From NCBI RefSeq assembly GCF_014199205.1, contig NZ_JACIJD010000003.1:62001-126000 (forward strand): a DNA stretch of 64,000 nt, given 5' to 3'. Source of the DNA: Muricoccus pecuniae. GTDB lineage: Bacteria; Pseudomonadota; Alphaproteobacteria; Acetobacterales; Acetobacteraceae. This document shows positions 1 to 64,000 of this stretch, piece by piece (within the stretch, counting starts at the first letter, position 1; each line of letters starts with the position of its first letter). Below the pieces are notes generated by a model. It was not told where the DNA came from, searched no databases, and saw only the letters and a list, made by a program, of their open reading frames with translations. The position numbers and the translations under genes were made by a program.

Positions 1-1357
1 CGCCGCCATTGGCGCGCAGCAGCGGATGGCCGCCGGGGTTGGAGAGGTCGTCGCCCCCGAACAGCACGACCACCGCGTTCCAGCCGCCCTGGGCGGGCGG
101 GGCCTTGTTGCCGCGTCGCTGGAGCATGGAGCCCCAGTCGGAGACGGCGTCCTCCACCTCGAAGCCCATCTTCCGCATCATGTCGATGGCGACGAGAGTG
201 AGGGCGTTGTTGTTCGGCTGGTCGGCGGGGTCGAGCATGACGACCTTCGCCCCCGCCTTGCCCGTTGCGGCCAGGGCCGCCCGCGCGGCCGCCATGTCCC
301 GCGGCGAGGTGAGGACGGAGAGGCCCTCATCCGAGGCGAGGGACGTGCCCGGCGGGAAGGGGCCGACGCCATCGCGCCAGAGGCTCCGGTCGCCTCCCAT
401 GATCGCCTGCATGAAGTCCGCCTGGGCCAGGGCGGGCCAGACGGCGCGGCGCACGGCGGGGTCGTCGAAGGGCGGGTGGAGGTGGTTCGGGCGCAGCATC
501 ACCACCGTGCCGCTCGTCTCCACGCGGTCGATCACCACGTCCCGCCGCCGGGCGAGGACGGGGCGGAGGTCGTTGTGCATCCGCTCCCAGATATCCACCT
601 CGCCGGCCTGGAGCGCGGCCGAGGCGGTGCCGGGATCGGGGATGTGGCGCCACTCCATCCGCTCGAAGCTCGCGATCTTCGGCCCGGCCGTCACCCCCGG
701 CCGGCCCACGGGCGATGGCACGTAGCGGTCGTAGCGGCGATAGACGACCTGCGCGCCCGAGCGCCGCTCCTCCGCCACGAAGCGGTAGGGGCCGGAGCCG
801 ACGATCTCCGTCAGCGGCGTCATGGCGGGGGTGGCGGCGAAGCGCTCGGGCATGATGAAGCAGGGATAGGAGGAGGACTTGCCCAGCGCCTCCAGCATCA
901 CGCCGAAGGGGCGGCGCAGGCGGATCTCGAAGCGCCGGTCGTCGAGGGCGCGCATCTCCTCCATCCGCGCCGCGAGCGTCTGGCCATGCGTGTCCCGCAC
1001 CATCCAGCGGCGGATGGAGGCCACGGCGTCGGCGGCGCGGATCCTCTCGCCATCGTGGAAGGTCGGGCCTTCGCGCAGGGTGAAGGTCCAGCGCCGCCCG
1101 TCATCCTCCACCCCGTGCCCCTCGGCGAGCTGCGGCTGCGGGCGGTAGTCGGCATCCAGTCCGTAGAGCGTGTCCCAGCACATATGGCCGTGGTTCCGCA
1201 CGGCATAGGAGGTGGTGGAGAGCGGATCGAGGGTCGTCACGTCGGCCTGGGGGATGAAGCGCAGCACATGCGCCGCGTCGCCCTGGGCGATGGCGGGCGC
1301 GCCGCGCAGCAGGGTGCCGGCCGCCGCGCCGCCGAGAAGGGTGCGTCGTGTCGTCAT
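1..1357 (-). CDS. ABC transporter substrate-binding protein, family 5 (peptide/nickel type), partial
   Basis: This is the periplasmic ligand-binding component of a dipeptide/oligopeptide-type ABC importer (SBP_bac_5 family). The 452 visible codons begin at ATG 1357, and the C-terminus runs off the left window edge. The N-terminus has twin arginines followed by a hydrophobic stretch ending in APAIAQG, which looks like a Sec or Tat export signal. The mature part shows family landmarks such as TLDPLSTTS near the start, FHDGERIRAADAV, and GSGPYRF. No permease or ATPase gene is visible, so any partners would lie further left. The ligand cannot be predicted, because this family also binds opines, glutathione and nickel. 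Confidence 0.85.
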   Translation of the reverse strand, partial: MTTRRTLLGGAAAGTLLRGAPAIAQGDAAHVLRFIPQADVTTLDPLSTTSYAVRNHGHMCWDTLYGLDADYRPQPQLAEGHGVEDDGRRWTFTLREGPTFHDGERIRAADAVASIRRWMVRDTHGQTLAARMEEMRALDDRRFEIRLRRPFGVMLEALGKSSSYPCFIMPERFAATPAMTPLTEIVGSGPYRFVAEERRSGAQVVYRRYDRYVPSPVGRPGVTAGPKIASFERMEWRHIPDPGTASAALQAGEVDIWERMHNDLRPVLARRRDVVIDRVETSGTVVMLRPNHLHPPFDDPAVRRAVWPALAQADFMQAIMGGDRSLWRDGVGPFPPGTSLASDEGLSVLTSPRDMAAARAALAATGKAGAKVVMLDPADQPNNNALTLVAIDMMRKMGFEVEDAVSDWGSMLQRRGNKAPPAQGGWNAVVVLFGGDDLSNPGGHPLLRANGG

Positions 1358-1434
1358 CGGGCCGCCTTTCCGTCGCTCGGGGCGCCCATGCGACGGAGCC
1401 CGCGCCGCCCTGTCAAGCGGCGCGGGCGGAGGGC

Positions 1435-1860
1435 TCAGCTCTCCAGCGTCGCGTCCAGCGAGATCTCTGCCTTCAGGACCTTCGAGACGGGGCAGCCGGC
1501 CTTCGCCTTCGCCGCCAGCTCCTGGAACCCGGCATCGTCCGTGCCGGGCACCTTGGCGCGCAGGGTGAGGTGGATCTTCGTGATCTCGAAGCCGTCCCCC
1601 ACCTTGTCGAGCGTGACGTCGGCCTTCGTCTCCATCCGCTCCGCCGTCAGCCCGGCGCCGCCGAGGATGGCGGAGAGCGCCATGGTGAAGCAGCCGGCAT
1701 GGGCGGCGCCGATCAGCTCCTCCGGGTTCGTGCCCTTCACCCCTTCGAAGCGCATGGCGTAGCCGTAGGGATGGGCGTTCATCGCCCCGCTCTCGAGCGA
1801 GATCGTGCCGCGCCCGTCCTTGAACCCGCCCTCCCAGGTGGCGGAACCGTGCTTCTGCAT
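1435..1860 (-). CDS. osmC: OsmC family peroxiredoxin
   Basis: OsmC/Ohr proteins reduce organic hydroperoxides using a reactive cysteine pair. At 141 aa the length is normal for OsmC. The two conserved cysteines are visible at about residue 57 (HAGCF) and 123 (AGCPVSK), with the preceding Glu of NPEEL near 48. The sequence matches the OsmC branch better than Ohr, because it contains the PYGYAMRFEG and KGTNPEELIGAAHAGC segments. The gene is monocistronic and divergent from the GNAT gene to the right. Cytosolic and stress-related by family knowledge; the physiological oxidant is not known here. Confidence 0.92.
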   Translation of the reverse strand: MQKHGSATWEGGFKDGRGTISLESGAMNAHPYGYAMRFEGVKGTNPEELIGAAHAGCFTMALSAILGGAGLTAERMETKADVTLDKVGDGFEITKIHLTLRAKVPGTDDAGFQELAAKAKAGCPVSKVLKAEISLDATLES

Positions 1861-1943
1861 TGATCTATTCCTATCTGACCGGGCGGATCGCCCGCCCCGC
1901 CGCCCTCAACGCGGGCCGGGGAGTGGGGTTCGCTGGAGGGATT

Positions 1944-2402
1944 ATGGCGGGTGGAACGCGCTACGGGGTGGAGATCCGGTCCGCCCTGCCGGCGGATGCG
2001 GGAGACCTCGCCGGGATGCTCGGCGGCACGGCGCGGGAGATGGCGAACCGGCTGGAGGTGCTGCTGAAGGACCCCGCCTCCTCCGTGCTGGTCGCCACGG
2101 GCTGGAACGGCGCGGCGATCGGGGTCATCGCCCTGCACCGGCACCCCTCCCTCGCCGCCGACCGGCCGCTCGCCCGCATCACCGCGCTCGCCGTGGCGGA
2201 GGAGGAGCGGCGCAACGGCATCGGCCGCCTGCTCATCAAGGCCGGCGCCCAGGCCGCCCGCGCCGGCGGCTGCGAGACGCTGGAGGCCGCCCCGCCGGAG
2301 GGCGAGGACAGGGGCGCTGCCTTCCTCTCGGCCCTCGGCTTCATCCCGGCCGGGGCCAACCTCGCCCGCCCGCTCCGCAAGCGCGCGGCGGACGCGGCCT
2401 GA
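1944..2402 (+). CDS. GNAT family N-acetyltransferase
   Basis: Single-domain GNAT acetyltransferase of 152 aa. The acetyl-CoA binding signature is the segment ALAVAEEERRNGIGRLLIKA, a good match to the V-x-x-x-x-R-x-x-G-I/V-G motif A, followed by a helix and the AAFLSALGFIPA strand near the C-terminus. I chose ATG 1944 because GGAGGG lies 4 nt upstream; an in-frame ATG at 1860 would add 28 non-conserved residues and abut the osmC start. The substrate cannot be deduced. It sits between the osmC and lysE genes without an obvious operon partner. Confidence 0.8.
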   Translation: MAGGTRYGVEIRSALPADAGDLAGMLGGTAREMANRLEVLLKDPASSVLVATGWNGAAIGVIALHRHPSLAADRPLARITALAVAEEERRNGIGRLLIKAGAQAARAGGCETLEAAPPEGEDRGAAFLSALGFIPAGANLARPLRKRAADAA

Positions 2403-2408
2403 ACCGGG

Positions 2409-2984
2409 CTAGCGCAGCAGCGGCCCCGCCACGAGCAGGATCGCGAAGGCGCCCACGGCGGCCGCCCCGACGCGCGGCACCAGCCCCGCCCGGCCCACCG
2501 CCCCCGCCGCGCGCCCCAGCACGGCGCCGAGGGCGATCCAGGCCAGCGCCACCCCCGCCAGCAGCCCGAGGAAGCCGAGGGTGTAGGGCCACCAGCGCTC
2601 CGCCCCGAAGGGGATCACGCCGAGGGCGAAGACGATCGCCTTCGGGTTCAGCAGGGTGGTGACGAAGACCTGCCGGGGCGTGACCGGCGCGGTGGAGAGG
2701 TCCACCGCCCCCCGCCGCCAGAGCTTCGCCGCGAGGAGGAGGAGATAGGCCCCGACCGCCAGCCGCAGCCCCAGCGCCACCTCCGGCCGGGAGGCGATGA
2801 CCGGCCCGAGGGCGAGCCCGATCGCGTGGATGGAGATGAGGTATCCGCCCGCCTCGGCCGGGACGAGCGGCAGGGCCCGGCGGAAGCCGACCGTGCCGCC
2901 GGCCGCCGCCAGCAGCGTGTTGGTCGGCCCGGGGGTGCCGAGGATGAGCAGCACGGTCAGCGCGAAGAGGATGGGGTCCTGCAT
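2409..2984 (-). CDS. LysE family translocator
   Basis: A 191-aa integral membrane protein of the LysE/RhtB amino-acid exporter superfamily. The N-terminal helix carries the family signature GTPGPTNTLLAAAGG (normally xPGPxxxxV), and LNPKAIVFALGVIP matches the conserved NPK motif in the middle of the protein. About five to six hydrophobic segments are visible. It would export amino acids or related small metabolites across the inner membrane. The stop is 6 nt from the stop of the convergent GNAT gene. The substrate is unknown, and a second LysE paralogue lies at 17268-17903. Confidence 0.85.
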   Translation of the reverse strand: MQDPILFALTVLLILGTPGPTNTLLAAAGGTVGFRRALPLVPAEAGGYLISIHAIGLALGPVIASRPEVALGLRLAVGAYLLLLAAKLWRRGAVDLSTAPVTPRQVFVTTLLNPKAIVFALGVIPFGAERWWPYTLGFLGLLAGVALAWIALGAVLGRAAGAVGRAGLVPRVGAAAVGAFAILLVAGPLLR

Positions 2985-3088
2985 GGCCTGTCCGGAGAGA
3001 GGGGCCGCGCTTCTTACCGCCCCGCCGGGGGGCTGGCCAGGAAGGAGCGGGGCTTCACGCCCCGGCGCCCCGTTCCCATATCAATCGT

Positions 3089-3454
3089 GTGTCCCGCCGC
3101 CACGAGAAGCGCGCCGCGCGCCAGGAGCGCGGCCCTCCCCCCGAGCCCGCGGGGGATGCGACCTGCCCGCTCTGCCTCCGCCCCATCCCGCCCGGCGCCC
3201 GCGCCAGCCGCCACCACCTGACGCCTCGGCTGAAGGGCGGCACGCATCGCGGCACGGTGCTGATGCACCATATCTGCCACCAGGCGATCCATGCCCGCTT
3301 CACCGAGACGGAGCTGGCCCGCCATTTCACCGACCCCGATATTCTGCGCGCCGAGCCGCGCCTGGCCGATTTCCTGGGCTGGGTGGCGGGCAAGCCGCCG
3401 GACTTCCACGCCCCCACCCGCGCCTCGCGCGAGCGCTTGCCGAAATGGCGCTGA
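3089..3454 (+). CDS. small HNH-type endonuclease-like protein
   Basis: A 121-aa basic protein with a zinc/HNH-like core. CPLCLRPIPPG supplies a CxxC knuckle, SRHHLTPRLKGG supplies the His pair plus the Asn/Gly-type turn, and LMHHICHQAIHARF supplies the closing CH...H. This layout (CxxC ... HH ... HxxCHxxIH) resembles the short HNH proteins common in alphaproteobacteria. The C-terminal GWVAGKPPDFHAPT segment looks conserved in such proteins, from memory. I took GTG 3089 as the start because no earlier in-frame start precedes the conserved core; no clear ribosome binding site is visible. Nuclease activity is inferred from the fold only. Confidence 0.72.
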   Translation: MSRRHEKRAARQERGPPPEPAGDATCPLCLRPIPPGARASRHHLTPRLKGGTHRGTVLMHHICHQAIHARFTETELARHFTDPDILRAEPRLADFLGWVAGKPPDFHAPTRASRERLPKWR

Positions 3455-3564
3455 ACCCTTCCTGAAACCCCGGCGAGCCCCGCCCCCCTTAACCTGCCGA
3501 GCCTTGGCGCGCGGGGGTGCGGCGGCTAGAACCCCCGCCGCAGCACGCCTCCGGAGCCCCCACC

Positions 3565-5244
3565 ATGGCCGCTTACCAGTACATCTACGTCATGAAGGAC
3601 CTGACCAAGTCCTATCCGGGCGGTCGCGAGGTCTTCAAGGGCATCACCCTGTCCTTCCTGCCCACGGTGAAGATCGGCGTGCTCGGCCCGAACGGTGCCG
3701 GCAAGTCCACGCTGATGCGGATCATGGCCGGGCAGGACAAGGAGTTCGGCGGCGAGGCCTGGGCGGCCGAGGGCGTGCGCGTGGGCTACCTGTCCCAGGA
3801 GCCGCATCTCGATCCGGACAAGACCGTGGGCGAGAACGTCCGTGCCGCCTTCGGCTCGCTCAACGCCGATCTCGATCGCTTCAACGAGATCAGCATGAAG
3901 TTCGCCGAGGAGATGTCCGAGGACGAGATGAACACGCTCCTCGCCGAGCAGGCCGAGCTGCAGGAGCGGATCGACGCCGCCAATGGCTGGGACCTCGATC
4001 GCACCGTCGACATCGCCCTCGACGCCCTGCGCTGCCCGCCGTCCGAGAGCAAGGTGACCCATCTCTCCGGCGGCGAGCGGCGCCGCGTGGCGCTGTGCAA
4101 GCTGTTGCTGGAGAAGCCCGACCTGCTCCTGCTCGACGAGCCGACGAACCACCTGGACGCCGAGAGCGTCTCCTGGCTGGAGAAGACGCTGCGCGAGTAC
4201 GAGGGCGCGGTGCTGATCGTCACCCATGACCGCTACTTCCTGGACAACGTGACCAACTGGATCCTCGAGGTCGATCGCGGCCGGGGCATCCCCTATGAGG
4301 GCAACTACTCCGCCTACCTCAACGCCAAGCGCAAGCGCCTGGCCCAGGAGGAGAAGGAGGAGAGCACGCGCCAGCGCCAGCTCGCCGAGGAGCAGGAGTG
4401 GATCGGCCGCAGCCCGGCCGCGCGCCAGTCCAAGAGCAAGGCGCGCATCCAGGCCTATGAGGAGCTGCTGCAGAAGAGCCTGGACAAGGCGCCCGATCCC
4501 ACCGAGATCCAGATCCCGCCCGCGCCGCGCCTGGGCAACATCGTCATCACGGCCGAGAACATCCGCAAGGCCTACGGCAACCGCCTGCTGATCGACGACC
4601 TGTCCTTCAAGCTGCCCCCGGGCGGCATCGTCGGCGTCATCGGCCCGAACGGCGCGGGCAAGACCACGCTGTTCAAGATGATCACCAAGCGCGAGGAGCC
4701 GGACGCCGGCACCATGGTGATCGGCGACAGCGTGCAGCTCGGCTATGTCGACCAGAGCCGCGACACGCTGAACGACAAGAACACCGTCTGGAAGGAGATC
4801 TCCGACGGGCAGGAGCTGATCACCATGGGCAAGCGCCAGGTGCCCAGCCGCGCCTACTGCGCCGCCTTCAACTTCAAGGGCGGCGACCAGCAGAAGCCCG
4901 TCGGCGTGCTCTCGGGCGGCGAGCGCAACCGCGTGCACCTGGCGAAGATGCTCAAGAACCCGCACAACGTGCTGCTGCTGGACGAGCCGACCAACGACCT
5001 CGACGTGGACACGCTCCGCGCGCTGGAGGAGGCGCTGACGGATTTCGCCGGCTGCGCCGTCATCATCTCGCACGACCGCTGGTTCCTCGATCGCCTCGCG
5101 ACCCACATTCTCGCCTTCGAGGGCGACAGCCATGTCGAGTGGTTCGAGGGGAACTACCAGGCCTATGAGGCGGACAAGCGCCGCCGCATGGGGGCCGCGG
5201 CCGACCAGCCGCACCGGATCAAGTACCGGCCGCTGACGCGCTAG
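3565..5244 (+). CDS. ettA: energy-dependent translational throttle protein EttA (ABC-F ATPase)
   Basis: EttA is a soluble ABC-F protein that binds the ribosomal E site and gates entry into elongation according to the ATP/ADP ratio. At 559 aa it is full length. It has two ABC cassettes, with Walker A at residues 41-48 (GPNGAGKS) and a second GPNGAGKTT, signatures LSGGERRRVAL and LSGGERNRVHL, and Walker B DEPTNHLD and DEPTNDLD. The linker between the cassettes holds the positively charged arm (QSKSKARIQAYEELL). ATG 3565 gives the canonical start MAAYQYIYVMKDLTK; an upstream in-frame ATG at 3517 would only add a Pro-rich stretch. It is a single gene, followed 11 nt later by a GNAT gene. Confidence 0.97.
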   Translation: MAAYQYIYVMKDLTKSYPGGREVFKGITLSFLPTVKIGVLGPNGAGKSTLMRIMAGQDKEFGGEAWAAEGVRVGYLSQEPHLDPDKTVGENVRAAFGSLNADLDRFNEISMKFAEEMSEDEMNTLLAEQAELQERIDAANGWDLDRTVDIALDALRCPPSESKVTHLSGGERRRVALCKLLLEKPDLLLLDEPTNHLDAESVSWLEKTLREYEGAVLIVTHDRYFLDNVTNWILEVDRGRGIPYEGNYSAYLNAKRKRLAQEEKEESTRQRQLAEEQEWIGRSPAARQSKSKARIQAYEELLQKSLDKAPDPTEIQIPPAPRLGNIVITAENIRKAYGNRLLIDDLSFKLPPGGIVGVIGPNGAGKTTLFKMITKREEPDAGTMVIGDSVQLGYVDQSRDTLNDKNTVWKEISDGQELITMGKRQVPSRAYCAAFNFKGGDQQKPVGVLSGGERNRVHLAKMLKNPHNVLLLDEPTNDLDVDTLRALEEALTDFAGCAVIISHDRWFLDRLATHILAFEGDSHVEWFEGNYQAYEADKRRRMGAAADQPHRIKYRPLTR

Positions 5245-5255
5245 CCACGCCAGCC

Positions 5256-5780
5256 GTGCAACCGGCCGCCGGGCACCTCGTCCTCTCCCGCGTCGTCCGC
5301 ACGCCGCGGCTGACGCTCCTCCCCGTCGGGAAGGAGAACCTTCCCGATCTCGTCCGCCTGAAGGCCGATCCGGAGGCCTTCTCGCTGATGCTCCACGGCA
5401 CCCGCACCCCCGAGCGGACGGAGGAGGAGCTGGAGGACGACATCGATTTCTGGGAGGTCCGGGGCTACGGCACCTGGGCCGTCCACCGCACCGAGGACGG
5501 CGAGTTCCTCGGCATCGCCGGGCTGATGGAGCGGCCGGACGGGCGCGGCGTCGCGCTGCGCTACGCCCTCTGGCCCTCCTGCCGCGGCCATGGCTACGCG
5601 CGGGAGGCCGCGCGCGCCGCGCTGGATTTCGGCCACGCGGCCGGGCTGCGCCGGATCATCGGCATCGCGCGGGAGACGAACGCGGCCTCCCGCGCGGTGA
5701 TGACCGATATCGGCATGGCGGAGGCCGGGGAGTTCCGCAACGCCGGCAACCGCATGCTCGTCTTCGAGAGCCTGCGATAG
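5256..5780 (+). CDS. GNAT family N-acetyltransferase (RimJ/RimL type)
   Basis: A 174-aa acetyltransferase of the RimJ/RimL-like GNAT subgroup. It opens with the typical TPRLTLLPV start, has the W-x-V motif region (GYGTWAVHRTEDGEFLGIAGL), and the acetyl-CoA loop is CRGHGYAREAARAALDFG. The C-terminal part, GLRRIIGIARETNAASRAV, is the usual N-x-x-S strand and helix. The start is GTG 5256, 11 nt after the ettA stop, so it may be co-transcribed with ettA. The acceptor (protein N-terminus, amino acid or other) is not determinable. Confidence 0.82.
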   Translation: MQPAAGHLVLSRVVRTPRLTLLPVGKENLPDLVRLKADPEAFSLMLHGTRTPERTEEELEDDIDFWEVRGYGTWAVHRTEDGEFLGIAGLMERPDGRGVALRYALWPSCRGHGYAREAARAALDFGHAAGLRRIIGIARETNAASRAVMTDIGMAEAGEFRNAGNRMLVFESLR

Positions 5781-5840
5781 GCGAGGTTGCCCGCCGGCCG
5801 GCGCCGCCGCATCCTCCTGCACCGCAGCAAGGAGATCCCG

Positions 5841-7019
5841 ATGCCGACCCTCGCCCCGATCGAGGCCCTCCGCGCGGAGATGAAGGACTGGCGCCGCGAC
5901 TTCCACGCCCATCCCGAGATCGGCTTCAAGGAGGTTCGGACCTCCGGCATCGTGGCGGAAAGGCTGGAATCCTGGGGCATCGAGGTGCACCGGGGCCTGG
6001 GCAGGACGGGGGTGGTGGGCGTGCTGCGCGGCAAGCGCCCGGGCAACCGCGCCGTCGGCCTGCGCGCCGACATGGATGCCCTGCCCATGCCGGAGCTGAA
6101 CGACTTCGCCCATCGCAGCACCAACCCGGGGGCCATGCATGCCTGCGGCCATGACGGGCACACCGCCATGCTGCTCGGCGCCGCGAAGCACCTGGCGGCC
6201 ACGCGGGATTTCCCCGGCACCGTCCACTTCATCTTCCAGCCCGCCGAGGAAGGGCTGACCGGCGCGCTGGAGATGGTGCGCGACGGGCTGTTCACCCGCT
6301 TTCCCTGCGATGCCGTCTACGGCCTACACAACCATCCGAGCCTGCCGCTCGGCACGGTGGCCGTCCGCCCGGGCACGGTGTTGGCCGCGGTGGACTACTT
6401 CTCCATCCGCCTGCACGGGAAGAGCAGCCACGGCGCCGAGCCGCAGAACGGGCTCGACCCGCTGCCCTGCGCGGTGGCGATCTACAGCGCCCTGCAAACC
6501 CTGGTGAGCCGCCGCACCAGCCCGCACGACACGGCCGTGCTGAGCATCGGCCAGTTCCATGCCGGCACCTCGGACATCGTGATCCCGGAAACCGTGGAGA
6601 TGCGCGGCACCATCCGCACCCTCCTGCCCGAGACCCATGACCGGCTCGCCGCCCTGTTCCGGCAGGTGGTGGAGGGCATCGCCGCCGCCCATGGCGTGCG
6701 GCTGGAGCTGGACCACCGCTTCTCCTACCCGCCCACCATCAACACCCCGGCCCAGGCGGCGCTGGCGGCCGGGGTGGCGGCGGAGGTGGTGGGGGCGGAA
6801 GGGGTGAGGGGCGATCTCCCCTCCCTCACGGCGGGGGAGGACTTCGCCTACATGCTGAACGAGGTGCCCGGCGCCTTCCTGCTGCTCGGGCAGGCGGGGG
6901 AGGCGGAGACGAGCCGCACCCCCGTGCATAACGGCCGCTACGACTTCAACGACGACCTGCTGCCGGTAGGGGCAAGCCTTCTCGTGCGCCTGGTCGAGCG
7001 GGAACTGGCGCTGGGCTAG
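5841..7019 (+). CDS. M20 family metallo-amidohydrolase (hippurate hydrolase-like)
   Basis: A 392-aa cytosolic di-metal amidohydrolase of the M20D/amidohydrolase group, which removes acyl groups from N-acyl amino acids such as hippurate or N-acetyl-diaminopimelate. The visible metal-binding landmarks are HAHPEIGFKE near the start, MHACGHDGHTAMLLGAA, the catalytic Glu pair in PAEEGLTGALEM, and YGLHNHPSLPLGT. The dimerisation domain lies in the middle (SSHGAEPQNGLDPL), and GEDFAYML is the C-terminal metal region. ATG 5841 is preceded by AAGGAG 7 nt upstream, which favours it over the ATG at 5787. The actual substrate is not predictable. Confidence 0.88.
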   Translation: MPTLAPIEALRAEMKDWRRDFHAHPEIGFKEVRTSGIVAERLESWGIEVHRGLGRTGVVGVLRGKRPGNRAVGLRADMDALPMPELNDFAHRSTNPGAMHACGHDGHTAMLLGAAKHLAATRDFPGTVHFIFQPAEEGLTGALEMVRDGLFTRFPCDAVYGLHNHPSLPLGTVAVRPGTVLAAVDYFSIRLHGKSSHGAEPQNGLDPLPCAVAIYSALQTLVSRRTSPHDTAVLSIGQFHAGTSDIVIPETVEMRGTIRTLLPETHDRLAALFRQVVEGIAAAHGVRLELDHRFSYPPTINTPAQAALAAGVAAEVVGAEGVRGDLPSLTAGEDFAYMLNEVPGAFLLLGQAGEAETSRTPVHNGRYDFNDDLLPVGASLLVRLVERELALG

Positions 7020-7023
7020 GGCC

Positions 7024-7653
7024 TCAGCGCCCCTCGCGCGCCGCCAGCTGCGAGACCTGGTTCCGCATGGCGTCCAGCAGCGCCGAGACGCGGCCGCCGT
7101 TGCGGCTGATCACGGCGGAGTACTCGCTGCGCGTCGTCAGCCGGAGCGAGGTGCCCTCGGCGATCACGTCCACGACGCGGGGCTGGCCGCCCACCTCGCC
7201 CACCCGCCAGTCGAGCGAGAAGGCGGCGGTGTTCGGGCGCTCGACGATCGTGTTCACCAGTGTGTCGTCCTCGGCGCGCTGCTGGGTGCGGCCGAGGGAG
7301 AAGCGCACGCCCTGGTACTCGCCGAAGCGGGCGGAGAGGTTGCGGATCAGCGTCTCCTCGAAGAGCCGCATGTACTCCGCCTGCTCGTCCGGGCTCGCCT
7401 GGCGCCAGTAGCGGCCGAGGATGAAGCGGCCTACCCCGTCCACGTCCACGGCGCGGCGCAGGATAGCCGCCACCTGTTGCCGGCGCTGCGCAACGGAGCC
7501 GCCGCCATTGATGGCCGCCACCAGCTCACGGCCGGTGGCCTGGATGAAGGTCGTCGCGCGGCCGGTGTCCACGGCCTGGGCAAGGGCCGGCCCCGCCATC
7601 AGTGCGGGCAGGGCGGCGAGGAAGAGGCGGCGGGCGAGCGTCACATCGGGCAT
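7024..7653 (-). CDS. mlaC: MlaC/Ttg2D family phospholipid-binding periplasmic protein
   Basis: MlaC shuttles phospholipids across the periplasm between the MlaA outer-membrane complex and the inner-membrane MlaFEDB ABC transporter. The 209-aa product starts at ATG 7653 with a signal peptide (LARRLFLAALPALMAGPALA, cleaved before QAVD). The mature part has the Ttg2/MlaC features ILRRAVDVDGVGRFILGRYWRQASPDEQAEY and the C-terminal strand VVDVIAEGTSLRLTTRSEYSAVI (quoted in parts: FILGRYWR, EGTSLRLT). It lies downstream of mlaA on the same strand, with a 176-bp GC-palindrome-rich gap. No mlaD, mlaE or mlaF gene is visible nearby. Confidence 0.93.
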   Translation of the reverse strand: MPDVTLARRLFLAALPALMAGPALAQAVDTGRATTFIQATGRELVAAINGGGSVAQRRQQVAAILRRAVDVDGVGRFILGRYWRQASPDEQAEYMRLFEETLIRNLSARFGEYQGVRFSLGRTQQRAEDDTLVNTIVERPNTAAFSLDWRVGEVGGQPRVVDVIAEGTSLRLTTRSEYSAVISRNGGRVSALLDAMRNQVSQLAAREGR

Positions 7654-7740
7654 CGGGGCGGGGGTCTCGTTCTCTGGGCGGCGCGGCACGATGCGCCGGG
7701 CCGCGCCGCAAATGGGGCCTGGGCGTTGCCGCCTCAACGC

Positions 7741-7819
7741 CCGGGGGAGGTTTCCGTTCCCCCCGGCGCCTCGGGGGTGCCAAGCGGCACCCCGGGGATG
7801 CCGGGCGGCTTCCCCGGGG
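7741..7819. repeat. three consecutive GC-rich hairpins in the mlaA-mlaC gap
   Basis: Three inverted repeats follow one another. The first is CCGGGGG at 7741-7747 with CCCCCGG at 7760-7766. The second is CGGGGGTGCC at 7772-7781 with GGCACCCCGG at 7786-7795, a 4-nt loop and one mismatch. The third is CCCCGGGGA at 7790-7798 with TCCCCGGGG at 7811-7819. The second and third share bases, so they may be alternative folds. There is no T-tract on either strand. They could attenuate read-through from mlaA into mlaC or protect the mlaA transcript 3' end; this role is inferred. Confidence 0.7.
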
Positions 7820-7829
7820 GGCGACCGCC

Positions 7830-8663
7830 TCAGGGCTGGGGCGAGGAGGGGGTGCTGCCGAGCCCGGTGCCCAGGCCCTGCGGCGCGTCGGGGGTGCCGG
7901 CGCGGTTGGCGATCTCCCGCGCCCGCTGCTGGCGGTAGGCGCTGCGGAGCGTGGCATAGGGGTCGAGGCTCGTGCGCTGCACGTCGTCCAGCGTGTCGAG
8001 CAGGGACTCCCGGGTGCTGACCACGGTGGTGCCGGCGCGGATGTAGTTCAGCGTGTCCGCCAGGTCCCGGTTGCCGTAGGTCAGCCAAGTGAAGGGGTCG
8101 GCGGCGATGCCGGCGGCGAAGCCGGCGAGGTCGCGCGGGTTGCTCGGGCCGAGGATGGGGATGAAGAGGAAGGGCCCTTCCTCCACCCCGGCCACCGCGA
8201 AGGTCTGGCCGAAATCCTCGGTATGCGGCGGCAGGCCGAGATCCTTCGCCACGTCCAGGATGCCGCCGATGCCGACGGTGGAGTTCAGCAGGAAGCGCTG
8301 GAGGGTGGTGCCGAAGCGCCCGGTCTCCCCCTGGAGCGCGTCGTTCATCAGGATCACCGGGCTGCGCAGGTTGCTCAGCACGTTGGAGACGCCGGTGCGG
8401 ACGGGCTGGGGCAGCACGGCGCGGTAGGCGACGGCCACGGGGCGCAGCACCGCCGTGTCGATGGCCTGGTGCACGTCGTACATCGCGCGGTTCCAGGGCT
8501 CGATGGGGTCGTTGGTGGCGCGGAACTCCTCCAGCGCCTCGGGGTCGTCGGCCGGCGGGCGCGTGGCGCAGCCCGCGAGAGACCCGCCCAGCAGCGCGAG
8601 GCCGAGCAAGGGGGCGAGCAGGCGGGAGAGGGGCGGGCGGGGAGGGCGCATCGGCTCGGGCAT
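7830..8663 (-). CDS. mlaA: MlaA/VacJ family outer-membrane lipoprotein
   Basis: MlaA forms a channel in the outer membrane with porins and removes mislocalised phospholipids from the outer leaflet. The 277-aa product has an N-terminal lipoprotein signal with lipobox LAGC, giving a lipidated Cys at residue 32. The family core is clear: NDPIEPWNRAMYDVHQAID, LSNLRSPVILMNDALQG, FLLNSTVGIGGILDVA, and FIPILGPSNPRDL. ATG 8663 or the in-frame ATG 8651 could start the protein; both give the same lipoprotein. It is the first gene of the mlaA-mlaC pair and is divergent from metF. Confidence 0.94.
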   Translation of the reverse strand: MPEPMRPPRPPLSRLLAPLLGLALLGGSLAGCATRPPADDPEALEEFRATNDPIEPWNRAMYDVHQAIDTAVLRPVAVAYRAVLPQPVRTGVSNVLSNLRSPVILMNDALQGETGRFGTTLQRFLLNSTVGIGGILDVAKDLGLPPHTEDFGQTFAVAGVEEGPFLFIPILGPSNPRDLAGFAAGIAADPFTWLTYGNRDLADTLNYIRAGTTVVSTRESLLDTLDDVQRTSLDPYATLRSAYRQQRAREIANRAGTPDAPQGLGTGLGSTPSSPQP

Positions 8664-8832
8664 CCTGGGGCCTTCGGATGTTAGCACCCGCTGCCTCTGA
8701 CGGGAAATATGGGAGGGTCGTTGCCCTTCGCCAGGAGCGGGACGGCTCGCGCGAACGTTGTGGGGCGGCAGCGGGGAGGCCTGCCCCCGCCGGGGCGAAA
8801 TTCGGCATTTCGGCCCGGACGCGCGATGCTCT

Positions 8833-9780
8833 ATGACGGCCGCCATGAACGAGATGTCGCCCCCCGCCAAGACACTCCAGAGCTGGCTGTCAGGCCCGCG
8901 TGTGGACGCGCTGCCGTCCCTCACCGCCATGCCGGCGCCGCTGCTCTCCTTCGAGTTCTTCCCGCCCCGCACCGAGGCGCTGGAAAACCAGCTCTGGGCC
9001 TGCGTGAAACGGCTGGAGCCGCTGCGGCCGCGCTTCGTTTCCGTCACCTACGGCGCGGGCGGCACTACCCAGGCGCGGACGCACGCGACCGTGACCCGCA
9101 TCCTGCGCGAGACCTCGCTCACCCCGGCCGCGCACCTCACCTGCGTCGGCGCGACGCGGGAGGAGGTGGACGAGGTGGCGCGCGGCTACTGGGAGGCGGG
9201 CGTGCGGCACATCGTGGCGCTGCGCGGCGACCCGCCCGCGGGCCAGTCCGGCTACGAGCCCCATCCCGGCGGCTACGCCTATGCCGCCGACCTCGTCGCC
9301 GGGCTGAAGCGGATCGCCGATTTCGAGATCTCGGTCGCCGCCTATCCCGAGGTGCATCCCACCGCCACCTCCCCGGACGAGGACCTGGACAACCTCAAGC
9401 GCAAGATCGACGCGGGCGCGACGCGGGCCATCACCCAGTACTTCTTCGACGCCCCGACCTTCCTCCGCTTCATCGACCGCGCGCACGCGGCCGGCATCAC
9501 CGTGCCGATCGTGCCGGGCATCCTGCCCGTGACGAACTTCGCCCAGGTGGCCAAGTTCTCCGCCATGTGCGGCGCGAAGGTGCCGGACTGGATGGGCACG
9601 CTCTTCGACGGGCTGGACGAGGACGCCGAGACGCGCCGCATGGTGGCCGCCGTGGTCGCGGCCGAGCAGGTGCGGCTGCTCCAGGCGAACGGGGTGGACG
9701 AGTTCCACTTCTACACGCTGAACCGCCCGGACCTGACCTACGCCATCGCCCATATCCTGGGCGCGCGGCCGCAGGGCTGA
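8833..9780 (+). CDS. metF: 5,10-methylenetetrahydrofolate reductase
   Basis: MetF is a cytosolic flavoprotein that reduces methylene-THF to methyl-THF for methionine synthesis. The product from ATG 8833 is 315 aa, close to the usual 290-310. Visible motifs are SFEFFPPRTEALE (catalytic Glu loop), SVTYGAGGTTQ, HLTCVGATREEV, and ALRGDPPAG (the Asp that contacts FAD). The C-terminal EFHFYTLNRPDLTYAI is the standard family ending. Alternative in-frame ATGs lie at 8845 and 8854. No methionine synthase gene is in the window, and I could not find a SAM- or SAH-type riboswitch in the 169-bp region shared with mlaA. Confidence 0.95.
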   Translation: MTAAMNEMSPPAKTLQSWLSGPRVDALPSLTAMPAPLLSFEFFPPRTEALENQLWACVKRLEPLRPRFVSVTYGAGGTTQARTHATVTRILRETSLTPAAHLTCVGATREEVDEVARGYWEAGVRHIVALRGDPPAGQSGYEPHPGGYAYAADLVAGLKRIADFEISVAAYPEVHPTATSPDEDLDNLKRKIDAGATRAITQYFFDAPTFLRFIDRAHAAGITVPIVPGILPVTNFAQVAKFSAMCGAKVPDWMGTLFDGLDEDAETRRMVAAVVAAEQVRLLQANGVDEFHFYTLNRPDLTYAIAHILGARPQG

Positions 9781-9854
9781 GACGGGGGCGGGAGCCTCAA
9801 CCGCCCCCGCCCTCCCGCGTTCAGGGCTCCACCCCCGGCGGAGCCCGCGCGATC

Positions 9855-10601
9855 ATGCCCATCTACGTCCAGGCCGGGCTCTGGGGCCTGCTGAGCGGCG
9901 CGGCGCTGGTGATCGGCGCGGCGCTTGCCTGGTTCGTGCGGATGCCGGCGCGCGCCATCGCGGCCATCACCGCCTTCGGCGCGGGCGTCCTCATCTCCGC
10001 CCTCTCCTTCGACCTGATGGACCAGGCCCAGCAGCGCGGCGGCTTCCTCCCGACCGCGGCGGGCTTCCTCGGCGGCGCGGTCGTCTACACCCTCGCCAAT
10101 GTCGCCCTCGCCCATTACGGCGCCCGGCACCGCAAGCGCTCCGGCAGCCAGCAGGCGGAGGAGGGCGGCAGCGGGCTGGCCATCGCCGTCGGCGCCCTGC
10201 TGGACGGCATCCCGGAATCGGTGGTGATCGGCGTCAGCCTCCTCTCCGGCGGAGGGGTGAGCCTCGTGGCGGTGGCGGCCGTCTTCCTCTCCAACCTGCC
10301 GGAAGGGCTGGCGAGCGCGGCGGGGATGCGGGCGGCCGGGCGCTCGGCGGCCTATGTCTTCGGCGTCTGGATCGGCATCGCCCTGCTCTCGGGCCTCGCG
10401 GCGCTGCTGGGCAACCTGTTCATGGCCGGCGCCGGCGCCGGCGCCATCGCCTTCGTCACCGCCATCGCGGCGGGCGCCATCCTCGCGATGCTGGCCGACA
10501 CCATGATCCCCGAGGCCTTCGAGACGGCCCACAACTATGCCGGCCTGATCACCGTCCTCGGCTTCCTCACCGCCTTCGTGCTGACGAAGATGGGCGGCTG
10601 A
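9855..10601 (+). CDS. ZIP family metal transporter
   Basis: A 248-aa integral membrane protein of the ZIP family (bacterial ZupT-like), which imports divalent metals such as zinc. About seven to eight hydrophobic segments are visible. The metal-site helices are ALLDGIPESVVIGVSL (TM4-like) and VFLSNLPEGLASAAGM (TM5-like), each with the conserved P-E pair. The variable His-rich loop is reduced to a short basic HYGARHRKRSGSQQ segment. ATG 9855 starts the protein shortly after metF. Metal specificity is not predictable, and no Zur-box-like sequence was recognised. Confidence 0.85.
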   Translation: MPIYVQAGLWGLLSGAALVIGAALAWFVRMPARAIAAITAFGAGVLISALSFDLMDQAQQRGGFLPTAAGFLGGAVVYTLANVALAHYGARHRKRSGSQQAEEGGSGLAIAVGALLDGIPESVVIGVSLLSGGGVSLVAVAAVFLSNLPEGLASAAGMRAAGRSAAYVFGVWIGIALLSGLAALLGNLFMAGAGAGAIAFVTAIAAGAILAMLADTMIPEAFETAHNYAGLITVLGFLTAFVLTKMGG

Positions 10602-10607
10602 GGCGCC

Positions 10608-11498
10608 TCACTCCTCCACGCGCAGGCGCCGGTAGACCGGGCGCAGGAGAAAGGGCGAGAGGAAGAGCGGGAACTGGCAGAGGGCGAAGAAGAGGAGGAT
10701 CCGCGGGTCCGTCGCCGCCGGCAGCACCGCGAAGTACAAGGCCATGTTCCGGTTCCCCGAGAGCAGCCCGGCCGAGAGCGCCACCCGCTGCCCGGCCGGG
10801 AGGAAGGCGAGGGCGGTGGCCGCGTTCAGCGCGAAGGAGCCCCCGAAGGCGAGCGCGATCCCCCCCAGCACGAAGCCCGGTGCCGCCACCAGCCGCGCCA
10901 GCACCCCGTCCATGATCCCGAAGCCGTAGAGCACGACGAGCAGCACCACCGTGCCGTCCACGGCGCGCCCCCAGCGCTCCAGCACCTCCCGCGCCACCAG
11001 CCGCCGGATGACGAGGGAGAGCACCAGGGGAAGCCCGACCACCAGCACCAGCCGCCCCATCAGCGCCGGCATGGAGATGGAGAGGTCGATCCCCAGCAGC
11101 CCGAGGGCCAGCGGCGGGGCGGTGAAGGGCACGAGCAGGGTGGAGAGCACCGCCACCACCAGGGAGACCTCCCCGTCCAGCCCGACCAGCCGGGCGAAGG
11201 CGGGGGAGGAGGTGGCGGCGCAGCCCGTGGCCATGATGACCAGCGCCGCCCCGAGCGGCGCCCCCGGTCCCGTGGCCAGCCCCGTGAGCCATGCGGCGGC
11301 GAAGGCGAGGACGGGGCAGGCCAGCAGCAGCCAGGCCAGCAGCCCCGCCACCAGCACGGGCCGGCGGAGATAGGCGACCACCTGCGCCGGATCGACGCGC
11401 AGCAGCACGAGCGTCATGAGGGAGGCGACCACCGGCGTCACCACGTCCCGCAGCGCGGCGGCGAGCGGCGGGGTCAGCAGCCCCGCGAAGATCCCCAC
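10608..11498 (-). CDS. bile acid:sodium symporter (BASS) family transporter
   Basis: A 296-aa polytopic membrane protein of the BASS superfamily. Typical features are the MATGCAATSSPAFARL segment (the discontinuous helix region) and LSAGLLSGNRNMALYFAVLP near the C-terminus, which matches the family GNRN motif. Such proteins carry organic anions, or pantoate and keto acids, with sodium. GTG 11498 falls right at the first hydrophobic helix, so the true start may lie a few codons upstream; the readable frame there encodes a plausible leader, LRLFLEWSARNGGALLA. The gene is convergent with the ZIP gene (6-nt gap) and divergent from uvrD. Confidence 0.78.
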   Translation of the reverse strand: MGIFAGLLTPPLAAALRDVVTPVVASLMTLVLLRVDPAQVVAYLRRPVLVAGLLAWLLLACPVLAFAAAWLTGLATGPGAPLGAALVIMATGCAATSSPAFARLVGLDGEVSLVVAVLSTLLVPFTAPPLALGLLGIDLSISMPALMGRLVLVVGLPLVLSLVIRRLVAREVLERWGRAVDGTVVLLVVLYGFGIMDGVLARLVAAPGFVLGGIALAFGGSFALNAATALAFLPAGQRVALSAGLLSGNRNMALYFAVLPAATDPRILLFFALCQFPLFLSPFLLRPVYRRLRVEE

Positions 11499-11611
11499 CG
11501 CCAGCAGGGCGCCCCCGTTCCGGGCGGACCATTCGAGAAAGAGGCGAAGGGGCAGGAGGGCGACTCCCGAAAGCTTGGCGCGGGTTCGCGTCCCGTTCTA
11601 TAGCCGCCCCC

Positions 11612-13876
11612 GTGTTCCCACCAGCCCAGCCCCCCCATCTCAGCCCCCCCCAGGGCAACCCCGGCGACCTCGCGGTCCCGTCCACCGAATACCTCGCCAA
11701 GCTCAACCCGGAGCAGCGCGAGGCGGTGGAGACGGTGGACGGGCCGCTGCTGGTGCTCGCCGGCGCCGGCACGGGCAAGACGCGGGTGCTGACCACCCGC
11801 TTCGCCCATATCCTCATGACGCGCCGCGCCTTCCCCAACCAGGTGCTCGCCGTCACCTTCACCAACAAGGCGGCCAAGGAGATGCGCGAGCGCGTCTCCC
11901 ACATCCTCGGCCGGCCCGCCGAGGGGCTCTGGCTAGGCACCTTCCACGCCCTCTGCGCGCGGATGCTCAGGCGCCACGCCGAGTATGTCGGCCTCACCTC
12001 CTCCTTCACCATCCTCGACACGGACGACCAGATGCGCCTGCTGAAGCAGGTGATGGACGCCGCCGTGGTGGACATGAAGCGCTGGCCCGCACAGGGCATG
12101 ATGGCCGTGATTCAGCGCTGGAAGGACCGCGGGTTGACGCCCGCCCGCGTGACGCCGGCCGAGGACAGCGACTTCGCCAACAACAAGGCGCGCTCGATCT
12201 ACGAGGCCTACCAGTCCCGCCTCAAGGCGCTGAACGCCGCCGATTTCGGCGACCTCATGCTGCACATGACGGAGATCCTGCGCACCCAGCCGGACGTGCT
12301 GTCGCAGTACCACCGCGCCTTCCGCTACATCCTGGTGGACGAGTACCAGGACACGAATACCGTGCAGTATCTCTGGCTGCGCCTCCTCGCCCAGGGACAC
12401 CACAACATCTGCTGCGTGGGCGACGACGACCAGTCCATCTATTCCTGGCGCGGCGCGGAGGTGGAGAACATCCTCCGCTTCGAGAAGGACTTCCCGGGCG
12501 CGCGGATCGTGCGGCTGGAATCCAACTACCGCTCCACCCGCCCCATCCTCGCCGCCGCCTCGCACCTGATCGCGAAGAACGAGGGCCGGCTGGGCAAGAC
12601 GCTCCGCACGGGACGCAACGACGCCGAGGGCGAGAAGGTGCGCGTGGTGTCGCTCTGGGACTCCGAGGAGGAGGCCCGCATGGTCGGCGAGCGGATCGAG
12701 CAGGCGCAGAGGAAGGGCGTGCCGCTCGGCCAGGTCGCCATCCTCGTCCGCGCCGGCTTCCAGACGCGCTCCTTCGAGGAGCGGCTGATCACCCTCGGCA
12801 TTCCCTACCGCGTCGTCGGCGGCCTGAAGTTCTACGAGCGCGCCGAGATCCGCGACGCCATGGCCTATATGCGCGTGCTGCACCAGCCGAGCGACGACCT
12901 CGCCTTCGAGCGCATCGTCAACACTCCCAAGCGCGGCATCGGCGACGGCGCGCTGCAGCAGATGCATGTCGGCGCGCGGGAGCAGTCCGTGCCGCTGGCG
13001 ATCGCGGCCGAGCGGCTGGCGCGCACCGAGGCCATGCGCGCCAAGCCCCGCGCCGCCATGCGCGAGCTGTTCGACGGCTTCCACCGCTGGCGCGCGCTGA
13101 TGGCGAAGGAGGGGCATGTGGTGGCGGTGGCCACCATGCTCGACGAGTCCGGCTACACGGAGATGTGGAAGCAGGACAAGACGGCCGAGGCCCCGGGCCG
13201 GCTGGAGAACCTGAAGGAGCTCGTGCGCGCCATCGGCGAGTTCGCGACGCTGGAGGGCTTCCTCGAGCACGTCGCGCTGGTCATGGAGAACGACGAGAAC
13301 GCCGAGGGCGAGCGCGTCTCGCTGATGACGCTGCATGCCGCCAAGGGGCTGGAGTTCGACCTCGTCTTCCTGCCGGGCTGGGAGGAGGGGCTGTTCCCCC
13401 ACCAGCGCGCGCTGGACGAGGGCGGCACCAAGTCGCTGGAGGAGGAGCGGCGCCTCGCCTATGTCGGCATCACCCGCGCGCGGAAGATGGCGGTGATCTC
13501 CCACGCCGCGAACCGGCGGGTCTACGGCAACTGGTCCGCCGCCATTCCCTCCCGCTTCCTCGACGAGCTGCCGCCCGGCGAGATCGAGCGCGAGGGGGGC
13601 AGCGCCGCCCAGCGCGCGCGCATGGTGGACGCGCCGAGCGTCTTCAGCGGAGGGTTCCCCGTCCACTCCCAGCGCCCGGCGCGCGTGATCGAGGCGGGGG
13701 CTTGGGAGGTGAAGGAGCGTCCCACGCGCGCCGATGCGATGAAGGTAGGCCAGCGCGTCTTCCACCAGAAGTTCGGCTACGGCCGCGTCACCGCGGTGGA
13801 CGACAACCGCCTGGAAGTGGATTTCGAGAAGGCGGGCGCGAAGCGCGTCCTCGACAGCTTCGTGGAGAAAGCCTGA
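11612..13876 (+). CDS. uvrD: ATP-dependent DNA helicase UvrD/PcrA
   Basis: A superfamily 1A 3'-5' helicase used in nucleotide excision and mismatch repair and in removing RecA filaments. At 754 aa it is of normal length. The Q-motif LNPEQREAV is at about 31-39, Walker A AGAGTGKT at 50-57, motif II is VDEYQDTN, motif III is DDQSIYSWRGA, and LMTLHAAKGLEFD and VGITRARK are motifs V-VI. The C-terminal VGQRVFHQKFGYGRV segment is the Tudor-like domain that contacts RNA polymerase. The GTG 11612 start is preceded by a C-rich leader. The stop overlaps the first unit of the 26-bp repeats that lead into prmA. Confidence 0.96.
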   Translation: MFPPAQPPHLSPPQGNPGDLAVPSTEYLAKLNPEQREAVETVDGPLLVLAGAGTGKTRVLTTRFAHILMTRRAFPNQVLAVTFTNKAAKEMRERVSHILGRPAEGLWLGTFHALCARMLRRHAEYVGLTSSFTILDTDDQMRLLKQVMDAAVVDMKRWPAQGMMAVIQRWKDRGLTPARVTPAEDSDFANNKARSIYEAYQSRLKALNAADFGDLMLHMTEILRTQPDVLSQYHRAFRYILVDEYQDTNTVQYLWLRLLAQGHHNICCVGDDDQSIYSWRGAEVENILRFEKDFPGARIVRLESNYRSTRPILAAASHLIAKNEGRLGKTLRTGRNDAEGEKVRVVSLWDSEEEARMVGERIEQAQRKGVPLGQVAILVRAGFQTRSFEERLITLGIPYRVVGGLKFYERAEIRDAMAYMRVLHQPSDDLAFERIVNTPKRGIGDGALQQMHVGAREQSVPLAIAAERLARTEAMRAKPRAAMRELFDGFHRWRALMAKEGHVVAVATMLDESGYTEMWKQDKTAEAPGRLENLKELVRAIGEFATLEGFLEHVALVMENDENAEGERVSLMTLHAAKGLEFDLVFLPGWEEGLFPHQRALDEGGTKSLEEERRLAYVGITRARKMAVISHAANRRVYGNWSAAIPSRFLDELPPGEIEREGGSAAQRARMVDAPSVFSGGFPVHSQRPARVIEAGAWEVKERPTRADAMKVGQRVFHQKFGYGRVTAVDDNRLEVDFEKAGAKRVLDSFVEKA

Positions 13877-13930
13877 TGCCCGTCACCGGAGAGCGCGCCT
13901 GATGTCCCAGCCTGGAGGGCGCGCCTGATG
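13874..13930 (+). repeat. 26-bp tandem repeat forming two overlapping 8-codon mini-ORFs between uvrD and prmA
   Basis: TGATG occurs at 13874, 13900 and 13926, exactly 26 bp apart. Each TGATG overlaps a stop with a start: the uvrD stop with mini-ORF 1 (13876-13902, MPVTGERA), its stop with mini-ORF 2 (13902-13928, MSQPGGRA), and that stop with the prmA ATG at 13928. Each mini-ORF carries a Shine-Dalgarno-like GGAGAG (13888) or GGAGGG (13914) 8 nt before the next ATG. The shared core is GGAGRGCGCGCCTGATG. The end of uvrD (GTGGAGAAAGCCTGATG) looks like a third, diverged copy. This is most simply a duplicated termination-reinitiation unit. Confidence 0.85.
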
Positions 13931-14833
13931 TCGCGACGCCACGCGCAGAACCTGGAAACCGTCTGGCTGGACGCCCTGCCCGAGGAGGCCGTGCCGGCGG
14001 TGGAGGCCGCGCTGGAGCGGGTGTGCCGCAGCGTGGCGCTCTTCCTCGACGAGGAGACCGACACCTGGCGCGTGGAGGGCGTCCGCGAGGAGGGGGCCAA
14101 GGAGGACGATCTCACCGCCGCCCTGGCCCTGGCCTCGCTGATGACGGGGCTGGACCTGCAGGCGCAGCGCGCCCCGGTGGAATCGGAAGGCTGGCTCGCC
14201 CGCACCGCCCAGGCCTTCCCGGAGCAGGAGATCGGCGGCCGCGTCCTCATCCGCCCGACGCATCTGCCGGACCGGAAGGTGCATGGCCGCACCGTGCTGA
14301 AGCTCGATGCCGGCCTCGCCTTCGGGTCGGGGGAGCATGCCTCCACCCGCGGCTGCCTCATCGCCTTCGAGGGCGTGTCGCGCCGGATGCGGCCGCTGCC
14401 GAAGGATGAGCTGCGCCTGCTCGATCTCGGCGCCGGATCGGGCATCCTCGCCATGGCCGCGGCGAGGGCGCTGCACCGGCGCGTGCTGGCCACCGATATC
14501 GAGCCCTGGTCCGTCCGCGTGGCCGAGCAGAACGCGGCGATGAACGGGCTGAAGCCGCTTCTGCGCGCGAAGCTGGCCGATGGCTGGAAGTCGCCCGCCG
14601 TTTCCCGGCGCGGCTACGACCTCGTCTTCGCCAACATCCTCGCCCGCCCCCTCTGCGCCATGGCGCGGGACCTCGCGCGGCACCTCCGGCCGGGCGGCAC
14701 GGCGATCCTGGCGGGGCTGCTCGGCACCCAGGCGAACATGGTGGCGGCCGCGCACCGGCGCGGCGGGCTGCGGCTGGATCGCCGGCTGAACATCGGCCCC
14801 TGGACCACGCTGGTCCTGCGGAAGAGGGGCTAG
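13928..14833 (+). CDS. prmA: ribosomal protein L11 methyltransferase
   Basis: PrmA trimethylates ribosomal protein L11 using SAM. The 301-aa product has an N-terminal substrate-recognition domain (about 1-115) and a Rossmann methyltransferase domain. Landmarks are LDAGLAFGSGEHASTRGCL (equivalent to the family FGTGxHxTT), LLDLGAGSGILAMAAA (motif I), ATDIEPWSVRVAEQNAAMN (motif II), and DLVFANILARPLC (the NIL motif). The start ATG overlaps the stop of a mini-ORF, and uvrD lies immediately upstream, so translation is probably coupled. It is followed by two strong hairpins. Confidence 0.94.
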   Translation: MSRRHAQNLETVWLDALPEEAVPAVEAALERVCRSVALFLDEETDTWRVEGVREEGAKEDDLTAALALASLMTGLDLQAQRAPVESEGWLARTAQAFPEQEIGGRVLIRPTHLPDRKVHGRTVLKLDAGLAFGSGEHASTRGCLIAFEGVSRRMRPLPKDELRLLDLGAGSGILAMAAARALHRRVLATDIEPWSVRVAEQNAAMNGLKPLLRAKLADGWKSPAVSRRGYDLVFANILARPLCAMARDLARHLRPGGTAILAGLLGTQANMVAAAHRRGGLRLDRRLNIGPWTTLVLRKRG

Positions 14834-14841
14834 AAACAGCA

Positions 14842-14933
14842 CCGGCCCGCGGCGGCGCCCCATGGGGGGATGGGCGCTGCGCGGGCCGGGCATCAGGGCG
14901 GCAGGAGGGGGGACGCCGCCCTGGTAGGTTTTT
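14842..14933 (+). terminator. tandem hairpins and rho-independent-type terminator after prmA
   Basis: The first is a large imperfect stem between 14842 and 14889 (CCGGCCCGCG... paired with ...GCGCGGGCCGG). The second is a perfect 9-bp stem, CAGGGCGGC at 14894-14902 with GCCGCCCTG at 14915-14923, followed by GTAGGTTTTT to 14933. The T-run on the plus strand fits termination of prmA. The first hairpin could also serve the convergent DUF1127 gene, which ends at 14949. Confidence 0.75.
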
Positions 14934-14948
14934 GGAGGAAGCGGGCCG

Positions 14949-15308
14949 TCAGGCGGCCGCGCGGCCCCCGATGCGGTCGTTCGCGGCCGCCGGCGCGGGG
15001 CGGGACACGGGGCGGGCGACGGGCGCCGCGACCTCGCGGGCCTCCCGCAGCACGTAGGGGATGTCCCCGCGGCTCAGCCCGATATCGGCCAGCTCGCGGT
15101 CGGTCAGGGCGCGCAACTCGGCCTCGGCGCGGCGGCGCTGCATCCAGCCGGCGAAGCCGGCGAGCAGGCGCTGCAGGCCCGAGATGGCGGCGGCGTTGCG
15201 GGCCTCGTTGGCCTGGCGCAGAAGCTCGACATCGCTCAGCTGCCGGAGATTGGCGGGGTAGGGCATCATCGGCGCGGGATTCTGCACCTGGGAGATGCGG
15301 GGGTTCAT
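14949..15308 (-). CDS. DUF1127 domain-containing protein
   Basis: A 119-aa protein with an N-terminal low-complexity part and a DUF1127 (YjiS-like) motif at about residues 50-90. The core ELRALTDRELADIGLSRGDI is the family hallmark and is preceded by a basic amphipathic stretch (WMQRRRAEAEL). Small DUF1127 proteins in alphaproteobacteria have been linked to phosphate metabolism and RNA turnover; this longer version has an Arg/Pro/Ala tail. No catalytic function is known. The gene is divergent from the pepP-like gene and shares a comparatively AT-rich 164-bp promoter region with it. Confidence 0.85.
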   Translation of the reverse strand: MNPRISQVQNPAPMMPYPANLRQLSDVELLRQANEARNAAAISGLQRLLAGFAGWMQRRRAEAELRALTDRELADIGLSRGDIPYVLREAREVAAPVARPVSRPAPAAANDRIGGRAAA

Positions 15309-15472
15309 TGATCGCTGTCCGTCTGGGAGCAGTCCTGTCGCACAGGAACCCTTGTCCCCGCTGCCCGGCTGCCTTCGGTGTCAGCAATATGGGCCTCCTT
15401 ATGAGGCAAATGTCGCGTTGTTCATGTGGCTGAGCCATGCGCCGGGCGCATGGAAACCTGAGGAAATATGTC

Positions 15473-17260
15473 GTGGTTAACGGGCTGGTTACAAATTCGT
15501 CCAATAATCGACTTGCCGCCCTGCGCGCGAAACTGGGGGAAGCCGGAGTAGACGGTTTCATCGTCCCGCGCGCGGACGAGTTCCTCGGCGAATACGTGCC
15601 GCCCTCCGGCGAGCGCCTGGCCTGGCTCACCGGCTTCACCGGCTCCGCGGGCCTCGCCATCGTCCTGTCCGACCGCGCGGCGGTCTTCACCGATGGCCGC
15701 TACACCACCCAGCTCGCCGCGCAGACCGAGCCCGCGCTCTGGGAGCGCCGCCACCTCATCGAGGAGCCCCCGGCCGAGTGGCTGAAGGCGAACGCGGCCG
15801 GGCGGCGCGTCGGCTACGATCCCTGGCTGCATCCCCAGGCGGCGCTGGACCGGCTCGCCGCCTCGGGCGCGATCCTCGTCCCGCTCCCCGCCAACCCCGT
15901 GGACGCGGTCTGGGCCGACCGCCCCGCTCCCCCCTCCGCCCCCGCCGAGCCCTGGCCGGAAGCCTTCGCCGGTCGCTCCTCCGCCGAGAAGCGCGAGGCG
16001 ATCGCGCGCGAGCTGCGCGAGGCCGGGCAGCAGGCCGTCGTCCTGGCCGATCCGCACTCCGTCGCCTGGCTGCTGAACATGCGCGGCGGGGACCTCGACC
16101 ACACCCCGCTCGCCCTGGCCTTTGCCCTGCTGCGGGAGGACGGGGCGGTGACCCTCTTCATGGACCCCGCCAAGGCGGGCCCGGCCCTGCGGGAGGCCCT
16201 GGGCAACGGCGTCTCCATCGAGCCGCGCGGGTCGCTCCCGGCGGCGCTCGCCGCGCTGCGCGGCCGCACCGTGCGGCTCGACCCGGAGGCGACGCCGGCC
16301 TGGTTCGGCGAGGCGCTGCGGGAGGCCGGCGCCACCCCCATCCTCGCGCCCGACCCCGTGCGCCTGCCGCGCGCCTGCAAGACGGAGGCGGAGCGGAACG
16401 GGGCGCGCGCCGCCCATCGCCGGGACGCGCGCGCCATGGCCCGCTTCCTCCACTGGTTCGCCGCCGAGGCGCCGCGGGGCGGGCTGACCGAGATGGCCGT
16501 GGCCGAGCGCCTTCTCGCCTTCCGCCGGGCCGAGGACCGCTTCCGCGCGGAATCCTTCCCCGCCATCGCCGGCGCCGGGGAGCACGGCGCGATCATCCAC
16601 TACCGCGCCACTCCCGCGACCGACCGCGCGGTGCGGCCCGATGAATCCTTCCTCATCGACAGCGGCGGCCAGTATCTCGACGGCACCACCGACGTCACCC
16701 GCACCCTCTGGACCGGCCCCGGCGCCGCGCCGGCCGAGCTGCGGACGCGCTACACCCTCGTCCTCCGCGGCATGATCGCCCTCGCCGCCACGCGCTTTCC
16801 CGAGGGGGTCGCGGGCCCGCATCTGGACGCCGTCGCGCGCCGCCCGCTCTGGGACGCGGGGCTGGACTACGATCACGGCACCGGGCACGGCGTCGGCGCC
16901 TTCCTCTCCGTGCATGAGGGGCCGGCGGCCTTCTCCCGCGCTGCGGCGGTCGTCCCGCTGCGCGAGGGAATGATCCTCTCCGACGAGCCCGGCTTCTATC
17001 TCCCCGGCGCCTACGGCATTCGCATCGAGAACATGCTCCTCGTCCGCGCCGAGCGCGACCTGCCGGGGCCGAAGCGCTGGCTCGGCTTCGAGACCCTCAC
17101 CCTCGTGCCCTTCGAGCGCGCCCTGATCGACGCCGCGGCCCTCTCCCCGGCCGAGCGGGGCTGGATCGACGCCTATCACGCCCGGGTGCTGGCGGAGGTC
17201 GGGCCCGGCCTCGGGGGTGGGGAGGCGGACTGGCTGCGCAGGGCCTGCGCGCCGCTGTAG
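15473..17260 (+). CDS. pepP: Xaa-Pro aminopeptidase P (M24B family)
   Basis: A 595-aa di-metal aminopeptidase that removes N-terminal residues next to proline. It has two creatinase-like N-terminal domains and a C-terminal pita-bread M24 domain. The metal ligands are visible: Asp in FLIDSGGQYLDGTTDVTRT (two Asp), His in DHGTGHGVGAF, Glu in LSDEPGFYLPG, and Glu in GIRIENML. I chose GTG 15473 because GAGGAA lies 7 nt upstream and homologues start close to RLAALRAKL. The in-frame ATG 15437 would add 12 residues. This is the long 'eukaryotic-like' AMPP group rather than the E. coli PepP size class. Confidence 0.9.
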   Translation: MVNGLVTNSSNNRLAALRAKLGEAGVDGFIVPRADEFLGEYVPPSGERLAWLTGFTGSAGLAIVLSDRAAVFTDGRYTTQLAAQTEPALWERRHLIEEPPAEWLKANAAGRRVGYDPWLHPQAALDRLAASGAILVPLPANPVDAVWADRPAPPSAPAEPWPEAFAGRSSAEKREAIARELREAGQQAVVLADPHSVAWLLNMRGGDLDHTPLALAFALLREDGAVTLFMDPAKAGPALREALGNGVSIEPRGSLPAALAALRGRTVRLDPEATPAWFGEALREAGATPILAPDPVRLPRACKTEAERNGARAAHRRDARAMARFLHWFAAEAPRGGLTEMAVAERLLAFRRAEDRFRAESFPAIAGAGEHGAIIHYRATPATDRAVRPDESFLIDSGGQYLDGTTDVTRTLWTGPGAAPAELRTRYTLVLRGMIALAATRFPEGVAGPHLDAVARRPLWDAGLDYDHGTGHGVGAFLSVHEGPAAFSRAAAVVPLREGMILSDEPGFYLPGAYGIRIENMLLVRAERDLPGPKRWLGFETLTLVPFERALIDAAALSPAERGWIDAYHARVLAEVGPGLGGGEADWLRRACAPL

Positions 17261-17267
17261 CGGGACC

Positions 17268-17903
17268 TCAGGCGCGGCTGACGATCAGCCTCGCCCCGAG
17301 GCCGAGGAAGATCGCCCCGGCCACGCCGTTCAGCCAGCGCGCCGCCCGCGCCGAGCGGGAGAGCAGGCCGGCCGCCCCCGCCGCCCCGGCGATGATCGCC
17401 GCGAAGACGGGCACGGAAACCAGGGGCAGGATCGGCCCGAGGATCAGCATCTGCGCCCATTCCGGCGCCCGCCCGGGGCTGGGCGAGACGAACTGCGGGA
17501 GGAAGGCGAGGAAGAACAACGCGACCTTCGGGTTGGTCAGGTTGGTCAGCGCGCCCTGCAGCAGCACGCGCCGCGCAGCGCCGGCGGGGGGAGCGCCGGC
17601 CGGCGTCCCCGCCCAGGCCGCGCGGAGTGCCCCGAAGCCGAGCCAGAGGAGATAGGCCCCGCCGGCCAGGCGCAGGGCAGTGAACAAGGCGGGCTCCGCC
17701 GCCAGCAGCGCCGCGACCCCGAGCGCCGCGAGCAGGATGTGCACGGCCGCCCCGAGATAGATGCCCATGGCCGCCGCCCAGCCCCGGCGGGTGCCGCCCG
17801 CGAGGGTCTGGCCGAGCACGAACATCATGTCCGGCCCGGGCGAGATCGCCACAACGAGGCTGGCCAGCGTGCAGGCGAGGAGGAGGGCGGGGTCCACGGG
17901 CAT
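17268..17903 (-). CDS. LysE family translocator (RhtB-like)
   Basis: A 211-aa inner-membrane exporter of the LysE/RhtB family. The N-terminal signature AISPGPDMMFVLGQTLAGG is close to the canonical RhtB motif, and GALTNLTNPKVALFFLAFLPQF holds the conserved NPK. About six transmembrane segments can be read. The start ATG 17903 gives MPVDPALLLACTLASLVV. It is convergent with pepP (7-nt gap) and divergent from the MFS gene. It is closer to the threonine/homoserine exporters than the copy at 2409-2984. The substrate is unproven. Confidence 0.87.
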   Translation of the reverse strand: MPVDPALLLACTLASLVVAISPGPDMMFVLGQTLAGGTRRGWAAAMGIYLGAAVHILLAALGVAALLAAEPALFTALRLAGGAYLLWLGFGALRAAWAGTPAGAPPAGAARRVLLQGALTNLTNPKVALFFLAFLPQFVSPSPGRAPEWAQMLILGPILPLVSVPVFAAIIAGAAGAAGLLSRSARAARWLNGVAGAIFLGLGARLIVSRA

Positions 17904-18030
17904 GGGCGAGAATTGTTCCCGACCGGGCCGGAAGTCGAACGCCTTTTCCTGAAACCGGGCATCAGGGCCGCTGATGCCGGTTGGGCATGGCTCGCCTGTC
18001 CGATTCGGGATGGTGGGGCAGGGATCGCGA

Positions 18031-18042
18031 CGCAATATTGCG
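18031..18042. promoter_or_regulatory. perfect 12-bp palindrome, candidate operator
   Basis: CGCAATATTGCG is a perfect dyad in the 197-bp region between the divergent LysE and MFS genes. Its AT-rich core stands out from the GC-rich surroundings. It is 59 bp before the MFS start codon and 128 bp from the lysE start. A dimeric regulator could bind here, but no regulator gene is adjacent and the site occurs only once in this gap. Confidence 0.4.
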
Positions 18043-18100
18043 CCGCACCAAGTCCCGACGAAAGCCTCTGCCGGGCCGCCCCCTTCCGGAAGCCCCACCG

Positions 18101-19417
18101 ATGGACCATCCCCGCAGCGCCGCGCGTTCCCTGACCCGACAGGACGCCCGCACCCTCTTCCTCGCCTCGCTCGGCGGCGCGCTCGAGTTCTACGACTTCA
18201 TCATCTTCGTCTTCTTCGCCAACGCCATCGGCCAGCTCTTCTTTCCCGCGGACATGCCGGAATGGCTGCGCCAGCTTCAGACCTTCGGCCTCTTCGCCGC
18301 GGGCTACCTCGCCCGGCCGCTGGGCGGCGTCGTCATGGCGCATTTCGGCGACCTCTTCGGGCGCAAGAAGGTCTTCACCCTCTCCGTCTTCCTCATGGCC
18401 GTGCCGACCCTCATCATGGGCCTGCTGCCGACCTACGCGACGATCGGCGCCGCCGCGCCGGTGCTGCTGCTCGTGATGCGGATGCTCCAGGGCGCGGCCA
18501 TCGGCGGGGAGGCGCCGGGCGCCTGGGTCTTCGTGGCCGAGCACGTGCCCGCGCGCCGCGTCGGCATCGCCTGCGGCATGCTCACGGGCGGGCTGACGGG
18601 CGGCATCCTGCTGGGCTCGCTGATGGCCACCGCCATCAACACCGCCTACGGCCCGGCCGAGGTGCTGGACTTCGCCTGGCGCATCCCCTTCCTCACCGGC
18701 GGCGTCTTCGGGTTGATGGCCATGTATCTCCGCCGCTGGCTGCACGAGACGCCGGTCTTCGAGGCCATGCGCGAGCGCGCCGGGGTGGCGCGGGAGATGC
18801 CGCTGAAGGCGGTGCTGCGGGGCGAGGGGCCGTCCGTCGCCATTTCCATGCTGCTGACCTGGATGCTGACGGCGGCCATCGTCGTGGTGATCCTCATGAC
18901 CCCCGCGCTGTTCCAGAAGATGCACGGCCTCGCCCCGGCGGTGACGCTTCGCGCCAACGTCGCCGCGACCGCGGCGCTGACGGCCGCCGCCGTGATCTAC
19001 GGCGCGCTGCTGGACCGCTTCGGCGCGCTGCGCACGGGGCTCGCGGGCAGCCTGTTCCTCATCGCCGCCACCTACGCCCTCTATTTCGGGACGGAGGCGG
19101 AGGTGGCGAACCTCCTGCCGCTCTACGCCCTCGCCGGGGCGGCGATCGGCATGATCACGGTGGTGCCCTACGTCATGGTGCACGCCTTCCCGCCCGCCAC
19201 CCGCTTCACCGGCGTCTCCTTCTCCTACAACCTCGCCTATGCCGTCTTCGGCGGCATCACCCCGCTGCTCGTCTCCCTGCTGATGGCGAGCAACCGGCAC
19301 GCGGCGGCGCATTACGTCGTGGCCGTGGTGGTGGTGGGGATGGGCGCGCTGGCCTGGAACGCGAGCCGCGCCGCCCGGCCCGTGGCGGAGCCCGGGGCGA
19401 GCCCCGCCCTGCGCTGA
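18101..19417 (+). CDS. MFS transporter, metabolite:H+ symporter (MHS) family
   Basis: A 438-aa, 12-helix major facilitator of the MHS branch (ProP/KgtP/ShiA relatives), which import osmolytes, dicarboxylates, citrate or shikimate with protons. The marks of the family are LGGALEFYDFIIFVFFAN in helix 1, GDLFGRKKVFTLS in the loop between helices 2 and 3, and RMLQGAAIGGEAPGAWVF in helix 4, with LHETPVFEAM in the central loop. ATG 18101 is the natural start, since an upstream in-frame ATG at 17981 would add a basic stretch not seen in the family. The substrate is not predictable. Confidence 0.88.
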   Translation: MDHPRSAARSLTRQDARTLFLASLGGALEFYDFIIFVFFANAIGQLFFPADMPEWLRQLQTFGLFAAGYLARPLGGVVMAHFGDLFGRKKVFTLSVFLMAVPTLIMGLLPTYATIGAAAPVLLLVMRMLQGAAIGGEAPGAWVFVAEHVPARRVGIACGMLTGGLTGGILLGSLMATAINTAYGPAEVLDFAWRIPFLTGGVFGLMAMYLRRWLHETPVFEAMRERAGVAREMPLKAVLRGEGPSVAISMLLTWMLTAAIVVVILMTPALFQKMHGLAPAVTLRANVAATAALTAAAVIYGALLDRFGALRTGLAGSLFLIAATYALYFGTEAEVANLLPLYALAGAAIGMITVVPYVMVHAFPPATRFTGVSFSYNLAYAVFGGITPLLVSLLMASNRHAAAHYVVAVVVVGMGALAWNASRAARPVAEPGASPALR

Positions 19418-19461
19418 GCGCGCGAGAGGGGAAGGGGCCTCCCCGCGCGACCCGTTGCGCG

Positions 19462-19492
19462 GCGGCGGCCCCTGGGGGAGAAGGGCCGCCGC
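19462..19492 (+). terminator. stem-loop after the MFS gene
   Basis: A perfect 10-bp stem, GCGGCGGCCC at 19462-19471 with GGGCCGCCGC at 19483-19492 and an 11-nt loop, sits 45 bp after the MFS stop and 21 bp before the methyltransferase start. There is no T-run, so it may pause transcription or stabilise the mRNA rather than terminate on its own. Confidence 0.5.
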
Positions 19493-19513
19493 TCAGGGAG
19501 GCACGGCCGGGAC

Positions 19514-20422
19514 ATGACGGATGACGGGGTGCGCCTGGACATCGTGCCGCCGGATTACGCGGCCGGCGCCCCGCTGCCCTGGTGGGCCAAGCTCGCCTCC
19601 AAGCTCGCCATCGCCGCGCTGCGCCTGCCCCGCGCCCCGCTGCGCCGGGCCGGGGTGAACCGCCACAGCTTCGTCGCCGAGGCCGAGAGCCGCGTGCTGG
19701 GCGAGCCGATGGCCCATGTCGCCCGCTTCACCGCCCTGCACGGCCGCGCGCCCCGGGGCGTGCTGGAGATCGGCCCGGGGCGGCTGGTCGCGCGCGCGCC
19801 GGCCTATGCCGCCCTCGGCTGCGGCCCGATCTTCTTCGCCGATGTGGAGGACGACGCGCCCGAGGACCCCGCCGCCTATGCCCGCGTGGCCGGCCTCGCC
19901 CGCGCCGCCGGCCTGCCCGCCCCGGCGCTGGACGGGGTGGCGAGCCGGGAGGCCGCCCTGGCCGCCTGCGGCGCGCGCCAGCTCATCGGCGGCACGGAGG
20001 TGCTGGCGGCCATCCCCGACGCCTCGATCGATCTCGTCATCTCCGACGTGGTGCTCGAGCATGTCCGGCGGGACGCGCTGCCCGGGCTGCTGGCGGAGCT
20101 GCGCCGCGTCTCCTCCCCCGCCTCGCTCGGGGTGCATGCCGTGGACTTCCACGACCATGTCGGGGGCGCGTTGAACACGCTGCGCTTCCCGCCCCGCTTC
20201 TGGGAGGGCGGGCTGGTCGGGCGGAGCGGCCTCTACGTCAACCGGCTCGGCCTGTCGCAGATCCTCGCCGCCTTCGCGGAGGCGGGCTTCGCCACGCGGA
20301 TGCGGGACCTTCGCCGCTGGCCCGCCCCGCCGGCCGGGGCGGGGGCGGCGCATCCCTCCCTCGGCCGGGACGCGGAGGACGACAGGGTCGCCTTCGCGCG
20401 CTTCGAGGCGGTGCCCGGCTGA
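19514..20422 (+). CDS. class I SAM-dependent methyltransferase-like protein
   Basis: A 302-aa protein with a degenerate Rossmann methyltransferase core. GVLEIGPGRLVARAPAYAAL matches motif I (E-x-G-x-G), FFADVEDDAP is a plausible strand-2 acidic residue, and SIDLVISDVVLEHVRRDALP is the typical motif IV region with the E-H-V helix. The first 60 residues are basic and hydrophobic (WWAKLASKLAIAALRLPRAPLRR). The C-terminus is Pro/Ala-rich. The substrate is unknown. It ends flush against the convergent ligA stop with no intervening base. Confidence 0.68.
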   Translation: MTDDGVRLDIVPPDYAAGAPLPWWAKLASKLAIAALRLPRAPLRRAGVNRHSFVAEAESRVLGEPMAHVARFTALHGRAPRGVLEIGPGRLVARAPAYAALGCGPIFFADVEDDAPEDPAAYARVAGLARAAGLPAPALDGVASREAALAACGARQLIGGTEVLAAIPDASIDLVISDVVLEHVRRDALPGLLAELRRVSSPASLGVHAVDFHDHVGGALNTLRFPPRFWEGGLVGRSGLYVNRLGLSQILAAFAEAGFATRMRDLRRWPAPPAGAGAAHPSLGRDAEDDRVAFARFEAVPG

Positions 20423-23360
<2,938 letters not shown>

Positions 23361-23364
23361 CAGG

Positions 23365-25044
23365 TCAGGCCGCCCCGGCCAGCAGCTCGTCTGCCGCCGC
23401 CCGCGCCGCCTCGGTCACGCGCTCGCCGGCCAGCATGCGGGCGATCTCCTCGCGCCGGGCGCCGGGCTCCAGCGGGGTGACGCGCGTCTCCGCCCGGTCC
23501 CCGCGCACGCCCTTGGCCACCTGGAAGTGCTGCGCCCCGCGCGCGGCCACCTGGGGGGAATGGGTGACGACGAGCACCTGGAGCCGCTCCGCCACGCGCG
23601 CCAGCCGCTCGCCCACCGCCGCGGCCGTCGCGCCGCCGATGCCGCTGTCCACCTCGTCGAAGACGAGCGTCGGCACGGGCGAGCCGCGGGCCAGCACCAC
23701 CTTCAGCGCCAGCATGAGGCGGGACAGCTCGCCGCCCGAGGCGATCTTCGCCAGCTGCCCCGGCTTCTGCCCGGGATTGGTGGTCACGAGGAAGGTCACG
23801 CGGTCCTGCCCGTCCGGGCCCCAGGCGCTCTCCTCGCGCGGCGCGATCTCGATATGCAGCCGGGCACGGTCGAGCTTGAGGGGCGCAAGCTCGCGCACCA
23901 CCGCCTTCTCCAGCTTCTCCGCATGCTCGCGCCGGGCGGCGGTGAGCGCGCCGGCGGCCGCGACATAGGCCGCCCGCGCCTCCTTCGCCGCCGCGTCCAG
24001 CGCGGCGACGCGGCCCGTGCCCGCATCCAGATTGGCCAGCCGCTCCTTCAGCGATGCCAGATGCGCGGGCAGGTCCACCACGGCGACGAGGTGCTTCCGC
24101 GCGGCGGCACGAAGGGCGAAGAGGCGCTCCTCCACATGCTCCAGGCGGCGCGGGTCGGGCTGGGCGTCGCCCATCAGTCGCTCCAGCACGTTTTCCGCCT
24201 CGGCCAGCGCGTCCTGCGCCGCGGCAAGGGCCGCGAGGGCGGCCGAGACCTCCTCCGAGGCCGGGGTCAGGCGCTCCAGCGCCCGGGCGGCGTTGCGGAG
24301 GGCGGCGGCCGGCGCCCCGCCCCCGCGCCGGTCCCTCGGCTGCAATTCCGACAGGGATGAGGCAATGGCCTCGGCCCGGCGCTCGCTGCCCTGCAGGCCC
24401 TGGCGCTCGGAGGCCAGTGCGTCCTCCTCGCCCTCCACGGGGGCGAGGTCGTTCAGCTCCTGCACGGCGTGGCGCAGCCATTCCTCGTCCCGCTGGGCGG
24501 CGGCGATGGCCTCCTGCGCGTCGCGCAGCGCACGCTCGGCGCCGCGCCAGGCGCGGTAGGCGTCGGCCACGGCGTTGCGGCGGGCGTCGAGCCCGCCGAA
24601 TGCGTCCAGCAGCCCGGCATGGGTGGCGGGGTCGGCGAGGCCGACCTGGTCGTGCTGGCCCTGCACCTCGACCAGCAGGGCGCCGAGGCGGCGCAGCAGG
24701 GCCACGCCCACCGGCTCGTCATTCACGAAGGCGCGGGACCGGCCGTCCGTGGTGACGATCCGGCGGACGACGATCTCGTCCTCGGACTCGATGCCCTGCT
24801 CGGCCAGGAGGGCGTGGGCGGGATGGCTGGCGGGGGGGTGAAAGACCGCGACCACCCCGGCCTGGGACTGGCCGGAGCGCACCATCCCGGCCTCGGCCCG
24901 CTGGCCGAGGGCCAGGCCGAGGCTGTCCAGCAGGATCGACTTGCCCGCGCCGGTCTCGCCGGTCAGCACCGAGAGGCCCGGACCGAAATGAAGGTCCAGG
25001 CGCTCGATCAGCACCACGTCGCGGATGGAGAGGGAGGCGAGCAC
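23365..25044 (-). CDS. recN: DNA repair protein RecN
   Basis: RecN is an SMC-like ATPase that gathers double-strand break ends for recombination. The 559-aa protein has Walker A GETGAGKS at 29-36, two long coiled-coil arms rich in Ala/Glu/Arg between about 150 and 370, and the C-terminal half of the ATPase with IASGGELSRLMLALK (signature) and LVFDEVDSGIGG (Walker B). The characteristic EVQGQHDQVGL segment is present near 130. It starts with GTG 25044, 7 nt after the bamD stop, so it is probably co-transcribed with bamD. No LexA-type box was noticed. Confidence 0.96.
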   Translation of the reverse strand: MLASLSIRDVVLIERLDLHFGPGLSVLTGETGAGKSILLDSLGLALGQRAEAGMVRSGQSQAGVVAVFHPPASHPAHALLAEQGIESEDEIVVRRIVTTDGRSRAFVNDEPVGVALLRRLGALLVEVQGQHDQVGLADPATHAGLLDAFGGLDARRNAVADAYRAWRGAERALRDAQEAIAAAQRDEEWLRHAVQELNDLAPVEGEEDALASERQGLQGSERRAEAIASSLSELQPRDRRGGGAPAAALRNAARALERLTPASEEVSAALAALAAAQDALAEAENVLERLMGDAQPDPRRLEHVEERLFALRAAARKHLVAVVDLPAHLASLKERLANLDAGTGRVAALDAAAKEARAAYVAAAGALTAARREHAEKLEKAVVRELAPLKLDRARLHIEIAPREESAWGPDGQDRVTFLVTTNPGQKPGQLAKIASGGELSRLMLALKVVLARGSPVPTLVFDEVDSGIGGATAAAVGERLARVAERLQVLVVTHSPQVAARGAQHFQVAKGVRGDRAETRVTPLEPGARREEIARMLAGERVTEAARAAADELLAGAA

Positions 25045-25051
25045 GCCCGTC

Positions 25052-25903
25052 CTAGAAGATGGCGCCCACGGCGCGGCGGAGGAGGCCCGGCTGCTGCGCC
25101 CCCTCGGCCGGCGGCGCGCCGGCCACCAGAAGGGCGTAGCTGTCCTGGTACCAGGGATTGCCGGGGTAGTTGTGGCCGAGGACGGAGGCGGTGCGCCGCG
25201 CCTCCTCGGTCAGGCCAAGGGCGAGATAGATCTCGGTCAGCCGGTGCAGCGCCTCGGGCGTGTGGTTCGTCGTCTGGTAGCCCTCGACCACCGCGCGGAA
25301 GCGGCCGATCGCGGCGGCGTAGAGCTTCCGCTGCTGGTAGAAGCGGCCGATGTTCATCTCCTTGCCCGCGAGGTGGTCCCGGGCGAGGTCGATCTTCAGC
25401 CGGGCATCCCGGGCATAGGTGGAGTTGGGGAAGCGGTTCACCACGTCCTGCAGGGCGGCGAGGGCGGTCTCGGTCCCGGCCTGGTCACGCTGCGCGTCCG
25501 CGATCTGCTCGTAGTAGCAGAGGGCGCGGAGGTAATAGGCATAGGCGATGTCGCGATGCGCGGGATGGAGCTGGATGAAGCGGTCGAGCTGGCCCAGCGC
25601 CTCGGTGTAGCGGTTGCGGGAATACTCCGCATAGCCGCTCATCAGCCGGGCATTGGTGGCCCAGGTGGAGTAGGGGTGGTCGCGCTCCACCGCGTCGAAG
25701 GCCTCGATGGCCGGGGCGTAGCGCTCGGCCCGAAGCGCCTCCAGCCCGGCGGCGTAGAGGGCCTCGGGTGACATCTCGGCGTAGCTCACGCCCTTCGGGC
25801 GCAAGGATGAATCCTTGCCGTCCCAGAAGTTCAGGCTCTCGCAACCGCCGAGGGCGAGGGGGGCGAGGAGGAGGGGGATGATCGCGAGGCGACGGATCGT
25901 CAT
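25052..25903 (-). CDS. bamD: outer membrane protein assembly factor BamD
   Basis: BamD is the essential lipoprotein partner of BamA in outer-membrane protein insertion. The 283-aa product has a lipoprotein signal with lipobox LGGC and the lipidated Cys at residue 21. Five TPR-like repeats follow; landmarks are MSPEALYAAGLEALRAERY, VERDHPYSTWATNARLMSGY and VVNRFPNSTYARDARLK. ATG 25903 places the signal peptide correctly. It follows lpxC on the same strand across a repeat-rich 167-bp gap and precedes recN, an arrangement common in alphaproteobacteria. Confidence 0.95.
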   Translation of the reverse strand: MTIRRLAIIPLLLAPLALGGCESLNFWDGKDSSLRPKGVSYAEMSPEALYAAGLEALRAERYAPAIEAFDAVERDHPYSTWATNARLMSGYAEYSRNRYTEALGQLDRFIQLHPAHRDIAYAYYLRALCYYEQIADAQRDQAGTETALAALQDVVNRFPNSTYARDARLKIDLARDHLAGKEMNIGRFYQQRKLYAAAIGRFRAVVEGYQTTNHTPEALHRLTEIYLALGLTEEARRTASVLGHNYPGNPWYQDSYALLVAGAPPAEGAQQPGLLRRAVGAIF

Positions 25904-25967
25904 GGCGGCGGCTCTATAGCACGCAGCCCCGGAGGGCGCGACATGGCGGGAACGGATGTTACGCATC

Positions 25968-26040
25968 CCCGGGCCGGCCCTTGGCGGTCCCGGGCCGGCC
26001 TTGCCAGTCCCGGGCCGTGAACACCAGCCCTGGGCCGGCG
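25968..26040. repeat. four-unit ~20-bp tandem repeat between lpxC and bamD
   Basis: The core CCCGGGCCGG begins at 25968 and 25989; a variant CCCGGGCCGT begins at 26009 and CCTGGGCCGG at 26029. Spacing is 21, 20 and 20 bp. The first two units also share the CCTTG extension (GGCCCTTGGCGGT and GGCCTTGCCAGT). Each core contains the self-complementary CCCGGG or GGCCGGCC, so the array can fold into several stems. It lies wholly between the lpxC stop (26071) and the bamD start (25903). Confidence 0.75.
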
Positions 26041-26070
26041 CGGAGGCGCCCCGGGCCCAGGGGCATTCCC

Positions 26071-27021
26071 TCAGGCGGGGGCGGCCGCCATGGGAAGACG
26101 GGCCGTGGCCCCGGCCGTCTCCGCCATCTCGGGGAGGTCAACCCGGCGCCAGGCGCGCGGATCGGCCAGGAGGGCGCGGAGCAGGCGGTTGTTCAGCGCG
26201 TGGCCGGAGCGGTGGCCGCGGAAGCGGGCCCGCAACGAGGCGCCGGCCAGGGCGAGGTCGCCCACCACGTCCAGCAGCTTGTGCCGCACGAACTCGTCCG
26301 CATGGCGCAGCCCGCCGGGGTTCACCACCAGCGGCCCGTCCACCACCACCGCATTGGCGAGCGAGCCGCCGCGGGCGAGGCCGACGGCGCGGAGCCGCGC
26401 GATGTCCTCGGCCATGGTGAAGGTGCGGGCATCGGCGAGCACCCCGCGGAAGGCGTCCTCGGTCACCCGGAGGGAGAGGGACTGCCGGCCGATGGCAGTG
26501 GCGCCGAAGTCGATGCTCAGCTCCGCCTCGAAGCCGGGGCCCTCGGCGGGGGAAAGCTCCACCCAGGCCGCGTCCGGGCCCTCGCCATCGGTCACGCGGA
26601 CGGTCCTGAGCACCTCGATCATGGGGGCGGGGGCGTCGAGATCCACGAGGCCGGCGCAGTCGATCAGGAAGATGAAGGGGGCGGCCGAGCCGTCGAGGAT
26701 GGGGATCTCGGGCCCGTCCACCTCGACCACCGCATCCGTCACGCCCAGGGCGGCGAGGGCGGCCATCACGTGCTCGATCGTGCCGATCCGCGCCGCGCCC
26801 GTGCCGATGGCGGTGCAGAGGCGGGTGTCGCTCACGGCGTCGTGGCGGGCCGGGATGTCGAGGCCGAGATCGGTGCGGCGGAACACGATGCCCTGCCCGG
26901 CCTCGGCGGGGCGCAGCGTCAGCGTCGCGCGCGCGCCCGAGTGCAGGCCGACGCCCACGCAGCCGATCGCGGACTTCAGCGTGCGGGCGCGTGGCGTGCC
27001 GATCGGGAAGAAGCCGTCCAT
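26071..27021 (-). CDS. lpxC: UDP-3-O-acyl-N-acetylglucosamine deacetylase
   Basis: LpxC is the zinc deacetylase for the committed step of lipid A synthesis. The 316-aa protein shows the zinc ligands in TIEHVMAALAALG (first His), and in FVRHKLLDVVGDLAL (second His and Asp), with the catalytic His in FRGHRSGHALNNRLL. The N-terminal KSAIGCVGVGLHSG and the DGSAAPFIFLI loop are also standard. It ends the dcw cluster 233 bp after ftsZ. The upstream gap contains the ftsZ terminator and an AT-rich stretch (about 27110-27165) that could hold its own promoter. Confidence 0.96.
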   Translation of the reverse strand: MDGFFPIGTPRARTLKSAIGCVGVGLHSGARATLTLRPAEAGQGIVFRRTDLGLDIPARHDAVSDTRLCTAIGTGAARIGTIEHVMAALAALGVTDAVVEVDGPEIPILDGSAAPFIFLIDCAGLVDLDAPAPMIEVLRTVRVTDGEGPDAAWVELSPAEGPGFEAELSIDFGATAIGRQSLSLRVTEDAFRGVLADARTFTMAEDIARLRAVGLARGGSLANAVVVDGPLVVNPGGLRHADEFVRHKLLDVVGDLALAGASLRARFRGHRSGHALNNRLLRALLADPRAWRRVDLPEMAETAGATARLPMAAAPA

Positions 27022-27170
27022 CGAGTACCCCGGCGAAACCTGTTCATGCCGGGGTCAACGCCTCGGCGAGCGGGAACGTCGCACCGCAGCACGGCCAGTT
27101 CCAGTCAACCCTTGTTTCTTCATATTTCGCTGCAAGTTATTGTTCTGGCGCGATTTCCTGAACGGAAGAA

Positions 27171-27198
27171 GGGCCTCGCCAGCATCCTGGCGAGGCCC
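27171..27198 (-). terminator. 12-bp stem-loop after ftsZ
   Basis: GGGCCTCGCCAG at 27171-27182 pairs perfectly with CTGGCGAGGCCC at 27187-27198 around a 4-nt loop. On the minus strand it is followed by TTCTTCCGTT, a moderately T-rich tail. It lies 57 bp beyond the ftsZ stop. It would end the mraZ-ftsZ transcript and leave lpxC to its own promoter. Just before it, GGGCGCCCCG is directly repeated at 27218 and 27231. Confidence 0.8.
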
Positions 27199-27254
27199 TT
27201 CGATCATCGGACGGACCGGGCGCCCCGATTGGGCGCCCCGGATGGGGCGGCGGC

Positions 27255-28805
27255 TCAGTTCCCCTGGCGGCGAAGGAAGGTGGGGATGTCCAGGCCCATC
27301 GTGTCCTCCTGGGCCTGCGCCCGGGGCGCAGGAGCGGGGGAGTGATGCGCCTCGGTCACCTCGGGCAGGACGCGGCGGATGCCACCGCCGATCCCCGTCG
27401 CGCGGCGGAAGATGCCGCCCAGACCGCCCGTGGGAGCGGAGGCCTGCGGGACGGGGGCCACGCGCGGCGCGGGGGCCGCGTGCACCGGCGGCGCCTGGAC
27501 GGGCACCGCGGGCGGCAGCTCGGCCACGGGCTCGACCGGGACGACGGCGCCGGTCTCGATCGTGGCCGGGCGGCGGGCGCCCATGGGCAGGCGCGGGGCG
27601 GCGCCCGGCGCGGGCGGCGGGACGGAGGCCGAGGGAGCCATGGTCATCGCCGCCGGGCGGGGGGCGCCCATCACCGAGGCCGGGCGGCCGGCGCCGGGCT
27701 GCACCGCGGCGGGGCGCATGGCCGGGGCCTGCGGGGCGCCCGGCACGAAGCCCGGGGAAGCGGCGACCGGAGCGCCGCCGCCGATCGCCACCACGCGGGG
27801 CTGCTCGGCCGGCTGCGCCTCGGCCTTGCTGTCCACCGCGTCGATGCCGGTGGCGACGACGGAGAGGCGCAGGCGGCCGTTCAGCGTCTCGTCGACCGAC
27901 GAGCCGAAGATGATGTTCGCATCCTCGTCCACCTCGCGGCGGATGCGGTTCGCGGCCTCGTCGACCTCGAACAGCGTCATGTCGTAGCCGCCGGTGATGT
28001 TGATCAGCACGCCGCGCGCGCCGCGCATGGAGGTGTCCTCCAGCAGCGGGTTGCTGATGGCGGCCTCGGCGGCCTTCACGGCGCGGTCCTCGCCCTCGGC
28101 CTCGCCCGTGCCCATCATCGCCTTGCCCATCTCGGCCATGACGGTGCGGATGTCGGCGAAGTCGAGGTTGACCAGGCCGGGATTGACCATCAGGTCGGTC
28201 ACGCCGCGCACGCCCATGTAGAGGACGTCGTCGGCCATCTTGAAGGCCTCGGCGAAGGTCGTGCGCTCGTTGGCCTTGCGGAAGAGGTTCTGGTTCGGGA
28301 TGACGATCAGCGTATCGACGTACTGCTGAAGCTCCTCCAGCCCCTGGTCGGCCGAGCGGCGGCGCTTGGGTCCCTCGAAGTCGAAGGGCTTGGTCACCAC
28401 GCCCACCGTCAGCACGCCGCGCTCGCGCGCCATGCGGGCGATCACCGGCGCCGCCCCCGTGCCGGTGCCGCCGCCCATGCCGGCGGTGATGAAGATCATG
28501 TGGACGCCTTCGAGATGGCGGGCCAGATCCTCCGTCGCCTCCTCGGCGGCGGCGCGGCCGATCTCGGGCTTGGCGCCCGCGCCAAGGCCCTGCGTCAGGT
28601 GCGGGCCGAGCTGCACGCGCCGCTCGGCGCGGCTGGCGACGAGCTGCTGCGCATCGGTGTTGGCAACCAGGAACTCGACCCCGTCGAGCCCCATGCCGAT
28701 CATGTTGTTCACCGCGTTGCATCCGGCGCCACCGACGCCGATGACCGTGATCCGCGGCGTGAAGTCCGTGTGCTGCTGACGCGGGATTGTCAGGTTCAGC
28801 GTCAT
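27255..28805 (-). CDS. ftsZ: cell division protein FtsZ
   Basis: FtsZ is the tubulin-like GTPase that forms the Z-ring. The 516-aa product has the tubulin signature GGGTGTG at 111-117, the T7-loop Asp region ([20 protein letters not shown]) and the [12 protein letters not shown]-loop at the N-terminus. After about residue 330 comes a Pro/Ala-rich linker of roughly 170 residues. It ends with [12 protein letters not shown], the conserved C-terminal peptide that binds FtsA and other partners. It follows ftsA by 57 bp and is the last division gene before the terminator. The long linker is typical of alphaproteobacteria. Confidence 0.98.
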
Positions 28806-28862
28806 CGTTCTAGCCCCCTTCGAAGACGCGATGAAAACGAATCGCCCCCGGGCCCTTATGCA

Positions 28863-30170
28863 TCACACACGGTCCCGGAGCCAATTGACGAAACGCGAAA
28901 GAATGCCGCGCGATACCTGCTGGTAGTTGTCGAAATCGAGCGACGGCCGTCCCTCGCCCCCGCCCCAGGCGATGAGGCCGAGGGTGGTGGCGAAGCCGGG
29001 CGCGTGGAAGGCCTCCGGCAGGCCGCGGACGAGCTGCGGCCGGCCCAGCCGGACCTGCCGGCCGAGGATGCGCGCTGCGGCCTCCCGCACGCCGACGAGC
29101 TGGCTCGCGCCCCCCGTCAGCACCACGCGCTGCCCGGCATCGGGGCCGAGATCCACCTCGGCCAGCCGGTCCCGGATCAACTCCAGCGTCTCCTCGACGC
29201 GCGGGCGGATGATCTTGAGCATGCGGGCGCGCGGCACGCGCGACAGCATCTCCCCGTCCTCCCCCACCTGGGAGAGGGAGAGCATCTCGCGCTCGTCCTC
29301 GATCGTGCCGATCATGCTGCCATGCATGGTCTTCAGCCGCTCGGCCTGATCGAGCGAGGTGGAGAGGCCGCGGGCAAGGTCGTTCGTCACCTGCCAGCCG
29401 CCGACGGGCACCTGCGCGGTGTGCAGCAGCACGCCCTCGTGCAGCACGGCGAGCGTGGTGGTGCCGCCGCCCATGTCGATCACCACGGCGCCCAGCTCGC
29501 GCTCGTCCTCGTTCAGCGCGGAGAGGGCGGCGGCATAGGGGGCGGAGACGGGCTCCTCCACCTCCAGGTCGCAGCGGGCGAGGCCGGTGCCGAGGTTGCG
29601 GAGGGAGGCGGAGGCCGCGTCCACGAGATGCAGCCGCATCCCCAGGCTCTCGCAGATCATGCCGCGGGGGTCGGCCACGCCGGGGGTCGCGTCCAGCGTG
29701 AAGCCGAGCGGCAGGGCGTGCACCGCCTCGCGCCCCTCGTCGGCCATGCGGCGCCGGCCCTCGGAGACCATGGCGCGCAGGTCGGCGTCCGTCACGGCCC
29801 GGCCGCCGATCGTCCACTGGATGTGCTGCTGCCGGCTCTCCGGTTGGCCGCAGGAAAGGTTGACGATGACGCCCGAGAGCTTGATCTCGGCCATCTCCTC
29901 GGCCTGGGCGACGGCCGCGCGCACGGCCCGCTCGGCGGCTGCGAGGTCGACGAGGTTGCCGCCCTTCACCCCGTGGGAGCGCTGCCAGCCATAGCCGAGC
30001 GCGCGCGGGAGGCCGTCCGGCTCCAGGCGCGCGATGATGCAGACGATCTTCGTGCTGCCGATGTCGAGCACGCCGAAGGTGCCGGCGCGCGCGCGGGCGT
30101 GGCGGCCGCGCGGCGGGGCGATCCCCGGCCCCGCAGCGGGACCGTCCGGGCGGCGCGTCACCGCGTTCAC
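28863..30170 (-). CDS. ftsA: cell division protein FtsA
   Basis: FtsA is an actin-like ATPase that anchors FtsZ to the membrane. The 435-aa protein starts at GTG 30170. The actin-fold phosphate loops are seen in GVLDIGSTKIVCII near the N-terminus and VVIDMGGGTTTLAVLHEG in the middle, with VVLTGGASQLVGV as the adenosine motif. The final helix, ILSRFVNWLRDRV, is the amphipathic membrane-targeting sequence. The first four bases of the gene overlap the ftsQ stop (GTGA), so translation is coupled. The first 25 residues are basic and Gly/Pro-rich. Confidence 0.97.
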   Translation of the reverse strand: MNAVTRRPDGPAAGPGIAPPRGRHARARAGTFGVLDIGSTKIVCIIARLEPDGLPRALGYGWQRSHGVKGGNLVDLAAAERAVRAAVAQAEEMAEIKLSGVIVNLSCGQPESRQQHIQWTIGGRAVTDADLRAMVSEGRRRMADEGREAVHALPLGFTLDATPGVADPRGMICESLGMRLHLVDAASASLRNLGTGLARCDLEVEEPVSAPYAAALSALNEDERELGAVVIDMGGGTTTLAVLHEGVLLHTAQVPVGGWQVTNDLARGLSTSLDQAERLKTMHGSMIGTIEDEREMLSLSQVGEDGEMLSRVPRARMLKIIRPRVEETLELIRDRLAEVDLGPDAGQRVVLTGGASQLVGVREAAARILGRQVRLGRPQLVRGLPEAFHAPGFATTLGLIAWGGGEGRPSLDFDNYQQVSRGILSRFVNWLRDRV

Positions 30171-31060
30171 CCGTTCCTCCCCGCCCGCGCACGGGTGGCG
30201 GCGGGCACGGGCGCGGGCTCGGGCTGGGCCACCGGGCGCAGCACCAGCCGGTCCGGCAGGCGCAGGTCCACGGTCTGCATCGGGCGGTCGAGCAGCTGGT
30301 TCTGGCGCTGCATCTCGGCGAGGCGCTGGATCGCCGCCTCCTCATGCGCCTCGGGCAGCAGCACGTCGGTGCCGCTGTGCAGGCGCAGGTTCCAGCGCCG
30401 CTCGCCGATGCGGACCAGCGCCTGGGTGCGGGCCATCACGTCCGGCGCCTCGCGCAGGATGTCGTGGAGGGCGGCGGCGGTCTTGTGCGCGCCCGCGCCG
30501 ACGACGAGCGGCAGGGGGCCGAAGGCGTCGAGCCGGTCGGTCGCGACGGTGCGGCCCTCGCGGTCGATCACGGCGAAGCGGCCGTTGTTCTGCCAGATCG
30601 CGAAGGGCGCCCGCTCCTTCACTCGCACGATGACGAGGCCGGAGAGGTGGCGCTGCACCTCCGCCTCCTCGATCCAGGGAATGGCCTCCAGCCGCTCCCG
30701 CGCCCCGGAGGGCGCGAAGGCGAGCACGGGGTCGCCCGGCCGCACCCCGATCGCCTGGCGGATCTGCGCCGAGGGGGTGTTCCGCACGCCCTCCACCCGG
30801 ACATCGCTCACCACCAGCCCGCCGACCCGCGCGCCGAGGCTCGCCGTCACGCCCTCGAGGGCCGAGGAGAGCTTGCTCGCGGGATCGAGGCTCGCGACCC
30901 AGACGGCGGCGATGCCGAAGAGGCCGAGCAGCGCGCCCGCCTTGGCCGCGGGGCGCAGCATCGGGCGGCGACGGCGCAGCCAGAGGCGCAGCGCGCTGGG
31001 GCGGACGGGCTCGGGCGGCGCCGGCCGCGCGCGGACGCCGGCGGTGAGCTTACGCGGCAT
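30167..31060 (-). CDS. ftsQ: cell division protein FtsQ
   Basis: FtsQ is a bitopic protein that recruits the FtsB-FtsL and FtsW-FtsI complexes. The 297-aa product has a basic cytoplasmic tail (RLWLRRRRPMLRP), one transmembrane helix near residues 40-60 (AGALLGLFGIAAVWVASL), a POTRA domain (VSDVRVEGVRNTPSAQIRQAI), and the beta domain with VKERAPFAIWQNNGRFAVID. ATG 31060 has GAGGGGG about 5 nt upstream; an in-frame ATG at 31108 is less likely. The start overlaps the end of ddl by 11 bp. Confidence 0.94.
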   Translation of the reverse strand: MPRKLTAGVRARPAPPEPVRPSALRLWLRRRRPMLRPAAKAGALLGLFGIAAVWVASLDPASKLSSALEGVTASLGARVGGLVVSDVRVEGVRNTPSAQIRQAIGVRPGDPVLAFAPSGARERLEAIPWIEEAEVQRHLSGLVIVRVKERAPFAIWQNNGRFAVIDREGRTVATDRLDAFGPLPLVVGAGAHKTAAALHDILREAPDVMARTQALVRIGERRWNLRLHSGTDVLLPEAHEEAAIQRLAEMQRQNQLLDRPMQTVDLRLPDRLVLRPVAQPEPAPVPAATRARAGRNG

Positions 31061-32018
31061 CGCGCAGCCCCCTCGCGGTTCGGTCCAGCCCGTCATGCCG
31101 GGCCCCATCGTGGCGAGCTTGGCGCACCATCCAGGCGCAGAGCTCGGGGAAGGCGATGCCGCGATAGGCGGCCTGCTCCGGCACGAGGGAGGTGGGCGTC
31201 ATGCCGGGCTGGGTGTTCACCTCCAGCAGTACCAGCCCCTCGGCGCCGGGGCGGGTATCGTCCCAGCGGAAATCGGCGCGGGAGACGCCGCGGCAGCCGA
31301 GCGCGGCATGAGCGGCGACCGCCACCTCCATCGCGCGGTCCCGCACGATCTCCGGCACGGGGGCGGGGATGGTGTGGCGCGAGCCGCCATCGGCGTATTT
31401 GGCGTCGTAGTCGTAGAAGGCGTGGCCGGTGGCGATCTCCGTCACGGCCAGGGCGCGGTCCTCCATCACCGCAACGGTCAGCTCCTTCCCCGGGATGAAG
31501 GGCTCGGCGATGATCTCGCCCCAGCACCAGGAGGCCGCGATCTCCGCGCGGCGGTTGTCGTGCTCGCGCAGGATGTGGACGCCGACGGAGGAACCCTCCC
31601 GCACGGGCTTGACCACATAGGGCAGGGGCAGGGGATCGGCCTCGGCCAGCTCGGCGGCGCCGATCAGCCGGTGCGGCGCGACCGGCAGGCCGGCGGCGGC
31701 GAAGGCGGCCTTGGCGGCGGCCTTGTCCATCGCGACGGCCGAGGCGCGCAGGCCGGAATGCGTGTAGGGGATGCCCATCCAGTCGAGCACGCCCTGGATC
31801 GCGCCGTCCTCGCCGAAGCGGCCGTGCAGCGCGTTGAACACCACATCCGGGCGCGAAGCCGCGATGCCGGCCACCAGCGCGCCGAGATCCGCGCCGGGAT
31901 CGATCGTCGTCACCTCGAACCCCGCCTCGCGCAGGGCGGCGGCGATCTCGCGGCCGGAGGAGAGCGACACCTCCCGCTCGCTGGACAACCCGCCGAGAAG
32001 GACCGTGACTCGGCTCAT
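31050..32018 (-). CDS. ddl: D-alanine--D-alanine ligase
   Basis: Ddl joins two D-Ala molecules with ATP for the muropeptide. The 322-aa ATP-grasp enzyme shows VLLGGLSSEREVSLSSG at the N-terminus, VFNALHGRFGEDGAIQGVLD, GIPYTHSGLRASAVAMDK, PYVVKPVREGSSVGVHI (ATP-binding loop) and LLEVNTQPGMTPTSLVPEQA (Mg-binding and omega end). The start ATG 32018 overlaps the murB stop by 4 bp (ATGA). The C-terminal 20 residues (RHDGARHDGLDRTARGL) are an Arg/His-rich extension beyond the usual end and overlap the ftsQ start. Confidence 0.96.
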   Translation of the reverse strand: MSRVTVLLGGLSSEREVSLSSGREIAAALREAGFEVTTIDPGADLGALVAGIAASRPDVVFNALHGRFGEDGAIQGVLDWMGIPYTHSGLRASAVAMDKAAAKAAFAAAGLPVAPHRLIGAAELAEADPLPLPYVVKPVREGSSVGVHILREHDNRRAEIAASWCWGEIIAEPFIPGKELTVAVMEDRALAVTEIATGHAFYDYDAKYADGGSRHTIPAPVPEIVRDRAMEVAVAAHAALGCRGVSRADFRWDDTRPGAEGLVLLEVNTQPGMTPTSLVPEQAAYRGIAFPELCAWMVRQARHDGARHDGLDRTARGLRDAA

Positions 32019-32920
32019 GCCGCGCGCTCCCCGATGCGCTTGATCTCCCATTCCAGCGAGATGCCGGAATGGGCCAGCACGGCGGCGCGCACGGCGTCGC
32101 CGAGATCCTCCAGATCGGCGGCCGTGGCCTCGCCGGTGTTCAGGAGGAAGTTGCAGTGCTTCTCGCTCACCTGCGCGCCGCCCAGCACCCGGCCGCGGCA
32201 TCCCGCAGCGTCGATCAGGGCCCAGGCCTTGTGCCCCGGCGGGTTGGCGAAGGTGGAGCCGCCGGTGCGCGCACGCACGGGCTGCGTCGCCTCCCGGCTC
32301 TCGCGGATGGCGGCCATGCGGGCGGCGATGGCGGCCTTCTCCCCCGGCACGGCGCGGAACCGCGCGCGGGTGACGACGCCGCCGGGCGGCAGCTGCGAGC
32401 GGCGATAGGAGAGGCGCAGCTCGGCGGCGCGCACGCGCAGCAGCCCGTCGGCCGTCGCGATCTCGGCCCAGTCCAGCACGTCCGCCACTTCGGCGCCGTA
32501 GGCCCCGGCATTCATCGCGACCGCGCCGCCGATGCTGCCGGGAATGCCCGAGAGGAATTCCAGCCCGGAGAGGCCGGCCGCCGCCGCGTGCTCGGCCACG
32601 GTGGCGTCCAGCGCCGCGGCGCCCGCCACCACGCCGTCCGCCTCGACCTCGACATCGCCGAAGCCGCGCGCGAGGCGCAGCACGATCCCGCGCACGCCGC
32701 CGTCCCGCACGATGAGGTTGGAGGCGGCGCCGATCACGGTGATCGGCAGCTCCGCCCGCCGCAGCAGGCGCAGGAGGTCGTCCACATCCGCCGGGCGCGC
32801 GAGCAGCTCCGCGGGCCCGCCCACGCGGAACCACGTCGCCGGCCCGAGCGCCGCCCCTGCCTGCACGCGCCCGCGGAGCGGGGGAAGGGGGGCATCGGCC
32901 ATGTGGACGGAGGCGCTCAC
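32015..32920 (-). CDS. murB: UDP-N-acetylenolpyruvoylglucosamine reductase
   Basis: MurB is a flavoenzyme that reduces enolpyruvyl-UDP-GlcNAc to UDP-MurNAc. At 301 aa it is of the shorter, type II class. Landmarks are [33 protein letters not shown] (FAD-binding), [22 protein letters not shown] (quoted as [18 protein letters not shown]), [13 protein letters not shown] and [22 protein letters not shown] 32920 overlaps the murC stop (GTGA); an in-frame ATG six codons further in is an alternative. The end overlaps ddl by 4 bp. Confidence 0.96.
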
Positions 32921-34359
32921 GCCGCGCCCTTGATCCGGCGCGGGCCGCTCTTGGCCTGCAGCTCGGCGAGCTGCTCCGGCAGGGCATGCGCCCAGTTCGT
33001 GATGTTGCCCGCGCCGAGGCAGACGACGTAGTCGCCCGGCCGCGCGACCGCGTGCACCATCTCGGCCAGGTGCTCCGGGCCGGGCAGGGGCACGACGCTG
33101 CGGTGGCCGTGGGCGCGCAGGCCCTCGACCAGCGCGTCCTGGTCCCGCCCCTCGATCGGCTGCTCGCCGGCGGCGAAGACATCGGCGACGATCACCGTGC
33201 CGGCGTCGTTCATGCAGGTGCAGAACTCGTCGAACAGCGCGTCGAGCCGCGAGTAGCGGTGCGGCTGCACCACCGCCACCACGTCCCGGGCGCCCGCCTG
33301 CCGCGCGGCCTTCAGCACCGCCGCGATCTCGACGGGGTGGTGGCCGTAGTCGTCGATCACCGTGATGCCGCCGGCCTCGCCCGCCCGGGTGAAGCGGCGC
33401 TTCACGCCCTTGAAGGTGGCGAGCGCCATGCGGATCGTCTCCTCCGGCACCTCCATCTCCACGCCGATCGCGATGGCGGCCAGCGCGTTCAGCACGTTGT
33501 GCTGGCCGAGCATGGGCAGGCGGAAGGGCTTGAGGGCGCGGGAGCGGCGGTTAAGCCGGTCCTGCACCACCACCTCGAAGGTGGCGCCCATGCGGTCGGT
33601 GATCACGCGCTCGGCCCGGACATCGGCCTGGGGCGAGAAGCCGTAGGTGATCAGGCGCCGGTCGGAGAGGCGCGGGATCATCGCCTGCACTTCCGGGTGG
33701 TCGGCGCAGAGAACCGCGAAGCCGTAGAAGGGGATGTTGCCGACGAACTGGGCGTAGCCCTCCTTCATCGCCTCCGCCGTGCCCCAGTGATCCAGGTGCT
33801 CGGGGTCCACATTCGTCACCACGGCGACGACGGCGGGGAGCTTGAGGAAGGAGCCGTCGCTCTCGTCGGCCTCCACCACCATCCACTCGCCCGCACCCAG
33901 CCGGGTGTTGGTGCCATAGGCGTTGACGATGCCGCCGTTGATCACGGTCGGGTCGATCTTCGCGGCCTCCAGCACGCAGGCGACGAGGCTCGTCGTCGTC
34001 GTCTTGCCGTGGGTGCCGCCGACCGCGATGGACCACTTCAGCCGCATCAGCTCGGCCAGCATCTCCGCCCGCCGCACCACGGGCAGGAAGCGGGCGCGCG
34101 CCGCCTGGACCTCCGGGTTGTCCTTCTTGACGGCGGAGGAGATGACGACGACCTGCGCCTCCCCCAGATTGGCGGCGTCGTGCCCGATGGAGACGGCGAT
34201 GCCGGCCTCGCGCAGGCGGGTGACGTTGTAGCCCTCCGCGATGTCGCTGCCCTGCACCTGGTAGCCGAGATTGTGCAGGACCTCCGCGATCCCGGACATG
34301 CCGATGCCGCCGATGCCGACGAAGTGGATGGGGCCGATGTTCAGCGGCAGGGCGCGCAT
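32917..34359 (-). CDS. murC: UDP-N-acetylmuramate--L-alanine ligase
   Basis: MurC adds L-Ala to UDP-MurNAc. The 480-aa Mur ligase shows the N-terminal [20 protein letters not shown], the P-loop [19 protein letters not shown]-site [13 protein letters not shown], and the C-terminal [14 protein letters not shown] and [20 protein letters not shown] 34359 starts [15 protein letters not shown] and is preceded by the murG stop with one base between (TGACATG). The upstream in-frame ATG at 34443 lies inside murG and is not needed. Confidence 0.97.
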
Positions 34360-34360
34360 G

Positions 34361-35503
34361 TCAGGCTGCTTTTCCCCAGGGGCGTTGCTGCGGCATTTCG
34401 GCCACGAGTGAGAGGACCCTGTCGGCCAGCCTCTCGGCCGCATCGGGTTTACCGAGAAGTGCCGCAGCGCGGGCCGCTTCGTCCAGGGTTTCCGGCGCCA
34501 GAAGCCCTTTTTTCAGCGACGCGGCAAGGGATTCCACCGTGAAGCCTTTCTGCGGCATCAGTTCCGCGGCGCCGGCCTCCGAAAGGGAACGGGCGTTCTC
34601 GCTCTGGTGGTCGTCGATCGCGTGCGGCAGCGGCACGAGGATGCTCGGCCGGCCGGCGCAGGCGATCTCCGCGACCGTCGAGGCGCCGGCGCGGGCGATG
34701 ACGAGATGGGCGGCGCGGAAATGCGCGGCGACGTCAGTGAAGAAGGGCGACAGCTCCGCCCTCACCCCCGCCGTCGCATAGACCGTGCGGGTGCGGTCCA
34801 GGTCCTCCGCCCGGCACTGCTGGACGACAGAGACGCGGCGCCGCAGCTCCGGGGCCAGGGAGGCGATGGCGGCGGGGACCACGTCGGCCAGGATCCGCGC
34901 GCCGAGCGAGCCGCCGATGACGAAGATCCGCATCTCCTCTCGCGGCGGCTCGTAGCCGGCGCCGTGCAGCGCGGCGATGGCGGGGCGCACGGGATTGCCC
35001 AGCACCTCCGCCCGGATGCCCGCGGGAACCCGCCGCGTGCCCTCGAAGGGAAGGGCGAGCAGGTCCGCCCCGCGGCAGAGGGCGCGGTTCGCGCGGCCGA
35101 GCACGGCGTTCTGCTCGTGCAGCACGACGGCCGGCCGGCGCCCGGCCGGCAGCAGCCGCGCCGCCAGCACGGGCGGCACGGAGGGATAGCCGCCGAAGCC
35201 CACCACGGCGGAGGGGTTCAGCTCGGACAGCAGGCGGCGCGCCTCGACCGTGCCGAGGGCGAGGGCCAGCGCCCCGCGCGCCGCGCCGAGCACGCCGTGC
35301 CCCGCGAGGCCCGAGCCCTTGAGCACGAAGCGCTCCGCATTGGCGAAGGTCGGGCTGGCGAGGGCGGAGGAGCGCGCATCGGTCATCAGCGCCACGCGCT
35401 CCCCGCGCTTGACCAGCGCGGCGGCGAGCGCCTCGGCCGGGAAGAAGTGCCCGCCCGTGCCGCCGGCGGCGATGACGACGGGCCGCGCCCCCGGGCCCCT
35501 CAC
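34361..35503 (-). CDS. murG: UDP-N-acetylglucosamine transferase MurG
   Basis: MurG makes lipid II from lipid I and UDP-GlcNAc on the inner face of the membrane. The product from GTG 35503 is 380 aa. Landmarks are [19 protein letters not shown] (GGTGGH, donor loop), [45 protein letters not shown] and [20 protein letters not shown] (UDP-GlcNAc site). The start overlaps the ftsW stop as GTGA. It is a peripheral membrane protein by family knowledge. Confidence 0.97.
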
Positions 35504-36642
35504 CGGAGGGTCCCTTCCTCGGCCCGGTTCATCCGCTTGCGCGTGAGGGCGAGGAGGAAGCCCATGCCGAGCGCGATGGCGATGACGGAGGAGCCGCCAT
35601 AGGAGACGAAGGGCAGGGTCATGCCCTTGGTCGGGATGAGGTGCAGGGAGGAGGCCATGTTGATGAAGGCCTGCAGCCCGAACTGCGCCAGCAGCCCCGA
35701 GGCGCCGAGGATGACGTAGAGATCCGTCTCCGCCAGCAGCCGCGTCAGCCCGCGCACCACCACGAAGGTGAAGAGGGCGAGGATGAAGAGGCAGACGAGG
35801 AGGCCGAACTCCTCGCCCACCACGGCGAAGACGAAGTCGGCATGGGCGTCGGGCAGCACGTTCTTCATCCGCCCCTCGCCGGGGCCGACGCCCATCAGCC
35901 CGCCCGCGCCGAAGGCCTCCAGCGCCACGTCCACCTGGTAGCTCGCGCCGCCCTCGCCGTAGAGGAACTGGTTCACGCGCTTCTGGACGTGGCTGAACAG
36001 GAAGTAGGCGCCGACCAGCCCCGAGGCGCCGAGCCCGCCCAGCGCGACGACGACCAGCATGTTGATCCCGGCCACGAAGATCTGGGTGAAGAACACGGCG
36101 GAGACGACGAGCAGCATGCCGATGTCCGGCTGGCGCTGCAGCACCAGCGCCACCATGGCGTAGAGGCCGAGCACCATGCCCCAGGCCGCCCAGCCCCGCC
36201 GGCCCGCCGACTTGGCCTCGGCCATCAGCCAGGCGGCGACGACGGCGAAGCAGGGCTTGAGGAATTCGGAGGGCTGGAGCGAGCCGACCAGCGGCAGGTT
36301 CAGCCAGCGCCGCGCGCCCTTCACCTCCGCGCCGATCACGAGGGTCGCGGCCGTCAGCACCAGCGCGCCGGCGAAGCCGAGGAGGGCGAGGCGCCGGATG
36401 CCGCGCGGGCTGAGAAGCGAGACGCCGGCCATCACGGCGGAGGCGCCGAGCAGGAAGAAGACCTGCTTGGCGAAGAAGAGGTTGCGCGAGGAGGCGCCGA
36501 TGCGCTCGGCCACCGCCGGCGCCGCGGCCAGCACCATGATGTAGCCGAGGAAGGCGAGGGTGAGCAGCGCCGCCAGGGTCCAGCGGTCCACGCTCCACCA
36601 CCAGCGGCCGAGGGTGGACGTGTCAGCGCGCGACAGGGCCAT
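35500..36642 (-). CDS. ftsW: peptidoglycan glycosyltransferase FtsW
   Basis: FtsW is the SEDS-family polymerase that works with FtsI at the septum. The 380-aa protein has about ten transmembrane segments. Conserved SEDS features are LPLVGSLQPSEFLKPCFAVV, VLQRQPDIGMLLVVSAVFF, the large periplasmic loop GGASYQVDVALEAFGAGGLM followed by GVGPGEGRMKNVLPDAHADF (with the catalytic-type Asp), and LIPTKGMTLPFVSYGGSS. The ATG overlaps the murD stop by one base (TGATG), and the end overlaps murG by four bases. Confidence 0.97.
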   Translation of the reverse strand: MALSRADTSTLGRWWWSVDRWTLAALLTLAFLGYIMVLAAAPAVAERIGASSRNLFFAKQVFFLLGASAVMAGVSLLSPRGIRRLALLGFAGALVLTAATLVIGAEVKGARRWLNLPLVGSLQPSEFLKPCFAVVAAWLMAEAKSAGRRGWAAWGMVLGLYAMVALVLQRQPDIGMLLVVSAVFFTQIFVAGINMLVVVALGGLGASGLVGAYFLFSHVQKRVNQFLYGEGGASYQVDVALEAFGAGGLMGVGPGEGRMKNVLPDAHADFVFAVVGEEFGLLVCLFILALFTFVVVRGLTRLLAETDLYVILGASGLLAQFGLQAFINMASSLHLIPTKGMTLPFVSYGGSSVIAIALGMGFLLALTRKRMNRAEEGTLR

Positions 36643-37997
36643 CAGGCGGCCTCCGCTTCACGGTTGAGGAGATCGGCGACGAGGGCGCGGAACGCATCGC
36701 CCCGCGCCTCGAAGCTGCGGAACTGGTCGAAGGACGCGCAGGCGGGGGAGAGCAGCACGGCGCCGCTCCCCGTGCGCCGCGCGGCGTCCAGCGCTGCCGG
36801 CACGGCGGCCTCCAGCGTGGCGACGATCCGGTGCGGCACGCCGTGGGCGGCGAGCGTCGCGGCGAATTCCTCGGCCGCCTGCCCGATCAGCAGCGCCTCG
36901 GCCACGCGCGGGAAAAGGGGGGCGAGCGGCGCGATGCCGCCGGCCTTGGGCACGCCGCCCGCGATCCAGACGGCGCGCTCGTGGCAGGCCAGCGCGTAGG
37001 CGGTGCTGTCGGCGTTCGTCGCCTTGCTGTCGTTGAGGAAGGCGATGCCCTCAACCTCGCCCACCCGCTCCTGCCGGTGTGGCAGGCCGGGATAGGTGAG
37101 GAGGGCGGCGGCCACGACATCCCTCGCGATGCCGAGGCCGAGGGCGAGCGCCGTGGCGGCGGCGGCGTTCTGCGCGTTGTGCGGGCCGGGCAGGGCGGCG
37201 GCGCGGGAGAGATCGGCGATCGGGCCGGCCTCGTCGCGCAGCAGCGCGCCCTCGGCCCAGATCCCGCCGGGCTGGGGCGCGGTGCCGGAGATCGGGACCA
37301 CGCGGCCCTCATGGGCGGCGGCGAGAGCGCGGGTCTCGGCGTCGTCCATGCCGAAGACGGCGATCTCGTTGCCCTGCATCACCCGCGCCTTGGCGGCGGC
37401 GTAGCCCGCCATGTCCCCGTGGCGGTCGAGATGGTCGGGCGAGAGGTTGAGCAGCGTGCCGAGATCGAAGCGCGCCCGGTCCAGCCGCTCCGCGGAGTAG
37501 GAGGACATCTCCAGGATGTAAGCGCCGTGATCCAGCAGGATCGGCATGTCCAGCGCCGCGGGGCCGAGATTGCCGCCCGTCGCCACCACCATCCCCGCCG
37601 CGCGGGCGATGTGGTCCAGCAGCGCGGTCGTGGTGGACTTGCCGTTGGTGCCGGTGATGCCGACGAAGCGCGCCCGGCTGCCCGCGGCGCGCACGGCGCG
37701 GAAGAGGAACTCCACATCCGCCAGCACGGGCGCGCCGATCTCCGCCGCGCGCCGCGCGACGGGATGCGCGCGCGGGCCGCGATGCGGGATGCCCGGCGAG
37801 ATCATCAGGAGGTCGAAGGCCTCCGGCCGCGCGACGGTCAGCCCGGCGGCGTTGGCCGCCTCCCGCGCCGCCTCGCCGTCGTCCCAGGCCGTGACCTCGG
37901 CGCCCCAGTCGCGGAGCCGCAGCGCGGCGGGAAGGCCGGCGCGGCCGAGGCCGAGCACCGCGATCCGGTGCCCGGAAAAGGGGAGGGGGGTGCTCAT
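36642..37997 (-). CDS. murD: UDP-N-acetylmuramoyl-L-alanine--D-glutamate ligase
   Basis: MurD adds D-Glu to UDP-MurNAc-L-Ala. The 451-aa protein has the Mur-ligase P-loop [19 protein letters not shown], the N-terminal UDP site [40 protein letters not shown] (central His/Asp), and C-terminal [20 protein letters not shown]-like sequence (read as [18 protein letters not shown]) and [22 protein letters not shown] 37997 overlaps the mraY stop (ATGA). Confidence 0.97.
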
Positions 37998-39079
37998 CGG
38001 ATCTTCAGCGTGGAGAGGCCGACGAGGGCCAGGATCATGGAGATGATCCAGAAGCGGATCACGATGGTGGGCTCGGCCCAGCCCTTCTTCTCGAAATGGT
38101 GGTGCAGCGGCGCCATGAGGAAGACGCGCTTGCCCGTGCGCTTGTACCAGAAGACCTGGATGACGACCGAGAGCGTCTCCACCACGAAGACGCCGCCGAC
38201 GATGGCCAGCACAACCTCGTGCTTCGTCGCCACCGCGACGGCGCCGAGCGCGCCGCCGAGCGCGAGGCTTCCCGTATCCCCCATGAACACCGCCGCCGGC
38301 GGCGCGTTGAACCAGAGGAAGCCGAGGCCCGCGCCGATGAGGGCGGAGCAGAAGACCGCCAGCTCCCCCGTGCCCGGCACGAAGTGGAGCTGGAGATAGT
38401 CGGAGAAGACGCGGTTGCCGACGAGATAGGCGATCAGCGCGAAGACCCCGGCCGCGATCATCACGGGCACGATGGCCAGCCCGTCCAGCCCGTCCGTCAG
38501 GTTCACCGCGTTGGAGGCGCCGACCATCACCAGCATGGCCACCACGGGAAAGAACAGGCTGAAGGGGATCATCGCCTCCTTGAAGACGGGCAGGGTGAGG
38601 CTGTCGTTCAGCCCGGGCGGCAGGAACCAGAGGATGCCGATGGCCGCCGCCAGGCCGAGCCCGAACTGCACCACCAGCTTGCCGCGCGCCGAGACGCCCT
38701 TGGTGTTCCGCTTCGTCACCTTCAGCCAGTCATCGGCGAAGCCGAGCAGGCCGAAGCCGAGGGTGAGGAACAGCACCGCCCAGACCATGCCGTTCCGCAG
38801 GTCCGCCCAGAGCAGGGTGGAGACGCAGAGGGCGAGGAGGATCAGAACGCCGCCCATGGTGGGCGTGCCCTTCTTCTCGATGAGGTGGCGTTCCGGCCCG
38901 TCCGCGCGGATGGGCTGGCCGCCGCGCTGGAAGCCGCGCAGCCAGCGGATGACCATCGGCCCGAACAGCATGGAGACGACGAGCGCCGTCAGGCAGGCCG
39001 CCCCGGCGCGGAAGGTGACGTAGCGCAGCAGGTTGAAGATGATGAGGTCGCCGGGCCCGGCGAGCAGGGCGGGGATCAT
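37994..39079 (-). CDS. mraY: phospho-N-acetylmuramoyl-pentapeptide transferase
   Basis: MraY moves phospho-MurNAc-pentapeptide to undecaprenyl phosphate, producing lipid I. The 361-aa protein has about ten transmembrane helices. Landmarks are [37 protein letters not shown] (the DD motif), [19 protein letters not shown] ([13 protein letters not shown]), [20 protein letters not shown], and [20 protein letters not shown]. The ATG 39079 overlaps the murF stop (ATGA). Confidence 0.98.
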
Positions 39080-40455
39080 GCCGCGGCCCCGGCATGGTCG
39101 AGCGCCTTGATCGCGCGCACCACCCCCGCCATCCGGCTGCCGAGCGAGCCCTTCACCAGCACGGCATCCCCCGCACGCAGCGCATCGGCCACGATCGGGG
39201 CCAGCGCCGCGCTGTCCGCGGCATGGGCGCCGCGCCTCCCGGCCGGCAGCGCCGCGTACAGCGCCGCCATCTGCGGGCCGCAGGTGAAGACCACATCGGC
39301 GCAACCCGCCGCATCCGCCGCCAGCGCCGCGTGCATCGCGACGCCCTCGTCACCCAGTTCCAGCATGTCACCCATCACGGCCACGCGCCGCATTCCCTTC
39401 TGTGCCGCCAGGACGGCGAGGGCCGCGCGCATGGAGGTCGTATTCGCATTGTAGGATTCATCGAGCAGCAGCACCGCGCCGCCCTGCACGCGGACCAGGA
39501 CCCGCGCGCCCCGCCCGGCCAGCGCGGCGAAGCCCGCCAGCCCCTCGGCGAAGCGCCGGGGATCGGCCCCCAGCGCCCGCGCCGCCGCCAGCGCCGCGAC
39601 GGCGTTCATCGCCATGTGGCGCCCGGGCACGCCGAGCGCGACATCGAAGCCCTCGCCGCCCAGCGCCACGCGGAAGAGCTGGCTCTCCGGCCCGCCCTCC
39701 CAGGATTCCAGTCGAGCGTCGCCGCCCTCGCCGAAGGTGACGACGCGCGCGCCCGCCTCCTCCGCCCGCCGACGCAGCAGCCCGGCCTGCGGGCCCTCGG
39801 CGGGCAGCACCGCAACGCCGCCCGGCTCCAGCCCGGCGGCGATGTCGGCCTTCTCCTCCGCGATCGCCTCCATCGAGCCCAGGCGGCCGAGATGCGCGGG
39901 CGCGATGGTGGTGATCACCGCCACATGCGGCCGGGCGAGGCGCGAGAGCGGCGCGATCTCCCCCCGCGTGTTCATCCCGACCTCGATCACGCCGTATCCG
40001 GCCGAGACCGGCATGCGCGCGAGGGTGAGCGGCACGCCCCAGTGGTTGTTGTAGCTCGCCGCCGCCGCGTGCACCGCGCCGCAGGCCGAGAGGCCGGCCG
40101 CCAGCATCTCCTTCGTGCTCGTCTTGCCCACGCTCCCCGTCACTGCGACGAAGCGGGCGAGGGAGCGCGCGCGGCCCGCGGCGCCGAGCGCGGTCAGCCC
40201 GGCCAGCGTGTCGCCCACGCGCAGCAGCGGGCCGGCGCCGGGGATCTCGCGGTCCACCATGGCGCAGGCGGCGCCGCGGGCCAGGGCGTCGGGGACGAAG
40301 TCGTGGCCGTCGCGCGCGTCGCGCAGGGCGATGAAGAGATCGCCCGCGCCGGTGCCGCGGCTGTCGATGGAGACGCCCGTCACGGCCACGCCCTCCGGCA
40401 CGGCCCCGCCCGTCGCCTCGCGCAGCGAGGCGGAATCCCAGAGCGCGGCGCTCAA
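39076..40455 (-). CDS. murF: UDP-N-acetylmuramoyl-tripeptide--D-alanyl-D-alanine ligase
   Basis: MurF adds D-Ala-D-Ala to the UDP-MurNAc tripeptide. The 459-aa protein has the N-terminal [21 protein letters not shown]-loop [20 protein letters not shown], the [19 protein letters not shown] stretch, [18 protein letters not shown] and the C-terminal [20 protein letters not shown]. The start codon is TTG 40455, fixed by the TTGA overlap with the murE stop; rare TTG use may lower its translation. The end overlaps mraY by 4 bp. Confidence 0.95.
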
Positions 40456-41936
40456 CGCGCGGCCCCCGCGAGGCGGCGCACCACCTCGGCATCGTCGAAA
40501 GGATGGGTCACGCCGCCGATCGTCTGCCCGCTCTCATGGCCCTTGCCGGCGACCGCCAGCACGTCCCCGGGGCCGAGCGCGGCCATGGCCTCGGCGATCG
40601 CCGCCTCGCGCCCGCCGATGTCCAGCCCGCCGGGCCCGTTCACCCCATGGTAACCGGCCAGCACGGCGGCGCGGATCGCGGCGGGGTCCTCGCTGCGGGG
40701 ATTGTCGTCCGTTACCACCACACGGTCGGCACCGGCCGCGGCGGCGCCCATCAGGGGGCGCTTGCCGGGATCGCGGTCCCCCCCCGCGCCGAAAACGAGG
40801 TGCAGCCGCGCGGCATGCGGGCGGAGCGCGAGGAGCAGGCGCTCCAGCGCGTCCGGCGTGTGGGCGTAGTCGACATAGACGGCGGCGCCGTTGGGCAGCC
40901 GCGCGGCCAGCTCCATCCGGCCGCGCACGCCGGAAAGGCGGGGCAGGGCGCCGAGCACGCGGTCCAGCGGCAGGCCGGTCGCCACGGCGAGCGCCGCCGC
41001 GACCATCACGTTGTCCGCCTGGTAGCGGCCGACGAGCGGCAGGTGCAGCGTCTCGCGCCGGCCAAGGATCGTGATCTCCAGTTCCTGCCCGTCGGCGAGC
41101 GGGGCGTGGCGGAGCAGGCGGAGATCGGCGCCGGCCTCGCCCACGGTCAGAAGGCGCAGCCGGCGCGCGGCGGCGATGGAGCGCAGCGCGGCGAGGGTCG
41201 CGCCGTCCATGTCGGCATTCACCACGGCCGGGCGGCCGGGCTCCAGCAGCGTGTCGAAGAGCCGCAGCTTGGCGCCGCGATAGGCCTCGATCGTGCCGTG
41301 ATAGTCGAGATGGTCGCGCGTGAGGTTGGAGAAGCCGGCGCCCGCCAGCGCGACGCCGTCGAGCCGCCGCTGCTCCAGCCCGTGGGAGGAGGCCTCCATC
41401 GCCGCATGCGTCACCCCCGCGCGCGCGATGGCGGCGAGCGTCGCGTGGAGCGAGACGGGATCGGGCGTGGTGAGGGACGGGCCTTGGGGAAAGCCCTCGG
41501 CCACCAGCCCCAGCGTGCCCATCGAGGCCGCGCGCGCGCCGGTATCGGCCCAGATCTGGCGGAGGAAGTCGGCCGTGCTCGTCTTGCCGTTGGTGCCGGT
41601 CACGGCGACCACCGTGCCGGGCTGCGCGCCGTGGAAGCGCGCGGCCATCAGCGCGAGCGCGCGGCGCGGGTCGGCGGCGGTGACCATCGGGCGCGGCGGC
41701 ACGCCGGGCGGCCACTCCGTTCCCTCCGGCGCCAGCACGGCGGCGGCGCCGCGGCGCACGGCCTCCTCGATATGCGCGCGCCCGTCCGTGCGCGCGCCGG
41801 GCAGCGCCGCGAAGAGCGCGCCCGGCACCACCTGCCGGCTGTCCGCCGTCAGCGCCGTCACCTCCGGCCGGTTCCCCCCATCCGCGATCCGCGTCTCGAT
41901 GGGGTCCAGCCGGGCCATCAGCTCATCGAGCCTCAT
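40452..41936 (-). CDS. murE: UDP-N-acetylmuramoyl-L-alanyl-D-glutamate--2,6-diaminopimelate ligase
   Basis: MurE adds the third residue of the stem peptide. The 494-aa protein has TADSRQVVPGALFAALPG at the N-terminus, the P-loop VAVTGTNGKTSTADFLRQI, SSHGLEQRRLDGVALAGAG-type central motif, NLTRDHLDYHGTIEAYRGAK, and VVTDDNPRSEDPAAIRAAVL. The DNPR box indicates meso-diaminopimelate as substrate. The ATG 41936 overlaps the end of ftsI by 14 bp, and the stop overlaps the TTG of murF. Confidence 0.97.
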   Translation of the reverse strand: MRLDELMARLDPIETRIADGGNRPEVTALTADSRQVVPGALFAALPGARTDGRAHIEEAVRRGAAAVLAPEGTEWPPGVPPRPMVTAADPRRALALMAARFHGAQPGTVVAVTGTNGKTSTADFLRQIWADTGARAASMGTLGLVAEGFPQGPSLTTPDPVSLHATLAAIARAGVTHAAMEASSHGLEQRRLDGVALAGAGFSNLTRDHLDYHGTIEAYRGAKLRLFDTLLEPGRPAVVNADMDGATLAALRSIAAARRLRLLTVGEAGADLRLLRHAPLADGQELEITILGRRETLHLPLVGRYQADNVMVAAALAVATGLPLDRVLGALPRLSGVRGRMELAARLPNGAAVYVDYAHTPDALERLLLALRPHAARLHLVFGAGGDRDPGKRPLMGAAAAGADRVVVTDDNPRSEDPAAIRAAVLAGYHGVNGPGGLDIGGREAAIAEAMAALGPGDVLAVAGKGHESGQTIGGVTHPFDDAEVVRRLAGAAR

Positions 41937-43992
41937 GGCTCTGAGTCGCCGCGCCCGGAGGTGTCGCGGCCGGGATTGTCGCAGCCTGGGCGGCGATGGA
42001 GAAGCGGATGCGGCTCACCGCCCCCTCCCGCATCACGTCCAGCTCCGTCACGCGCAGCGGCACCGGGGGCGGGATGGTGGGCGTGGAGGGCACGGGGGCC
42101 GGCGTCGCCGGGCGCGGCGCGACCGCGGGGGTGGTGCCGGCGGGGGCCGCGGGGCGCGGGGCGGGGCTGCCGGGCGCCGGGGCGGCCGGGCGCGGCCCGG
42201 GGCGGCCGGGCTGCAGCGGGATGCTGACGGATTGCAGGATCTCCGGCGCCACCGGGTTCTCCGGCACGAGGCCGAGCACGGGGGCGATGCGCGAGATCAC
42301 GGCGCCCGCCGCCGGCGCCGCCACCCAGCCCGCCGTCGCGTAGCCGTGGGACCGGGCGTTCGGGTTCGGCTCGTCCACCATCACGTAGATCGCGTAGCGC
42401 GGCGCGTTCATGGGGAAGGCGCCGACGAAGGCCGCGATGCGCTTGTTCGGCAGGTAGCCGCCGCGCGGGCCCGTCTTCTGCGCCGTGCCCGTCTTGCCGC
42501 CGACGAAGTAGCCGGGCACGTCCGCGCCCTTGCCCGAGCCGTCCGTCACCACCAGCCGCATGAGGCGGCGCATGGTCTCGGAGGTGCGCTCGCTCACCAC
42601 CCGCGTGCCCTCGCGCACCACCCCCGGCGGCTGGGCCAGCAGGGTGGGGGTGCGGAGGATGCCGCCATTGGCGATGGCCGCGATGCCGTTCACCACGTGC
42701 AGCGGCGTGACGGAGATGCCGTGGCCGAAGGAGATCGTCATCATGTTGATCTCCTTCCACCCGTTGGCCGGCGGCACGAGGGGAAGCGCCGTCTCGGTGA
42801 TCTCGATCCCCTGGCGGGCGAGCATCCCGACACGCCCCATGAACTCGCGCTGCCGCGCCGGGCCGTAGCCCTGCGCCATGTGCGCCGCGCCGAGGTTGGA
42901 GGAGTAGGCCAGCACCTCGGGGAAGGTGAGCCAGCGGTTCTTGCCCTTGTAGTCGCTGATGGTGAAGCGGCCGTAGCGGATGGGCGAGGCGGCGTTGTAG
43001 CTGCTCGAGTTCACGTTGCCCGTGCCGTATTCCAGCGCGGCGGCGGCGGTGAGCAGCTTGAAGGTGGAGCCCGGCTCGTAGGTGCCGACGGTGACGCGGT
43101 TGAAGCGCTGCTCCGGCGTCGCCGCGCCGATGTCGCCCGCGTCGTAGTCGGGCAGCGACACCATCGCGATCACCTCGGAGGTGTTGATGTCCAGCACCAC
43201 CCCCGCGCCGCCGATGCCCGTGTACTCCTCGATCGCCTTGGCCACGGCGTCGCGGAGCGCGAGCTGCACGCGGATGTCGATGGAGGTGCGCAGCGGCTCG
43301 TTCGGCCGCGCCCGCAGCCGCTCGTCATGGTAGCGCTCCATGCCCGAGAGGCCGGCGCCGTCCACGTCCACATTGCCCAGCACGTGCACCGCCGCCCGGC
43401 CCTGCGGGTAGTAGCGGCGCTCGGATTCCTCGAAGTGCAGCCCCGCGATGCCGAGGTCGTTCACCGCCTGCTTCTCGCGCGGGGTCAGCGCGCGGGCGAG
43501 GTAGGAGAACTGCCGCTCCCCCGTGAGCCGGCCGACGAGGCGGGAGGAGTCGAGCTGCGGCAGCACGCGCGACAGGCGCCGCGCCACCTCCGCCGGGTTC
43601 TCGATCTGTCGCGGATTGGCGTAGAGCGCGGTCACGGGCAGCGAGACCGCGAGGATCTCCCCGTTGCGGTCGGTGATCGGCGCGCGCCCCGTCGCCTGCT
43701 CGCTCGTCGGCGCCAGGGAGGGCCGGGGCTGCGCGACGCGGCGCGGCTCGCGGGGATCGATCACCGTCGCGATCGTCGCCTTCAGCGCCACGGCGCCGAA
43801 GAGGAGGCCGAAGCCCGCGGCGGCCATCACCAGCCGCCCGCGGCTCTTCTCCAGCATCGCGCGGCGCGCCAGGTCGGGCTGGCCCGAGGCGCGCCCCTTG
43901 CCGCGATGATCGCCGACGCGCGAGGCCCGCACCGGCTCGCGCAGGTGGTAGGCGATCGTCGCGTTCGGGTCCGGGGCGGCGGGGTGGTTCAC
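41923..43992 (-). CDS. ftsI: septal peptidoglycan transpeptidase FtsI (PBP3)
   Basis: FtsI crosslinks septal peptidoglycan. The 689-aa product begins at GTG 43992, overlapping the ftsL stop as GTGA. It has a basic cytoplasmic tail (about 1-50), one transmembrane helix (VMAAAGFGLLFGAVALKATI), a pedestal domain, and a transpeptidase domain with GTYEPGSTFKLLTAA (SxxK), YSSNLGAAHMAQG (SxN) and FVGGKTGTAQKTG (KTG). After the transpeptidase domain comes a tail of about 105 residues, first Pro/Ala-rich then a short predicted strand pair (VPLRVTELDVMREGAVSRI). The tail is much longer than in E. coli. Confidence 0.96.
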   Translation of the reverse strand: MNHPAAPDPNATIAYHLREPVRASRVGDHRGKGRASGQPDLARRAMLEKSRGRLVMAAAGFGLLFGAVALKATIATVIDPREPRRVAQPRPSLAPTSEQATGRAPITDRNGEILAVSLPVTALYANPRQIENPAEVARRLSRVLPQLDSSRLVGRLTGERQFSYLARALTPREKQAVNDLGIAGLHFEESERRYYPQGRAAVHVLGNVDVDGAGLSGMERYHDERLRARPNEPLRTSIDIRVQLALRDAVAKAIEEYTGIGGAGVVLDINTSEVIAMVSLPDYDAGDIGAATPEQRFNRVTVGTYEPGSTFKLLTAAAALEYGTGNVNSSSYNAASPIRYGRFTISDYKGKNRWLTFPEVLAYSSNLGAAHMAQGYGPARQREFMGRVGMLARQGIEITETALPLVPPANGWKEINMMTISFGHGISVTPLHVVNGIAAIANGGILRTPTLLAQPPGVVREGTRVVSERTSETMRRLMRLVVTDGSGKGADVPGYFVGGKTGTAQKTGPRGGYLPNKRIAAFVGAFPMNAPRYAIYVMVDEPNPNARSHGYATAGWVAAPAAGAVISRIAPVLGLVPENPVAPEILQSVSIPLQPGRPGPRPAAPAPGSPAPRPAAPAGTTPAVAPRPATPAPVPSTPTIPPPVPLRVTELDVMREGAVSRIRFSIAAQAATIPAATPPGAATQSHEAR

Positions 43993-44975
43993 CGGATGGT
44001 GCCCAGGGTCGCGGCGCTGGCGCTGGCCACCGGCACGGGCGGCGCGAGAACCGGCCGCCCGACGCCGCCGAGCATGGAGCCCGTGCCCGAGGGCAGCTCG
44101 GAGGCACGCGGCGCCGGCATCGCGGCGGGGTTGTTCGGGCGCATGTGCAGCGCCGTCCGCAGCAGGGCGGAGGACTGCGGCGGGGCGGGGAGGTTCATCC
44201 CACGGTCGATCTCGCGGTCGGCGAGGCGCGTCTCGGCGGGGCGGACGGGAGCGGCGAGGCGCGGCACGGGGCGCGGGGCAAGGTCGCGCGGCTCGGGCGC
44301 CTTCGCCTCGGGCGTGCGCAGCGCGGCCACCTGCGGCGCGGGCGCGGGCCGCGCCGGGGCCTTCGCCTCGGCGGGCTGCGGCGCCGCGCGCTCGGGGGCT
44401 GGGCGCTCGGGGGCCGGGGCGGGGCGGGGCTGGACGGCGGCGACCTGCGCGGGCGCGGCGGCGGGCGGCAGCGGAACGATGGAGACGCTGGCGGTGGGCT
44501 GCGGCGCCGCCTGGGCCAGGCGCGCGACGGGCGCCGGGGCGGGGGAGGCCGGCGCGACCGCGCGGGCAGTGGCAGGGGAGGGCGCGGCAGGGGCCGGGCC
44601 CGGCGCCGCGGCGGCGACGGCCACGGCGACCGAGGCGCCGGTCCGCTCGGAGGCGGGCGGCGCGAAGAGGCTCGGCGCGCCGGCGAAGGCGACCGCGGCA
44701 GGCAGGCGGCGCTCCATCTCGGAGGGGCGGATGAACTGCGCCGTCTGCATCACCTCGAGCGGCAGGTTGCGCGCGGCGGAGCGCAGGCGCTCCGGCTCGT
44801 TCAGCAGAGCCCATTCGGCGCGCAGCACCGCCGTGCGCTCACGCGCCGCCTCGGTCTGCTTCACCGTCTCGCGCAGCGTCTTCTCGAGCTGCGAGACCTC
44901 GTGCTTCACGCCGTAGAGGTGAAGCCCCGCTCCGGCAGCGGCGATGAGGGAGAGAAAGGTCAGCGGTCGGATCAT
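43989..44975 (-). CDS. ftsL: cell division protein FtsL with long Ala/Pro-rich extension
   Basis: FtsL joins FtsB and FtsQ to activate FtsWI. The first 80 residues look like FtsL: a short N-tail, one transmembrane helix (about 4-22, [19 protein letters not shown]) and a leucine-zipper-like coiled coil ([19 protein letters not shown]) ending in [19 protein letters not shown], the conserved FtsL ending. About 230 further residues follow, made mainly of Ala, Pro, Arg and Glu (for example [17 protein letters not shown]). The total of 328 aa is roughly three times a normal FtsL. Position between rsmH and ftsI and the ATGA/GTGA overlaps support the identity. Confidence 0.87.
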
Positions 44976-45949
44976 GCGGCGGCACGCCTCTCGATGGCGC
45001 GGAGCCGAGCCGACCGCGCACGAAAATTTGATGATGACTCTGCCACGGATGGACGCAGAGCGGAGGGGGTCAACAAGGAAAATTCCGCCTGCGTCTCAAC
45101 TTTCTTGAGCGAGGCTGGATCGAATCGTGAAGCACCCGGTGCCCGGCCCGCCGCGTCGCGCATGAAGCGCTTCACGATGCGGTCCTCCAGCGAGTGGAAG
45201 GAGACGACGACGAGGCGCCCGCCCGGGGCCAGTAGCCGGATCGCCGCCGCCAGCCCGCGCTCCACCTCGCCCAGCTCGTCGTTCACCTTGAGGCGCAGGG
45301 CCTGGAAGCTGCGGGTCGCGCTGTCCATGCCGGAGGGATCGCGCGGCATCACCGCGTGGATCGCCTCGGCGAGCTGCATCGTCGTCTCGAAGGGGGCGTC
45401 GCCGCGCGCGGCCACGATCTTGCGGGCGATGCGGCGGGAGTGCCGCTCCTCGCCGAATTCCCATAGCAGATCCGCGATCTCCCGCTCGGGCAGGGTATTC
45501 ACCAGATCCGCCGCCGTGGGGCCCGACTTCTCCATCCGCATGTCGAGCGGCCCGTCCGCGCGGAGGGAGAAGCCGCGCTCGGCCTGGTCGATCTGGTAGG
45601 AGGAGACGCCGAGATCGAGCACCACGCCGTCCAGCGCATCCACCCCGCGCTCGGCCATGAGGGAGAGCATGTCGCCGAAGCGCCCCTCGACGAGGTGCAG
45701 GCGCCCGGGGAAGCGCGCGGCGAGGGAGGCGCCGCGGGCGATGGCGTCGGGGTCGCGGTCGATCGCGTAGAGGGTGCAGCCGGCAGCGGAGAGGATGGCG
45801 GCGCTGTAGCCGCCGCCGCCGAAGGTGCCGTCCAGATAGGCGGCGCCGTCGCGGGGGGCGAGCGTCGCCAGCACCTCGGCCAGCATCACCGGCACATGGC
45901 CGCCCTCGGTGGGGTCCGGGGCGACCATGGGGGAGGGAAGGCCGCTCAT
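44972..45949 (-). CDS. rsmH: 16S rRNA m4C1402 methyltransferase RsmH
   Basis: RsmH (MraW) methylates N4 of C1402 of 16S rRNA. The 325-aa product has [18 protein letters not shown] at the N-terminus, motif [51 protein letters not shown], and the C-terminal [18 protein letters not shown] 45949 overlaps the mraZ stop (ATGA). The end overlaps ftsL by 4 bp. Confidence 0.97.
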
Positions 45950-46410
45950 GCGCCACCCGCCGGGCGGGGGGCAGGAATGGTCAGGCCACGCTCGCGGGCG
46001 CGCTGGCGGGCGGCCTCGGCGCGCTGGCGGGCCGCCTCGGGCTCCCAGATCTGGAAGGAGCGGCCGGCCCCCATGAAGGTCACGGCCTCGGTCAGCCCGG
46101 CATGGGAGATCAGGTCCTCGGGCAGGACCACGCGGCCCTCGCCATCGGGGCGGAGCGGGAAGGCGTCGGCGAAGAGGCTGAGGGAGAGGTCGTCGAGCGC
46201 GTCGGAGAAGACGTCGAGCTGCTCGAGCCCCGCGGCCATGGTCTCGAAGGTCGGCAGCGGCCAGGCCTCCACGCAGGCATCGCGGTGGGAACGGCGCAGG
46301 ACGAGCTCCAGCGTGCCCAGGCGCTCCAGGGCACCGCGGAACGCGGCCGGGACGGACACGCGCCCCTTGCGATCCAGCTTGCCCGTGAAGGTGCCCATGA
46401 ACTGGGTCAT
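45946..46410 (-). CDS. mraZ: transcriptional regulator MraZ
   Basis: MraZ is an AbrB-fold DNA-binding protein that represses its own dcw operon. The 154-aa product has two SpoVT/AbrB-like repeats. The first is at about residues 5-50 ([19 protein letters not shown]) and the second near 80-125 ([18 protein letters not shown]), with [16 protein letters not shown] following. ATG 46410 starts [13 protein letters not shown]; an in-frame ATG four codons further in is also possible. It is the first gene of the cluster, preceded by a TGGG-repeat array that could be its operator. Confidence 0.95.
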
Positions 46411-46549
46411 CCGCTGGACGTCCGCCCCCTCGCGGTCGCACCGGGCGACTGTGGATCCCCTTAATCAGATGGCCGGCGAGGCCCCCCGACCCCGCCGGCT
46501 CACCCGACCATCCCGCCAGCCCCTCGCCCCCCTCAGGTCCGGGCCCTTG

Positions 46550-46583
46550 CGGGATGACGTGGGATAACATGGGTCGGAGTGGG
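46550..46583 (+). promoter_or_regulatory. candidate MraZ-binding array: GGG units with 10-bp period
   Basis: Four units lie exactly 10 bp apart on the plus strand: CGGGATGACG at 46550, TGGGATAACA at 46560, TGGGTCGGAG at 46570 and TGGGCCAACA at 46580. E. coli MraZ is known to bind direct TGGG-type repeats with 10-bp spacing. The array lies 140-173 bp upstream of the mraZ start. The repeats face away from mraZ (CCCA on its coding strand), so orientation needs comparison with proven sites. Confidence 0.6.
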
Positions 46584-46616
46584 CCAACAAGCATGATTGC
46601 AGCGCAAAGGCGAAGT

Positions 46617-46689
46617 GTTGCTGTTGAGCAACGCTCCACAATTCTGACCATTTCAATCGGTTATACGGGGAATCTGAGTCGGACTCAGA
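46617..46689. promoter_or_regulatory. two dyads between rnpB and mraZ
   Basis: GTTGCT at 46617-46622 pairs with AGCAAC at 46627-46632 across a 4-nt loop, and TCTGAGTC at 46673-46680 pairs with GACTCAGA at 46682-46689 around one central base. The latter lies 7 bp beyond the rnpB 3' end. On the minus strand its downstream sequence is TTCCCCGTATAA, so it could process or end the rnpB transcript. The interval is AT-rich relative to its surroundings and probably holds the dcw promoter, but no confident -10/-35 pair can be named. Confidence 0.45.
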
Positions 46690-46696
46690 GGAAATT

Positions 46697-47094
46697 GCCA
46701 GACGGCCTGTAAGCCGGGTTCTGTCAGCCCTTGCGGACCGGACGACCATTCCTCTGGAGTCCCCGTTGCCGGGGACTTCTCGCGGCCAACCCGGATGGCG
46801 GGGCGGGAAGCCCCTGGCGACGAGCCCTCGCGGGCTCTCTCCGGCCATCCCTATTCGGCCTTGCTCCCGGTGGGGTTTGCCGTGCCGCCCCTGTCGCCAG
46901 GGGCGCGGTGGGCTCTTACCCCACCGTTTCACCCTTGCCCGCAGCGCCTCTCGGCGGCGCGGGCGGTCTCTTCTCTGTGGCACTGTCCCTGGGGTCGCCC
47001 CCGCCGGCCGTTAGCCGGCACCGTTTTCCCATGGAGCCCGGACTTTCCTCCACCGCCCCTCTCGGGACTGGCAGCGGTCGTCCGGCCGTCTGGC
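46697..47094 (-). ncRNA. rnpB: RNase P RNA (class A)
   Basis: This is the catalytic RNA that matures tRNA 5' ends. Read on the minus strand it contains GAGGAAAGTCCGGGC (47050-47036) near the 5' end, AGGCCGAATAGGGATGGCC in the middle, GGTGGGGTAAGAGCCCACC, and ACAGAACCCGGCTTACAG (46724-46707) near the 3' end, all universal landmarks. The outer helix P1 is formed by GCCAGACGGCC (47094-47084) and GGCCGTCTGGC (46707-46697), fixing the ends at about 398 nt. The plus-strand reading frames over this region are not genes. Confidence 0.96.
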
Positions 47095-47101
47095 GGCCGG
47101 G

Positions 47102-47130
47102 GGTATGCGACTCGACCCCCTCGGGGTCAA
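47102..47130 (-). promoter_or_regulatory. rnpB: rnpB promoter
   Basis: On the minus strand TTGACC (47130-47125) is followed after 17 nt by CATACC (47107-47102), which is 8 nt before the rnpB 5' end at 47094. The -35 is near consensus and the -10 is weak, as expected in this GC background. A 6-bp dyad (GACCCC...GGGGTC, 47114-47128) overlaps the -35 box. Confidence 0.65.
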
Positions 47131-47154
47131 GCCGCGGGCGTGGCGCCGGCTGAT

Positions 47155-47187
47155 AGCGGCTTACGGGGCGCCCGCCGGTAAGCGGCT
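47155..47187. repeat. imperfect inverted repeat upstream of rnpB
   Basis: AGCGGCTTAC at 47155-47164 and GTAAGCGGCT at 47178-47187 form a 10-bp inverted repeat with one mismatch. A third related piece, GCAAGCGGCT, occurs at 47207-47216. It lies between the amidase stop (47222) and the rnpB promoter. It could be a factor site or part of a terminator for the amidase gene. Confidence 0.5.
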
Positions 47188-47221
47188 CGCGGGCGGGCGG
47201 GCGGCGGCAAGCGGCTCTCGG

Positions 47222-48040
47222 TCAGCCCGCCTCGGCGAGCGCCGCCACGGCCTCCAGCCGCGCGAGGGTCCCGGCATCGGCGCGGCCGCCCCACTCCTCC
47301 TGGCGCCAGTGGCGCTGGAAGGCGATGAGCGCCACCTCCGGCCGCGCGGGGTCCACCTTGTAGCCGATGCGGCGCATCAGCTCCGCCGCGCGCTCCATGC
47401 CGCCGGGCACGGGGGAGAGGTCGCCGGGGCCGGTGCCGCCGGGCAGCGCCTCCGGCCAGAGCCCGATCCCGAGGGAGGCGAGGCCCCTCCAGTCGAAGAG
47501 TTCCCCGGGATCCCGCTTGCGGTCCGGCGACACGTCGCTGTGCCCCACCACGTTCCGCGCGGGGATGGGGTGGCGCTCGAGGATGCCGAGGATCAGGTCG
47601 GCCAGCGCGGCCATCTGCAGGGCAGGGAAGGGGCGGTAGCCGAGGGAATGACCGGGATTGACCACCTCGATCCCGATGCTGCGGCCGTTCAGCAGCTCGT
47701 TCCCCCGCCAGTGGGAGAGGCCGGCATGGAAGGCACGCCGCTCCTCCGGCACGAGGCGGAAGACCTGCCCGTCCTCCTCCACGACATAGTGAGAGGAGAC
47801 GCGCGCCTCGGGGTCGCGCAGCCGCGCGATGGCGGCCTCGCCCGATTCCATGTCGGTGTAGTGCAGGACCAGCGTGTCCACCGGCACGCCCGGTGGGCGC
47901 TCGTCCTGGTTGGGGCTGGGCAGCTCGGTGATCCGCAGCCCCGATTCGGTGGGCACGAGGGGGAGCGCGTCCCCCTCCGGGCGCCGCAGGATGGCCGGGC
48001 GGGCCAGGGGGGTGTTCCGGGGGCCGCGCCGGGCGGTCAA
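47222..48040 (-). CDS. N-acetylmuramoyl-L-alanine amidase (AmiD/AmpD type) with peptidoglycan-binding domain
   Basis: A zinc amidase that cuts between MurNAc and L-Ala. The amidase_2 domain shows VDTLVLHYTDMESGEAAIAR (first His ligand), VSSHYVVEEDGQVFRLVPEE, SIGIEVVNPGHSLGYRPFP and VGHSDVSPDRKRDPGELFDW (second His, Asp/Lys). A C-terminal stretch, AAELMRRIGYKVDP...ALIAFQRHWRQEEWGG, resembles the PG_binding_1 fold, as in AmiD. I chose TTG 48040 because GGGAGG lies 6 nt upstream; an in-frame GTG at 47956 is the alternative. It follows the djlA-like gene by 16 bp. No clear signal peptide is visible, so a cytosolic recycling role is possible. Confidence 0.85.
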   Translation of the reverse strand: MTARRGPRNTPLARPAILRRPEGDALPLVPTESGLRITELPSPNQDERPPGVPVDTLVLHYTDMESGEAAIARLRDPEARVSSHYVVEEDGQVFRLVPEERRAFHAGLSHWRGNELLNGRSIGIEVVNPGHSLGYRPFPALQMAALADLILGILERHPIPARNVVGHSDVSPDRKRDPGELFDWRGLASLGIGLWPEALPGGTGPGDLSPVPGGMERAAELMRRIGYKVDPARPEVALIAFQRHWRQEEWGGRADAGTLARLEAVAALAEAG

Positions 48041-48056
48041 GCCGCGCCTCCCGCCC

Positions 48057-48830
48057 TCACAGCCCGCGCTCCCGCTTGATGCGGTCCCAGGCGGCGTTGA
48101 TCTCGGCCACCTTGCCGGTGGCTCGCCGGACGATCTCGGCGGAGACGCCGCGGGCCGCCACGCTGTCCGGGTGGTGCTCTCGCACGAGGCGCTTCCACGT
48201 GTCGCGCACGGCCTGGTCGGTCGCGTCGCGGCGCAGGCCGAGCACGGCATAGGGGTCCGGCCCCTCGGGCGCGAGGGCGGGGCCGGCGGTGCTGGGGCGG
48301 CCGTTCCGCGCCCGGTCCCAGGCCGCGGCATCCAGGCCCAGCCGCGCGTGGATGGCGTGGAGGAAGGCCAACTCCGCCCGGTTCGGCACCCCGTCCGCCT
48401 CCGCGATGCGGAAGAGCGCGGCCAGCACGTCCTCCAGCACGTGGCGCTCATCCGCGAAGGTGGAGCCGAGGCGGTCCGCATAGGGCTCGGCACCCTCGGC
48501 ATTCTCGCGCGCCCGGTCGAAGAGCTGGGCGACCTCCTTCATGTTCTCCTGCGGGATGCGGAAATTGCGCTTGAAGGCGTCGATCTCCTCCCGCTTCACC
48601 GGCCCGTCGCACTTGGCGAGCTTGGCCGAGAGCACGATGACGGAGATGGCGAAGAGGCTCTCGCGCGAGCCGAGCATGGCCGCGATCCGCGCGCCGTCGA
48701 CCCCCGGCAGGCCCTGGGCCAGCCCGCCCTCATCGGCCGCGTGGCCGAGGGCGCTGCCGAGCACGGCGCCGAGCGGCCCGCCCATGGCGAAGCCCACCGC
48801 GCCGCCGATGATCTTGCCCCAGAACCCCAA
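48057..48830 (-). CDS. djlA: DjlA-like co-chaperone (TerB plus DnaJ domain)
   Basis: A membrane-anchored J-protein. The 257-aa product has an N-terminal glycine-rich segment (GKIIGGAVGFAMGGPLGAV) that resembles the DjlA anchor, a TerB-like helical domain (about 50-160: VIVLSAKLAKCDGPVKREEI), and a C-terminal J domain (DPYAVLGLRRDATDQAVRDT, then the HPD motif in REHHPDSVAARG). The start is TTG 48830, which gives the expected MGFWGKIIGG start. It is followed by the amidase gene with 16 bp between, so the two are likely co-transcribed. Confidence 0.85.
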   Translation of the reverse strand: MGFWGKIIGGAVGFAMGGPLGAVLGSALGHAADEGGLAQGLPGVDGARIAAMLGSRESLFAISVIVLSAKLAKCDGPVKREEIDAFKRNFRIPQENMKEVAQLFDRARENAEGAEPYADRLGSTFADERHVLEDVLAALFRIAEADGVPNRAELAFLHAIHARLGLDAAAWDRARNGRPSTAGPALAPEGPDPYAVLGLRRDATDQAVRDTWKRLVREHHPDSVAARGVSAEIVRRATGKVAEINAAWDRIKRERGL

Positions 48831-49075
48831 CCCAGCCCCGCTTTCCCAGGATCAGCACGCCTATGCCCCTTTTCCGGCCGGACCGGAAGCGCGGCGCTTC
48901 CTTGCTCGCCGCCCCGGCCTCAAGCATGGTCGGGCGGACGGATTCGGGGCGTTCGGGCCGCGCGGAGGAGCTTTGTCCAACACGGGTGCCATGGGTGCCG
49001 GGCGTGCCATGGCCGGGGAGAGGGGCCGGGGGCCGTCCGGCCGGGCGGCGGCCCGGAAGGGAGCCCCCCGCTAGC

Positions 49076-51937
49076 ATGCGCCGCCCCCTCCTCGCCGGCG
49101 GCGCCGTCACGCTCCTCCTCGCCGCGCTGCTGGCCACCCTATGGGCCGCTCCGCTCTTCACGGACTGGACGGCGCGGCGCGACCAGCTCGCCGAGCTCGC
49201 CTCCGCGCGGATCGGCCGGCCCGTCCTCCTGCACGGCCCCGTGCGCCTGCGCCTGCTGCCCCACCCGCTGGTCGAGGCGGAGGGCGTCACCCTCGGCGAT
49301 GCGGGGGACGGGCTGGCCTTCGCCGCCAGCTCCCTGCGCCTGCGGCTGGACGGGGGCGACCTCCTCCTCGGGCGGATCGTCCCGCGGGAGGTGGCGATCG
49401 TCGGGGCGGAGCTGCGCCTGCCCTGGCCGCCCGCCGAGGCCGCCGGCCTGCCCGCCAGCCTCTCCGCCCTCTCGGCCCAGCTCGTGGACAGCCGCGTCGT
49501 CCTCGGCGGGCTGCGGCTGGACGGGGTGCAGGCCGCGCTCACCGCCGGGGACCCCACCCAGGCCCTCCGCGCCGAGGGGCGCTTCGCCTGGGGCGGGCTC
49601 GAATGGCGCTTCTCCACCGGCATCGGCCGCCCGGGTTATGACGGCATCACCCCGGTCGAGCTGAACCTCTCCATGGGCAATGCCGGCTTGCAGGCCCGCG
49701 GCGTGCTGCTGCCCGAGGGCACGGTGGAGGGCGGGATCGAGGCCTCCGGGCCCGACCTCTCTCTCCTCGTGCCCGGCCCGCCCGGCCCCTTCCGCGCGCG
49801 GGGGCGCCTGACCGTCGCGGCCGACCTGCTGACGGCGGACGACCTGACCCTCGACATCGGCGGCAGCCCGGCGCGGGGCGCGATCACCCTGCGCCTCTCC
49901 CCCGCGCCGCGGATCGACGCCGCCCTGCTGGCCGGTCGGATCGAGCTCGATCCCTGGCTCGCCGCCCTGCGCGGCCGGCCCTCGCCCCTGCCGCTCGGCC
50001 TCGATCTCTCGGCCGAGGCGGCGAGCTTCCGCGGCGTCGCGCTCCGCCGGCTCCGCGCCGCCGTCTTCCGCGAGGCCGCGCCGGAGACGGGCGGGGGCAG
50101 CGGGCGCCTGACCCTCACCGATGTCTCCGCCATCCTCCCCGGCGGCACGGAGGTGGAGCTGAACGGCGCGACCGCCGGGGAGCGGCTGGAGGCGGCGCTG
50201 CGCTTCTCCGGCACAGATCTCCGCGGAACGGTGGACGCGCTGGCCCCCGTGACCGGCCTGGGCGCCGACTGGCTCGCCCCCGGCCGGCTGCGCGAGGGGC
50301 AGGGGCGGGCGCGGCTCGTGCTGGAGCCCGGCTCCGTCGTCCTGCCCGAGCTCTCCGCCACGCTGGACGGCATCCGCGTCTCCGGCGCGGGGGTGCTCCG
50401 CTTCGGCGCGCGCCCCGCCCTCGGCCTCGGCCTCACCCTCGACCGGCTGGACCTGGAGGGCTGGCTGCGCCCCGGGCTGGAATGGCCGGCGGCCAGCCGC
50501 GCCCTGGGCGGGATCGACGCCAATCTCCGCCTCGCGGCCGAGCACGCGGCCTGGCGCGGCGCGGTGCTGGAGCGCGCCTCGCTCGACGCCGCGCTGGAGA
50601 ACGGCCGGCTGACCCTTCGCCGCCTCGCCGGGCGGGTGGCCGGGGGCGACCTCACGGCCTCCGGCACCGCCCTGCTCGGCCCGGCGCCGCGCCTCTCCGA
50701 CGCCGCCCTGGAGTACGCCGCCCCCAATGCTCGCGCCCTGGCCTCGCTGCTGCCCGGCGAGTGGCCCGATGGCAGGCGGCTGGCGGAGGAGGCCGTCACG
50801 CTCCGCGTCACGGGGGGCGGCTCGCCCGAGGCCCTGGCCCTGCAGGTCGCGGGCGATCTCGGCGACGCGCGGATCGAGGCCGGCGGCACGCTCGACCTGC
50901 CCGGGCGGCGCGGCAGCGGCACACTCACCCTGCGCCATCCCGGCGCCCCGCGCCTGCTGGCCGATGCGCTGGGCGCGGCGCCGGGGGAGCTGATCGGCCA
51001 GGGCTCGCTCTCCCTCGTCGCGGCCCTGGCGGCGGGGCCGCAGGGCGTAGCGGCGGAGCGGTTCGACCTCGTCCTCGGCGCGCTGCGGGCGAACGGCCAG
51101 CTCGCCCTCGCGCTGGACGCGCCCCGCCCGCGCCTGACCGGGCGCCTCTCTCTGGAGAGCCTCTCTCTCCCGCCGCTCACCCTGCGCGGGCGGGAGCCGC
51201 TGCCCCTGGGCATCCTGCGCGCCGCCGAGGCGGATCTCGCCCTCCTCATCGGCCGGATCGAGCCCGATGGGCTGCCCGCGCTGCGCGACCTCCGCGGGCG
51301 GCTGCGCCTCGCGGGCGGGGTCCTGGCGCTGGAGGAGGCGGAGGCGGTGCCGGGGAGCGGGGCGCTGCGCGGGCGGGCCTCGCTGGACGCCTCGGGCGAG
51401 ACGCCGAGGCTTCAGCTCCAGGGCGGAATGCGCGGCGTCGCCGTGACCGGCCCGGTGCTGGGCTTCCCGCTCGACATCACCGCGGGGGAGGCGGAGATGG
51501 ACGCCCGGCTGGAGGCGACGGGCAGCAGCCCCGCGGCCCTGCTCGCCACCCTCTCCGGCGAGGCGTCGGCGACGGTGCGGCGCGGCACCCTCACTGGCCT
51601 CGACGCCGCCGCGGCCGGCCGCGCCGCGGAGGCGGGGGACGAGCCCGCCCTTCGGCGCGCCCTCGCGGAGGGGATCACGGAATTCGCGACCCTCTCGCTC
51701 CGCGCCGCGCTCGCCACCGGCCGCGCGACGCTCGCCGAGAGCGGCGCGACGGGGGAGGGGGTGGCCCTCGCCCTCCGCGGCGAGATCGACCTCGCGCGGG
51801 AGGCGCTCGACCTCACCGCCGCGCAGAAGCCCGCCGATCCCGTGCCGGAGGTGGGCATCCGCCTCACCGGCCCCGCCGCCCGGCCGCGCCGCCTGCCCGA
51901 CCTCACGGCCTGGCTGCGCTGGCGCGCGGAGCGGTGA
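49076..51937 (+). CDS. AsmA family protein
   Basis: A 953-aa inner-membrane-anchored protein of the AsmA/TamB-like bridge family, thought to help move lipids to the outer membrane. One N-terminal transmembrane helix (AVTLLLAALLATLWAAPLF) is followed by the AsmA start, RDQLAELASARIGRPVLLHGPVRL, then many beta-rich repeats and the AsmA_2-like C-terminal region (GSGALRGRASLDASGETPRL; VRRGTLTGLDAAA). ATG 49076 is preceded by GGAAGGGAG. The 245-bp region shared with the divergent djlA gene contains the repeated word GTGCCATGG. Partner proteins are unknown. Confidence 0.88.
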   Translation: MRRPLLAGGAVTLLLAALLATLWAAPLFTDWTARRDQLAELASARIGRPVLLHGPVRLRLLPHPLVEAEGVTLGDAGDGLAFAASSLRLRLDGGDLLLGRIVPREVAIVGAELRLPWPPAEAAGLPASLSALSAQLVDSRVVLGGLRLDGVQAALTAGDPTQALRAEGRFAWGGLEWRFSTGIGRPGYDGITPVELNLSMGNAGLQARGVLLPEGTVEGGIEASGPDLSLLVPGPPGPFRARGRLTVAADLLTADDLTLDIGGSPARGAITLRLSPAPRIDAALLAGRIELDPWLAALRGRPSPLPLGLDLSAEAASFRGVALRRLRAAVFREAAPETGGGSGRLTLTDVSAILPGGTEVELNGATAGERLEAALRFSGTDLRGTVDALAPVTGLGADWLAPGRLREGQGRARLVLEPGSVVLPELSATLDGIRVSGAGVLRFGARPALGLGLTLDRLDLEGWLRPGLEWPAASRALGGIDANLRLAAEHAAWRGAVLERASLDAALENGRLTLRRLAGRVAGGDLTASGTALLGPAPRLSDAALEYAAPNARALASLLPGEWPDGRRLAEEAVTLRVTGGGSPEALALQVAGDLGDARIEAGGTLDLPGRRGSGTLTLRHPGAPRLLADALGAAPGELIGQGSLSLVAALAAGPQGVAAERFDLVLGALRANGQLALALDAPRPRLTGRLSLESLSLPPLTLRGREPLPLGILRAAEADLALLIGRIEPDGLPALRDLRGRLRLAGGVLALEEAEAVPGSGALRGRASLDASGETPRLQLQGGMRGVAVTGPVLGFPLDITAGEAEMDARLEATGSSPAALLATLSGEASATVRRGTLTGLDAAAAGRAAEAGDEPALRRALAEGITEFATLSLRAALATGRATLAESGATGEGVALALRGEIDLAREALDLTAAQKPADPVPEVGIRLTGPAARPRRLPDLTAWLRWRAER

Positions 51938-51961
51938 CGCGGCCGGGGAGGGGCCTCCCCG

Positions 51962-52966
51962 CTACTTCCGCAGCTTCGCGAAGTTGGCCGCGATGCGCCC
52001 GTCCAGGAAGTCCTTCGCCGTGATCGGCGCCTCCCGGCCGGAGGGCGGCCGGATCACCGCGTCGCGGTTGGCCTGGCAGAAGAAAGGCAGGGAGTAGCGG
52101 GGGCCGAGATACTCGTCTGCCCGCGGCATCCGCACGCGGTGCAGGGTGGACTGGAGCTGGTCGTCGCTCCAGCGCATCAGCATGTCGCCGATGTTGCAGG
52201 TGATGACGCCCGGCAGCGGCTCCACATCCGTCCAGGCCAGCTCGCCGCCCCCGGCCTCCTTGCCCGGGCAGAGCTGGAGCCCGCCCTGGCCCGTGCGCTG
52301 GTGCAGGAGGGTGAGGCAGCAGTAGTCCGTGTGCGCCCCGGCCCGCCAGCCCTCGAAGTCCTCGGGCTTGGCCCCCTCCATCGCCATGTAGTGGATGAGG
52401 CGGAGGGTGGACTGGTACTCCGGCGAGGTGGGGTCATGCGCCTCGGTGAAGAAGTCCGGCGGGAAGCCGAGCTTCATGGCGAAGAGGGACAGCACCTTCA
52501 TCCCCAGCGCCCAGTTCGCGCGCTCGAAGGCGAGCATGGTTGCCTTGAAGCCGGGCAGCTCCTCGCCGCTTGGCCAGAGTCCCGCCATCCTCGGCACGGT
52601 GATCTGGTAGGACTCCTTGTTGTCCGCCGTGCCCGTGGAGGGGCGGACCTGGGCCTTGTACTCCCAGCCGTAATTCGTCCCCTTCGCCATGGGGAGGCGG
52701 GCCTTCACCTCCATCGGCAGGTCGAAGAACCGGGCCGTCATCTCGAAGGCCTCGTCGATCATCCTCTGCGGGATGCCGTGGTTCACGAGCTGGAAGAAGC
52801 CCGTGTCGGTGGAGGCCGCCCAGAGCTGGTCGGCGATCTCGGCCTTGCGGGTCTGGAAGTTGGAGAGGTCGATCCTCGGCACGTTGCGGGCCTTGGTGGT
52901 GCCCATGCCGCCGAAGGTCTTCTCCCTGTTCAGCTCGCGCAGCGCGTATTCCTGGGTGGAGGACAT
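51962..52966 (-). CDS. isopenicillin N synthase family 2-oxoglutarate/Fe(II)-type dioxygenase
   Basis: A 334-aa non-haem iron oxygenase. The N-terminal DIOX_N domain reads NVPRIDLSNFQTRKAEIADQ ... TGFFQLVNHGIPQRMIDEAF. The iron site is GWRAGAHTDYCCLTLLHQ (His and Asp) and QSTLHRVRMPRADEYLGPRY (second His), with the Arg-x-Ser of RYSLPFFCQ that binds 2-oxoglutarate or substrate. The family also includes gibberellin-type and ethylene-forming enzymes, so the substrate is unknown. It is convergent with the AsmA gene (24 bp) and has a long hairpin-containing leader upstream. Confidence 0.86.
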   Translation of the reverse strand: MSSTQEYALRELNREKTFGGMGTTKARNVPRIDLSNFQTRKAEIADQLWAASTDTGFFQLVNHGIPQRMIDEAFEMTARFFDLPMEVKARLPMAKGTNYGWEYKAQVRPSTGTADNKESYQITVPRMAGLWPSGEELPGFKATMLAFERANWALGMKVLSLFAMKLGFPPDFFTEAHDPTSPEYQSTLRLIHYMAMEGAKPEDFEGWRAGAHTDYCCLTLLHQRTGQGGLQLCPGKEAGGGELAWTDVEPLPGVITCNIGDMLMRWSDDQLQSTLHRVRMPRADEYLGPRYSLPFFCQANRDAVIRPPSGREAPITAKDFLDGRIAANFAKLRK

Positions 52967-53320
52967 CCTGTTCTTCTCCGTGACGGTCCGGTTGGAGGAG
53001 GGATGTCCGAGCGCCCGGCGGGCGGCTCACCGCTTTCTCTCCCCGATGTCCCGCGCGCCAGGGGATCCGGCGCGCGGGGTGATCCTGGCCCGGTGCCCCT
53101 CAGCCCTCCGCCCCGCGCGCAGCACGAAGCGCCGGCGGCGGAGGATGTCCGTCCCGGTTCCGTTCAGCAGGGGGGTGTTGGAGTGCGAGCAAGGGACACC
53201 TCGACCATGTCGATCGTGGAGCAATGCCCCGGGCGCCCTTCAGGAGGCCCTGGCCGCTTCTACCCGCGCCCCCTGGTTAGGATGCGCGGGCGTTCCGTCG
53301 CAAGCAAAAACGCGCCCTCG
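52967..53320. other. gene-free stretch of about 350 bp
   Basis: No convincing gene is seen. The region holds the leader of the oxygenase gene, a perfect 10-bp inverted repeat (53050-53078), a mostly GC-rich middle, and a poly-A run (53306-53310) that belongs to the RHH gene terminator. A 65-codon minus-strand frame (53027-53224) has no recognisable domain and Arg-biased composition. No tRNA or riboswitch was recognised. Confidence 0.5.
53050..53078. repeat. perfect 10-bp inverted repeat upstream of the oxygenase gene
   Basis: CCCGCGCGCC at 53050-53059 pairs perfectly with GGCGCGCGGG at 53069-53078 around a 9-nt loop. It is 83 bp upstream of the oxygenase start. There is no T-run on either side. 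It could be an operator or an mRNA 5' hairpin. Confidence 0.65.
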
Positions 53321-53333
53321 TCAGCGCCGGGCG
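53306..53333 (-). terminator. short stem with T-run after the RHH gene
   Basis: On the minus strand CGCCC (53333-53329) pairs with GGGCG (53317-53313), followed by CGTTTTTG (ending at 53306 in the T-run). The 11-nt loop contains the RHH stop codon. The stem is only 5 bp, so the call rests mainly on the T-run. Confidence 0.45.
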
Positions 53334-53539
53334 AGGCCGAGCGCCAGGACGCGCAGCGCCGAGGCGAGAGGGAGGGAGGGGTCGTCCCGCGCCGCATCCG
53401 CCGCCGCGACCACGCGCAGCAGCGGCTCGCCCCGGCGGGCGGCCTCCTCCTCCAGCACGGCCCAGAACTCGGGCTCCAGCGCGATGGAGGTGCGGTGCCC
53501 CGCGAGGGTGAAGGAGCGCTTGACGAGATGCCCCGCCAT
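53321..53539 (-). CDS. ribbon-helix-helix domain protein
   Basis: A 72-aa protein of the RHH_4 type found widely in alphaproteobacteria. The ribbon strand and helices read HLVKRSFTLAGHRTSIALEPEF, then WAVLEEEAARRGEPLLRVVA and SLPLASALRVLALG (quoted in pieces). The family is presumed to bind DNA as a dimer. ATG 53539 is 8 bp after the stop of the D-threonine-aldolase-like gene, so it is the last gene of that set. No toxin gene is paired with it. Confidence 0.82.
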   Translation of the reverse strand: MAGHLVKRSFTLAGHRTSIALEPEFWAVLEEEAARRGEPLLRVVAAADAARDDPSLPLASALRVLALGLARR

Positions 53540-53547
53540 CCCCGCCC

Positions 53548-54669
53548 TCAGTGCCAGCCGTCCACCCGCTTCCAGCGCGCGACCGTGTTCCCCCCGGCAT
53601 CCAGCACCTCATAGGCGCCGTAGCCGCCGGCGGCCGTCATGCAGGCGTGGTTGGGAAGGACGCGGACAAGGCTGCCGATGGGCAGGCGGGCGAACCAGGA
53701 TTCATCGGGCACCGGCACTACCCCGTGCTCCTGATAGGCGTGGAGGACATGGAGCGGCAGGGCGGCGCCCGTCTCCGCATCGGCGAGGGTGCCGTAATGG
53801 GTGCCGGGCGCGAAGGCGTTGGCGGTTACGTCCTTCGAGAGCGCCAGCGCCCCGGCATCGAGCACGAGGGACGGGCCGGCGGGGTTGTGGCCGATGACGG
53901 TGGAGAGGACGGAGAGCGCCAGGTCCTCCCACCCGCACATCCCGCGCGACATCTGGGCGAGGTCCCAGAAGAGCGAGACGCCCGCCCGCACTTCCGTTAC
54001 CCCCTCCAGGTGCCGCGCGTGCAGCAGGGTGGGGGAGGAGCCGACGGAGACGACCCGCGCGGGCATCCCGGCCGCACGGATCGCCTCGGCCGCGAGGACG
54101 GTGGAGGCGCGCTCCGCCTCGGCGATGTCGGCGATCTCCGCGGGGTCGGCGGTGCCGTAGGAATGGCCGCCATGGGTCATCACCCCGGCCAGCCGCAGGT
54201 TCCGCGCGCCATGGATCGCGCGGGCGACGGCCAGCGCGCGGTCGGGCGCGACGCCCGCGCGGTGCTCGCCGGAATCCACCTCGACCAGCACCTCGTGCGG
54301 GGCGCCCGCGGCCGCGTCCAGCATCCCGGCCATCTCCGGGCTGTCCACCACCAGGATGAGCCGCGTGCCGTGGCGGCGTGCCAGCGCCTCGGCGCGCGGG
54401 AGCCGCGCGGGGATGGCGGTGGCGGCGAGCAGGATGTCGGAGGAAGCCCCGGCCTCGGCCAGCGCCTCGGCCTCCTTGATCGTGGAGACGGTGGCGGGGC
54501 CGGGCACGCCGCCATGGGAGACGAGCGCGACCTCCACCGACTTCGCCGTCTTGAAGTGCGGGCGGAAGGTGACGCCCAGCGCCGCGGCGCGGTCCCGCAG
54601 GCGCTTCGCATTGGCTTCCAGCCGCGCCCCATCCAGCAGCAGGCGCGGCGTGTCGAGGATCGTGCTCAC
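53548..54669 (-). CDS. D-threonine aldolase / D-serine dehydratase-like PLP enzyme
   Basis: A fold-type III PLP enzyme (alanine-racemase-like barrel) of the DSD1/D-threonine aldolase family, 373 aa. The N-terminal TPRLLLDGARLEANAKRL and FRPHFKTAKS contain the PLP lysine region. Other family marks are EVLVEVDSGEHRAGV, VSVGSSPTLLHARHLEGVTE, ELRAG-like VRAGVSLFWDL, and VRVLPNHACMTAAGGYGAYEV, where the His-x-Cys (HAC) is the zinc site seen in D-serine dehydratases. It starts at GTG 54669 overlapping the VOC gene stop (GTGA). It may act on D-threonine, D-serine or D-3-hydroxyaspartate. Confidence 0.87.
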   Translation of the reverse strand: MSTILDTPRLLLDGARLEANAKRLRDRAAALGVTFRPHFKTAKSVEVALVSHGGVPGPATVSTIKEAEALAEAGASSDILLAATAIPARLPRAEALARRHGTRLILVVDSPEMAGMLDAAAGAPHEVLVEVDSGEHRAGVAPDRALAVARAIHGARNLRLAGVMTHGGHSYGTADPAEIADIAEAERASTVLAAEAIRAAGMPARVVSVGSSPTLLHARHLEGVTEVRAGVSLFWDLAQMSRGMCGWEDLALSVLSTVIGHNPAGPSLVLDAGALALSKDVTANAFAPGTHYGTLADAETGAALPLHVLHAYQEHGVVPVPDESWFARLPIGSLVRVLPNHACMTAAGGYGAYEVLDAGGNTVARWKRVDGWH

Positions 54670-55070
54670 CGCATCTCGCCGTAGGAGGAGATCTCGATCA
54701 GGTTGCCGTCGGGATCGCGGCAGTAGACGGAGTTGATGGTGCCCAGCGCGCCCGCCTTCTCCACCGGCCCGGCCTCGATCGCCACGCCGCACTCCTTCAG
54801 ATGCGCCACCACATCGTCGGCCATGACGGTGACGATGAAGCAGAGGTCGTTGCCGCCGGGCACGCAGCCGACGCCCGTGAACCAGTCCTCCTGCGTCGCG
54901 GCCTTCGGGCGGAGGTTGATCTTCTGGCCGCCGAAGCGGACGGAGGTGCGGTTGTGCGGGCCGAAGCTCTCCATCTCCATGCCCAGCACGCGCTGGTACC
55001 AGTTGGCCATGATCTCCACGTCGTTGCAGGTGATGACGAGGTGGTCCAGGCGGTCGACGGCGAAGCGCAT
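54666..55070 (-). CDS. VOC family (glyoxalase/dioxygenase-fold) protein
   Basis: A 134-aa single-domain VOC protein. It begins DRLDHLVITCNDVEIMANWYQRVLGME, which holds the first metal-ligand His, has NRTSVRFGGQKINLRP, and ends SVYCRDPDGNLIEISSYGE with the C-terminal Glu ligand. The catalysed reaction cannot be told from sequence alone. ATG 55070 is a simple start, with an in-frame GTG one codon earlier. It lies 13 bp after the RidA gene and overlaps the aldolase-like gene by 4 bp. Confidence 0.85.
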   Translation of the reverse strand: MRFAVDRLDHLVITCNDVEIMANWYQRVLGMEMESFGPHNRTSVRFGGQKINLRPKAATQEDWFTGVGCVPGGNDLCFIVTVMADDVVAHLKECGVAIEAGPVEKAGALGTINSVYCRDPDGNLIEISSYGEMR

Positions 55071-55083
55071 CACTCGGTGTCCT

Positions 55084-55470
55084 TCAGGAAGGGGTGCGGA
55101 GGCGCGCGGTGGCCTCGATCTCGATCCTCATCTCATCCGTCTGCAGCCCGGCATGGATGAGGGTGGAAGCGGGGCGGATCTCCCCGAAATGGCGGCGCAG
55201 CACGGGCCAGCAGGGCTCCCAGTCCGCGCGGTCCGGCACGATGAAGAGGAGGCGCACGACGTCCTCCAGCCCGGCGCCGGCCTCGGCCAGGGCGGCGGCG
55301 ATGTTGCGGATCGCCCTGTCGCACTGCGCCTCGACGCCGGGCTCGATCGTCATCGTGGCATAGTCGTATCCCGTGGTGCCGGAGACGAAGACGAGGTCCC
55401 CGTCCACCACGGCGCGCGAGTAGCCGATCTCGCGCTCGAAGCGCGATCCGGAGGAGATGAGGCGGCGCAT
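55084..55470 (-). CDS. RidA/YjgF family protein lacking the usual catalytic arginine
   Basis: Rid proteins typically hydrolyse reactive enamines and imines made by PLP enzymes. The 128-aa product has the trimer core (GDLVFVSGTTGYDYATMTIE, QCDRAIRNIAAALAEAGAGL, VRLLFIVPDRADW) and ends RPASTLIHAGLQTDEMRIEI. Aligning this end with E. coli RidA places a Ser of PAST where Arg105 should be, so canonical imine deaminase activity is doubtful; this fits Rid subfamilies other than RidA proper. ATG 55470 is the start. It heads a coupled set with VOC and the D-threonine-aldolase-like gene. Confidence 0.82.
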   Translation of the reverse strand: MRRLISSGSRFEREIGYSRAVVDGDLVFVSGTTGYDYATMTIEPGVEAQCDRAIRNIAAALAEAGAGLEDVVRLLFIVPDRADWEPCWPVLRRHFGEIRPASTLIHAGLQTDEMRIEIEATARLRTPS

Positions 55471-55567
55471 CGGATCGCCCTCTATGTCGCGCGGGGCTGA
55501 TGGCAGACCGGAACGGCCCCGGTCAACAGGCGGGGTCAACAGGCGCGACCAACAGCCCCGGCCCGGA

Positions 55568-57340
55568 TCACTCCAGCCCGTCGTAGAAGTCGTGGCCCTT
55601 GTCATCGACCACGATGAAGGCGGGGAAGTCCTCCACCTCGATGCGCCACACGGCCTCCATGCCGAGCTCCGGGTATTCCAGCACCTCGACCTTGCGGATG
55701 CAGTCCTGCGCCAGCCGCGCCGCCGGGCCGCCGACGGAGCCGAGATAGAAGCCGCCGTTCTTCTGGCAGCTCTGCGTCACGGCCTTCGAGCGGTTGCCCT
55801 TGGCGAGCATCACCAGCGATCCGCCGGCGGCCTGGAATTCGCCGACATAGCTGTCCATGCGCCCCGCGGTGGTCGGGCCGAAGGAGCCGGTGGGCATCCC
55901 CTCCGGCGTCTTCGCCGGGCCCGCGTAGTAGACGGGATGGTTCTTGATGTAGTCCGGCAGGCCCTGGCCGGAGTCCAGCCGCTCCTTCAGCTTCGCATGC
56001 GCGATGTCGCGCGCCACCACGATGGTGCCGGTGAGGGACACGCGCGTGGAGACCGGGTGCTTCGACAGCTCCGCGCGGATCGCGTCCATCGGCTGGTTCA
56101 GGTCGATCTTCACGACCTCGCCGCCCTCCTGCACCCCCTCGGTCTGGTCCGGCAGGAAGCGCGCGGGGTCGTGCTCCAGCTGCTCGAGGAACACGCCCTC
56201 GGGCGTGATCTTCGCCTTGATCTGACGGTCGGCCGAGCAGGAGACGCCGATGCCGATGGGAAGGGAGGCGCCGTGCCGCGGCAGGCGGATCACGCGGACG
56301 TCGTGGCAGAAATACTTGCCGCCGAACTGCGCGCCGATGCCGATGTTCTGCGTCAGCTTGTGGATCTCGGCCTCCAGCTCCCGGTCGCGGAAGGCGTGGC
56401 CCGCCTTGCTGCCGCGCTCCGGCAGCGTGTCGTAGTAGCGGGTGGAAGCCATCTTCACCGTCTTGAGGTTCGCCTCGGCCGAGGTGCCGCCGATGACGAT
56501 CGCCAGGTGATAGGGCGGGCAGGCGCTGGTCCCCAGCGTCCTGATCTTCTCCTCCAGGAAGGCGAGCAGCTTCGGCTTGTTCAGCACGGCGCGCGTCTGC
56601 TGGAAGAGGAAGGTCTTGTTGGCCGATCCGCCGCCCTTGAGGATGAACTGCAGGGCGAACTCGTCGGCGTGGTAGTCGCCGGGGGAGGCGTAGATGTCGA
56701 ACTGCACCGGCAGGTTGTTGCCGGTGTTCACCTCGTCATACATCGTCAGCGGCGCCATCTGGGAATAGCGCAGGTTCGTCTCTGTATAGGTGCGGTGCAC
56801 GCCATAGGAGAGCGCCTCCTCCTCGTCGCCCTCCACCCAGACGCGCTGGCCCTTCTTGCCGAAGACGATGGCCGTGCCCGTGTCCTGGCACATCGGCAGC
56901 TTGCCGCCGGCCGCGATGTTCGCGTTCTTCAGGAGGTCGAGCGCGACGAAGCGGTCGTTCGCGCTGGCCTCCGGGTCCTTCAGGATATTGGCGAGCTGCT
57001 GCAGGTGCCCGGGGCGCAGGAGGTGGGAGACGTCGCGGCAGGCCTCGAAGGCGAGCCCTTCCAGCGTCTCCGGCCTGATCTTCAGGACGGTCTTGCCCTC
57101 CACCTCGATGGTGGAGACGCCGCCGATGTCGAGCTTGCGGTAGGGAGTGGTGTCCTCGGCCAGCGGGAACATCGTGCTGAAGAGGAAATTGCCGCTCCGC
57201 ACGGGAACGGGGGTGCCGGCATCGGCCTCGGCCCCGTCGCGGGTGGCAACGGGCGTGGCCTCGCTGCTCGGCCCGGGCGGGACGGGGGGCTGGGGGGCGT
57301 CGAGGGTCTGGCCGGGGGGGATCGATGCGGGGGAGGTCAC
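55568..57340 (-). CDS. fumA: fumarate hydratase, class I
   Basis: A 590-aa iron-sulphur (4Fe-4S) fumarase of the single-chain FumA/FumB kind, interconverting fumarate and malate. The N-terminal domain holds [18 protein letters not shown] (first cluster Cys), then [18 protein letters not shown] and [16 protein letters not shown] (further cluster Cys). The C-terminal swivel domain has [21 protein letters not shown] chose GTG 57340, with GGAGCG about 6 nt upstream; ATG 57403 would add 21 residues of low-complexity leader. The gene is separated by about 100 bp from the ridA-like gene. The cluster makes it oxygen-sensitive by family knowledge. Confidence 0.95.
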
Positions 57341-57542
57341 GGGGGCGCTCCGGGTCAGGTCCGCCGGGCGGGCCGGCGAGAGGCCGCCGGGGCGGCGGGA
57401 CACCGCCGCCAGGGCGGCGGAGAGGGGGAAACCGCGCGCGGGGCGGGGCGCGCCACGCGGCGGGGTCCCCGGCGTGTTAGCGCGGCGCCGGGCCGCGCGC
57501 CAGAAGGCAAGCTCGCCGCGAGGGGGGCCGGGGCCCCGCCCG

Positions 57543-58070
57543 CTACTCCCGGGTCGGGCGCCGGCGGAAGGCGTCCAGGCTCACCACCTGGGCCGGCGTC
57601 TCCGGCTTCTCGGCCTGGGGCTCGGGCGGCGGGGGGAGGGGCTCGGACTCCACGGCCTCGGGCACCGTCTCGCCCTCCGCATCCGGGGCAGTCATCTCGC
57701 CGAAGCGAAGCCCCACCCGCACATGCGGGTCCCAGAAGGCGACGAGGGCGGCGAAGGGGATCACCAGGTTCGCCGCCGCCCCGCCGAAGGAGAGGCCGAC
57801 CGAGACCTTCTGCTCCGCCCGGTCCACCTTCAGGTCCCAGAACTGGTGCTGCAGGACGATGGTCATCTCCTGCGGGTAGCGGGCCTTGAGATGGCCCGGC
57901 ACCTTCGTCTCCGGGTGGTCCGTGCGGAAGGTGAGGTAGAAGTGGTGCTCGCCCGGCAGCCCGTTCCTCGCCGCGAACTCCAGCGCGCGGAGCGCCACGT
58001 TCCGCATGGCCTCCTCGGTCCAGCGATCATAGGGCAGCAGGCTCTCGGGGGGCGGCGTTTGATCGCTCAT
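57543..58070 (-). CDS. sspB: ClpXP adaptor SspB (alpha type)
   Basis: SspB tethers ssrA-tagged proteins to the ClpXP protease. The 175-aa product has the alphaproteobacterial SspB fold: [41 protein letters not shown], and [20 protein letters not shown]. An acidic, Pro-rich linker follows, and the protein ends with [15 protein letters not shown], the hydrophobic/basic peptide that binds ClpX. ATG 58070 is the start. It lies 134 bp downstream of the ssrA gene on the same strand, so adaptor and tag RNA are neighbours. Confidence 0.94.
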
Positions 58071-58203
58071 GCAGTGATATCCAGGCCGAGCCTATTCCGG
58101 AAAGCGCCGGTATAGGAGAGGTTGCGCGCCGGGCCTAGCGCCCCCCTCGCCCCGCGTGAAGCGAGCCGCGCTCCCGGAGGAGGGACGGGGAACCATCAGT
58201 GCT

Positions 58204-58240
58204 GGAAAAGGTGGGGGGATTCTGTTGCCCCGTTCCCCCC
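58204..58240 (-). terminator. ssrA: ssrA terminator hairpin
   Basis: On the minus strand GGGGGG (58240-58235) and CCCCCC (58218-58213) form a stem around a 16-nt loop, followed by ACCTTTTCC (58212-58204). It may double as the last pseudoknot region of the tmRNA precursor. Confidence 0.6.
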
Positions 58241-58502
58241 GGACGGCGCTTACCTATCTCTAGGCAGCGAGCGCCATGGTCTCGCGACCATTATCGTTGG
58301 CACTTGTGATTTAGCCCGATAACGGCGGTACAATGCCGGGCAAAGGACACGTCTTTACCGCGCGCGTCGAGCCTGTTTCGCCCCCATGCTTCCCTGAAAC
58401 CCCCGTTGATAAGGCGGGGAGGGATGGTGGAGGCGCCGGGCACTGCCCCCGGGTCCACAACGCTTATTCCACGTGCCGTTTATCACCATAGTCGCCCGAA
58501 GG
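58204..58502 (-). ncRNA. ssrA: transfer-messenger RNA, circularly permuted two-piece form
   Basis: tmRNA rescues stalled ribosomes and appends a degradation tag. On the minus strand the acceptor piece comes first: CTATGGTGATAAACGGC, then a T-arm (CCGGG/CCCGG stem, 58451 to 58436) and GCCTCCACCA ending at 58425. After an intervening segment the coding piece begins at about 58385 with GGGGGCG, then AGGCTCGAC. GGGGGCG pairs with CGCCTCC and gives the G3-U70 wobble that specifies alanine. The tag frame (58301-58260) encodes ANDNGRETMALAA and stops at TAG. The transcript ends at a T-rich hairpin. The upstream limit is approximate. Confidence 0.93.
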
Positions 58503-58513
58503 CGGCACCGATC

Positions 58514-58519
58514 AATATA
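58514..58519 (-). promoter_or_regulatory. ssrA: ssrA -10 box
   Basis: TATATT (minus strand) lies just upstream of the conserved acceptor piece in otherwise GC-rich DNA, so transcription probably starts near 58507. The best -35 candidate, CTGGTC about 18 nt further upstream, is weak. Confidence 0.5.
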
Positions 58520-58737
58520 GGGGGCCGTGCCGCCCGTGACCAGGGGGTTGGCGCCTCACACCACCTTGTGGATGCAGATGAGGGCCGCCGCGCGACGGCC
58601 GGACAAAGCGGAATCGCCGGACATCTTTTTCTCTCCCGGCCGCCCCTCGCGGGGCGAAGCCGCTGGACAGCCTCTCCGAGCTGATAACATCCTCCACCCG
58701 GCCCCAACCACCGGAACGGGGCGCGGGAGGAGCCAGC

Positions 58738-60387
58738 ATGCCAGGACAGGACGCAGGCCACCCCTTGCTGGCCGGGGCGCTCGCCCTCTCCCTGCTGGCG
58801 CCGGGCGGCGCCGCCCTCGCGCAGGATGCCTGCGCCGCCCTCACGGCCCTGGCCCGGCCGGACCTCCGGATCACCCGTGCCGAGGCCGTGCCCGCCGGCA
58901 CCCTGCCGACCGAGAATCCCGGCCGCGCCGCCCTCACCGGCGCGGCGCGCTCGGCGGCGGCGCTGCCGGCGCATTGCGTGGTGGAGGGGATGATCGGCCC
59001 CCGCACCGGGGCGGAGGGGGCCTCCTTCGGCACCGGTTTCCAGCTCCGCCTGCCCCAGGAATGGAACGGCCGCCTCCTCTTCCAGGGCGGCGGCGGGCAG
59101 GACGGGGTGATCAACGAGGCGGTCGGCGCCATTCCCGTCTCCGGCTCCACCGCGCGCCCGGCGCTGAACCGGGGCTATGCCGTGGTCTCCACGGATTCGG
59201 GGCACCAGGGGCGGGACAGCAGCGACTCATCCTTCGGCACGGACCAGCAGGCGCGGATCGACCACGCCTACGCCTCCATCGGCACGGTCTCGCGAGAGGC
59301 GCGGCGGGTGGTGGAGGCGCGCTACGGCCGCGGGCCGGAAAGGGCCTATTTCATGGGCTGCTCGAACGGCGGGCGCTCGGCCATGATGGCGGCGCAGCGC
59401 TTCCCCACGGAGTTCGACGGCATCGTCGCCGGCAATCCCGGCTTCCGCCTGAGCCGCGCGGCCATCGGCCAGGCCTGGGACATCCAGGCCCTCACCGCCG
59501 CCGCGCCGAGGGATGCGGAGGGGCGGCCCGTGCTCGCCAACGCGCTCACCCCCGCCGACATGAACCTGCTGGGCGGCGCCATTCTGAAGGCCTGCGACGC
59601 GGCGGACGGGCTGGAGGACGGGGTGGTGGAGGCCATGTCCCGCTGCCGCTTCGACCCCGCGGCGCTTCGCTGCGCGGGGGAGAAGAACGAATCCTGCCTC
59701 ACGGACGCCCAGCTCGGCGCCCTGGACCGCGTCTTCTCCGGGGCGAAGGACGGGCAGGGAAGGGCGCTCTATGCCGGCTGGCCCTGGGACCCCGGTATCG
59801 CCTCCCCGGGCTGGCGGGCCTGGAAGCTCGGCACCTCGGGGAGCGCGCGGCCCAATGCCCGCTCCGCCACCCTCACCCCCGGCTCGCTCGGCCTCTATTT
59901 CATGACCCCGCCGGTGAGGGATCTCGACCTCCTCGCCTTCGACTTCGACCGGGACGCGCCCCGCACCGCCGGGACCGGCGCCATCAACGACCCCGTGGCG
60001 ACGCTCCTCTCCACCTTCACCGCGCGCGGCGGGCGGATGATCGTCTTCCACGGCAATGCCGACCCCGTCTTCTCCGCCGACGACCTCCGCGCCTACTGGC
60101 GGGACCTCGCGCGGGACAATGGCGGGGACGGGGCGCTGGCGGGCTGGGCGCGGCTCTTCACCGTGCCCGGCATGACCCATTGCGGCGGCGGCCCGGCGCT
60201 GGACGACTTCGACCCCCTGTCGGCCATCGAGGCCTGGGTGGAGCGGGGCGAGGCGCCGGAGCGGCTGGTGGCGCGCGGAAACGCCTTTCCCGGCCGCAGC
60301 CGCCCGCTCTGCCCCCACCCGCAGGAGGCGCGCTACACCGGGGGCGACCCGCAGGCGGCGGAGAGCTTCGCCTGCCAGGCGCCGTGA
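58738..60387 (+). CDS. tannase/feruloyl esterase family alpha/beta hydrolase, secreted
   Basis: A 549-aa secreted ester hydrolase of the tannase family (PF07519-type). The signal peptide ends at about residue 28 (GAALAQDA). The nucleophile serine is in YFMGCSNGGRSAMMAAQRFP (GCSNGG, with the family-conserved adjacent Cys), the catalytic Asp is in MIVFHGNADPVFSADDLRAY, and the His is in VPGMTHCGGGPALDDFDP with the partner Cys. Several further cysteines suggest disulphides. ATG 58738 has GGGAGGAG 5 nt upstream. The natural ester (gallate, ferulate, terephthalate-type) cannot be told. It is divergent from ssrA. Confidence 0.88.
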   Translation: MPGQDAGHPLLAGALALSLLAPGGAALAQDACAALTALARPDLRITRAEAVPAGTLPTENPGRAALTGAARSAAALPAHCVVEGMIGPRTGAEGASFGTGFQLRLPQEWNGRLLFQGGGGQDGVINEAVGAIPVSGSTARPALNRGYAVVSTDSGHQGRDSSDSSFGTDQQARIDHAYASIGTVSREARRVVEARYGRGPERAYFMGCSNGGRSAMMAAQRFPTEFDGIVAGNPGFRLSRAAIGQAWDIQALTAAAPRDAEGRPVLANALTPADMNLLGGAILKACDAADGLEDGVVEAMSRCRFDPAALRCAGEKNESCLTDAQLGALDRVFSGAKDGQGRALYAGWPWDPGIASPGWRAWKLGTSGSARPNARSATLTPGSLGLYFMTPPVRDLDLLAFDFDRDAPRTAGTGAINDPVATLLSTFTARGGRMIVFHGNADPVFSADDLRAYWRDLARDNGGDGALAGWARLFTVPGMTHCGGGPALDDFDPLSAIEAWVERGEAPERLVARGNAFPGRSRPLCPHPQEARYTGGDPQAAESFACQAP

Positions 60388-60476
60388 CGGCGGCCGAACC
60401 CTCGCGCGGCACCGGCGTTGCACCAGCGGCGCCGCCCGGTTTCTCGGCGACGGCCCGACAGACAGCGAGGTTTCCG

Positions 60477-60686
60477 ATGAACGCTTTCCTGCCGCGCGCC
60501 GCCTCGGCGCTCCTCCTTCTCGGCCTGGTCGCGGGCTGCAACGACCGCATGGGCTCGGGCTCCGGATCGGGCCGCGCCGGCCTGCCGACCTCGGGCACCA
60601 ACACCCCGCAGCCGCCGGAGCAGCGCAGCGGGCCGCTGCCGGCCGGCAACAGCACGAACAGCAGCATCACGCCGAACACGCGCTGA
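60477..60686 (+). CDS. small lipoprotein, hypothetical
   Basis: A 69-aa predicted lipoprotein. The signal ALLLLGLVAGC is followed by the lipidated Cys at residue 21, then a Gly/Ser, Pro, Asn and Thr-rich, probably disordered tail (SGSGSGRAGLPTSGTNTPQ) with no recognised domain. ATG 60477 has GCGAGG 6 nt upstream. It sits 89 bp after the tannase gene and 98 bp before thyX. No homologue was recognised; function unknown. Confidence 0.7.
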   Translation: MNAFLPRAASALLLLGLVAGCNDRMGSGSGSGRAGLPTSGTNTPQPPEQRSGPLPAGNSTNSSITPNTR

Positions 60687-60784
60687 CATCGCAGCGCCTG
60701 GCGTCCCGTCCGGCGCCGCTCCGCGGGTGTCTGGCGGGGAAGCGCCAGCCCCGGTAAACCCCCTGCCCGACGCAGGGGGCCGCG

Positions 60785-61723
60785 ATGGAACTTACGGAGA
60801 CGCAGCGACAGGAGCTGGCCGAGGCCGAGGCGCAGCGGCATGAGACCCGCCGCCCCGTCTCCACGGGGCTGGAGGCGATGCTCTTCCGCCCCCTCCCCGT
60901 GCTCGACCACGGATTCGTCCGCGTGGTGGACTACATGGGCGACGACTCCGCCGTGGTGCAGGCCGCGCGCGTCTCCTACGGGCGCGGCACCAAGGCGGCG
61001 AACGAGGATCGCGGGCTGATCCGCTACCTCATGCGCCACCGCCACTCCACGCCCTTCGAGATGTGCGAGATCAAGTACCACGTGAAGCTGCCGATCTTCG
61101 TGGCGCGGCAGTGGATCCGGCACCGCATGTCGAACGTGAACGAGTACTCCGCCCGCTACTCCATCCTCGACCGCGAGTTCTACCTGCCCGCCCCCGACCA
61201 GCTCGCGGCCCAGTCCGCCGTGAACCGCCAGGGGCGGGGCAGCGTGCTGGAGGGCGAGGAGGCCGCGCGCGTGCTCGACCTCCTGCGGGAGGACGCGGCG
61301 CGCAACTACGACCACTACCTCGAAATGCTGAACGAGGATGCCGAGGGGCGCGTGATCGACGAGGGGCGGCAGGGCCTGGCGCGGGAACTCGCCCGCATGA
61401 ACCTCACCCTCAACGCCTATACCCAGTGGTACTGGAAGTCGGACCTCCACAACCTCCTGAACTTCCTCTCGCTTCGCGCCGACGCCCACGCGCAGTACGA
61501 GATCCGCGTCTACGCCGAGGCCATGCTCGACACGGTGCGCGCCTGGGTGCCGCTGACCTACGAGGCCTTCCGCGACTACCGCCAGGGCGCAGTGACCCTC
61601 TCCGCCCAGATGCTCGCCGCCGTGCGCGGGATGCTGGACGGAAGCGCGCCGGACCAGCCGGGCAGCGGCCTCTCCAAGCGCGAGTGGCGGGAGTTGATGA
61701 CGATCCTCGGCCGCGAGGGCTGA
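60785..61723 (+). CDS. thyX: flavin-dependent thymidylate synthase
   Basis: ThyX makes dTMP from dUMP using FAD, NADPH and methylene-THF. The 312-aa product has the signature [15 protein letters not shown] (RHRxxSxNExSxRYS-like), the upstream [20 protein letters not shown] with its flavin loop, [20 protein letters not shown], and the C-terminal [18 protein letters not shown]. No thyA or folA gene is in the window. The rise in folate demand links it loosely to metF (8833), but the two are far apart. Confidence 0.96.
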
Positions 61724-61735
61724 CAGGGCTGCGCC

Positions 61736-62020
61736 ATGGCCAAGCCTGCCGCCAAAGCCAGGCCAGGGGCCGCGGCCGCGCCGCGCAAGGCCATAGCGCC
61801 GCGCAAACCCGCCGCGCGAGGCAAGCTCCCCCCCGCCCTGCCCGCGGGATGGGCCGCGCGGCTGCGGGGTAGGGGACCCTCCTGGCTCGGGGTGGCGATG
61901 ATCGTGCTGTCCCTGCTGGTGATCCTGCCCATCGCCGCCGCAGTGCTGGGCGACATCTGGGCCGTGATCCTCGGCGCGCTGGTGGGCGGCTTCGCCCTGG
62001 GGCGCGCGACGGCGCGCTAG
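61736..62020 (+). CDS. small membrane protein with Lys/Ala/Pro-rich N-terminus, hypothetical
   Basis: A 94-aa protein. Residues 1-48 are basic and Ala/Pro-rich (KARPGAAAAPRKAIAPRKPA), then two hydrophobic segments follow (GVAMIVLSLLVILPIAAAVL and IWAVILGALVGGFALG), ending GRATAR. It starts 12 bp after the thyX stop and may be co-transcribed. No family was recognised. Confidence 0.6.
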   Translation: MAKPAAKARPGAAAAPRKAIAPRKPAARGKLPPALPAGWAARLRGRGPSWLGVAMIVLSLLVILPIAAAVLGDIWAVILGALVGGFALGRATAR

Positions 62021-62105
62021 GGGGTGCATGCCGGTGCTTCCGGCCGCGGGCGGCCCCCGCTAGGCTCCGTTTCCCCAGAGATACAAGAATGAGGAAACCT
62101 CCGCC

Positions 62106-63071
62106 TTGCCCACTCTCCGCCGCTCGGAGCTGCTGAAGCTCGCCTCCCTCGCCGCCGCATCGGGGCTCGTCTCCCCCGCCCGCGCCGCCGACTTCCCCAC
62201 GCGCCCCGTGGAGCTCGTCGTCCCCGCCTCGGCGGGCGGCGGCACGGATTCGCTCGCGCGGGCCTTCGCCGACAACGTGCGCCGCCACTCGCCCCATCCC
62301 TTCGTCGTGCTGAACCGGCCTGGCGCGAGCGGGGCGGTGGGGATGGGCGAGGTGCTGAACGCCCGCCCGGACGGCTACAAGGTGTCCGTGGTGATCGCCG
62401 AGCTGGCCATCCTCCCCTATCTCAACCAGATCCGCTTCTCCCCCGACGACTTCCGCATGATCGCGCGGCTGAACGCCGACCCCGCCTCCATCGTCGTGCG
62501 GGCGGAGGCGCCCTGGAAGACGCTGGAGGAGTTCCTGGCCGATGCGCGCAAGCGCCCGGGCGAGATGACGGTGGGCGATTCCGGCGTCGGCTCCATCTGG
62601 CACCTCTCCGCCGCGGCCATGGCGGAGAAGGCGGGGGTGAGCTTCCTGCACGTGCCCTTCGCGGGGGCCGCGCCCGGGATCGTCTCGCTGCTCGGCGGCC
62701 ACCTGCAGGCCATGTGCACCAGCCCCGCCGAGGTGAGCGCCCATGTCCAGGGCGGCAAGCTGCGCCTGCTGACGATCATGTCCGACAGCCGGCTGGCGCC
62801 CTATGATTCCGTGCCGACGCTGAAGGAGCTGGGCCACGACCTCTCCCTCGGCACCTGGCGCGGCTTCGGCGTGCCCAAGGCGACCCCGGATGCGGTGGTG
62901 CAGGCCCTGGCCGCCATCACCCGCGCCACCGTGGCCGAGCCGGGCTTCCGGGAGGCGATGGGGCGAGCCAATCTCGGCTTCGCCTTCGCCGAGGCGGGGG
63001 AGTTCGATGCGGCTATCGCCCGCGACCGCGCGCTGTTCAAGCCGCTGATCGAGCGCCTGCGCCTCGCCTGA
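62106..63071 (+). CDS. Bug family tripartite tricarboxylate transporter receptor
   Basis: A 321-aa periplasmic binding protein of the TctC/Bug family. The export signal is LRRSELLKLASLAAASGLVS with cleavage near ARA-ADF. Family marks are FPTRPVELVVPASAGGGTDS, NRPGASGAVGMGEVLNARPD, TVGDSGVGSIWHLSAAAM and HVPFAGAAPGIVSLLGGHLQ. The start is TTG 62106, with GAGGA about 10 nt upstream. No TctA or TctB permease is visible. Such orphan receptors are frequent in this kind of bacterium; the ligand (often a carboxylic acid) is unknown. Confidence 0.88.
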   Translation: MPTLRRSELLKLASLAAASGLVSPARAADFPTRPVELVVPASAGGGTDSLARAFADNVRRHSPHPFVVLNRPGASGAVGMGEVLNARPDGYKVSVVIAELAILPYLNQIRFSPDDFRMIARLNADPASIVVRAEAPWKTLEEFLADARKRPGEMTVGDSGVGSIWHLSAAAMAEKAGVSFLHVPFAGAAPGIVSLLGGHLQAMCTSPAEVSAHVQGGKLRLLTIMSDSRLAPYDSVPTLKELGHDLSLGTWRGFGVPKATPDAVVQALAAITRATVAEPGFREAMGRANLGFAFAEAGEFDAAIARDRALFKPLIERLRLA

Positions 63072-63172
63072 GGCGTGCCGGGCGGGGCCGTGATTGCGGA
63101 GGGCTTTCCCTTTCTGCCACGCTCCCCGCCTGGCAGAGGCGCCGCACAAGGCGCCCGCCCGGGAGGATCGCC

Positions 63173-64000
63173 ATGAAGGATCGTTCGCGAGCGGCCCTGC
63201 CGCGCCGCGCCCTGCTCGCGCTCGGCGGCGCCGGCCTCGCCGCGCCCGCCATCGCCCAGCCCGGCTTCCCCAACCGCCCGATCCGGCTGCTCGTGCCCTG
63301 GCCGCCGGGCGGCTCGGCGGACAGCCAGCTCCGCTCCCTCGCGGACGTGGCTACGCGGCTGCTCGGCCAGCCCGTCCTCGTCGAGAACCGCTCCGGCGCG
63401 CGCGGGCTGCTGGCGGCGCAGGCGCTGCTCCAGGCCGCGCCGGACGGCTACACCCTCGCCCAGCACCACCTCTCCGTGCTGCGCCACCCCTTCATGACGC
63501 GCGCGCGGAGCTGGGACCCCGTGGCGGACTTCACCCCCGTCATCGGCCTCACCGGCTGGCTCTTCGGCGTGGTGGTCCGGGCCGACAGCCCGATCCGGGA
63601 CTGGGAGGGCTATGTCGCCGCCGCCCGCGCGAGGCCGGGGACGATGACCTACTCCACCAGCGGCATCGGCACGAGCAACCACATCGCCATGGAGGACCTC
63701 TGCGCCCGGCTGGGCATCCAGATGGTGCACGTGCCCTTCCGCGGCACGACGGAGGGGGTGACGGCGCTGCTGGGCGGGCAGATCGACAGCATCGCCGACA
63801 CCTCCGCCTGGGTGCCGCAGGTGGAGGCGGGGCAGTTCCGCCTTCTCTGCGTCTGGTCCCCCGAGCGCGCCGCGCGCTTCCCCGCCGTGCCCACCCTGCG
63901 GGAGCAGGGGATCGACCTCGCCGTCACCTCGCCCTACGGCATCGCGGGGCCGAAGGGGATGGACCCCGGCATCGTCCGCGCCCTGCACGACGCCTTCCGC
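63173..64000 (+). CDS. Bug family tripartite tricarboxylate transporter receptor, partial
   Basis: A second TctC/Bug receptor, cut by the right window edge after 276 codons; about 45 residues are missing by comparison with its neighbour. The signal peptide PRRALLALGGAGLAAPAIAQ ends before PGFPNRPIRLLVPWPPGGSADS, the family start. Further marks are NRSGARGLLAAQALLQAAPD, YSTSGIGTSNHIAMEDLCARL and HVPFRGTTEGVTALLGGQID. ATG 63173 is preceded by GGGAGGA 5 nt upstream. It lies 101 bp after the first receptor and could be a duplicate with a different ligand. Confidence 0.9.
   Translation, partial: MKDRSRAALPRRALLALGGAGLAAPAIAQPGFPNRPIRLLVPWPPGGSADSQLRSLADVATRLLGQPVLVENRSGARGLLAAQALLQAAPDGYTLAQHHLSVLRHPFMTRARSWDPVADFTPVIGLTGWLFGVVVRADSPIRDWEGYVAAARARPGTMTYSTSGIGTSNHIAMEDLCARLGIQMVHVPFRGTTEGVTALLGGQIDSIADTSAWVPQVEAGQFRLLCVWSPERAARFPAVPTLREQGIDLAVTSPYGIAGPKGMDPGIVRALHDAFR

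Follow-up and report, generated by a model that had tools for sequence, protein, structure and literature searches.

Does an array of short repeats upstream of mraZ, written on the strand opposite to the gene, act as an operator for MraZ? Few bacterial loci are as conserved as the head of the dcw operon, whose control by MraZ has been worked out on repeats of one strand, downstream of the promoter. In the window (the whole 64,000-nucleotide stretch of the Muricoccus pecuniae contig NZ_JACIJD010000003.1 analyzed here), the preliminary description had pointed to four GGG units with a perfect 10-bp period upstream of mraZ, three TGGG and one CGGG in register, on the strand opposite to mraZ transcription. 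Direct reading of the sequence bore out each of these points, and the locus is laid out as follows.

46585 to 46590, minus strand: putative -35 element TTGTTG, at a spacing of 18 bp from the -10; most other alphaproteobacteria have TTGACG here.
46580 to 46583, plus strand: TGGG unit 1 (CCCA on the mraZ strand), directly after the -35; from the sequence and column conservation in 125 alphaproteobacterial loci.
46570 to 46573, plus strand: TGGG unit 2, inside the promoter spacer; from the sequence and column conservation.
46561 to 46566, minus strand: putative -10 element TATCCC, extended by TG one base upstream.
46560 to 46563, plus strand: TGGG unit 3, overlapping the 3' half of the -10 (TATCCCA on the mraZ strand); from the sequence and column conservation.
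46550 to 46553, plus strand: CGGG unit 4, at the predicted transcription start, doubling as the 5' strand of leader helix P0.
45946 to 46410, minus strand: mraZ (PF02381, 154 aa).

The exact 10-bp period joins all four units over 46551 to 46583 of the plus strand, the last GGG (46551 to 46553) being preceded by C, and on the mraZ coding (minus) strand the array reads CCCACTCCGACCCATGTTATCCCACGTCATCCC. It lies about 140 bp from the start codon of mraZ, and rsmH (Methyltransf_5) comes next after mraZ. Three perfect units occurred once in the window, against 0.00 copies in 100 dinucleotide shuffles, and CCCA-N6-CCCA-N6-CCCA was found as a single copy in the 4,916,726-base genome, at mraZ, with 0 matches for the backward control. 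When two mismatches were allowed in the four-unit pattern, at least two matches appeared in 11 of 100 shuffles. Loose four-unit matches are thus not rare, and the significance rests on the exact register. The array shows what is generally seen in MraZ operators: at least three TGGG- or GTGG-type direct repeats at a 10-bp period, located at the mraZ promoter and occurring together with mraZ. The likeness to the E. coli spacing was also upheld: E. coli K-12 carries three TGGG units at the same period, but on the coding strand, and its MraZ operator at Pmra was reportedly described by Eraso et al. in 2014.

Two other features adjoin the locus. The RNase P RNA gene rnpB (46694 to 47093, minus strand) is the immediate upstream neighbor of mraZ and shares its strand, and in the accessible part of a report on Pelagibacter, RNase P RNA is likewise listed beside mraZ (PMC2704228). 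A 17-base near-perfect palindrome, TCTGAGTCGGACTCAGA, occupies 46673 to 46689 between rnpB and the mraZ promoter; by eye, it was not kept in relatives.

The preliminary description had called for the array to be sought in relatives and its orientation recorded. For each strand of up to 450 bp upstream of mraZ, the highest-scoring set of three TGGG units spaced at a period of 10 gave the score (maximum, 12). The alphaproteobacterial set of 139 loci comprised 30 of 52 mraZ matches, 30 of 206 mraZ-bearing genomes, and 79 fetched loci, mostly one per family. The reverse score (CCCA on the coding strand) exceeded the forward score in 136 of them, reaching 12 in 94 and 11 in 24 (118 in total); the exceptions were one forward locus (L102) and two ties (L042 and L053). 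Among 80 named alphaproteobacterial loci, some from the same genomes as the 139, 77 were reverse, 1 was forward, and 2 were ties, and the closest named relatives belonged to Roseomonas. The comparison set of 46 non-alphaproteobacterial Pseudomonadota consisted of 30 of 73 matches minus L162 and L166, which were dropped after the script found no start codon, plus E. coli and 17 more. Here the forward array won in 44 of 46 loci (27 of 29 and 17 of 17), E. coli among them, and the two exceptions (L163 and L167) carry GTG-type forward repeats by eye. Judged from these sequence comparisons, the reversed arrangement is the rule in alphaproteobacteria, unlike in E. coli, and an MraZ-type array in reversed arrangement, which the preliminary description had put forward conditionally, is supported both by these counts and by the co-occurrence with mraZ given below. 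Our literature search brought up no account of a reversed MraZ array in alphaproteobacteria, though an earlier mention is possible. As a separate observation, L102 has a perfect forward TGGG triplet array together with a reversed array nearer the gene, 225 and 88 bp upstream of mraZ, respectively.

Column conservation was computed for 125 of the 139 alphaproteobacterial loci, those in which an anchor and full flanks were available. In these, the CCCA units fall at -17, -7, +3, and +13 relative to a conserved TAT (94 to 100%), which is preceded by a TG whose two bases are conserved at 98% and 88%. A TTGACG-like hexamer (5 of 6 bases) was searched for in the 199 of 219 loci having TA[T/A]CCC; it stood 17 bp from the TAT in 81 and 18 bp in 55 (136 of 199), at another spacing in 10, and was absent in 53. 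The alphaproteobacterial units thus fill a promoter-like core, TTGAC-N17/18-TATCCCA, of which unit 3 forms the end of the -10. A consensus scan of the region upstream of mraZ in the window found no promoter, because TATCCC lacks the last T. In Roseomonas, the transcription start is placed at a predicted position.

The exact core CCCATGNTATCCCA was present in 120 of 241 genomes of the class: among the 206 with a PF02381 match, 119 had it, as opposed to 1 among the 35 that had no such match (Fisher p 1.6e-10, uncorrected for kinship, a value that overstates independence since the genomes are related); 42% of the mraZ-bearing genomes were without the exact core. In the sole mraZ-less genome with the core (G054), reading the open reading frames of the surrounding 2.5 kb gave no mraZ-like frame, and the match had no TTGAC core. 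Four extra copies in mraZ-bearing genomes lay in contexts other than mraZ, one of them inside a long open reading frame, and look like chance matches. The exact core was found in 0 of 22 complete mraZ-less genomes and in 21 of 22 mraZ-bearing genomes, the latter a set picked for arrays already seen. Within the 139 alphaproteobacterial upstream regions, it stood on the coding strand in 85 and on the other strand in none. By these counts, the core is scarcely found outside mraZ-bearing genomes. The protein itself fits an operator of this kind: the D-x-K-G-R motif is kept in MraZ of the source genome, and the R of KGR, which is reportedly needed for DNA binding by E. coli MraZ, was invariant among seven aligned MraZ proteins. 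Solved MraZ structures exist, and our literature search found no footprint or gel shift for an alphaproteobacterial MraZ.

We therefore propose, with good but not complete confidence, that the array is a reversed MraZ operator for the protein's own dcw promoter and acts in autorepression by promoter occlusion, MraZ binding being predicted. The MraZ ring would bind consecutive helical turns on one face of the DNA and so cover the -35/-10 spacer, the -10, and the start point; a promoter covered in this way would exclude RNA polymerase, and MraZ would thereby limit its own operon. The transcript in Roseomonas and further genera of the family would then begin with a two-hairpin leader, the first helix of which uses unit 4, and this leader may act in mRNA stability or translation.

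The candidate leader was delineated between the array and mraZ, with the following parts.

46450 to 46556, minus strand: structured mraZ leader RNA with two hairpins and G-run loops, as matched by covariance model R2, which was trained on the window leader.
46550 to 46555, minus strand: 5' strand of helix P0, AUCCCG, from pairing and covariation.
46510 to 46515, minus strand: 3' strand of helix P0, CGGGAU, from pairing and covariation.
46518 to 46545, minus strand: hairpin H1, with a variable outer stem, an inner stem, and a G6 loop.
46472 to 46499, minus strand: hairpin H2, GCCGGCGGGG - UCGGGGGG - CCUCGCCGGC, with 98.8% of cells paired.

In Roseomonas, the minus strand shows strong conservation between unit 4 and 46450. 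The short leader word GGTCGGGYGAGCYGG (one mismatch) was discarded as a marker, being found in 47 of 60 genomes, the level of the control, and covariance models were adopted on account of this lack of specificity. Model R1, built from 21 loci, gave one match each in 42 of 200 genomes of the family (19 of 102 genera), and all 42 matches were followed, on the same strand and at no more than 700 nt, by an MraZ open reading frame. Model R2 gave one strong match and one at E 5.7 in its own genome; in 190 genomes of the class, it matched the window and, weakly, one locus outside the family (L334 of G071, E 0.006). When given 32 mraZ loci, it recovered all 8 of the Roseomonas type and, at E up to 1, none of the 24 from other alphaproteobacteria.

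The structure was supported by compensatory changes across genera. It was drawn by hand from a single sequence (L296), with slide and shuffle controls as a guard, and 11 of the 42 R1-matched loci were fetched only after it had been drawn. On an alignment of 33 leaders (A4; the near-duplicates L179, L284, L289, and L308 were left out), P0-P1a-P1b-P2 paired 91.1% of 939 cells, versus 32 to 50% when slid, and two-sided changes occurred in 19 of 29 pairs (52 such cells), a result reached by 0 of 500 shuffles. Helix P2 (H2) contained 35 G-U and 0 A-C cells, which places the RNA on the mraZ strand, and L132 carries a two-base insertion on both sides of H2. P0 covaries as well (UGCCCG/CGGGCA in L132, CACCCG/CGGGUG in L286, and AGCCCA/UGGGCU in L294). 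Of 37 leaders, 31 had P0 in their minimum-energy fold, and 5 of the 6 exceptions were anchoring errors of the script; the unit-4 anchor was set by hand for L294, L300, L301, L307, and L308. The fold of the window leader had a z of -5.2. RNAalifold alone recovered H2 and neither P0 nor H1, pairing the CCC of unit 4 with the G loop of H1 instead; this CCC could thus have alternative partners, CGGGAU (P0) or the G-run loop of H1.

A scan with Rfam 15 assigned the leader to no family, finding just RNase P and two eukaryotic matches far below the gathering scores. Among known structured RNAs, the mraW RNA motif of Actinobacteria stands at the head of the same operon, and it had no match in the Rfam scans of the window. 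Our literature search gave no description of a mraZ leader RNA of the Roseomonas type, though an earlier mention is possible. On comparative evidence, the leader is an uncatalogued, family-specific structured RNA at the head of the dcw operon message. A start 6 to 8 nt after TATCCC (46553 to 46555), if so used, would let the mRNA begin at P0. A 5'-terminal stem shields mRNA from 5'-dependent decay, and given the predicted start, P0 would shield the dcw mRNA in this manner. More speculatively, unit 4 might hold a dual code, as DNA for MraZ and as the RNA strand that sets the fate of the dcw mRNA, with the leader perhaps a switch coupling autoregulation to a second signal; we rate this as a rather doubtful possibility.

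Several other readings of the array were weighed against an MraZ operator. The array might be bound by another regulator, such as CenR, NtrX, or a nucleoid protein, and in the accessible part of the literature CenR and NtrX are reported to bind upstream of mraZ in R. sphaeroides (Rhodobacter), so that further regulators are at work in that region. However, the NtrX site reported there is GCAn9TGC rather than TGGG, and the array agrees with the MraZ repeats of E. coli and hardly occurs in genomes lacking mraZ, which makes this reading unlikely. Alternatively, the four G-tracts (G3-N7-G3-N7-G3-N7-G3) fit the G3N1-7 rule and could form a promoter-controlling DNA G-quadruplex, as proposed for S. 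aureus mraZ, where, in the accessible text, one was measured in the promoter and its conservation in other species was claimed (PMC11796246). Yet a quadruplex needs neither the T of TGGG nor the exact 10-bp phase, both of which are conserved, and all four CCC units were kept in just 61 of 125 alphaproteobacterial loci and three in 44. Selection on four G-tracts is not borne out by these counts, so that a quadruplex as the main function was rejected and the reading as a whole appears quite improbable. It is also hard to credit that the conserved letters reflect a promoter and the 5' strand of a leader RNA alone, with no repressor. TTGAC, TGnTAT, and unit 4 do have such roles, P0 using unit 4, but units 1 and 2 (CCCA at -17 and -7) keep the 10-bp phase and are present in alphaproteobacterial families without the leader RNA; to our knowledge, CCCA at these positions has no promoter role, which counts against this reading. 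Finally, a chance origin in a GC-rich intergenic stretch, for which the base composition of the region would speak, is practically inconceivable, being refuted by conservation in the alphaproteobacterial loci and opposed by the single genome copy and the 0 in 100 shuffles.

An MraZ operator thus remains the preferred reading, and the class-wide inversion and shift into the promoter core would mean that an operator can be flipped with its unit, period, and target unchanged. Such a flipped operator would let the encounter between a ring-shaped repressor and RNA polymerase be examined in a clean natural test. The leader RNA would be a new and testable control point for cell division genes, to be set against the statement, in the accessible part of PMC5089854, that long dcw leaders are exclusive to Rhodobacteraceae.

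According to the same source, UpsM is the 268-nt leader of the Rhodobacter dcw cluster, which has an intrinsic terminator and yields an sRNA (PMC5089854). The window leader shares with UpsM its nature as a long mraZ leader in an alphaproteobacterium; unlike UpsM, it is not of the attenuated type, no intrinsic terminator being found in 46411 to 46720. In family f23 (L313 to L315), the reversed array lies 282 to 322 bp upstream of mraZ with a palindrome in between, and the Rfam scan of these loci matched no known RNA family. By analogy with the available description of UpsM (PMC5089854), we infer that their leaders are UpsM-like and begin at the reversed array; MraZ may control an sRNA promoter in this family.

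As for the operator, the accessible parts of PMC8475190 and PMC7761207 describe MraZ as an autorepressor of its gene cluster in E. coli and M. genitalium and report repeated MraZ sites for E. coli, Mollicutes, and Burkholderia. In the B. cenocepacia case, MraZ binds 10-bp-period repeats at PmraBc; as far as the accessible text goes, PmraBc shares with the window array four repeats (7 nt plus a 3-nt spacer) at the promoter and differs in its GTG-type units, which lie downstream of the -10 over the start site (PMC7761207). E. coli Pmra likewise shares TGGG-type direct repeats at a 10-bp period, adjoining the promoter of an mraZ whose product has the KGR motif. There, TTGACA-17-TAAACT precedes the units, which are on the coding strand downstream of the -10 and hence of the promoter core, whereas those of the window lie on the opposite strand, inside the -35/-10 core. 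Compared with E. coli, the operator would thus be inverted and moved about 30 bp upstream.
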